Shown here in pieces: positions 1 through 32,356 of a DNA stretch of 32,356 nt. Below the pieces are notes generated by a model. That model made no database searches. It was given only the letters and a program-made list of their open reading frames with translations, and was not told the DNA's origin. Origin of the DNA: Clostridia bacterium (GTDB lineage Bacteria; Bacillota; Clostridia; Oscillospirales; CAG-272); NCBI GenBank assembly GCA_017936565.1, contig JAGBFG010000001.1, forward strand, positions 1-32,356, written 5' to 3'. The stretch's first letter is position 1, and each line of letters starts with the position of its first letter. The position numbers were made by a program, and so were the translations under genes.

Positions 1-24
1 AGGGCACGCCAATCGGCGTGCCCT
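1..24 (-). terminator. Probable intrinsic terminator after tRNA-Gln
   Basis: A perfect 10-bp inverted repeat (agggcacgcc / ggcgtgccct, 4-nt loop) lies 6 bases past the CCA end of the minus-strand tRNA. The expected U-run would fall to the left of base 1, outside the window, so the terminator cannot be confirmed completely. Confidence 0.6.
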
Positions 25-30
25 TTGTGC

Positions 31-105
31 TGGCTGGGATGGCTGGGTTCGAACCAGCGGATGCAGGAGTCAAAGTCCTGTGCCTTACCACTTGGCGACA
101 TCCCA
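31..105 (-). tRNA. tRNA-Gln (anticodon TTG)
   Basis: Read on the minus strand, a 75-nt cloverleaf is complete. The acceptor stem pairs TGGGATG with CATCCCA, followed by discriminator G and an encoded CCA. The D-arm contains GCCAAGTGGTAAGGC. The anticodon stem is CAGGA/TCCTG with loop CTTTGAC, giving anticodon TTG, which reads CAA (Gln). The T-arm contains GGTTCGAACC. A consensus promoter lies about 40 nt upstream and a hairpin follows, so it looks like a single-gene transcription unit. Confidence 0.96.
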
Positions 106-120
106 ATATGAAAGAGAGGG

Positions 121-150
121 AATACTGCGTACTCCCGAACAAGCAGTATT
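121..150. repeat. Inverted repeat over the tRNA-Gln transcription start
   Basis: AATACTGC (121-128) is repeated as its exact reverse complement GCAGTATT (143-150) with a 14-nt gap. It overlaps the -10 box of the minus-strand tRNA promoter and the expected start point near 141. It could be a hairpin in the pre-tRNA leader or an operator; the sequence does not decide. Confidence 0.5.
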
Positions 151-176
151 GTAGCACAAATTTTCTCTTTTGTCAA
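148..176 (-). promoter_or_regulatory. Sigma-A promoter for tRNA-Gln
   Basis: On the minus strand TTGACA (176-171), a 17-nt spacer, then TACAAT (153-148), preceded by TGC as an extended -10. The -35 is a perfect consensus. The predicted start is about 36 nt upstream of the mature tRNA. Confidence 0.85.
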
Positions 177-242
177 CACCAAAATAGAAAAAAGAGGGAA
201 ATTTTTGAAAAGAAATTTTTTCGCGGCAGTCGGTAGAAAAAA

Positions 243-626
243 TTACTTTTCCCGTTTGCTTTCGCCGCTTTTTCTTTTGTTGATAAAAAAGGATAAAACT
301 CCCGAAAGAATTAAAAAAATGCCAAGGGCCACCCTCAAAACGCGCACAGGTAAATACTCGGACAAAAGATAGCCTATATAGGCTCCCGGAATGCCAAAAA
401 GGAGTATTTGCGCCAAAAAAGGATAGTCAAGCCTTTTTTGACGTATGTGAATGACAACCGCCGACAAAAGTGCCGTTACAAAAAAGAGCAGATTTCCGTT
501 TTTGGCAGCCTCGTGCGGCAAATGAAGAATATCGTGTAAAAAAATAATGTATAAGCCGCCGCTTCCAACCCCAAGCCCTGCAAGCACCGCAAGCGCGAAG
601 GAAACGACAATGTTGAATAACTGCAT
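243..626 (-). CDS. TauE/SafE (TSUP) family permease, half-size, second of a pair
   Basis: A 127-aa, very hydrophobic protein with about four membrane segments and a short basic tail (KRKSGESKREK). Near the N-terminus is the glycine-rich stretch LGVGSGGLY, typical of the first helix of a TSUP repeat. Full TSUP proteins have about 250 residues and consist of two such repeats, so this is one repeat unit. The gene follows another half-size TSUP gene by 38 nt on the same strand, so the two probably assemble as a heterodimer. A ribosome site (AAAAGGA) precedes the ATG. Members of the family export or import sulfite, sulfoacetate or other small anions; the substrate here cannot be told. Confidence 0.8.
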   Translation of the reverse strand: MQLFNIVVSFALAVLAGLGVGSGGLYIIFLHDILHLPHEAAKNGNLLFFVTALLSAVVIHIRQKRLDYPFLAQILLFGIPGAYIGYLLSEYLPVRVLRVALGIFLILSGVLSFFINKRKSGESKREK

Positions 627-664
627 ATATCACCCGTCCTTTTCAGGTTGTTTTCGGTAATCAA

Positions 665-1048
665 TCAAGCAAAGAAAAATTCCTTTATCAGCACAAAAAT
701 CCCTGACAGCACAAGCAAGACGCCAAAAATACCGTTTAAGACCCGCAGCTTTATTTTCCCAAGCCACAAGCCGCCAAGCGTACCCCCCGCCAATGCTGCC
801 AAAAGAAAAAAGGGTGTTAAGAGAGCCATCGTTTCCTCAATCCCCTTGCCGTCTAAAAGAAGCGAAAACAGAGAAAGCGCAAGAACCCCTGTTGCGGAAG
901 TGGCAAAGGCGCTTCTGTTGTTTTGCCTTCTCATTGCCACAAACCAAAGCGGAATGCCGCCTCCTGTGCCTAACATTCCATTCAAAAGACCTGCCCCAAG
1001 GGCGCAAAGTGGGAGCAGTATAGCGGGGCGTTTTTTGACTTTCTTCAT
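665..1048 (-). CDS. TauE/SafE (TSUP) family permease, half-size, first of a pair
   Basis: The frame is open from 1198, but the first 50 codons are hydrophilic and unlike a TSUP N-terminus, so I place the start at the ATG at 1048, giving about 127 aa. The protein begins MKKVKKRP and enters a membrane helix with LLNGMLGTGGGIP, the hallmark glycine motif of TSUP repeats. Further hydrophobic segments cover the rest. No strong ribosome site precedes this ATG, so the exact start is uncertain. It is followed after 38 nt by a second half-size TSUP gene. Paired half-length genes are known in this family; the transported anion is unknown. Confidence 0.78.
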   Translation of the reverse strand: MKKVKKRPAILLPLCALGAGLLNGMLGTGGGIPLWFVAMRRQNNRSAFATSATGVLALSLFSLLLDGKGIEETMALLTPFFLLAALAGGTLGGLWLGKIKLRVLNGIFGVLLVLSGIFVLIKEFFFA

Positions 1049-1359
1049 ATCTTTGGTGGGGCTTCCGCAAGGGAAAGAACCTTTCTTTTCATTTTGACCT
1101 TTGCCCGAAAAGTGAGAATGTACGGAATTTGTCAGTAAATTTGGAAAAAACTGAAAAGTTCTGTATTTTTTTCTTCTTTTCTCTTGTAATTTAGGCAAAA
1201 ATTTGTTACAATAATACTATAACTTTGACAGAATGGCAATCCGTTCCTTTTGGGAACAGAGCCTTTATATTGTTTGCGCTTTCAGTCAAACTATACGGAA
1301 GCGAAAGAGGTTTTCTGGGGTCTTGGAAATAAGAAGTAACGCAAGAAAGGAAACGCAAG
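1049..1359. other. Divergent intergenic region, TSUP pair / ftsK
   Basis: This 311-bp gap holds the ftsK promoter and a roughly 140-nt ftsK leader with a small perfect hairpin (GTTCC-ttttg-GGAAC, about 1243-1257). The left part, 1049-1180, is the leader of the minus-strand TSUP genes. I could not find a convincing -35/-10 pair for them. Confidence 0.6.
1184..1212 (+). promoter_or_regulatory. Probable sigma-A promoter for ftsK
   Basis: TTGTAA (1184-1189), a 17-nt spacer, then TACAAT (1207-1212). It predicts a start near 1219 and a leader of about 140 nt before the ftsK ATG. Confidence 0.7.
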
Positions 1360-4245
1360 ATGGAAGAGTATCAAAACAACACCGAATACTCGGAACAAGA
1401 AATAGACAAATCCAAGGAAGGCGATAAGGGTCAAGCGCGCCAAAGTGCGGAGAAAAAAGGCAAAAAGCCCGTCAGAGAAGATGATTTTTTTGTCCAAGCG
1501 ATGCCGATTATCCTGTTGGCGCTCGGCGCGTTTTTCGGTATTTGCGTGTATACGGCAACGCCCGTGGGCGTTGTGGGAGAGTTTTTCCACTATGTCCTTT
1601 TTGGCGTTTTCGGAAACTCCGCCTTCGCTCTGCCTGTGCTTTTGATTTACGGCGCTATTTTCTTTAAGAGGGATTATCTCGCGCACACCGTTTTGCGCAA
1701 AATGCTTTTCTCCTTTTTGGGCTTGCTTTTGGTGTCCGTGATGTTTTATACCTTTGGCGTGCCGGATGCGGACAAGACTGCCTTTGCTTCCTTCTTCAAA
1801 ATGGGAGTGGAAAAAATCGGCGGCGGTGTCTTTGGAAACTACGTCGGCTTTGCCTTGAATTATACCGTTTCAACCACGGGAACGATTATTTTGAGCGCCC
1901 TGTTTTTGATTTTGTTCTCTATGGTCTTTTTCGGGTTCAGCCCCACAAAGTTTTTCCTTTCTTTGAAAAACAAGGTCGTTGCCTTTGCCAAAGGGCGCAA
2001 GGAAAAGCGCCGTCAGTATAAAGAGGAAAAAGAGCGGCTTCAAATCGAAAAGCAAAACGAAGCGCAAAAGCGTGCTGTTGGCGCCTTTTACGGCGAAGGA
2101 CTGCCAGATAGAGCAGAGAGCGAAAACGCCCTTGTGGCGCAATCGGAAAGGGAAGCGCTGGCGTCCGTTGAGAAAAGCCAAAGCCCCTTTTACTTTCCTT
2201 CTCACGAGGGCGCGGGAAGAAGAACGTTTTACGATGTCGAAGCGGATAAAAGCGTCTTTGAGGAAGACGCTTCTGCCAATGCGCAAGAAACCGTTTTGCC
2301 CTATGGCGTACCCCCCTCGGCAAAAAGACCCGTTCCCGTGCAAAGAGATTCTCTTTTCACGATGGACGATGATTTTGGGCAGGTGAGCAAGCAGGAGCCG
2401 CCGCGTGAAACGCCCCCCGTTTCCAATGCACAAGACGATGCGTATCACTTCTCCTTTGCCGATGAATCGGAGTTTCCGCGCGTGGAAATCGTGTCGGAGT
2501 CCGATATTCCCGATGTCGATGAGGAAGGCACCTTGGAAATTGACGATGTTTCAGATCCCTTCCAAAGTGAAATTCCCGAAGAAGACGAGAGGAAAGAGGA
2601 TGTCGATGACGAGGATGATCTTTCGTCCTTCGATATAGAGGACAAGCCCCCCGCCCCCTCTGCTGTCAAACAGAAGGCTACCGTTATCAACGAGGCATAC
2701 GAAATTGAAAACTGCGGCATTGAAACGTTTGACGACGTTACCGATTCCTCTAAGGGCGAGGCGTATTCCTTCCCGCCCCTTTCCTTGCTGAACAACGCGG
2801 ACGACGTTGCCGAAAGGGATAGTGACGAATATATTGAGAGTCGGAAAAACATTCTGCTTGCCACCTTGAAGAGCTTTAACGTGTCCGCCGAAATTCCCAA
2901 TACCTCGCGCGGTCCTCGCTTGACGAGATACGAGCTTGTTCCGGACGTGGGCGTGCGTATCAAGTCCATTGAAAATCTGGTCAATGAAATTGCGATGAAT
3001 TTAGAGGCAACCTCTGTCCGTATCGAAGCCCCCATTCCGGGCAAGGCGGCAGTGGGTATAGAGGTGCCGAACGCTAAATACAGCGTTGTGCGGTTAAGAG
3101 GGCTCTTGGATACGGAAGAATTCCGCTCCGCTCCCGGTAAAACAACCGTCTGTCTTGGCGTGGACGTGGTTGGAAAGCCCGTCTTTGCCGACTTGGATAA
3201 AATGCCTCACCTGCTTGTAGCGGGCGCTACGGGTATGGGTAAATCCGTTTGTATCAACTCCATCCTGGTCAGCCTTTTGTATAAAGCAAGACCAAGCGAG
3301 GTCAAGCTGATTTTGATTGACCCGAAAAAAGTAGAGTTCAAGCCCTATTCCAACATTCCGCACTTGCTCGTGCCTATTGTGACAGACTCGCAAAAGGCGG
3401 CAGGAGCGCTGTCTTGGGCGGTGAACGAGATGGAGCGCCGCTACGATATCATTGAGGCGGCGGGGGTTAAAAACCTCAAATCCTATAACAAATATCTGGA
3501 AACGCATCCCGGTGAGCGTTTGCCGCATATCGTGGTTGTCATTGATGAGCTGCACGACTTAATGATGCAGGCGCCCGATGCGGTAGAGGACAGTATTTGC
3601 CGTATCGCCCAAAAGGCAAGAGCGGCGGGTATTCTTTTGATTATTGGTACACAGCGCCCCTCTGTCAACGTTATTACGGGCGTCATTAAAGCCAATATTC
3701 CGTCCCGTATTGCGTTTCACGTGGCGTCGCAGGTCGACTCGCGTACCATTTTGGATTCCGTTGGCGCGGAAAAGCTGCTCAACGACGGTGATATGCTGTT
3801 CCTGTGCCCCGGTATGAGAATGCTGACGCCCAAGCGCGTGCAAGGCGCGTTCTTGGACGATGACGAGGTAGAGCGTGTGGCGGATTACCTGCGCAACCAT
3901 TCTGCCAATACGGAATACGATGAAACCATTATAGCGGATATGGAGCGCGAAAGCGAAAAATGCTGTAAGGATAAACGCGGCGCTGTGGATATCGGTATGG
4001 CAGAGGGCGGTGCGGATAACGAGGACGACCTGTTTTATCGCGCCGTTGAGGTTGCCTTGGAAAACGGAAAAATATCCACCTCGCTTTTGCAACGCAAGCT
4101 CTCTCTTGGCTTTGGTAAAGCGGCAAGAATGATTGACCGTATGCAGGAAATGGGTATTGTCAGCGCGCCAAACGGGCAGAAGCCGCGTGACGTCTTAATC
4201 ACCTACGACGATTATCGCAGAATGCGCTTGCGCGAGGATGAATAA
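1360..4245 (+). CDS. ftsK: DNA translocase FtsK/SpoIIIE
   Basis: A 961-aa hexameric ATP-driven DNA pump that moves chromosome DNA through the septum at division or sporulation. Residues 1-45 are charged; about 48-210 hold four membrane segments; about 210-470 form an acidic, low-complexity linker. The motor follows, with Walker A AGATGMGKS (about 621-629) and Walker B VVVIDEL (about 725-731). The residue after DEL is His (DELHDLMM), where the family usually has Ala (DELADLMM). The C-terminal gamma winged helix (about 888-957) contains NGKISTSLLQRKL and GFGKAARMIDRM; this domain reads the orienting DNA motifs. The ATG is preceded by AAAGG with 9-nt spacing. A near-copy of this gamma domain is fused to the next gene downstream. 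Confidence 0.97.
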   Translation: MEEYQNNTEYSEQEIDKSKEGDKGQARQSAEKKGKKPVREDDFFVQAMPIILLALGAFFGICVYTATPVGVVGEFFHYVLFGVFGNSAFALPVLLIYGAIFFKRDYLAHTVLRKMLFSFLGLLLVSVMFYTFGVPDADKTAFASFFKMGVEKIGGGVFGNYVGFALNYTVSTTGTIILSALFLILFSMVFFGFSPTKFFLSLKNKVVAFAKGRKEKRRQYKEEKERLQIEKQNEAQKRAVGAFYGEGLPDRAESENALVAQSEREALASVEKSQSPFYFPSHEGAGRRTFYDVEADKSVFEEDASANAQETVLPYGVPPSAKRPVPVQRDSLFTMDDDFGQVSKQEPPRETPPVSNAQDDAYHFSFADESEFPRVEIVSESDIPDVDEEGTLEIDDVSDPFQSEIPEEDERKEDVDDEDDLSSFDIEDKPPAPSAVKQKATVINEAYEIENCGIETFDDVTDSSKGEAYSFPPLSLLNNADDVAERDSDEYIESRKNILLATLKSFNVSAEIPNTSRGPRLTRYELVPDVGVRIKSIENLVNEIAMNLEATSVRIEAPIPGKAAVGIEVPNAKYSVVRLRGLLDTEEFRSAPGKTTVCLGVDVVGKPVFADLDKMPHLLVAGATGMGKSVCINSILVSLLYKARPSEVKLILIDPKKVEFKPYSNIPHLLVPIVTDSQKAAGALSWAVNEMERRYDIIEAAGVKNLKSYNKYLETHPGERLPHIVVVIDELHDLMMQAPDAVEDSICRIAQKARAAGILLIIGTQRPSVNVITGVIKANIPSRIAFHVASQVDSRTILDSVGAEKLLNDGDMLFLCPGMRMLTPKRVQGAFLDDDEVERVADYLRNHSANTEYDETIIADMERESEKCCKDKRGAVDIGMAEGGADNEDDLFYRAVEVALENGKISTSLLQRKLSLGFGKAARMIDRMQEMGIVSAPNGQKPRDVLITYDDYRRMRLREDE

Positions 4246-4247
4246 GT

Positions 4248-4579
4248 AAGAAAAACGCTTCGCATTTATCTTTGCACGTTTTCTCCTTGGCGGTCAAGGA
4301 CAAAGACCGCCATTCCGCCTTTGGCGGAAGCGAAGCAAACGTGCGCTGCAAGAAAAACGCTTCGCATTTATCTTTGCACGTTTTCTCCTTGGCGGTCAAG
4401 GACAAAGACCGCCATTCCGCCCTTGGCGGAAGCGAAGCAAACGTGCGCTGCAAGAAAAACGCTTCGCATTTATCTTTGCACGTTTTCTCCTTGGCGCTCC
4501 AAAAGTAAGACCGCCATTCCGCCCTTGGCGGAAGCGAAGCAAACGTGCGCTGCAAGAAAAACGCTTCGCATTTATCTTG
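4248..4579. repeat. Tandem array, 102-bp unit, three full copies plus a partial
   Basis: Units start at 4248, 4350 and 4452 with an exact 102-bp period; a truncated fourth starts at 4554 and ends at about 4579. Units 1 and 2 contain two hairpins: GGCGGTC/GACCGCC with a 9-nt loop, and CCGCC-NTT-GGCGG. Each unit also carries the inverted pairs GCTTCGC/GCGAAGC and GCACGTTT/AAACGTGC. Unit 3 has changed bases that destroy the left arm of the first hairpin (GGCGCTC instead of GGCGGTC), while its length is kept. The period is a multiple of three, so frames stay open on both strands; I see no ribosome site or family resemblance and do not call a protein. The array fills most of the 393-bp gap between ftsK and the DJ-1 fusion gene. 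Confidence 0.92.
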
Positions 4580-4638
4580 TTTGAAATTCATTTTTATGAA
4601 GGAACACCTCGGACCTTGAGGTATAGGGTATAAGAAAT

Positions 4639-5436
4639 ATGACGGTTTATATATTGTTGGCAGAGGGCTTTGAAGAGATTGAAGCCTTAACGCCGCTTGA
4701 TATGCTGCGCCGCGCGGGATGCGAGGCGGCTTTGGTTTCCATCACGGAAAAAAGGGAAGTGAAGGGGGCGCACGGTATTTCCGTGTTGGCAGACCTTGCC
4801 TGTTATGAGGCAAAGGACACGCCTCAAATGGTTGTCCTGCCCGGCGGAATGCCAGGCGCTTCTCATTTGGATGCCTCGCCCTTTGTTTCTTCCTTGGTGC
4901 TTAATACCTTACAAAACGGCGGCAGAGCCGCCGCCATTTGCGCCGCGCCTATGGTGCTCGGGCATCTGGGGCTTTTGGAAGGAAAAAGAGCGGTCTGTTA
5001 CCCCGGCTTTGAAAAGGAATTAAAGGGCGCGACTGTAGAGAAGCTCCCCGTTGTGACCGATGGAAATATTACCACCTCGCAAAGCATGGGAACAGCCTTG
5101 CTTTTCTCCTTTGAGCTTGTCCGCTTGATGACGAACAGGGAAACAGCCGAAAAATTGCTCGGTGACGTTGATAAGCTATCCCTTTATTCTAACGCTTTTT
5201 CCCAAATCTGTGTGTCAGGAAACGATGAGGAGCTGTTTTCTCGCGCCGTTGAAATTGCTTTTGAAAACGGAAAAATATCCACCTCGCTTTTGCAAAGAAA
5301 GCTGTCTGTCGGCTTTGGTAAAGCGGCAAAAATGATTGACCGTATGCAGGAAATGGGCATTGTCAGCGCGCCTGACGGGCAAAAGCCGCGTGATGTCTTA
5401 ATCACGTATGAGGATTATCGTAAAATGCGCTCTTAA
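4639..5436 (+). CDS. DJ-1/PfpI family protein fused to a C-terminal FtsK gamma domain
   Basis: A 265-aa protein in two parts. Residues 1-180 are a full DJ-1/ThiJ/PfpI domain: ILLAEGFEEIEALTPLDMLRRAG at the start, with Glu15 matching the conserved acid of human DJ-1; LPGGMPGA at 68-74; and the nucleophile Cys101 in AAICAAP. DJ-1 proteins act on glyoxals or damaged proteins and usually end near 185 aa. After a short linker, residues 196-264 are an FtsK gamma winged helix. By hand alignment 59 of 70 residues match the C-terminus of the upstream ftsK, and the DNA is also closely similar. The frame is uninterrupted, so this is a real fusion and not a frameshift. The ribosome site is weak (GAGG about 15 nt before the ATG). 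The natural inference is a DJ-1 protein that binds the same DNA motifs as FtsK; this is untested. Confidence 0.9.
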   Translation: MTVYILLAEGFEEIEALTPLDMLRRAGCEAALVSITEKREVKGAHGISVLADLACYEAKDTPQMVVLPGGMPGASHLDASPFVSSLVLNTLQNGGRAAAICAAPMVLGHLGLLEGKRAVCYPGFEKELKGATVEKLPVVTDGNITTSQSMGTALLFSFELVRLMTNRETAEKLLGDVDKLSLYSNAFSQICVSGNDEELFSRAVEIAFENGKISTSLLQRKLSVGFGKAAKMIDRMQEMGIVSAPDGQKPRDVLITYEDYRKMRS

Positions 5437-5490
5437 TAAAAAAGCAATCCTTTGAATTTTGTGCCGCGCTTGCGGCAGAATGGAGAATGT

Positions 5491-6378
5491 ATGGAAAAGC
5501 GAACGCTTTTTTCCCTTTCCTTTTGGCGCGACAGAACGCATCTTCTGTTGTTGCTGTATGGGATTTCCTCGCTTTTGTTCTTTTTCCTCGCATCCTTTTT
5601 TTTGAGAGGAAGGGAAGCGAGCGATATCCCGCTTTCTCTTGGGCTTGCACAGGCACTGGCGCTCTTTTTGCCCTTGCTCTTTGCGTTGCATATGCAAGAG
5701 GGGGAAACCTTTTTTCAAACAAGGGATAGGCTTTCCTTTTCCTTTGTTCTTCGCGCCATTTCCGTCTTGCTCTCGGCTTGTGCCTTCTTTTTGGGATATA
5801 AGGCGCTTTTATCCCTGCTTGAAATCCCCTTTGCTTACACGGTTTTGCGTGTGCCCGCGCCCGAAATATCTCCTTTGTCTGTTGTGTCCTTTGTTGTCCT
5901 TCCCGCCTTCTTGGAGGAGTTCTTTTGTCGGGGGCTTGTCTATTCACATCTGCGGGAGTACGGTATCGTCTCTTGTATGACCGTTACCACCCTTCTTTCC
6001 GCCTTCTTGTATTTGCCATCCCCTTGGCTTTTGCCGCTTTTGCTTGTCTTTGGGATACTTATGGGGCTTCTTCGCTTGATATCCCGCTCCTTTTTCCCCA
6101 CCTTTTTGGTGATGGCGGCTGTTAAGCTCTTTTGCTTTCTGGATGCGAGAGGGTTGTTTGCGCTTTGGCATTTAGAGGGGCAAAATATGCTGCTCTTCTG
6201 CCTTGGGGCGTTTTTCCTCTTTCTTCTTTTTATCGCCCTTGCCCTTTCTTCCTTTGGTCGTCTTGTAAAGCAGAATCGGACAGAAACAGCGCAAAGTCCC
6301 AAGAAGCTATGGTCGTCTCTTATGCTTTGGGGAGTTTTTTTGCTTTGTGGATTGCTATGCGTCTTAATGGGCGTATAA
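5491..6378 (+). CDS. CPBP family membrane protein (Abi/Rce1-like), probably degenerate
   Basis: A 295-aa polytopic membrane protein with about eight hydrophobic segments. It carries the first signature of CPBP intramembrane endopeptidases, EEFFCR (Glu142, Glu143, Arg147, pattern EExxxR). The second signature, FxxxH, appears as FLYLP, with proline in place of the catalytic histidine. No HxxxN/D is visible in the next helix, which reads MAAVKLF. Known CPBP enzymes cleave prenylated proteins or serve in bacteriocin immunity; here catalysis is doubtful. The frame opens with a TTG at 5452, but GGAG lies 6 nt before the ATG at 5491, which I chose. It sits 54 nt after the DJ-1 fusion gene and probably shares its transcript. 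Confidence 0.75.
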   Translation: MEKRTLFSLSFWRDRTHLLLLLYGISSLLFFFLASFFLRGREASDIPLSLGLAQALALFLPLLFALHMQEGETFFQTRDRLSFSFVLRAISVLLSACAFFLGYKALLSLLEIPFAYTVLRVPAPEISPLSVVSFVVLPAFLEEFFCRGLVYSHLREYGIVSCMTVTTLLSAFLYLPSPWLLPLLLVFGILMGLLRLISRSFFPTFLVMAAVKLFCFLDARGLFALWHLEGQNMLLFCLGAFFLFLLFIALALSSFGRLVKQNRTETAQSPKKLWSSLMLWGVFLLCGLLCVLMGV

Positions 6379-6417
6379 TATGTATTGATTGCCTGTTGGC
6401 AGAATGGAGTAAATGCT

Positions 6418-7104
6418 ATGATTTTAGAACAGAAGCAAGCGCATATCGCTTACCATTGCCCCTATTGCGGAAACGCGGTGCTCGGCTTTGTAGGGGCGTT
6501 TGCCCTTTCGGGCGATATGCTCAAAATAAAATGCACCTGCGGACACAGTGAATTAAGCGTCACCTGTACCAAGGATAACAAGGTACGCTTGACAGTGCCA
6601 TGCCTTTTTTGCGAAAACCCTCATCATTTTGTGGTGTCGCAAACGGTCTTCTTTGGAAGAGACGTTTTTCTTCTCAACTGTCCCTATGCAGGAATGGACG
6701 TGTGCTTTATCGGTAAGCCCGAGCATCTGCAAAAGGAATTGGACAGAAGCGCCAAGGAGCTGAATGCCTTATATGAGGAAATGGGTGCGGTTTTGCCCAT
6801 CGCCGAGGAAAGCGAAAGAGAGGAAATCACTCCCCCCCAGCTTTCCGAAGAGGAGCTTTTACCCGATGAAGAGGTTTATGACATCGTGCGCTTTTTGGTA
6901 CGGGAATTGCAGGCGGATGCCGCCATTGATTGCCCCTGTCATAGCGGTGACTACGATTTTGAAATGATAGCGGGGGGCGTGCGTGTCTACTGTCGGGAAT
7001 GCGGTGCGGATTATCTGTTTCCCGCCAATACCGTTTCAGCCGCTCAGGAATTTCTCGGGTGCGACGAGGTAAAGCTGACCGCCGACCCTAAAACGCTTCC
7101 GTAA
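6418..7104 (+). CDS. Cysteine-rich zinc-ribbon-like protein of unknown function
   Basis: A soluble 228-aa protein with four clusters of possible metal ligands: CPYC (14-17), CTCGH (39-43), CLFC (62-65) and, near the end, CPC (172-174) with CREC (192-195). Between them is an acidic, probably helical stretch (about 100-165). The pattern suggests two or three zinc ribbons separated by a helical arm. I do not recognise a named family. The start is set by GGAG 8 nt before the ATG at 6418. The stop codon ends at 7104 and the stop of the convergent amidase begins at 7105, so there is no gap between the two genes. It lies 39 nt after the CPBP gene, probably in the same transcript. Confidence 0.75.
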   Translation: MILEQKQAHIAYHCPYCGNAVLGFVGAFALSGDMLKIKCTCGHSELSVTCTKDNKVRLTVPCLFCENPHHFVVSQTVFFGRDVFLLNCPYAGMDVCFIGKPEHLQKELDRSAKELNALYEEMGAVLPIAEESEREEITPPQLSEEELLPDEEVYDIVRFLVRELQADAAIDCPCHSGDYDFEMIAGGVRVYCRECGADYLFPANTVSAAQEFLGCDEVKLTADPKTLP

Positions 7105-7668
7105 CTATACCCCATAATAACGGACAAGCCCTTGGTAAATGCCCTCTGCAAAGAGGGTAGGGTTGTTGCTCATTAAAGATGCGTCCTGCGGATTGGTGAT
7201 AAAGCCAAGCTCTAAAAGAACCGCGGGCATAACGGTTCTGCGCAAAACGAAAAGCCCGGGGCGCACGAAAACACCGCGGTTGCGAAGTCCTGTTATGGTA
7301 GCAAGAGAAGCGAGCACGGTTTCTGCAATGGTATAGGATTGGGTAATACGGTTGAAAACCAGCGCCTCCGACCCTGTGGCAGAGGGGTTGTCAGAGGCAT
7401 TTGTATGTAGGGAAAGAAACAGGTTCGCTCCCCAGGCATTCGCCTCGCGCACGCGGATTTGCAGGCTCTCTGCATTGCTCCCCCCTAATTGCGTATCGGG
7501 GCTTGGTCTTGACAGTCTTGTTTCAAACGCGGGGTTCGTGTCAAGTCTTTCCTTGGTATCTACCCCTATCTGATACACGATATCCTGTTCTCTGAGCCCA
7601 TTTCCCTCAGCGCCCGCGTTGGGGTTTTGTGGGTTGTGCCCTTGGTCAATATAAATTTTGATTGCCAT
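7105..7668 (-). CDS. N-acetylmuramoyl-L-alanine amidase (Amidase_3 family)
   Basis: A 187-aa zinc amidase that cuts the bond between N-acetylmuramic acid and the first L-alanine of the peptidoglycan stem. The zinc ligands are readable: His11 in IDQGHNP, Glu27 in GLREQDIV and His88 in SLHTNAS; the catalytic Glu153 is in LLELGFITN. The whole protein is the catalytic domain, with no signal peptide, membrane segment or wall-binding repeat, so its route to the wall is unclear. The frame is open from 7695, but AGGAAA precedes the ATG at 7668 and the domain begins directly there. It is divergent from the TtcA-like gene and abuts the preceding convergent gene. Confidence 0.92.
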   Translation of the reverse strand: MAIKIYIDQGHNPQNPNAGAEGNGLREQDIVYQIGVDTKERLDTNPAFETRLSRPSPDTQLGGSNAESLQIRVREANAWGANLFLSLHTNASDNPSATGSEALVFNRITQSYTIAETVLASLATITGLRNRGVFVRPGLFVLRRTVMPAVLLELGFITNPQDASLMSNNPTLFAEGIYQGLVRYYGV

Positions 7669-7747
7669 ACTGAATTTCCTTTCCCTTGCGACCATTCGGT
7701 TTGATATACCCTTATTATTTTATGCAATGAAAGGTTTTTTGCTCTAT

Positions 7748-8494
7748 ATGAAGGAATTGCAACGGATTTTGAGCTTTGTGCGCCGTGCCGTAGATGACTA
7801 CAATATGATAGAAGAAAACGATACCATAGCCGTCGGTATTTCGGGCGGGAAGGATTCGGTGACTCTTTTGTCTGCTCTTGCCGCTATGCGCCGCTTTTAT
7901 CCCGTTCCCTATAATTTGGTGGCAGTCACGGTGGATATGGGCTTTAAGGATAGCGACTTTTCTCCCCTTGAAGCGTATTGCGGTGAGCTTGGCGTGCCAT
8001 ATAAGGTGGTAAAAACGGATATTGCCGAAATTATCTTTGATGTACGCAAGGAGCCAAACCCCTGTTCTCTCTGCGCCAAAATGCGTCGCGGCGTTCTGCA
8101 TCAGGCGGCAAAGGAGTGCGGGGCTAACCGTGTCGCCTTGGGTCACCATTATGATGATGTGGTGGATACCTTTATGCTGAATTTGTTTTTTGAGGGAAGA
8201 ATTGGATGCTTCTCGCCCGTTTCTTATCTGTCCCGCGCCGATTTGCACCTGATTCGCCCCCTTCTGTATACCCCCGAAAAAGACATTATGTACTATGTCA
8301 AGCGCGCGAATATACCCGTTTTGGCAAGTAAATGCCCCGAGGACCACGCCACAGAGCGAGAAAATATGAAGCGCCTGCTTGCCGATTTGGAAAGAAACAA
8401 TAAGGGGCTTCGCCATCGTATTTTCGGCGCTATCTGTCGTGGCGAGGTGGATGGCTTTCATCCGCAGGGCTCACTTCCCAAGCAAGAGGAATAA
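7748..8494 (+). CDS. TtcA-family tRNA 2-thiocytidine biosynthesis protein
   Basis: A 248-aa PP-loop ATPase. The loop SGGKDS (32-37) binds ATP for adenylating the target cytidine; CSLC (106-109) and Cys196 (SKCPEDH) are candidate Fe-S ligands; ALGHHYDDVVDTFMLN and LIRPLLY match the TtcA pattern. The family thiolates C32 of certain tRNAs. The second cysteine motif has one Cys where E. coli TtcA has CxxC, and the family is broad in Clostridia, so the exact substrate is unsure. ATGs at 7727 and 7748 are both possible; I chose 7748, where an AAAGG lies about 13 nt upstream and family resemblance begins. A shared hairpin separates it from the convergent rsmI. Confidence 0.82.
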   Translation: MKELQRILSFVRRAVDDYNMIEENDTIAVGISGGKDSVTLLSALAAMRRFYPVPYNLVAVTVDMGFKDSDFSPLEAYCGELGVPYKVVKTDIAEIIFDVRKEPNPCSLCAKMRRGVLHQAAKECGANRVALGHHYDDVVDTFMLNLFFEGRIGCFSPVSYLSRADLHLIRPLLYTPEKDIMYYVKRANIPVLASKCPEDHATERENMKRLLADLERNNKGLRHRIFGAICRGEVDGFHPQGSLPKQEE

Positions 8495-8497
8495 AGA

Positions 8498-8540
8498 AAA
8501 AAACACGCCAAATCCCGTTTTGTAGGAAGGTGTGTTTTTT
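8498..8540. terminator. Bidirectional terminator between the TtcA-like gene and rsmI
   Basis: An A-run followed by CACGCC (504-509 within 8498-8509) pairs with GGTGTG and a T-run (8529-8540), including one G-U pair. The A and T tracts make it work in both directions between two convergent genes. Confidence 0.75.
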
Positions 8541-8545
8541 GTTTT

Positions 8546-9424
8546 TTATTCTTTGTGCAGCATCCGATAAAATTCGCTCTTGGAAATTCCTCTGTCCTTG
8601 GCAGCTTTCTTCATAGCGTCCATCTTGGCAAAGCCCAAGGCTTCATAATGGGCTAAATGCTCCTCGGGGGAGAGGGTTAACAAGGGGTTTTCCTCGCTTG
8701 TGTCGGTATCGGGGCATTCGTCAAGCCCTGCCAATATCAAAACATATTCTCCCTTTGGAGCGCGCTCTTGATAAATGGCAATGGCGTCCTTCAAGGTGGT
8801 TTGACATATCTCCTCGTTCAGCTTGGTAAGCTCTCGGCAAAGAGTGATTTTCCTATCCTCTCCAAAGCAGTCTGCCAAGTCCGATAGGGTGTTTTGAAGC
8901 TTGTGCGGGGCTTCATAGAAAATCATCGTGCGTCTTTCGCGTTGGATTTCGGCAAGGCGCTTTTTACGTTCTCCCTTGTTGACGGACATAAAGCCCTCAA
9001 AGGCAAATCTGCCTGTCATCAAGCCGGAAAGAGAAAGCGCGTGCACCGCGGCGCAGCAGCCGGGCGCCCCCGTTACCGTGACGTGTCTTTCGGCGCAAAG
9101 GCGTACCAAATCCTCACCAGGATCGCTTATAGCGGGGGTTCCCGCGTCGGTTATCAGGGCGCAGCTTTCTCCGCCCTCGATACGAGAGAGTATATACTCG
9201 CCCTTTTGCCTTTTGTTGTGCTCAAAATAACTGATAAGCTCCTTCCCGTGAATATCAAAGAAGGATAGGAGCTTTTGCGCGTTTCGGGTGTCCTCAGCGG
9301 CAATAAAATCCACCTCTGAAAGAATTTTAACGGCGCGGGGCGAAAGGTCGGCAAGATTGCCGATGGGGGTCGCAACCAGATATAGTGTGCGGGGCAAAAT
9401 GCGGTTTTTTTCCATCTGTTCCAT
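8546..9424 (-). CDS. rsmI: 16S rRNA (cytidine-1402 2'-O)-methyltransferase
   Basis: A 292-aa SAM-dependent enzyme that, with RsmH, modifies C1402 in the ribosomal decoding centre. The N-terminal tetrapyrrole-methylase fold is clear: LYLVATPIGNLADLSPRA, then AAEDTRNAQKLL, SYFEHN and ALITDAGTPAISDPG, all RsmI hallmarks. The C-terminal 40 residues form the small helical HTH-like RsmI tail. The ATG at 9424 has AAAGGAG about 5 nt upstream; a second in-frame ATG follows three codons later. It lies 19 nt after trmN6, an order seen in Bacillus (yabB next to rsmI). Confidence 0.96.
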   Translation of the reverse strand: MEQMEKNRILPRTLYLVATPIGNLADLSPRAVKILSEVDFIAAEDTRNAQKLLSFFDIHGKELISYFEHNKRQKGEYILSRIEGGESCALITDAGTPAISDPGEDLVRLCAERHVTVTGAPGCCAAVHALSLSGLMTGRFAFEGFMSVNKGERKKRLAEIQRERRTMIFYEAPHKLQNTLSDLADCFGEDRKITLCRELTKLNEEICQTTLKDAIAIYQERAPKGEYVLILAGLDECPDTDTSEENPLLTLSPEEHLAHYEALGFAKMDAMKKAAKDRGISKSEFYRMLHKE

Positions 9425-9443
9425 TTCCTCTCCTTTGCCAAAA

Positions 9444-10178
9444 TCAAAATCCTGACGGCATTGAGCCGTTTTGCATGATATAATCCATATCCTCTTCGTT
9501 GGATAAGAGCAAGGGCCGCGTGAAGATGAGCCCTGCCCTTGCGCCCCTCTTGCATTCGGCTAAAAACATAGAAGGAGCAAGCAGAGGACGGGCAAAAACG
9601 GCGGTAAGGCGTTTGGGCTCCAAATCAGCTCCTCGGCAGGCGACAAAAAAATCCGTCATTCTGTCAGGGCGCAAAACAATATAAAAGCAGCCGCCGTATT
9701 TCAGCATACGGGATGCGGTGCATATAAAATCCGCAACAGTACCGCAAAGCTCGTGCCTTGCCCTGTTTTTTAAGTCGTTGTCGCAAGCCCTTCCGCTGTC
9801 TGCCGTCATATACGGGGGATTGGTAAAGACCACATCATAGCTGCCAACCTCCCCCAGCTTCTCCGTCTGCCGTATGTCAGCCTCTATGACGGAGATTTTT
9901 TCTTCCAAGTGATTAAGGGCAACGTTGCGCCTTGTCAGCTGTGCGTATTCCTTTTGCACCTCTGCTGCCCAAATATGCTTGCATTTGCCTCGGGTAGCGG
10001 CAAGAAGGCTAATGATACCGCTTCCACTTCCAAGCTCCAACCCTATGCCATTCGTTTGGCGCATATAAGATGCCAAAAGCAAAGCGTCCGTGCCGAAGGT
10101 GAGCCCGTTTGTATTCTGTATTAAGGATATATTGTCGTTTACAACGTCCAACCGTTCAAAAGAAGGATTAAATTCCAT
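9444..10178 (-). CDS. trmN6: tRNA1(Val) A37 N6-methyltransferase-like protein (YabB/YfiC family)
   Basis: A 244-aa class I methyltransferase. It starts MEFNPSFERLD and has TNGLTFGTDALLLA, a signature of this family, then the SAM loop GLELGSGSGIISLL and the N6-adenine motif NPPY (in DVVFTNPPYMT). In E. coli the family methylates A37 of tRNA1(Val). The frame is open from 10241, but the residues before 10178 are not family-like; a modest AAAGG lies about 12 nt before the chosen ATG. Position directly before rsmI matches Bacillus yabB. A terminator separates it from the upstream ferredoxin, so expression may depend on read-through or on a promoter I could not see. Confidence 0.85.
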   Translation of the reverse strand: MEFNPSFERLDVVNDNISLIQNTNGLTFGTDALLLASYMRQTNGIGLELGSGSGIISLLAATRGKCKHIWAAEVQKEYAQLTRRNVALNHLEEKISVIEADIRQTEKLGEVGSYDVVFTNPPYMTADSGRACDNDLKNRARHELCGTVADFICTASRMLKYGGCFYIVLRPDRMTDFFVACRGADLEPKRLTAVFARPLLAPSMFLAECKRGARAGLIFTRPLLLSNEEDMDYIMQNGSMPSGF

Positions 10179-10223
10179 CTGGCGCAAGCCTTTCGTAAAA
10201 ATAAAGTAAAGACGCAAGAAAAG

Positions 10224-10257
10224 AAAAGGGGCAGCCACCAAGGCGGCACCCCTTTTT
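10224..10257 (-). terminator. Terminator after the ferredoxin gene
   Basis: On the minus strand AAAAGGGGTGCCGCC, loop, then a partly matched GGCTGCCCCTTTT followed by more T. The outer 8 bp pair perfectly and the inner part has a bulge. It lies between the ferredoxin stop and trmN6. Confidence 0.7.
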
Positions 10258-10270
10258 ATGTTCGTTGAGA

Positions 10271-10441
10271 TTATTCCTCAACCGGAGCCCCAACAGGGCA
10301 AACGCCTGCGCAAGAGCCGCAGCCAACGCATTGGTCAGCATTGATTTCATACTTGCCGTCGCCTTCGGTGATGCATTCAACAGGGCACTCGGGTTCGCAA
10401 GCGCCGCAAGCGATGCAATCATCAGTAATCTTATAAGCCAT
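10271..10441 (-). CDS. 2[4Fe-4S] ferredoxin (56 aa)
   Basis: A short gene encoding a bacterial-type two-cluster ferredoxin that carries low-potential electrons in the cytoplasm. The protein starts MAYKITDDCIACGACEPECP and has a second CVGCGSCAGVCP; together these give two CxxCxxCxxxCP motifs, enough for two [4Fe-4S] clusters. It ends GAPVEE. The ribosome site is excellent (CGGAGG, 8 nt before the ATG). It has its own promoter and terminator. It lies downstream of ricT on the same strand, at the position where Bacillus has yabA. B. subtilis RicT belongs to a complex that binds two [4Fe-4S] clusters, so a functional tie is conceivable but not shown. Confidence 0.96.
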   Translation of the reverse strand: MAYKITDDCIACGACEPECPVECITEGDGKYEINADQCVGCGSCAGVCPVGAPVEE

Positions 10442-10466
10442 TTTATTTACCTCCGTTTTTTATATT

Positions 10467-10491
10467 TTATAATATTACAAATTATAATATT
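10467..10491. repeat. Direct repeat TTATAATATT in the ferredoxin leader
   Basis: The 10-mer TTATAATATT occurs at 10467-10476 and 10482-10491, a 15-bp period, in the leader between the ferredoxin promoter and its ribosome site. It could be a tandem regulator site or simple AT-rich drift. Confidence 0.4.
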
Positions 10492-10499
10492 GCAAATAT

Positions 10500-10528
10500 A
10501 TTGTAGCAAGGTTTTTCTAAAAAATCAA
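10500..10528 (-). promoter_or_regulatory. Sigma-A promoter for the ferredoxin gene
   Basis: On the minus strand TTGATT (10528-10523), a 17-nt spacer ending TTGC, then TACAAT (10505-10500): an extended -10 promoter. The leader before the start codon is about 50 nt and very AT-rich. Confidence 0.78.
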
Positions 10529-10578
10529 GATGCTTTTTAAAAAAAAACAATATTCGTGCAAAATAACTGAAAAAAATG

Positions 10579-11679
10579 TCAGGAATTGGTGTCAGAAGGG
10601 CGTTTTTCACTCTTTTCGCCCTCGCGATTTCTGTTTCTGCGGGGATCATCTCTTCTGTGGTTTCTCTTTTTGCGGCTTTCGTCGCTCGGTTTTTGGGGTT
10701 GGGATGCCTTCTTTTCCTCGACAGAGGGCTCTTCCTTCTTTTCCTCAACGGGCTTGGGACGCTTGCCGTTGCCTTGAGAGATAACACTCACAGCAGAGCA
10801 GGGGTATAGCTTCGGCGCTTCATTTCCCTCGTCCAAGCGCACCTTCACCAGCTGCGCCAAGGGTCTTGTTTCCACCACCTTGCCAGGTCCGTTTTCGGTC
10901 ATTACAGAGGAATTGACGGCGGGGGTGGTCTTTAACGCCTCTTCGTATGTTTCGTGCTCGTAACGCAGACAGCACATCAGTCGCCCGCAGCTTCCCGAAA
11001 TCTTGGCAGAGTTCAAGGAGAAGTTTTGCTCCTTTGCCATCTTGATGGAAACCTGAACAAAATCAGGCAAAAAGCTGGAGCAGCAGAAGGGACGCCCGCA
11101 AATACCAAGACCGCCCATTGCTCTTGCCTCATCGCGAATGCCGATTTGGCGCAGCTCAATTCTTGTGCGGAAGGCAGAGGCAAGGTCCTTGACCAGCTCT
11201 CTGAAATCCACGCGCCCGTCAGCCGTGAAGTAAAACAAGAGCTTTGAATTGTCAAAGGTGTACTCCGCGTCCACCAGCTTCATTTCTAAATTGTGCTTGG
11301 CGATTTTTTCAGCGCAAATCTTTTTTGCCTTTTCCGCGGCAATCTTGTTTTCCTCGTTGCGCTTTATGTCAGCCTCAGTCGCCATACGGATGACCTTTTT
11401 CAAGGGCAAAACCGCCAAGGAAGCGGAAATGACGCGGTTGGAAACCGTTACCGTTCCAAATTCAAGACCGCGGGCAGTCTCCACAATGACGATGTCCTTT
11501 TGAGAAAGCGTAAAGCCGTTGGGGTCAAAATAATATGTCTTTGCGCCGGAAGGAAAGCGAACACCCACAATCAGCACTTCGCATTTCTCTTGCTCCGGTA
11601 TTTCTTCGGCGGGCACTTCTTCTGCCTCAATGCCGTCTTGCAGCAGCGCCTCGTCCAAAAATTTTTCTTCGTTTTCCAT
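10579..11679 (-). CDS. ricT: PSP1 domain protein RicT (YaaT)
   Basis: A 366-aa cytosolic protein. The PSP1 core has the conserved cysteine-rich stretches GICGRPFCCSSFL and SGSCGRLMCCLRYEHETY, typical of RicT. In B. subtilis RicT joins RicA and RicF in an Fe-S complex needed for RNase Y-dependent mRNA maturation, and it also affects sporulation and competence phosphorelay. The last 70 residues or so are a hydrophilic tail rich in Glu, Lys and Arg. A TTG at 11691 opens the frame, but GGAG about 7 nt before the ATG at 11679 supports the later start. It follows holB by 43 nt, the standard Bacillota order. Confidence 0.93.
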   Translation of the reverse strand: MENEEKFLDEALLQDGIEAEEVPAEEIPEQEKCEVLIVGVRFPSGAKTYYFDPNGFTLSQKDIVIVETARGLEFGTVTVSNRVISASLAVLPLKKVIRMATEADIKRNEENKIAAEKAKKICAEKIAKHNLEMKLVDAEYTFDNSKLLFYFTADGRVDFRELVKDLASAFRTRIELRQIGIRDEARAMGGLGICGRPFCCSSFLPDFVQVSIKMAKEQNFSLNSAKISGSCGRLMCCLRYEHETYEEALKTTPAVNSSVMTENGPGKVVETRPLAQLVKVRLDEGNEAPKLYPCSAVSVISQGNGKRPKPVEEKKEEPSVEEKKASQPQKPSDESRKKRNHRRDDPRRNRNREGEKSEKRPSDTNS

Positions 11680-11722
11680 TATAATCTCCAATCTGTTGCC
11701 TATGCAACATCATTATTTTCGT

Positions 11723-12748
11723 TTAATGAGATAAGTCACATTTCAGTAGTGTTAAAACGGTTTGTACGTTGGCATTCCTTTCAAGCTCATCCAAGGCGGA
11801 AAAAACCTTGTCAGCCATAGAAAGCAAGCGAGAGAGGGAAAAACGGCGCATAGCCCCCTCAGCGTCTTCCTTGGACGCAAAATACAGAAGGGAAGCCCCC
11901 TCTGCCTTCTTGCATACGATACAGTCCCTAAGCGCCAGATGAAGCAAAGAGAGTATTTGGGAAAGCGGCTCTCGCTTTGTCGGCAAAAGCGCAAACGCAT
12001 CGCACAGCCTTGAAAAAGAGGACTCAGCCTGTGACTCGGACAAAATTTTCTCCACCAGCTCCCGTTTTTCCAATAGCTCCTGCAAGGGCTTGGGCGCAAG
12101 CAAGCGCTTCGCCTCGCCAATTCTGCCCCCTGCCGCCATAAAAACAGCGGAAAGCTCCTTCGGCTTGTCCCGAAAAGAATGAAGCAGAGAGGCTTCCTTT
12201 TCGTTGAAATAACGCCGAAGCGTGTCCGAGGAAAACAGCTCCATTCGCAAAAGCCTTGTTCGACTGCGTATGGTTAATAGCATAGCCTCGCTTTCCTCGC
12301 AGAGCAGAAGGATATTCACGTGCTTGGGCGGCTCTTCCAACACAATCAGAAGCGCGTTTTGCGCTTGGGGGGTCATCGTATGAGCATCCTTAAAAATATA
12401 AAACTTTTTGGGAAGCTCCGTTGGCTGTAAAAACATATCCTCTCTTGCCTCGCGAACCGTCTCAACGCCAAGAGTCGCCTTTTCGCCCTTGGAAATGACT
12501 GCAACGTCAGCGGCATTTCCCGAAAGCACAAGGCGGCAGGCTCGGCACTCGCCGCACGGCAAGGGCAAGGAAGAATTCTTGTTCTCACAAAGCTCGGCAG
12601 CCGCGATTTGTAGGGCAAGGGTTGTTTTTCCGCTACCCGAGGGACCCTCTAACAGAATGGCGTGGTGCAGCGTACCCGATTCTATGCTTTTTCCCAAATC
12701 GTTTTTGATTTTGGTGTTACCAAACAGCATATCCAAATACCGCCGCAT
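11723..12748 (-). CDS. holB: DNA polymerase III subunit delta-prime
   Basis: A 341-aa clamp-loader subunit that, with DnaX and HolA, opens the sliding clamp at the replication fork. The AAA+ domain has Walker A LLEGPSGSGKTT (about 33-44). Four cysteines for structural zinc follow (Cys-x10-Cys-x2-Cys-x2-Cys, ending CGECRAC). KKFYIFKDAHTMTPQAQNAL marks the Walker B/sensor region and LEEPP the next strand. The C-terminal third is helical. AAGGAGAAGGAT directly precedes the ATG at 12748, and a near-perfect promoter lies 34 nt further up. It heads the holB-ricT unit. Confidence 0.95.
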   Translation of the reverse strand: MRRYLDMLFGNTKIKNDLGKSIESGTLHHAILLEGPSGSGKTTLALQIAAAELCENKNSSLPLPCGECRACRLVLSGNAADVAVISKGEKATLGVETVREAREDMFLQPTELPKKFYIFKDAHTMTPQAQNALLIVLEEPPKHVNILLLCEESEAMLLTIRSRTRLLRMELFSSDTLRRYFNEKEASLLHSFRDKPKELSAVFMAAGGRIGEAKRLLAPKPLQELLEKRELVEKILSESQAESSFSRLCDAFALLPTKREPLSQILSLLHLALRDCIVCKKAEGASLLYFASKEDAEGAMRRFSLSRLLSMADKVFSALDELERNANVQTVLTLLKCDLSH

Positions 12749-12781
12749 ATCCTTCTCCTTGTAAAACTATTTTACCTATAT

Positions 12782-12810
12782 AGTATAGCAAAAAAAATAA
12801 AACCTGTCAA
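12782..12810 (-). promoter_or_regulatory. Sigma-A promoter for holB-ricT
   Basis: On the minus strand TTGACA (12810-12805), a 17-nt spacer ending TTTGC, then TATACT (12787-12782). The predicted start is about 25 nt before the holB ATG. Confidence 0.87.
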
Positions 12811-12869
12811 TGACAATTCTTGTGAAAGACGGATTTTTATCAAAAAGGGGATTTGTTTCACGGTAAACG

Positions 12870-12900
12870 GCGGGAAACGGGAAAATTTTCCTTTTCCCGC
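12870..12900. repeat. Nested palindrome between two divergent promoters
   Basis: GCGGGAAA (12870-12877) pairs with TTTCCCGC (12893-12900). Inside lies the perfect 12-bp palindrome GGAAAATTTTCC (12880-12891). It sits between the holB promoter and the promoter of the divergent gene, so it may be an operator, or a hairpin blocking antisense read-through. Confidence 0.5.
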
Positions 12901-12916
12901 TTTCATTCGTTTTTTC

Positions 12917-12944
12917 TTGACTTTTTTGTTCTTTTTGGTACAAT
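12917..12944 (+). promoter_or_regulatory. Promoter for the nuclease-like orphan gene
   Basis: TTGACT (12917-12922), 16-nt spacer, TACAAT (12939-12944). The predicted start is about 20 nt before the chosen ATG. Confidence 0.75.
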
Positions 12945-12972
12945 ATACGTATAAACGGCAAAGGAGATGAAT

Positions 12973-13743
12973 ATGGATAAAGAAAAATTTGAGGCTGCCT
13001 GTCGCTCTGCGATAGGGCGGGATTATCCAAGAAGCTCTGTGGGGCTTTTGTCCGAAAAAACGCTTCACGCCGCCTTAAAGCTCTATTACGAGCCCGACCT
13101 TTCCTTTCACGAGCAAAAAATAGGTCCTTATTTTGCCGATATATGTAAAGAGGGAAGCATTATAGAAATCCAAACTGCCTCTTTTGGCAGGCTTTCCGAA
13201 AAGCTGTCCTTTTTCTTGCCCGATTACCGCGTGACGGTGGTTTACCCCATTCCCGCCACCAAATATCTCTCTTGGATAAGCGCCGAGAACGGTGAAATCC
13301 TTTCTCGCCGCAAGGTAGGGAAAAAGGGAAGCTATTACGATGCAGGAAGAGAGCTATACCGTCTGCTCCCCCTTTTGCCGCACGAGAATTTGCAAATACA
13401 CCTGCTCCTGATTGATATGGAAGAGCTGCGCTTGCAGGACGGATGGGGCAAGGGCGGGAAAAGAGGAGCGCACCGTATTGAGAGAATTCCCAAGGCCTTG
13501 GTGGGCGAGCTTGTCCTGCATACGAAAGAAAGCTTTGCCGCCCTGCTTCCGAAATCGCTCCCTTCCCCCTTTACCGTCAAGGAGCTTCGAGGGGCAACGA
13601 AAACGGGCCCAAGGGTTTGTTCGGCGCTTTTGTCCTTGCTGATAAAAATGGGAACAGTCGAAAAAACAGGGCAAAAGGGAAGAGCTTACCTATACTCAGT
13701 TCTGCCCTCGGTGGAAGAGAAAAATGAAAAAATACCCTTATAA
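12973..13743 (+). CDS. Unknown protein with nuclease-like D...ExQ signature and probable winged helix
   Basis: A soluble 256-aa protein whose family I cannot name with certainty. Residues 25-92 hold a helix (SEKTLHAALKLYYEPD), then GPYFADI and GSIIEIQTASFGRLSEKL, followed by the strand YRVTVVYP. This order (acidic helix, Asp56, then Glu65-x-Gln67) resembles the core of PD-(D/E)xK nucleases in which the lysine is Gln. Residues about 198-242 look like a winged helix (FTVKELRGAT, then a recognition helix and TGQKGRAYLY), suggesting DNA binding. The ATG at 12973 is 6 nt after GGAG; an in-frame ATG at 12967 is too close to the ribosome site. The gene has its own promoter, divergent from holB. The nuclease reading is inference. 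Confidence 0.7.
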   Translation: MDKEKFEAACRSAIGRDYPRSSVGLLSEKTLHAALKLYYEPDLSFHEQKIGPYFADICKEGSIIEIQTASFGRLSEKLSFFLPDYRVTVVYPIPATKYLSWISAENGEILSRRKVGKKGSYYDAGRELYRLLPLLPHENLQIHLLLIDMEELRLQDGWGKGGKRGAHRIERIPKALVGELVLHTKESFAALLPKSLPSPFTVKELRGATKTGPRVCSALLSLLIKMGTVEKTGQKGRAYLYSVLPSVEEKNEKIPL

Positions 13744-13758
13744 AATTGGCTTTTTCTA

Positions 13759-13787
13759 TTGACTTTATAGGGGAAAGGTGCTAAAAT
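13759..13787 (+). promoter_or_regulatory. Sigma-A promoter for the Gfo/Idh/MocA gene
   Basis: TTGACT (13759-13764), 17-nt spacer ending GGTGC, TAAAAT (13782-13787). The leader is about 75 nt. In it CGCTCTTTTCAA (13803-13814) can pair, with one bulge, with TTGAAAAGCG (13851-13860), just before the GAGG ribosome site. Confidence 0.8.
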
Positions 13788-13870
13788 ATCAAGAAAGCAG
13801 GTCGCTCTTTTCAAGTGACGGCTTCTTACGCAAGCATTTTGCAAATCTTTTTGAAAAGCGAGGTTTCCAA

Positions 13871-14920
13871 ATGAAAAAGAATTTGGTTGTTGTTGGATAC
13901 GGCGGAATGGGTGGCGGCTTTCACGCCAAAAAGGCCTTAACCAGCGATGTTGTCAATTTACTTGGTATTTACGATATAGATGAAAAGAAAAACGAGCTTG
14001 CCAGAGCAAACGGCATTTATGCCTATTCTTCCTTGGATGAGGTGTTGGCGGACGAGCGCGTGGATATCGTGACGGTAGCTGTTCCCAACGATTCGCATAA
14101 GGAAATCGTTATTCGCGCATTAGAAGCAGGCAAGAGCGTTATTTGCGAAAAGCCTGTTGCTATGTCCTTAGCGGAGCTTGATGAGATGATTGCCGCTGCC
14201 AACAAAAGCGGAAATATTTTCTCCGTTCACCAAAACCGCCGTTTTGATGTGGACTATCTGGCAATCAAGAAAATTGTCGGTGACGGAAAAATCGGCAAGC
14301 CCCTTCGCATTGAATCCCGTATTCACGGCTCCCGCGGCATTCCCAGCGACTGGCGCGGCGAAAAGGAGCACGGCGGCGGTATGATTTTGGACTGGGGCGT
14401 TCATTTGATCGACCAGCTTTTGCAGATTTTCAACGAGCCCATCAAGAGCATTTATTGCACCGTGACCAATATCACCAATAAAGAGGTGGACGACGGCTTT
14501 TATCTGACCATCACCTTTGCCTCGGGCGCTGAGGCGTTTATCGAGGTCGGTACATATAACTTCATTCCCCTGCCTCGCTTCTATATGAAAGCGGAAAAGG
14601 GCTCTGCTATTATCACCGATTGGCGTGAGTGCGCAAAGGTCGTGAAGTGCAAATATTGGCACGAGAGCGAGGTTATCCCCGTTGAAACAGCCGCAGGCTT
14701 GACAAAGACAATGGCGCCGCGTGACGCTGTGACCGTTGAAGAATGGAGCGAGGAAAGGCCGCAAAGCGACGTGCACGATTATTACCGCAATTTCTGCGCC
14801 GCGATGGACGGCAAGGAAACCCAAATGGTAACGCACCCCGAAATGCGTACCGTTATGCGCGTGATGGAGCTGGCGTTTGCCTCTGCCCAAGCGGGCGAGC
14901 CCGTTCCCTATACGGAATAA
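13871..14920 (+). CDS. Gfo/Idh/MocA family oxidoreductase
   Basis: A 349-aa NAD(P)-dependent dehydrogenase, probably acting on a sugar, inositol or related alcohol. The N-terminal Rossmann fold has VVGYGGMGGG (7-16) and the family motif CEKPVAMS. The C-terminal alpha/beta half includes HQNRRFDVDY, then GGGMILDWGVHLID, which holds the histidine near the active site. The frame opens at 13778, but GAGG lies 8 nt before the ATG at 13871 and the Rossmann strand starts there. It stands alone between its own promoter and a terminator shared with ligA. No neighbour hints at the substrate. Confidence 0.92.
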   Translation: MKKNLVVVGYGGMGGGFHAKKALTSDVVNLLGIYDIDEKKNELARANGIYAYSSLDEVLADERVDIVTVAVPNDSHKEIVIRALEAGKSVICEKPVAMSLAELDEMIAAANKSGNIFSVHQNRRFDVDYLAIKKIVGDGKIGKPLRIESRIHGSRGIPSDWRGEKEHGGGMILDWGVHLIDQLLQIFNEPIKSIYCTVTNITNKEVDDGFYLTITFASGAEAFIEVGTYNFIPLPRFYMKAEKGSAIITDWRECAKVVKCKYWHESEVIPVETAAGLTKTMAPRDAVTVEEWSEERPQSDVHDYYRNFCAAMDGKETQMVTHPEMRTVMRVMELAFASAQAGEPVPYTE

Positions 14921-14927
14921 GATTTAT

Positions 14928-14968
14928 AAAAAACCGCAACACCTCTTTTCCGAGGGCTGCGGTTTTTT
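14928..14968. terminator. Bidirectional terminator between the oxidoreductase gene and ligA
   Basis: AAAAAACCGCA pairs with TGCGGTTTTTT across a 17-nt loop that has its own weak CCTC/GAGG pairing. A-run and T-run flanks serve both convergent genes. Confidence 0.85.
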
Positions 14969-14975
14969 GTTTTGT

Positions 14976-18009
<3,034 letters not shown>

Positions 18010-18085
18010 TTTATAATTCCTTTCTTTATAAAAATCACTCTTATGTTTTGCGAAACAAGAAGAAAATATGTGTCCTCTTACCGCC

Positions 18086-18976
18086 CTAAAACGAAATACA
18101 GGAAAGAGCCGCCTTGATTTTTTTCTGCAACGGCTCCTCGGGTAAGAATAAAGGCAGCCGCAGGTAAGGCGCGCCAAAGCCCAAGAGAGACATCGCGTAT
18201 TTGACGGGAGATGGGTTTGTTTCCTCAAAAAGCAGCTTCATAAGAGGAAGAAGCGCAAAGAAAATTTCTCTCGCCCTTTCGGCTTTTCCTGAAGAGAAAA
18301 GACGGCAGATATCCTCAATCTGCTTGGGATATAAATTGGATATCACGGAAATAATCCCGTCCCCACCAAGAGATAAAAAGGGAAGAAGGTGCGTGTCGTT
18401 TCCCGTATAAAGAGAAGCGCTCTTTCCAAAGGAATAAGAAAGCCAAGCCTCTTTTTCCATATTGTCTTCCGCTTCCTTCACCCCGATAATATTTTCCTGC
18501 TTGAATAAACGCGCATAGTCGGCAAGCGAAAGGGAAACGCCTGTGCGCGAGGGAACGTTGTACAGTAAAATGGGAATATGGACACGGGCGGCTATCTCTT
18601 CGTAATGGCGTCTTATTCCCTCTTTTGTTCCCTTGTTGTAATAGGGTGTGACAAGCAAAAGGGCGTCTGCCCCGTTTTTTTCGGCATTTTGGGAAAGGAA
18701 GAGCGCGTTCTTTGTATCATTAGCCCCCGCTCCCATAATAATGGGAATGTTGCCCTTGACCTCATCCTTGGCTATCTGTAAAAGCAGCTCCTTTTCCGCA
18801 AGCGAGAGGGTTGAGGCTTCCCCCGTTGTTCCCGCCACCACCAAGGCGGAAATCCCGCTTTGATATTGTAGGGAAACAAGACGTCGAAAGGCATCGGCGT
18901 CTACCTGCCCCTTCTCATCAAAGGGGGTTATCAGCGCGGTTGCCGCGCCGCGAAAAAGACATTTTTTTTCGCTCAT
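18086..18976 (-). CDS. dapA: 4-hydroxy-tetrahydrodipicolinate synthase
   Basis: A 296-aa TIM-barrel enzyme that condenses pyruvate with aspartate semialdehyde, the first committed step to diaminopimelate and lysine. Motifs: TALITPFDEKGQVD at the start, GTTGEASTL for carboxylate binding, LLVTPYYNKG with the catalytic Tyr, LYNVPSRTG, and the Schiff-base Lys in GVKEAEDN. The ATG at 18976 follows GGAA by 6 nt; the ten residues read upstream are not family-like. It is divergent from queA. Its leader is too short for a lysine riboswitch. Diaminopimelate is needed for peptidoglycan and, in sporulating clostridia, for dipicolinate. Confidence 0.96.
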   Translation of the reverse strand: MSEKKCLFRGAATALITPFDEKGQVDADAFRRLVSLQYQSGISALVVAGTTGEASTLSLAEKELLLQIAKDEVKGNIPIIMGAGANDTKNALFLSQNAEKNGADALLLVTPYYNKGTKEGIRRHYEEIAARVHIPILLYNVPSRTGVSLSLADYARLFKQENIIGVKEAEDNMEKEAWLSYSFGKSASLYTGNDTHLLPFLSLGGDGIISVISNLYPKQIEDICRLFSSGKAERAREIFFALLPLMKLLFEETNPSPVKYAMSLLGFGAPYLRLPLFLPEEPLQKKIKAALSCISF

Positions 18977-19039
18977 ATGGTGTTCCTTCTTTCTTTTGGA
19001 ATACAATTTGGCAAAAAACGAGAAAATTCTCTTTTACCA

Positions 19040-19068
19040 TTGCTTTCTTGCCGTTTTTGTGCTAAAAT
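19040..19068 (+). promoter_or_regulatory. Sigma-A promoter for queA
   Basis: TTGCTT (19040-19045), 17-nt spacer ending TTTGTGC, TAAAAT (19063-19068). The -35 is weak but the TGC before the -10 gives an extended -10 element. The leader is about 60 nt. Confidence 0.72.
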
Positions 19069-19137
19069 AACGGAAAGAAGGCTCTTTTTTCATTGTATGT
19101 GAAAGAAGGCGTATGTGATAACGGAAGGCAGATAGAA

Positions 19138-20205
19138 ATGGAAATTATAAATGAGCGTAAGGCAACCGATTTGCAAACCTCGGATTTTTATTATGAATTG
19201 CCCCAGGAGCTGATTGCCCAAACGCCCGCGCAAAAAAGAGATATGTCAAGACTGATGGTCATAGACAGAGAAAAGGATACGGTGACGCATCGCCGCTTTG
19301 AGAACATCATCGACTATTTGAACCCCGAGGATGTTTTGGTGGTAAATTCCTCCAAGGTTATTCCCGCAAGGCTCATAGGTGTTTCCGAAAAAACGGGATC
19401 CCCTATGGAGCTTTTGCTGCTCCGCGCCCGTGAAAAAGGGCTTTGGGAGTGTCTTGTGCGCCCGGGAAAGCGGGCAAAAATCGGTGCAACCTTTTCCTTC
19501 GGTGGCATTTTGCAGGCGGCTGTTGAGGATATCGTGGAAGAGGGAAACCGCCTTGTGCGCTTTTCTTATGATACCTCGCGTTATACCTCTATCTACGAGG
19601 TGTTGGATTTAGTGGGAAATATGCCCCTGCCCCCGTATATCACCCAAAAATTAGAGGATAAAAATCGGTATCAAACGGTTTATGCCAAAGAGCTTGGCTC
19701 TGCCGCCGCCCCCACCGCAGGCTTGCATTTTACAGAGGAACTTTTGTCTGCCATTCGGGCAAAGGGGGTAGGGTATGCCGAGGTGACGCTTCACGTGGGT
19801 CTTGGCACGTTTCGCCCTGTAAAGGCAAAGAGAATTGAAGACCATACTATGCACCTCGAGCATTTCCATATCCAAAAGGAAACGGCAGATTTAATCAACG
19901 AAAGAAAGGCAAAGGGCGGCAGAATTGTCGCCGTTGGTACCACGTCCTGCCGCGTGCTTGAAAGCGTTGCCGATGAAAACGGCATCATCCATCCTATGGA
20001 AGCGGAAACGGGCATCTTCATATATCCAGGCTATAAGTTCAAAGCCATAGATGCCTTAATCACCAATTTCCACCTGCCCGAAAGCACCCTGCTTATGCTG
20101 GTTTCCGCATTAGCGGGAAAGGAAAGAATGTTGAAGGCATACAAAGAGGCGGTGGAGGAAAGGTATCGGTTTTTCTCCTTCGGAGATGCGATGCTCATTC
20201 AATAA
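19138..20205 (+). CDS. queA: S-adenosylmethionine:tRNA ribosyltransferase-isomerase
   Basis: A 355-aa enzyme that transfers the ribosyl part of SAM to preQ1 in tRNA, giving epoxyqueuosine. Family landmarks are clear: [16 protein letters not shown] at the N-terminus, [52 protein letters not shown] and [14 protein letters not shown]. The frame opens at 19093, but resemblance begins at the ATG at 19138, with AAGG about 9 nt upstream. Its stop codon lies inside a perfect 14-bp inverted repeat. No other queuosine gene is in the window, so the precursor may be salvaged or made elsewhere. Confidence 0.97.
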
Positions 20206-20223
20206 AAGATTTATTGAATGAGC
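20193..20223. terminator. Perfect 14-bp hairpin over the queA stop codon
   Basis: GCTCATTCAATAAA (20193-20206), loop AGA, TTTATTGAATGAGC (20210-20223). The stop TAA (20203-20205) is inside the left arm. No T-run follows on the plus strand, so it may protect the mRNA 3' end or block antisense transcription rather than terminate. Confidence 0.6.
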
Positions 20224-20403
20224 AGATAAAAGATAAGAAATAAAAGATAAGAGAAAATGAAGCTTTTTGCTTTTGCAAAAAGCAACCGTTTCTTTTCACT
20301 TTTCACTTTTCTCTTTTCACTCACCGAAGTTTTGCTTCTTGAATGAACGATGATTTGGTACGAAATTTTATATAGCATTAATTTATGACGGCAAGCCGTT
20401 AAT
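20224..20403. repeat. AT-rich repetitive spacer between queA and the rlmA-type gene
   Basis: No gene is visible in these 180 bp. They contain iterated AGATAAAAGATAAGAAATAA-like sequence (20224-20258), a perfect hairpin GCTTTTTGC-tttt-GCAAAAAGC (20262-20283), an iterated TTTTCAC/TTTTCTC stretch (about 20290-20322) and a short ACGGC-aa-GCCGT hairpin near 20389-20400. It could be a decayed small repeat element; no ends with target duplications were seen. Confidence 0.5.
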
Positions 20404-21234
20404 TCATAACAGCATATATGACTCGTTTTTTTGGTAAACCAGAAGCTCAAAGGCGGTTTTCACGGTCAGGCTCTCTAACGCCTTGACCTTTTCTTGGTCC
20501 TTGGCTGAGGTTTTATAATAATAGGGCGTCATTTGGAACAGGGCTTGAATGTCCTCTTGGGAAGAAAGACAGATATCCCTTTCAATGTGCCGCTGCTCCA
20601 AAAGCGTGAAGCCGTCCAGCGTGAAATCGGCTGGGGTGTTGAGATAGGGCGTGTCATATATCGCGCTCTTCAATTCCCAAAGGTGTCTTTCCGCGGGAAT
20701 GGCGAGAATAAAATATCCGCCCTTTTTCAAAACCCGCAGGCACTCTTCCTTGGCATAAGGCGAGAAGAAAAGCAGGGCTAAATCAATAGATGCGTCCGCT
20801 ATCGGCATATGATAGGCGCTGGCAACGAAAAGAGTAGCAGAAAGCGCCCTTTTTGCGCCAAAGCGCAACGCCTGCTTTGAAATGTCAAATCCGTATAAAT
20901 GCGGCGCTTTTTCCTCTAACGCCTGCTTTACCGCTTCGAGATAATAGCATTCCCCCGTTCCTATATCAAGAACGGCAGGGGCAGAAGAAAGCGGCAGTCT
21001 CTTTATCGCCTCTTTCAGCCCTTGGGCAAGATGGTCATAAAAGCCGCGGCTCAGGAAGGCGTGCCTTGCGGCGATCATAGCGGTATTATCTCCGTGCTGT
21101 CCCGCATTCCCCAAAAGCAGGTTGACGTAGCCGTGCTTGGCAATGTCAAAGGAATGCCCCTTGGGGCATGCAAAGCGCTTGTCATACCTTGAAAGAGCCC
21201 CTTTGCAAACAGGGCAGATTAAAACAGATTTCAT
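20404..21234 (-). CDS. rlmA: 23S rRNA (guanine-N1)-methyltransferase, RlmA type
   Basis: A 276-aa SAM-dependent methyltransferase. The N-terminal zinc finger is visible (Cys7, Cys10, Cys23, His27 in CPVC and CPKGH), followed by SFDIAKHGYVNLLL, as in RlmA proteins, and the stretch HGDNTAMIAARHAFLSRGFYDHL. The SAM loop is VLDIGTGECYYL. RlmA enzymes methylate G745 (RlmAI) or G748 (RlmAII/TlrB) of 23S rRNA, near the macrolide tunnel; which base cannot be told. Start at 21234 behind a weak AAAAGAG. It has its own promoter. Confidence 0.88.
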   Translation of the reverse strand: MKSVLICPVCKGALSRYDKRFACPKGHSFDIAKHGYVNLLLGNAGQHGDNTAMIAARHAFLSRGFYDHLAQGLKEAIKRLPLSSAPAVLDIGTGECYYLEAVKQALEEKAPHLYGFDISKQALRFGAKRALSATLFVASAYHMPIADASIDLALLFFSPYAKEECLRVLKKGGYFILAIPAERHLWELKSAIYDTPYLNTPADFTLDGFTLLEQRHIERDICLSSQEDIQALFQMTPYYYKTSAKDQEKVKALESLTVKTAFELLVYQKNESYMLL

Positions 21235-21264
21235 AGAAAAAACTCTTTTCTGAAAAGTACCTTT

Positions 21265-21293
21265 ATCATATCATATCTCACCAAAAAAGTCAA
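21265..21293 (-). promoter_or_regulatory. Sigma-A promoter for the rlmA-type gene
   Basis: On the minus strand TTGACT (21293-21288), 17-nt spacer, TATGAT (21270-21265). The start would be about 25 nt before the ATG. Confidence 0.8.
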
Positions 21294-21384
21294 TAAAATA
21301 CGCAGTAAGGAAAGAAAAAAAGAGAGTGTGTTTTCTTTTTTCTTTGCTTTTTGGCGGCGAAACAAAAAAGGAAGTAAAAAATAA

Positions 21385-21819
21385 ATGAATGAAGAAAAAA
21401 AGGGTAGAATATTAGGTGTGGATTACGGCGACGTCAGAACAGGACTTGCCGTATCAGATCTGCTTGGCTTTATGGCGTCAGGCATCGGAACCATCAAAAT
21501 GGGTGGAATGCGTTCCACCGCCGAGGCTGTCGCGAAGGAAGCGGAAAAGCAGGAAGCCGTTTTGATCGTTATTGGGCTTCCTAAAAATATGGATGGCAGC
21601 GAGGGCTTTCGTGCACAAGCGGTCAGAGCCTTTGGCGCGCTTTTGGCGGAGTATACGTCCATTCCTTACACGTTTTATGATGAGCGGTTAAGCACCGCAG
21701 AGGCGCATCAGATTCTGAATATCACAAATACAAGCGGCAAAAAGCGGAAAAACGTGATTGACACCCTATCCGCGCAAATTATTTTGCAGAATTACTTGGA
21801 TGCCAAACGTTCTGTTTGA
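21385..21819 (+). CDS. ruvX: RuvX/YqgF family Holliday junction resolvase-like protein
   Basis: A 144-aa RNase H-fold protein. GRILGVDYGDVRTGLAVSD carries the first catalytic Asp; VIGLPKNMDGS and YDERLSTAEA are the next family signatures; the C-terminal DTLSAQIILQNYL supplies the last acid. YqgF proteins process 5' ends of 16S rRNA precursors and can cut branched DNA. Length is typical. The ATG at 21385 has GGAAG about 9 nt upstream. A weak hairpin (CAAGA/TCTTG followed by TTTT, about 21832-21853) comes after the gene. Confidence 0.94.
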   Translation: MNEEKKGRILGVDYGDVRTGLAVSDLLGFMASGIGTIKMGGMRSTAEAVAKEAEKQEAVLIVIGLPKNMDGSEGFRAQAVRAFGALLAEYTSIPYTFYDERLSTAEAHQILNITNTSGKKRKNVIDTLSAQIILQNYLDAKRSV

Positions 21820-21930
21820 TATTACAGGATTTTCAAGACAAAATCTTGTTTTCTTCATAGAGTTTTCACATTGAAATGATATAGTAATAAAAAAAGAGCA
21901 ACCCAATACAAACGGGCAAGAAAGGGATAT

Positions 21931-23319
21931 ATGATGCAGGACGAGAACGGATTTTATCATATGAAGCCGCAGCACAACGACGATATAAACGCAAGCGAGG
22001 GCGCTGTCGAAAGCGAGAAAAAAGAGGACCTCGGCTTTTCGGAAGAAAACGGAAACGGCGGCGCATCGGTGGAATACGGCCCTGTTGGCGCGTATTATAC
22101 CGACACCAAAAAGAGTAGCGGCGGAAAGGGCATTGTCGCCCTTGTTATAGTCGCCTGTCTTTTGTTTTCGGCGATTGCTGGCGTTGGCGGACTTTTAATC
22201 GGAAAGAATATGTATGGCAATACCCCCTCGGGCAACGGAACAGGCGGCGGCAATTCTGTGCTTGGCGGCGCATCTGAATCCGTTACCATTAACACTCTTT
22301 CTAAGGATACCGTCATCGCAGACGGCTCCTTTGCTTCCGTGGCAGAGGCTTGCGCGGGAAGCGTTGTGGAAATTCAAACCGCTCCCATTACAGGAAGCAT
22401 TACGGGCGTTTCCATTGACGGCGCGGCGGGAAGCGGCGTGATAATTGGATTGGGAAACACCACGAAATTTCCATATTTGGTTACCAATAACCACGTCATA
22501 GAAGGCTACACCAGCATCACGGTCCTCTCCAATACGGGAGAAAAATACGAGGCAAAGGTAGTGGGAAGCGACTGGATGTCGGATATTGCGGTCCTTGTGA
22601 TTGAAGACAGCACAACGGGGCTTGAGCCTGCCGTTTGCGGCGATAGCGCAAAAATGGTTTTGGGGCAAGAGGTGGTGGCTATCGGTAATCCCCTTGGGTC
22701 GCTCGGCGGCTCCTTGACGGAGGGCGTCATCAGCTCTGTTTCCCGTCAGATTTCCATTGAGAGCATTCCGATGACCCTCTTGCAAACCTCTGCCGCCATC
22801 AACCCCGGTAATTCGGGAGGCGGGCTTTTTGATATGAACGGTTGCCTTATCGGTATTGTCAATGCCAAGATAACGGGCTCTGCTATTGATGGCATCGGCT
22901 TTGCCATTCCCGTCAATACCGCCCTTGAAAAGGTGGAGCAGATTATCGAGCAGGGCTACGTATCGGGAACGCCCGATTTAGGCTTTACCTTTGCCAGCAA
23001 CGACTCCAATACCATTTATTCCTATCGCTATAACGATGAAATTGCCGTAGAGAGCAAAAAAATCAAGGCAAACGATATTCTGTATAGCATCGGCGGAAAA
23101 ACCATCAAGGATTATTCCGACTATAAAGCGGCAATGGCTTCCTTGAAAAACCCAGACGGAAGCCTTAAAACCTCGGTAGAGGTGGTTATACGCCGTATGT
23201 CAGGCTTCAACCCCTTTTACGCCACGTACGATGATTTCACCGTGGAAATTAAGGTGCACGAATATATCCCAAGCGCGCAGAGCGGCGGGGAAAATGTCGA
23301 GATTGAAACGGAAAACTAA
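21931..23319 (+). CDS. htrA: HtrA-like membrane-anchored serine protease with PDZ domain
   Basis: A 462-aa quality-control protease of the cell surface. Residues 1-60 are acidic and cytoplasmic; one membrane helix (about 66-90, IVALVIVACLLFSAIAGVGG) anchors it; a Gly/Asn-rich linker follows. The trypsin fold carries His188 (TNNHVIEG), Asp218 (SDIAVLV) and Ser295 (NPGNSGGGLF); the Ser motif has GGGL where GGPL is usual. A C-terminal PDZ domain spans about 350-455, with an insertion-like hydrophilic tail. AAGAAAGGG precedes the tandem ATGs at 21931/21934. It is followed by a response regulator and kinase, as with the CssRS-type genes next to htrA in Bacillus. Confidence 0.95.
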   Translation: MMQDENGFYHMKPQHNDDINASEGAVESEKKEDLGFSEENGNGGASVEYGPVGAYYTDTKKSSGGKGIVALVIVACLLFSAIAGVGGLLIGKNMYGNTPSGNGTGGGNSVLGGASESVTINTLSKDTVIADGSFASVAEACAGSVVEIQTAPITGSITGVSIDGAAGSGVIIGLGNTTKFPYLVTNNHVIEGYTSITVLSNTGEKYEAKVVGSDWMSDIAVLVIEDSTTGLEPAVCGDSAKMVLGQEVVAIGNPLGSLGGSLTEGVISSVSRQISIESIPMTLLQTSAAINPGNSGGGLFDMNGCLIGIVNAKITGSAIDGIGFAIPVNTALEKVEQIIEQGYVSGTPDLGFTFASNDSNTIYSYRYNDEIAVESKKIKANDILYSIGGKTIKDYSDYKAAMASLKNPDGSLKTSVEVVIRRMSGFNPFYATYDDFTVEIKVHEYIPSAQSGGENVEIETEN

Positions 23320-23366
23320 AAGGCAAGACCAAATAAAAAGCGCACACTGCGCGGAAAGGCATCGCT

Positions 23367-24050
23367 ATGAGTAAGCTTTTGATTGTGGACGATGAAGAGA
23401 AAATCCGTGATCTGATTCGTAAATACGCCGTGTTCAGCGGCTATGAAACGGCGGAAGCGGAGGACGGTATGAAGGCCATCGCTTGCGTGAAGGAGCAAGC
23501 GTTTGACGCGATTATTCTGGATATTATGATGCCGGAGCTTGACGGCTTTTCGGTCTGCCGTGAAATCCGCAAATTTTCCGACGTGCCTATTTTGCTGCTT
23601 TCAGCCAGAGGCGCGGAATATGACAAAATAAATGGCTTTGAATGCGGGGCGGACGATTATATTGTCAAGCCCTTCTCACCCCGAGAGCTGATGCTCCGGG
23701 TGGACGCCATCCTCAAACGGATGCAAAGCGAAAAGAAAAAGACGGAAAAGGAAACCGATACCTACGTATACCGTGGGCTGACGGTGGATTTCACGGCTCG
23801 TATCGTAACCATTGACGGCGAGAAAATTGATTTATCTCCCAAGGAATACGACCTGTTGTTTTATTTTATTCGCAACCGCAATATTGCCCTATCTCGCGAA
23901 AAATTGATTTGCGACGTCTGGGGATATGATTTTTACGGCGGTGACCGCACACTCGATACCCACGTAAAGCTTTTGCGCAAAAGCATCGGTGAATACAGCG
24001 CCTGTGTCACAACCCTGCGTGGAGTAGGATATCGGTTCGATGCGCCCTGA
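23367..24050 (+). CDS. OmpR/PhoB-type response regulator
   Basis: A 227-aa DNA-binding regulator. The receiver has the acidic pair in VDDEEK, phosphoacceptor Asp52 in ILDIMMPELDG, and the Lys in YIVKPFSPRELM. The C-terminal winged helix (about 130-226) contains LSPKEYDLLFYFIRN, SREKLICDVWGYDF and RTLDTHVKLLRKSIG. AAAGG lies 8 nt before the ATG. The gene starts 47 nt after htrA and its last 11 nt overlap the kinase start, so the three form an operon. The likely job is control of surface-stress genes, including its own operon; this rests on context. Confidence 0.95.
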   Translation: MSKLLIVDDEEKIRDLIRKYAVFSGYETAEAEDGMKAIACVKEQAFDAIILDIMMPELDGFSVCREIRKFSDVPILLLSARGAEYDKINGFECGADDYIVKPFSPRELMLRVDAILKRMQSEKKKTEKETDTYVYRGLTVDFTARIVTIDGEKIDLSPKEYDLLFYFIRNRNIALSREKLICDVWGYDFYGGDRTLDTHVKLLRKSIGEYSACVTTLRGVGYRFDAP

Positions 24051-25464
24051 TAATAAAAAAATTCCGATTAAGTGGTTTCTGTTTGCGGCTTTCGTGGGGC
24101 TCTCAACCGTTTTCATCTTGTTGCTTTGGCTGTTTCAGGTCTTTTTTCTGCCCGCTTTTTATGACGGTCTTATGCAAGTCAGAGCAGGAAACGCGGCAGA
24201 AGAGCTGCTTGTTGCATCCGCAGAGGAAGATTTTACGGAAAAGGTGCAGGAAATCGGAGAACGGGAGCATTTTTGCGTAAACGTCTACACCGTAACGGAC
24301 AAGGTGGCAACGCAGGTGCAAAGCACACATATGGGGCACGCCTGCTTTCTGCACCGTATGGGCACGGAAGAAATCACAAGACTGTACGAAAGCGCCATCT
24401 CTAATGGCGGAGAATACCACGAGCGAATGAAAAAAGACGAGGACACACGCCTTTTGACCATTCACGCCGAATATAACGCAAACGGGGAGCAGATTGTCAT
24501 TTTCTTGGACAATGCCGTTGAGCCCGTTGTTGCCACAACCGAAATTTTAAGAGTGGAGCTTCGGGCGATTTCCGTCTTTATGCTTCTTTTGTCTGCCGTG
24601 CTTTCTTTTATTTTGGCGGACTACATTTCCCACCCCATTGAGCGAGTGAACAAGCAAGCAAAAATGCTTGCCGAGGGAAAATACGAGGCAGAGGACAGCA
24701 CGGTCAATTACCGTGAAATCGTGGAGCTTTCCGACACGCTCGCCAATGCCGCTGATGAGCTATCAAGGGTTGACCGCTTGCAAAAGGAATTGGTGGCAAA
24801 TATTTCGCATGACCTGCGTACTCCCTTGACGATGATTGTCGGCTATGGGGAAGTAATGCGGGACATCAAGGAAGAAAACACCCCTGAGAACATGCAGGTC
24901 CTCATCGATGAGGCGCTGCGGCTCTCTTCCTTTGTAGATGACCTTTTGGAGCTTTCTAAAATCCAAAGCGGCAGTCGGGAAAAGAAGGAAGAAATTTTCT
25001 CCTTCAATGATGAAATAGAGCAAATTGTCACGCGCTACCGTCACTTGAAGGAGCACGATGGCTTTACCTTCTCCTATGAAGCGGACGAGGGCGAGTCCTT
25101 GGTATCCGCTGATAAGGGAATGATATGGCAAATCGCTTGCAATCTGCTAAACAACGCGGTGCATTATTCGGGGGAGAGTCGGGAAATCGCCGTAAAATGC
25201 AAGCTGTTAAACGGAGAAGTGCGCTTTGAGGTGCGGGATTACGGCATCGGTATTGCCGAGGAAGAATTGCCGCATATCTGGGAGCGGTATTATCGCGCGA
25301 AGCAAAACCATCGCCGCACTGTCAGGGGAAGCGGACTTGGGCTTTTCATCGTTCGCGAGCTCCTTGAATTGCACAACGCAAGATACGGAGTCAGCAGTCG
25401 GCTGGGAGAGGGAACTCTTTTCTGGTTTGCCCTTCCTCTTGTCTTGCCGCCTGACGCGGAATAA
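24040..25464 (+). CDS. HAMP-containing sensor histidine kinase
   Basis: A 474-aa membrane kinase and partner of the overlapping response regulator. Helix 1 is about 11-36, an extracytoplasmic sensor of about 130 residues follows, and helix 2 is about 174-196. HAMP then leads to the H-box with phosphorylated His257 in NISHDLRTPLTM. The N-box is CNLLNNAVHYS, the G1 box DYGIGIAEE with IWERYYR after it, and the G2 box GSGLGLFIV. The start codon ATG at 24040 lies within the last codons of the regulator gene (translational coupling). The signal is unknown; linkage to htrA points to misfolded surface protein or wall stress. Confidence 0.95.
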   Translation: MRPDNKKIPIKWFLFAAFVGLSTVFILLLWLFQVFFLPAFYDGLMQVRAGNAAEELLVASAEEDFTEKVQEIGEREHFCVNVYTVTDKVATQVQSTHMGHACFLHRMGTEEITRLYESAISNGGEYHERMKKDEDTRLLTIHAEYNANGEQIVIFLDNAVEPVVATTEILRVELRAISVFMLLLSAVLSFILADYISHPIERVNKQAKMLAEGKYEAEDSTVNYREIVELSDTLANAADELSRVDRLQKELVANISHDLRTPLTMIVGYGEVMRDIKEENTPENMQVLIDEALRLSSFVDDLLELSKIQSGSREKKEEIFSFNDEIEQIVTRYRHLKEHDGFTFSYEADEGESLVSADKGMIWQIACNLLNNAVHYSGESREIAVKCKLLNGEVRFEVRDYGIGIAEEELPHIWERYYRAKQNHRRTVRGSGLGLFIVRELLELHNARYGVSSRLGEGTLFWFALPLVLPPDAE

Positions 25465-25484
25465 AGAGGAAAGAGATACCGTAT

Positions 25485-25649
25485 CAAAAAAAACAAAGGG
25501 CAGCTTCACTGTTCGTGAAGCACCGAGAAGCAACACAAAACGGTTGCTTTTCTGCCCTCGTTGGTTGCAATTTCACAGAAATTGTCACCTGACCTTCAAA
25601 TTTTCTGCGAAAAATTCGGCAATTTGCGCCTTTGTTGGCACAACCTGCC
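25485..25649. ncRNA. Candidate structured RNA or hairpin-rich element
   Basis: There is no convincing gene between the kinase stop (25464) and trmB (25790). A three-way junction is readable: AGGGCAG (25497-25503) closes with CTGCCCT (25552-25558). Inside are hairpins CTTCAC/GTGAAG (25504-25520) and AGAAGCAAC/GTTGCTTTT (25526-25551, with one G-U pair on the plus strand). Further hairpins are CAATTTC-aca-GAAATTG (25568-25584), AATTTTC/GAAAAATT (25599-25616, one bulge) and TTGGCA-caacc-TGCCAA (25635-25651). The minus strand has a T-run right after the junction (25496-25485). It may be a 3' UTR structure, a separate small RNA on either strand or a small repeat element. I do not recognise a known RNA class. 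Confidence 0.4.
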
Positions 25650-25683
25650 AAGGGGATGAGTTATTAACTCAGCCCCTTTTTTT
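25650..25683 (+). terminator. Strong intrinsic terminator of the htrA operon or of the structured RNA
   Basis: AAGGGG (25650-25655), an A/G mismatch, then TGAGT... pairs back with ...CTCA and CCCCTT (25673-25678), followed by more T to 25683. It ends just before the trmB promoter. Confidence 0.85.
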
Positions 25684-25693
25684 CAATAGATAC

Positions 25694-25722
25694 TTGCTAA
25701 AAGGAAAATTTTGTGCTACAAT
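25694..25722 (+). promoter_or_regulatory. Sigma-A promoter for trmB
   Basis: TTGCTA (25694-25699), 17-nt spacer ending TTTGTGC, TACAAT (25717-25722): an extended -10 promoter. The leader is about 60 nt. Confidence 0.78.
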
Positions 25723-25789
25723 AAACGAGAAAGAAAAGGGCGCGCTTGTATCAAGCGCTTTTGCCCGTATGAAAGGCGTATATTTGTTT

Positions 25790-26452
25790 ATGAGAATGAG
25801 AAAAAAGAAGCACTTGGACAGCCGCTTGGATGCGTGCCGTTCCTTGCTTTGCGAAAAACCGCAAGAGCCTGTTTTGTCCTCTGTCCTTCATTTTGGCAAG
25901 GAGAGCCCCTTGCATTTGGAAATAGGCTGCGGCAAGGGCGGCTTTGCTTGTGGAATGGCAGAAAAGCATCCCGATATCTGCTTTTACGCGATGGAGCGTA
26001 TACCCAACGTCATAACCAACGCCGTGGAAAAAGCCATAGCAGAGGAAGAAAAACGCCCCACAGATAACCTGCGCTTTATCATCGGCAACGCCGAGACACT
26101 GCTTGAATGGTTTGCTCCGCATTCGATAGACATGCTCTATTTGAATTTCAGCGACCCCTGGCCCAAGGAGCGACACGCCAAGCGTCGCTTGACCCATCGC
26201 CGTTTCCTCTCTCTTTATTTTGAAATCTTAAATCCGAGGGGCGAAATTATTTTAAAAACGGATAATGTCAACCTTTTTGCCTTCACACTTGAGGAATTGG
26301 AAGCCTTGCATATCACGCCAAGTGTCGTCACGCACGATTTGCACCATTCGCCCTATGCCGCCGACAACGTGATGACAGAATATGAGAGGAATTTTTCCGA
26401 AAAGGGCTTTCCCATTCATTTGGTGCGCTTTTCCTCTCCTCTATGTCAGTAA
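25790..26452 (+). CDS. trmB: tRNA (guanine-N7)-methyltransferase
   Basis: A 220-aa SAM-dependent enzyme that makes m7G46 in tRNA. It begins MRMRKKKHLDSRL, like many Bacillota TrmB proteins, then LHLEIGCGKGGF (SAM loop), ERIPNVI, and the hallmark LNFSDPWPKERHAKRRLTH. TEYERNF lies near the end. The frame is open far upstream (to 25226) through non-coding sequence and the kinase gene; I set the start at the ATG at 25790 from family length, although the nearest AAAGG is about 13 nt away, so an upstream ATG at 25769 is possible. Its stop overlaps a small convergent gene by 7 nt. Confidence 0.94.
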   Translation: MRMRKKKHLDSRLDACRSLLCEKPQEPVLSSVLHFGKESPLHLEIGCGKGGFACGMAEKHPDICFYAMERIPNVITNAVEKAIAEEEKRPTDNLRFIIGNAETLLEWFAPHSIDMLYLNFSDPWPKERHAKRRLTHRRFLSLYFEILNPRGEIILKTDNVNLFAFTLEELEALHITPSVVTHDLHHSPYAADNVMTEYERNFSEKGFPIHLVRFSSPLCQ

Positions 26453-26592
26453 TAAAACATCCTGCTGCCAAAATGTATGCCGTCGTGAACGGTCATTTGC
26501 GGCAAGGGGAGCATAGCGCCGTTCAGCAAAAGCAAAACGCAAATCATAATCGCTAAAAGCAACCAAAGAACGAAAAAATTGGGATATTGCAT
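26446..26592 (-). CDS. Small membrane protein (48 aa), unknown
   Basis: A short ORF with a very good ribosome site (AAAGGAG, 8 nt before the ATG). The product starts MQYPNFFVLWLLLAIMICVL, one membrane helix covering about residues 5-24, and then has a short polar tail ending GSRMFYY. Its last 7 nt overlap the trmB stop in convergent orientation. No family is recognised. The ribosome site and the helix argue that it is real; size and lack of homologs that I can name keep the confidence moderate. Confidence 0.55.
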   Translation of the reverse strand: MQYPNFFVLWLLLAIMICVLLLLNGAMLPLPQMTVHDGIHFGSRMFYY

Positions 26593-26719
26593 AAAACCGC
26601 TCCTTTCTCTGTTTCTTTGCTTTTAGTGTCGGGAAAAATCAAAAAAATATACATTTCTCCATAAGAAAGAAGCATAATAACCGTAAGACCCATAAACAAA
26701 TGAAAGGGAATGAGAAAAG

Positions 26720-26932
26720 ATGAAATCACTATGGAATAAAAACCCAAGGCTTTCCTTGAAATACAGTATAAATGCCGACCTGTTCTCGCAAAGCGCGAAT
26801 GAAGAGCCAACCTTGGCAACCGCAAAGCAGGGGGATTTTTCAATAGATTTTCAAAAAAGCCTGATACTTTGCTGTCTTTTTTCTATGTTTTATTTGATTG
26901 TTTCCATGCGTCGCGTATTTCGTAAAAAATAA
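26720..26932 (+). CDS. Small protein (70 aa) with C-terminal membrane helix, coupled to radC
   Basis: The product has a polar N-terminal part of about 45 residues and then one hydrophobic helix (SLILCCLFSMFYLIVS, about 47-62), followed by a basic end RRVFRKK. This is a tail-anchored layout. The stop TAA shares its last base with the radC ATG (TAATG), suggesting translational coupling. The ribosome site is modest (GAG about 4 nt and GGG about 11 nt before the ATG). I do not recognise a family. The coupling to radC is the best evidence that it is translated. Confidence 0.5.
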   Translation: MKSLWNKNPRLSLKYSINADLFSQSANEEPTLATAKQGDFSIDFQKSLILCCLFSMFYLIVSMRRVFRKK

Positions 26933-28287
26933 TGCAAAGGACAAAGGAAATCAATCTGCGGGCAGGGCACCGTGGCAGAGTGCGTGACCGCTTTTTGCGC
27001 GAAGGGCTTGACGGCTTTCTGCCTCACGAGGTTTTGGAGCTCCTTCTGTTTTATGCGGTGGCTCAAAAGGATACAAAAATAATGGCGCATTCTCTTATTA
27101 ACCGCTTTGGCACTCTTTCCCGTGTGCTTCACGCAAATAAGGAAGAGCTGACCGAGGTAGAGGGAATAGGCGCCCATACCGCCGCTTTTCTTAGTGAGCT
27201 TCTTGTCCTGGCAAGATATGCCATCAAGGACAAGCCCTTGCCCGCTACATATGATAGCCCCGCCTCTGTCGGTAAATACTTCGTTTCGTATTACAGAGAT
27301 AAAAAGGCGCCATCATTAGACGTTGCCCTGTTTAATAACCGTCTTGAAATGCTGCAAACGGTCCATCTTTGTGACGGCGAGCTTGGCTCGCCCCGCTTTC
27401 AGATTAAGGATGCGGTAGAGGCAGCCTATTCCTGTAATGCCTCGTCCTTGGTTTTGGCATCTGCCACGCAAAAGCCTATCGCTTTTCCCGATTACGAGGA
27501 TTTTTGTCTGTTTCGCAGTATCTTGAAGGTGTTTCGGGATACGGGGCTTACCCTGAACGAAATTGTCTTGGTGTCAGGCAGTCAATATAACACCCTCTTG
27601 AAATATTTGAAGGAGGGAATTTGGAATAAGGATACCGCCGAATGCTTTTGGGCAGATTGCGGATACGGAACAGGTGAAAAGGTAAAGAGCGTCACCTCGC
27701 CCGATACTGCGTCCGTCTTGTGCAAAATGCTATACTATGGTGGCGGCAGAAAAGCAGAAGAAAGGGGCGCTGGCATTTTAGAAAGATACCCCTCTTTGAG
27801 CGCCCTGCTTTCTATGACGCACGACACGTTGATCGAAACGTGCGCGCTTTCCTCGTCCACAGCCGTGTTTTTGAAGCTGCTATCTCCTCTTTACGCCTAT
27901 ACCAAATTAGAGGAAGCAAAAGCAAATACCCCTTCCTTTGCCGATGAAGAGGACCTTGGCAGATTTTTTTGCGACATTCACGCGGGCAGGGAAGAGGAAA
28001 CGGTAAGTCTTTTGATGGTGGACGAAAGGAACAGGCTTTTGGATGTCAAGGTCTTTGTAGGCGGAACGGTAAACACCATTATGGTCGCGCCCCGTGTTCT
28101 GACGGAAACCGCCGTAAGGGCGCGTGCGAAGAGCGTCGCCGTTGCCCACAATCATCCCTTTGGTAACACAGTCCCCTCGGATGCCGACGTATATATGACA
28201 AGCGTCATTAAAAGGGCATTTGAGCAAATGGATATTTCTTTTCTCGGGCACTTTGTAGTCAACGAGCGAGAATATACCCTGTTATGA
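26932..28287 (+). CDS. radC: RadC-family protein with two tandem RadC units, first MPN domain inactive
   Basis: A 451-aa protein, about twice the usual RadC length (about 225). Residues 1-215 make one RadC: N-terminal HhH (PHEVLELLLFYA, VEGIGAHTAAFL) and an MPN-like domain. Residues about 235-451 repeat the layout with a weaker helical part (AGILERYPSLSALLSM) and an MPN domain. The JAMM metal motif is intact in the second (His406, His408, Ser416, Asp419 in HNHPFGNTVPSDAD). At the same alignment positions the first has Ser177, Thr179, Asp187 and Asp190, so it cannot bind zinc in the usual way. RadC function is debated; links to mobile elements and recombination are known. The start overlaps the stop of the small gene before it. 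A hairpin terminator follows. Confidence 0.88.
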   Translation: MQRTKEINLRAGHRGRVRDRFLREGLDGFLPHEVLELLLFYAVAQKDTKIMAHSLINRFGTLSRVLHANKEELTEVEGIGAHTAAFLSELLVLARYAIKDKPLPATYDSPASVGKYFVSYYRDKKAPSLDVALFNNRLEMLQTVHLCDGELGSPRFQIKDAVEAAYSCNASSLVLASATQKPIAFPDYEDFCLFRSILKVFRDTGLTLNEIVLVSGSQYNTLLKYLKEGIWNKDTAECFWADCGYGTGEKVKSVTSPDTASVLCKMLYYGGGRKAEERGAGILERYPSLSALLSMTHDTLIETCALSSSTAVFLKLLSPLYAYTKLEEAKANTPSFADEEDLGRFFCDIHAGREEETVSLLMVDERNRLLDVKVFVGGTVNTIMVAPRVLTETAVRARAKSVAVAHNHPFGNTVPSDADVYMTSVIKRAFEQMDISFLGHFVVNEREYTLL

Positions 28288-28300
28288 GCGCGAAAAAACA

Positions 28301-28332
28301 AAAAAAACGACTTCAAGAGAAGTCGTTTTTTT
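28301..28332. terminator. Bidirectional terminator between radC and the acyl carrier protein gene
   Basis: AAAAAAACGACTTC, loop AAGA, GAAGTCGTTTTTTT: a perfect stem with A and T flanks, between two convergent genes. Confidence 0.92.
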
Positions 28333-28348
28333 ATCGCAAATAGTTTTT

Positions 28349-28579
28349 TTATTCGTTCACTTTGCTTTCCAGATAGTTTACAATATCGCCCACGGTCAAA
28401 AGGGTGTTCAAATCCTCATCGTCAATTACAATGTTGAACTTATCCTCACAGACCAAAATCAAATCGGCAAGCTCCAAGGAGTTGATACCGAGATCGGACG
28501 TCAGCTTTGCGTCAAGCGTGATGCCGCTTTCGTCAATGCTCAATTCCTCTACCAACAAATTTTTTACCTTCTCAAACAT
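28349..28579 (-). CDS. Acyl carrier protein
   Basis: A 76-aa acidic helical protein that carries acyl groups on a phosphopantetheine arm. The attachment serine is Ser34 in DLGINSLELADL; most fatty-acid ACPs have DSL there, so the Asn-Ser-Leu form suggests a specialised ACP. AGGAGG lies 8 nt before the ATG. It follows an AMP-binding ligase gene by 67 nt on the same strand, and no other fatty-acid synthesis gene is near. The ligase probably loads this ACP directly, as acyl-ACP synthetases do, or both serve a lipid or peptide modification path. An inverted repeat TTTGTTA/TAACAAA (28601-28630) lies between the two genes. Confidence 0.93.
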   Translation of the reverse strand: MFEKVKNLLVEELSIDESGITLDAKLTSDLGINSLELADLILVCEDKFNIVIDDEDLNTLLTVGDIVNYLESKVNE

Positions 28580-28646
28580 GAAAAATCCTCCTAATAGTGT
28601 TTGTTATAAATGATAGGTTGTGTAACAAAAAAATATAATAGAGCCG

Positions 28647-30359
28647 TTATTTTACCTTATACCGTTTGATCTTGCGGCTTGACGTTTTTTCAAATTCCTC
28701 AAACCGAACCTCCACATCCGTCATATGCTTAAAGGAAGGGAGCTTTTTATTGATATCTCTGACAATATCCTTGGTAATCTCTTCAATCTCGTCCTTGTTC
28801 TTGTCTTGGAAAACCTCGGACTCCATATTGGGAACAACGATGGCAGTAATCGCGATTTCGCCGTTTTCCTGCTCTCTTCCCACCACCACGGATTCTAAAA
28901 CAGCGGGATTGCGGGAAAGATGCTCTTCTAATTCCTCAGGGAAAACGTTTTTACCGTTGGAGAGAATAATAACGTTCTTTTTGCGCCCCGTGATAAAGAT
29001 ATAACCCTTTTTATCCATATATCCGATATCACCGGTGCGGAACCAACCGTCCTCCGTAAAGGCTTCCTTGGTGGCTTCCTCATTTTTGTAGTAGCCAAGC
29101 ATCACGTTGTCGCCCTGCACCAAAATCTCGCCGGTTTCCTGACCGGGCACCGCGTCGATTTTTACCTTGCAGTTGCGAACGGGCGTGCCAACCGAATGAA
29201 ACTTCATTTTTCCCGGGGAATTAACCGCAACCAAGGGGGCGCATTCGGTAATGCCGTAGCCCTCTAAGACCGTAATGCCGAAGTGATAGAAATCCTTGAT
29301 AATTTCGGGGCTGATGGGCGCGCCACCGCAAACGATGCTGGCAAGATTTCCGCCAAACGCCTGTGTAATTCTGCCAAAGAGCTTCTGGCGTATGTCAATG
29401 CCAAGGTCCAAAAGACCGGCATTCACTTTCATAGCGGTGCGAACCTTTTTCTCCATGTTCTGCTTGCGAATTTCTGCCCAAATCTTTTTGTGCATGGTCT
29501 CCAAGAAAAGAGGAACCAGCATAAGCGCGTTGGGCTTAAAGGCGGCAAAGTTTTTCAGCGCGTGCCGAATGGCGTCATTGATGAAAACCTCAGCGCCGAT
29601 ATTCATAGCGGCAAGATGACCGCAGGTCATCTCATAGGTGTGATGAGGGGGAAGAACAGACACCAAGGTGGTGTTGTCGTCATAAGACATAGAAAGACAG
29701 GAGGAATTGGTCGCGGCGGTCAGATTGCGCTGGCAGAGCATAACGCCCTTGCTCGTTCCCGTTGTGCCCGATGTGCAAATCAAGGCGCACATTTTTTCCA
29801 TATCGATCTCGTGATGCAGATATTGGTCATTTCCCGCGTCAAGCTCTTGCTTGCCCAAGGCAAGCAGGTCGTCGTATTTCATAAAACGCTTGTCGGGAAG
29901 CTTTTTGTTTTCCTCGGGCTGTATAGCGACAAAGTATTTGATGCGCTTGGTCAAAGCGGCAATATCGGCAATGTGCTTGTTCATCGCGCCCGTATAGAAA
30001 AGGACCTCGGCTTCCGTAAATTCAAAAAAGCCGCCCAAATCCTCTAAATCAATTTCCTTGTCAAGCGGAACGATAACGCCCCCGCCGTTTACCACGGCAA
30101 GATAGGTCGTGGTGTAAGCGGGATGAACCTCGCCCATCACGGCAACGTGCTTGTCGGAAAGCCCTAAATGATATAACGCCTGCCCAAGACAATTCATATT
30201 TTCAAGCAGCTCGTTGTAGGTAAACTGCTTTTCCTCTTGGTTTTCGATATATCGGTATAAAACCTTGTCACCAAAGACCTCAGCGCCGCTGTAAACCAAA
30301 TGACGCAAATCGGAAATGATTTTCGGGGGCTTGGCGTGCAGATTATTCACAATTCTCAT
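28647..30359 (-). CDS. AMP-dependent acyl ligase (acyl-CoA or acyl-ACP synthetase)
   Basis: A 570-aa member of the ANL adenylating superfamily. It forms acyl-AMP from a carboxylic acid and ATP, then passes the acyl group to a thiol. Motifs: ALICTSGTTGTSKGV (192-206) for ATP, EGYGITECAPLV, DGWFRTGDIGYMDKKGYIFITGRKK (hinge and A8 region, split here for length), NGKNVFPEELE, and the C-terminal KIKRYKV holding the catalytic lysine region. There is no signal peptide. GGAG lies about 9 nt before the ATG, and a perfect consensus promoter is about 100 nt upstream. Adjacent ACP suggests an acyl-ACP ligase; chain length of the substrate is not readable. Confidence 0.93.
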   Translation of the reverse strand: MRIVNNLHAKPPKIISDLRHLVYSGAEVFGDKVLYRYIENQEEKQFTYNELLENMNCLGQALYHLGLSDKHVAVMGEVHPAYTTTYLAVVNGGGVIVPLDKEIDLEDLGGFFEFTEAEVLFYTGAMNKHIADIAALTKRIKYFVAIQPEENKKLPDKRFMKYDDLLALGKQELDAGNDQYLHHEIDMEKMCALICTSGTTGTSKGVMLCQRNLTAATNSSCLSMSYDDNTTLVSVLPPHHTYEMTCGHLAAMNIGAEVFINDAIRHALKNFAAFKPNALMLVPLFLETMHKKIWAEIRKQNMEKKVRTAMKVNAGLLDLGIDIRQKLFGRITQAFGGNLASIVCGGAPISPEIIKDFYHFGITVLEGYGITECAPLVAVNSPGKMKFHSVGTPVRNCKVKIDAVPGQETGEILVQGDNVMLGYYKNEEATKEAFTEDGWFRTGDIGYMDKKGYIFITGRKKNVIILSNGKNVFPEELEEHLSRNPAVLESVVVGREQENGEIAITAIVVPNMESEVFQDKNKDEIEEITKDIVRDINKKLPSFKHMTDVEVRFEEFEKTSSRKIKRYKVK

Positions 30360-30462
30360 GATGCAAAACTCCTTCTTTTTAGCAGGGAAAAGGTCGAAAC
30401 TGTATAATCATCAATCAAAATATGTCAAAACAATCGGTAATAAATTCTTGTAATACCAATCT

Positions 30463-30491
30463 ATTATACATTAAATAGAGGATTTTGTCAA
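30463..30491 (-). promoter_or_regulatory. Consensus sigma-A promoter for the ligase-ACP operon
   Basis: On the minus strand TTGACA (30491-30486), 17-nt spacer, TATAAT (30468-30463), both boxes perfect. The leader is about 95 nt. Confidence 0.9.
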
Positions 30492-30527
30492 TAGAAAAAA
30501 TTTTTCTCACATTCTGTTTCATTATTA

Positions 30528-30556
30528 TTGACTTTATAGACGAAAAATGATATAAT
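30528..30556 (+). promoter_or_regulatory. Sigma-A promoter for nfeD-SPFH
   Basis: TTGACT (30528-30533), 17-nt spacer ending ATGA, TATAAT (30551-30556). The start would be near 30563, giving a leader of about 80 nt. Confidence 0.88.
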
Positions 30557-30644
30557 TTATTATAGTAATTATTGTTTTTGCCTTTCTTTTTCATAAGATA
30601 CCTGTAAAACGAAAAAAAGGCAAAAAATATATATGGGAGGTTGT

Positions 30645-31088
30645 ATGGAATATATGGAGTACGTTTGGCTTGGACTTTTGGTTGCGGCGGCTGTTTTGGA
30701 AGCGCTCACCACGCAGCTTGTGGCGATTTGGTTTGCCCCAGGGGCTTTGGTTTCTATGATTTTGGCATTCTGTGGGGTCGAGCCTTGGGTGCAGTTTTTA
30801 GTTTTTGCCGCTTTATCTCTTATCTCTCTCTTACTTGGCAAGGAAGTATTCAAAAAGCATCTTGGCGCTGGTAAAGAGAAATTCAACGTAGACGCTGTTA
30901 TCGGTGAAAAATGCCTGGTAACCGAAAAAATTGACAATCTGGCGGGAGCCGGCGCTGTCAAGGTAAAGGGCTTGCAATGGGCAGCGCGCTCCTTGGAAGA
31001 ACAGGCTGTTTTTGAAGCGGGAGAAACCGTAGAGGTCATTGCCGTTGAGGGCGTGAAGCTGATTTGCAAGGCGTATAAGGGAAGATAA
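30645..31088 (+). CDS. NfeD-like membrane protein
   Basis: A 147-aa protein of the short NfeD class. Two or three membrane helices (about 6-70) are followed by a soluble OB-fold domain (about 80-145, starting around NVDAVIGEKCLVTEKI and ending with VIAVEGVKLICKA). NfeD proteins work with SPFH proteins at membrane microdomains, and the next gene is an SPFH protein 31 nt downstream. The frame has an earlier ATG at 30633, but GGGAGG lies 5 nt before the ATG at 30645, which decides the start. The pair has its own promoter. Confidence 0.9.
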   Translation: MEYMEYVWLGLLVAAAVLEALTTQLVAIWFAPGALVSMILAFCGVEPWVQFLVFAALSLISLLLGKEVFKKHLGAGKEKFNVDAVIGEKCLVTEKIDNLAGAGAVKVKGLQWAARSLEEQAVFEAGETVEVIAVEGVKLICKAYKGR

Positions 31089-31119
31089 TACAAATACATA
31101 TTGAAAAAGGAGAAAAAAG

Positions 31120-32055
31120 ATGCCAACAGGATTAATTGTTTCGTTGATTTTTATTGTTTTGTTTATCGTAATCGTTTTGATTGCCAACATTAAAATTGTG
31201 CCCCAGGGCTATGCCTATGTGGTGGAATATCTGGGAAGCTACCGTGCCACGTGGAAAAACGGCATTCATCTCAAAATTCCTTTCTTTGAAAAAATAAACT
31301 CTAAAATCACCTTGATGGAGCAGGTGGTGGATTTTCCGCCCCAGCCCGTGATTACAAAGGATAACGTCCGTATGCAGATTGACACGGTTGTCTTTTATCA
31401 GATTACCGACTGCAAGCTCTATGCCTACGGTGTAACAAATCCCATCTTCGCGATTGAAAATCTGACAGCGACTACCTTGCGTAATCTGGTGGGCGAGCTG
31501 GATTTGGACGAAACGCTGACCTCGCGTGACGTGGTTAACTCCAAAATGCGCACCATTCTGGATGAAGCGACGGATGCGTGGGGTATTAAGGTAAACCGTG
31601 TGGAGTTGAAGAGCATCATTCCGCCCAAGGAAATACAGGACGCTATGGAAAAGCAAATGAAGGCGGAGCGTGAGCGCCGCGAGGCTATCTTGCGCGCCGA
31701 GGGCGAAAAGAACAGCGCCATTCTGGTTGCCGAGGGTAGAAAGCAGTCTATGATTTTGGAAGCGGAAGCGGAAAAGCAGGCGGCAATTTTGAGCGCCGAG
31801 GCAATCCGTGAGGCAAAAATCAGAGAAGCAGAGGGCGAAGCCGAGGCTATTTTGAAGGTGCAAGAGGCAACTGCCGCAGGTCTGCGTATGCTGAACGAGG
31901 TAAACCCCGTGCAGTCGGTTATTGCCATCAAGTCCTTGGAGGCATTGGCTAAGGTTGCCGACGGACAGGCGACCAAAATTATTATTCCATCCGATATTCA
32001 GTCCTTGGCAGGACTTGTTACCTCTGCCATTGAAATCGGAAAATCCGAAAAATAA
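31120..32055 (+). CDS. SPFH/stomatin-family membrane protein
   Basis: A 311-aa protein with an N-terminal membrane helix (about 3-24) and an SPFH domain (about 25-190, with VPQGYAYVVEYLGSY, KIPFFEKI and the stretch around DETLTSRDVVNSKMRTIL). An Ala/Glu-rich coiled coil follows (about 190-255, KQMKAERERREAILRAEGEK). The end resembles QmcA/stomatin-like proteins. Such proteins form large membrane rings that scaffold microdomains or control proteases. AAAAAGGAG lies 7 nt before the ATG. It is co-transcribed with the nfeD-like gene, a widespread pairing. A hairpin follows the stop. Confidence 0.94.
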   Translation: MPTGLIVSLIFIVLFIVIVLIANIKIVPQGYAYVVEYLGSYRATWKNGIHLKIPFFEKINSKITLMEQVVDFPPQPVITKDNVRMQIDTVVFYQITDCKLYAYGVTNPIFAIENLTATTLRNLVGELDLDETLTSRDVVNSKMRTILDEATDAWGIKVNRVELKSIIPPKEIQDAMEKQMKAERERREAILRAEGEKNSAILVAEGRKQSMILEAEAEKQAAILSAEAIREAKIREAEGEAEAILKVQEATAAGLRMLNEVNPVQSVIAIKSLEALAKVADGQATKIIIPSDIQSLAGLVTSAIEIGKSEK

Positions 32056-32069
32056 TACGTGATATTTCT

Positions 32070-32100
32070 GCAACGGCTCGCATAACGGGCCGTTGCCTTT
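32070..32100 (+). terminator. Hairpin after the SPFH gene, probable weak terminator
   Basis: GCAACGGC (32070-32077) pairs with GCCGTTGC (32089-32096), followed by CTTTGT. The T tract is short, so read-through into the next gene is possible. A second imperfect hairpin (CGTCCTT/AAGGACG, about 32128-32163) follows in the 147-nt gap. Confidence 0.6.
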
Positions 32101-32202
32101 GTAAAACCGATAAAAGAGGTGAAGACTGCGTCCTTTTGTCGGGATTGCACCGCAAGCAAGGACGGCTTATGGATTGGCTTTTTGGGCAAAGGATGGATTG
32201 AT

Positions 32203-32356
32203 ATGTTACCTGAAAAATTTTGTCAACGGATGCAAGCGTTGCTTGGCGAGGAGTACGAGGCTTTTCTTTCCGTAATGGAAGAGGACTCGGTGCGCGCCTT
32301 GCGGGTGAATACGGATAAAATCGGGACAGGTGATTTTTGCCGTCTTTTTCCCTATC
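32203..32356 (+). CDS. RsmF-like rRNA cytosine-C5 methyltransferase (5' part only)
   Basis: The window ends 51 codons into this gene. The visible N-terminus, MLPEKFCQRMQALLGEEYEAF then ALRVNTDKI (split here for length), matches the start of the RsmF/NOL1-NOP2-sun proteins that make m5C in 16S rRNA. The SAM domain and catalytic cysteines lie outside the window. The frame is open upstream to a GTG at about 32119, but the family begins at this Met, and AAAGGA lies about 9 nt before the ATG. Confidence 0.8.
   Translation, partial: MLPEKFCQRMQALLGEEYEAFLSVMEEDSVRALRVNTDKIGTGDFCRLFPY

Follow-up and report, generated by a model that had tools for sequence, protein, structure and literature searches.

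Why should an enzyme of the DJ-1 family carry a second copy of the DNA-reading domain of FtsK, whose gene lies next to its own? The question is raised by one gene of the window, by which we mean the whole stretch of 32,356 nucleotides analysed here. The gene (4639..5436, + strand), delimited by its open frame, its Pfam domains and its matches in the genus, is a single ATG-to-stop frame of 265 aa. Residues 2-162 (4642..5124, +) form a full DJ-1/PfpI domain, identified by Pfam (PF01965, E 3.1e-39, 134.9 bits against a cut-off of 26.6), by alignment, by PDB relatives and by the NCBIfam model of DJ-1 family glyoxalase III (TIGR01383), to which the fusion protein scores 151.4 bits against a curated cut-off of 131.25. 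Residues 195-256 (5221..5406, +) form a second FtsK gamma winged helix (PF09397, 85.6 bits for the fusion protein against a cut-off of 30.6), seen also in a genome search and by PDB relatives. The earlier note had described one frame joining a full DJ-1 domain, with Cys101 and Glu15, to an FtsK gamma, and with both domains far over their Pfam cut-offs that description stands. Pfam places no alpha or beta (RecA-like) motor domain in the 265-aa protein, and no PADLOC defence family matches it at E up to 0.001. Glu15 and Cys101, which we take to be the active residues of the family (the neighbouring glutamate and the nucleophilic cysteine), are conserved across the genus: the glutamate in 63 of 63 aligned DJ-1 sequences and the cysteine in 62 of 62, the 63rd row, from G010, ending at a contig edge.

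Each half of the protein resembles a known family. The first half has the full domain, Glu15 and Cys101 of the DJ-1/YajL/PfpI family (TIGR01383, PF01965), with DJ-1 and YajL among its PDB relatives; the 60 listed of 70 such relatives are mostly lone DJ-1 domains, one of them (3fse) adding a ferritin-like domain, and an FtsK part is named in none of these 60. The second half has the whole winged helix and the recognition helix of FtsK/SpoIIIE gamma (PF09397; PDB 2j5o, 2ve8/2ve9 and 2j5p), but gamma in FtsK/SpoIIIE is normally the C-terminus of a motor, whereas here it sits on a motorless enzyme.

The source of the copied domain is ftsK (1360..4245, +), which by Pfam encodes 961 aa with a 4TM region, alpha, beta (FtsK_SpoIIIE) and gamma, the last at residues 887-955 (4018..4224, +; Pfam and genome search). 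It had been placed immediately upstream of the fusion; no other gene comes between, but the two are 393 nt apart, and the interval holds a tandem repeat of 102 bp x 3.2 (4248..4578, +) that has no further match in the genome. The FtsK gamma and the DJ-gamma are 84% identical (59 of 70 residues, the figure given before), and their DNA, previously called closely similar, is 88.6% identical over 211 nt. A search of the genome, a 1.6-Mb draft, returns two gamma matches, the FtsK gamma and the DJ-1-gamma tail. According to the part of PMC2680272 drawn on here, KOPS reading in E. coli depends on R1300, E1303 and E1306. At these positions, placed in register by the intervals between R1297, R1300, E1303 and E1306 given in PMC5052618 and PMC2680272, the window's FtsK reads R/D/Q in our alignments and the DJ-gamma K/D/Q. 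Lysine at 1300 is the commonest residue in the FtsKs of the genus (34 of the 51 readable rows of 61, ten rows being dropped, eight as mis-registered, the window's FtsK included, and two as missed). Loss of the recognition-helix residues that contact DNA had been named as a finding that would speak against the proposal, and in the DJ-gamma the helix is intact.

An assembly or binning artefact might be suspected in a draft genome that is 85% complete and in 54 contigs. It is scarcely credible here, because two other species of the genus (G025 and G004) have the same architecture in different sequence, the DJ domain of G025 being 67% identical to that of the window, and because a relic at the junction, described below, is common to the window and G025. 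Loss of the fusion in all relatives, which would have told against the proposal, is contradicted by these two genomes.

Our sample of the genus comprised 69 genomes, the window's being G000, and 63 of them have a DJ-1 match. In 61 of the 63 loci DJ-1 follows ftsK on the same strand, and in the remaining two ftsK is on a different contig; the gap between the stop codon of ftsK and the DJ-1 domain has a median of 35 nt and a maximum, in the window, of 399 nt. FtsK parts stand in the DJ-1 frame in nine of the 63 loci, with the DJ-1 glutamate and cysteine retained in all nine alignment rows: gamma alone in three (G000, G025 and G004), a whole soluble motor, alpha-beta-gamma, in five (G009, G030, G046, G023 and G011) and alpha with a decayed motor in one (G022). 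The last of these frames (L078:5017-6597, +), in which DJ-1 is followed by FtsK alpha and an interrupted motor without gamma, may be a fusion on its way to being lost. Three more genomes (G003, G012 and G040) have a separate TIR-alpha-beta-gamma gene directly after DJ-1.

How the domain came to DJ-1 can be read in part from the linker. Residues 171-182 of the fusion protein (EKLLGDVDKLSL; 5149..5184, +) are what is left of the end of the FtsK motor, a relic identical at 8 of 12 positions to residues 804-815 of FtsK (EKLLNDGDMLFL; 3769..3804, +), with E 0.002 when the linker is compared with its own FtsK alone. The relic in G025 (L043) is longer, 54.5% identical over 44 columns (E 1.5e-11, again against its own FtsK alone); it starts at about the same FtsK position as the window's, and a relic is seen in the DNA of G025 as well, over 37 nt at 84%. 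The genes downstream of the fusion are orthologous, which makes the loci orthologous. Since the relics lie at about one junction in orthologous surroundings, a single joining of DJ-1 to a copied ftsK 3' end most likely gave rise to the fusions of both G000 and G025. The proposal that a local duplication placed gamma on DJ-1 thus gains support from the relic as well as from the similarity within the genome. The linker of G004, compared with its own FtsK only, has no motor-end relic, so the tail in that genome may have arisen independently. We also considered a tandem duplication of the ftsK end and DJ-1 as a unit and rejected it, the downstream DJ-1 remnant that it predicts being absent from 12 loci at E up to 0.1.

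After the joining, the two gammas of each genome have probably exchanged sequence. Five amino acids in 68 codons are common to the DJ-gammas of G000 and G025 against both FtsKs, and under three simple models the chance of so many common residues by independent change is 0.003 or less. At silent third positions with the amino acid unchanged, seven sites group by genome, none by gene and one crosswise, whereas the amino acids group 6:1 by gene (Fisher p 0.005, 70 codons). From FtsK gamma to DJ-gamma the synonymous distance is 0.33 in G000 and 0.27 in G025, whereas it reaches 0.65 when the FtsK gammas of the two genomes are compared and 1.0 when their DJ-gammas are. Silent sites that follow the genome and amino acids that follow the gene point to conversion with a few DJ-gamma residues held, and gene conversion between the DJ-gamma and the adjacent ftsK gamma is therefore probable in both genomes, as far as their sequences tell. 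Two separate recent duplications followed by parallel change would be the alternative, unlikely in view of the five common residues.

The gamma tail could nevertheless be a passenger, a tolerated leftover of duplication that no longer reads DNA and needs only to fold and not to harm DJ-1. The lineage counts are what such a leftover would give, with 9 nonsynonymous to 4 synonymous changes in the DJ-gamma of G000 (p 0.44) and 28 to 6 in that of G025 (p 0.89), neither below neutral. The tail is also dispensable, since G006 and G018 have DJ-1 without gamma though they are members of the window's five-genome clade, and the DJ-1 of G022 bears its decayed motor tail without gamma. A different outcome came from neutral simulations with an equal number of amino-acid changes, scored by a profile of the FtsK gammas of the genus. 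All three tails score well above the neutral mean (175.5 against 138.9 in G000, P 0.0005; 135.9 against 90.9 in G025, P 0.001; 118.3 against 78.0 in G004, P 0.0025); the recognition helix is retained, and the residues specific to the DJ-gammas of G000 and G025 are shared. A mere passenger is for these reasons unlikely, if still a serious contender. The gamma fold is probably under selection while its surface changes, a reading that the profile test supports and in which the lineage counts show no constraint. Gene conversion alone could hold up the profile score in G000 and G025; the tail of G004, at a synonymous distance of 1.25 from its own FtsK gamma, shows no sign of conversion. The FtsK motor regions of G004 (L042) and G006 (L050) are 98% identical in protein with dS 1.1, and in the alignment their DJ-1 parts differ, by eye, much more; the gamma tail is present in G004 only.

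The five proteins in which DJ-1 is followed by a whole motor, one of them encoded at L038 4765-6807, are 671-716 aa long, and four of them show 49-53% identity to the first; that their frames stay open at such identity argues for function. Walker A (TGMGKSV) is invariant in all five and the Walker B glutamate is present in all five, the Walker B aspartate being replaced by glutamate in one. The 4TM membrane domain has no match in these proteins, and in the half of the genus to which they belong DJ-1 would occupy, in a soluble FtsK, the place of the membrane domain. With a non-membrane N-terminus they would be like SftA of Bacillus subtilis, itself a soluble FtsK paralogue, as presented in the excerpts of PMC5357621 and PMC4744071. 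They have the content of that type (motor and gamma, no membrane domain) by domain content only, and they differ from SftA, to judge from those excerpts, in that the N-terminal domain is DJ-1 or, in relatives, TIR; the window protein, having no motor, falls outside the type.

Could the window's gene then be a cut-down descendant of such a DJ-1-alpha-beta-gamma translocase, its function a remnant of that of a soluble FtsK paralogue? Motor-end relics such as G000 and G025 have in their linkers would be expected of such a descent, although a short copy taken directly from ftsK would likewise leave a relic that starts at the motor end. The genus does have full motor fusions, and these can be drawn together: scattered in a first tree, the five held as one clade in a quick tree built without the TIR rows and G022 are likelier than the free tree (AU p 0.77). 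The species with the two forms nevertheless sit in opposite halves of the FtsK tree, which includes four of the five motor-fusion genomes (G046, with a partial ftsK, was left out), and the nearest relative of the window's gamma is that of its own FtsK rather than any of the DJ-1-alpha-beta-gamma set. We regard this descent as improbable, without calling it far-fetched. The opposite placement makes it probable, from the sequences compared, that DJ-1-gamma and DJ-1-alpha-beta-gamma arose as separate events at one spot. A single origin of both finds no support in the trees, though their long branches soften that verdict. With DJ-1-gamma in the window and whole-motor fusions in related species, this spot of the genome repeatedly yields new FtsK-derived proteins. 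The window's gene stands at the short end of a series that runs on to the whole-motor fusions and to TIR-FtsK beside DJ-1, a series that no single stretch of DNA could have revealed to the earlier note.

The neighbourhood in which this happens is older than the fusion, given that DJ-1 stands near ftsK on the same strand in seven of eight FtsK-centred loci of the family (L117-L124), in some of them about 700 nt away. A search for the DJ-1 plus FtsK_gamma architecture across Clostridia had been called for; it added G025 and G004 within the genus and returned no DJ-1-FtsK fusion outside it in the thresholded samples of family, order and class. A DJ-1-alpha-beta-gamma query matches nine of 295 family genomes at E up to 1e-120, of which only G011, of the same genus, spans DJ-1 and motor, the other eight aligning by the FtsK part alone. 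With the window protein as query at E up to 1e-56, the window's own genome is the one match among 394 genomes of the order and again among 391 of the class. Diverged fusions below the 1e-120 and 1e-56 thresholds could be missed, as they could among the family matches listed at E up to 1e-15. DJ-1 and gamma share a frame in none of 80 named loci, the best 80 of 553 in a GTDB scan. Elsewhere in the family, in a different genus, ftsK and DJ-1 are separated by a soluble FtsK paralogue of alpha-beta-gamma form (L222:2602-4164, -), whose Walker A has R in place of K. Horizontal spread by phage was considered and rejected: of 50,697 phage records searched by tblastn, 60 matched, all with less than 80% of the query covered, and among the 15 of these 60 matches listed it is the DJ-1 part that aligns; a scan of viral contigs gave one DJ-1 match, running to the contig end.

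What, then, would gamma do for DJ-1? FtsK gamma converts the polarity of chromosome sequence into position, and DJ-1 family proteins act as dimers; hydrolysis of cyclic-3-phosphoglyceric anhydride is among the activities ascribed to the family. We propose, tentatively and at a little short of an even chance, that the gene is a maintained fusion of DJ-1 with a copied gamma, which putatively holds it at FtsK's motifs, or at a XerD-type partner, for DJ-1 chemistry. A copy of the ftsK 3' end, comprising the motor end and gamma, would have been joined in frame to the C-terminus of DJ-1, most likely in one event, in a common ancestor of G000 and G025. What remained of the motor would afterwards have been trimmed to a short linker and gamma kept, probably by selection, with conversion from the adjacent ftsK. 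If gamma still binds FtsK's skewed motifs, or a XerD-type partner, then a DJ-1 dimer with two gamma tails would be kept at the part of the nucleoid at which FtsK is active, and its chemistry, be it repair of glyoxal, of glycation or of a related metabolite, would be done near FtsK. The fusion gives a way to test where in the cell DJ-1 enzymes have to do their work.

The same contacts could instead serve a regulator or decoy, a possibility akin to the competition with FtsK that the earlier note had raised: DJ-1-gamma would vie with FtsK over its motifs or over XerD, and an oxidisable cysteine would make it a stress-sensitive brake on segregation. Gamma reads short skewed motifs of the chromosome, three gammas binding per KOPS, and FtsK gamma uses one surface for DNA and XerD, according to the part of PMC5052618 used here. 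The competitor would be well matched, being copied from the gamma of the same species with its similarity upheld by probable conversion, and the DJ-1 cysteine is invariant. Against such a brake, only three of 63 genus loci have the fusion, so it could be no general control, and in G025 and G004 the gamma residues drift from those of FtsK. We think a decoy quite unlikely. Gamma, or even a whole motor, copied onto DJ-1 amounts to a natural experiment on whether gamma works as a portable address tag.

A borrowed gamma has a known precedent. The small terminases of the Samaravirus phages Sam46 and Sam112 have an FtsK_gamma, which their authors propose serves loading onto DNA sites, in the portion of PMC8190038 consulted. 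As in DJ-1-gamma, a non-FtsK protein has borrowed the domain; judging from the same portion, the terminase gamma is N-terminal and belongs to a phage packaging protein, whereas the window's gamma is C-terminal, on a chromosomal enzyme, and copied from the next gene. Among open-licence papers we found no published account of DJ-1 with gamma or of DJ-1 with a whole FtsK motor, and the fusion of DJ-1 to gamma, above all to the whole motor, is as far as we found new to print.

Other borrowed gammas occur in this family, some of them on TIR proteins described below. One is fused to a Mrr-type restriction nuclease domain (L225:2070-2810, -), and two terminate HTH_3 regulators (L226:2377-4095, -, and L046:2396-2845, +), one of which has a long repetitive middle with a weak FapA match below the cut-off. 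In three short proteins FtsK gamma is the sole Pfam domain over its cut-off (L044:2486-2890, -; L045:2707-3198, -; L224:1625-2446, +), the gammas of L044 and L045 being 73% identical. In G318 an ftsK frame (L227:456-3422, +) stops before gamma, and a short frame of its own, close downstream, encodes the gamma; the break could be a frameshift or a stop codon, either real or introduced by the assembly.

The recurrence of FtsK paralogues at this locus admits a wider reading. The ftsK-DJ-1 locus of the genus could be a nursery of effector-swapped FtsK paralogues engaged in DNA surveillance, in which the FtsK part reads motifs or moving DNA and the enzyme fires on a wrong reading; we consider this a long shot. 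The set would comprise DJ-1-alpha-beta-gamma, TIR-alpha-beta-gamma and DJ-1-gamma, with TIR-gamma-alpha-beta-gamma-TIR elsewhere in the family. The shared FtsK part would read the host's skewed motifs or sense DNA on the move, and an N-terminal NAD-cleaving TIR, or DJ-1, would act on foreign DNA or on guillotined chromosomes. If true, a system for surveying DNA would have been made from the cell's own chromosome pump. The recurrent birth in place of FtsK paralogues with swapped enzymes, TIR included, links segregation with enzymes typical of bacterial immunity.

In six relatives scanned with PADLOC, the SspH and mad8 models, and some HerA models, were matched through the FtsK-like motor, and the TIR-type models were matched by four of five TIR-FtsK proteins, the exception, L041, having its TIR cut. 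TIR-FtsK genes of alpha-beta-gamma form were seen at L037:5550-7541 (+), L039:2524-4458 (-), L040:5069-8218 (+) and L041:2351-4105 (-), three of which directly follow the ftsK-DJ-1 pair; the TIR-FtsK protein of G040 has two motors, and in G004 a further TIR-FtsK, on another small contig, is ended by the contig edge. Walker A, as read in the sequences, is altered in some of the TIR-FtsK proteins and other paralogues (L039, L041 and L222). On contig C92 of G318 an 892-aa frame, TIR-gamma-alpha-beta-gamma-TIR (L223:408-3086, +), sets an FtsK motor between two TIRs, and the next gene encodes a TIR protein with repeats that by eye are leucine-rich-like. TIR_2 is common in the genus, with eight matches in the window's genome and at least one in 39 of 69 genomes.
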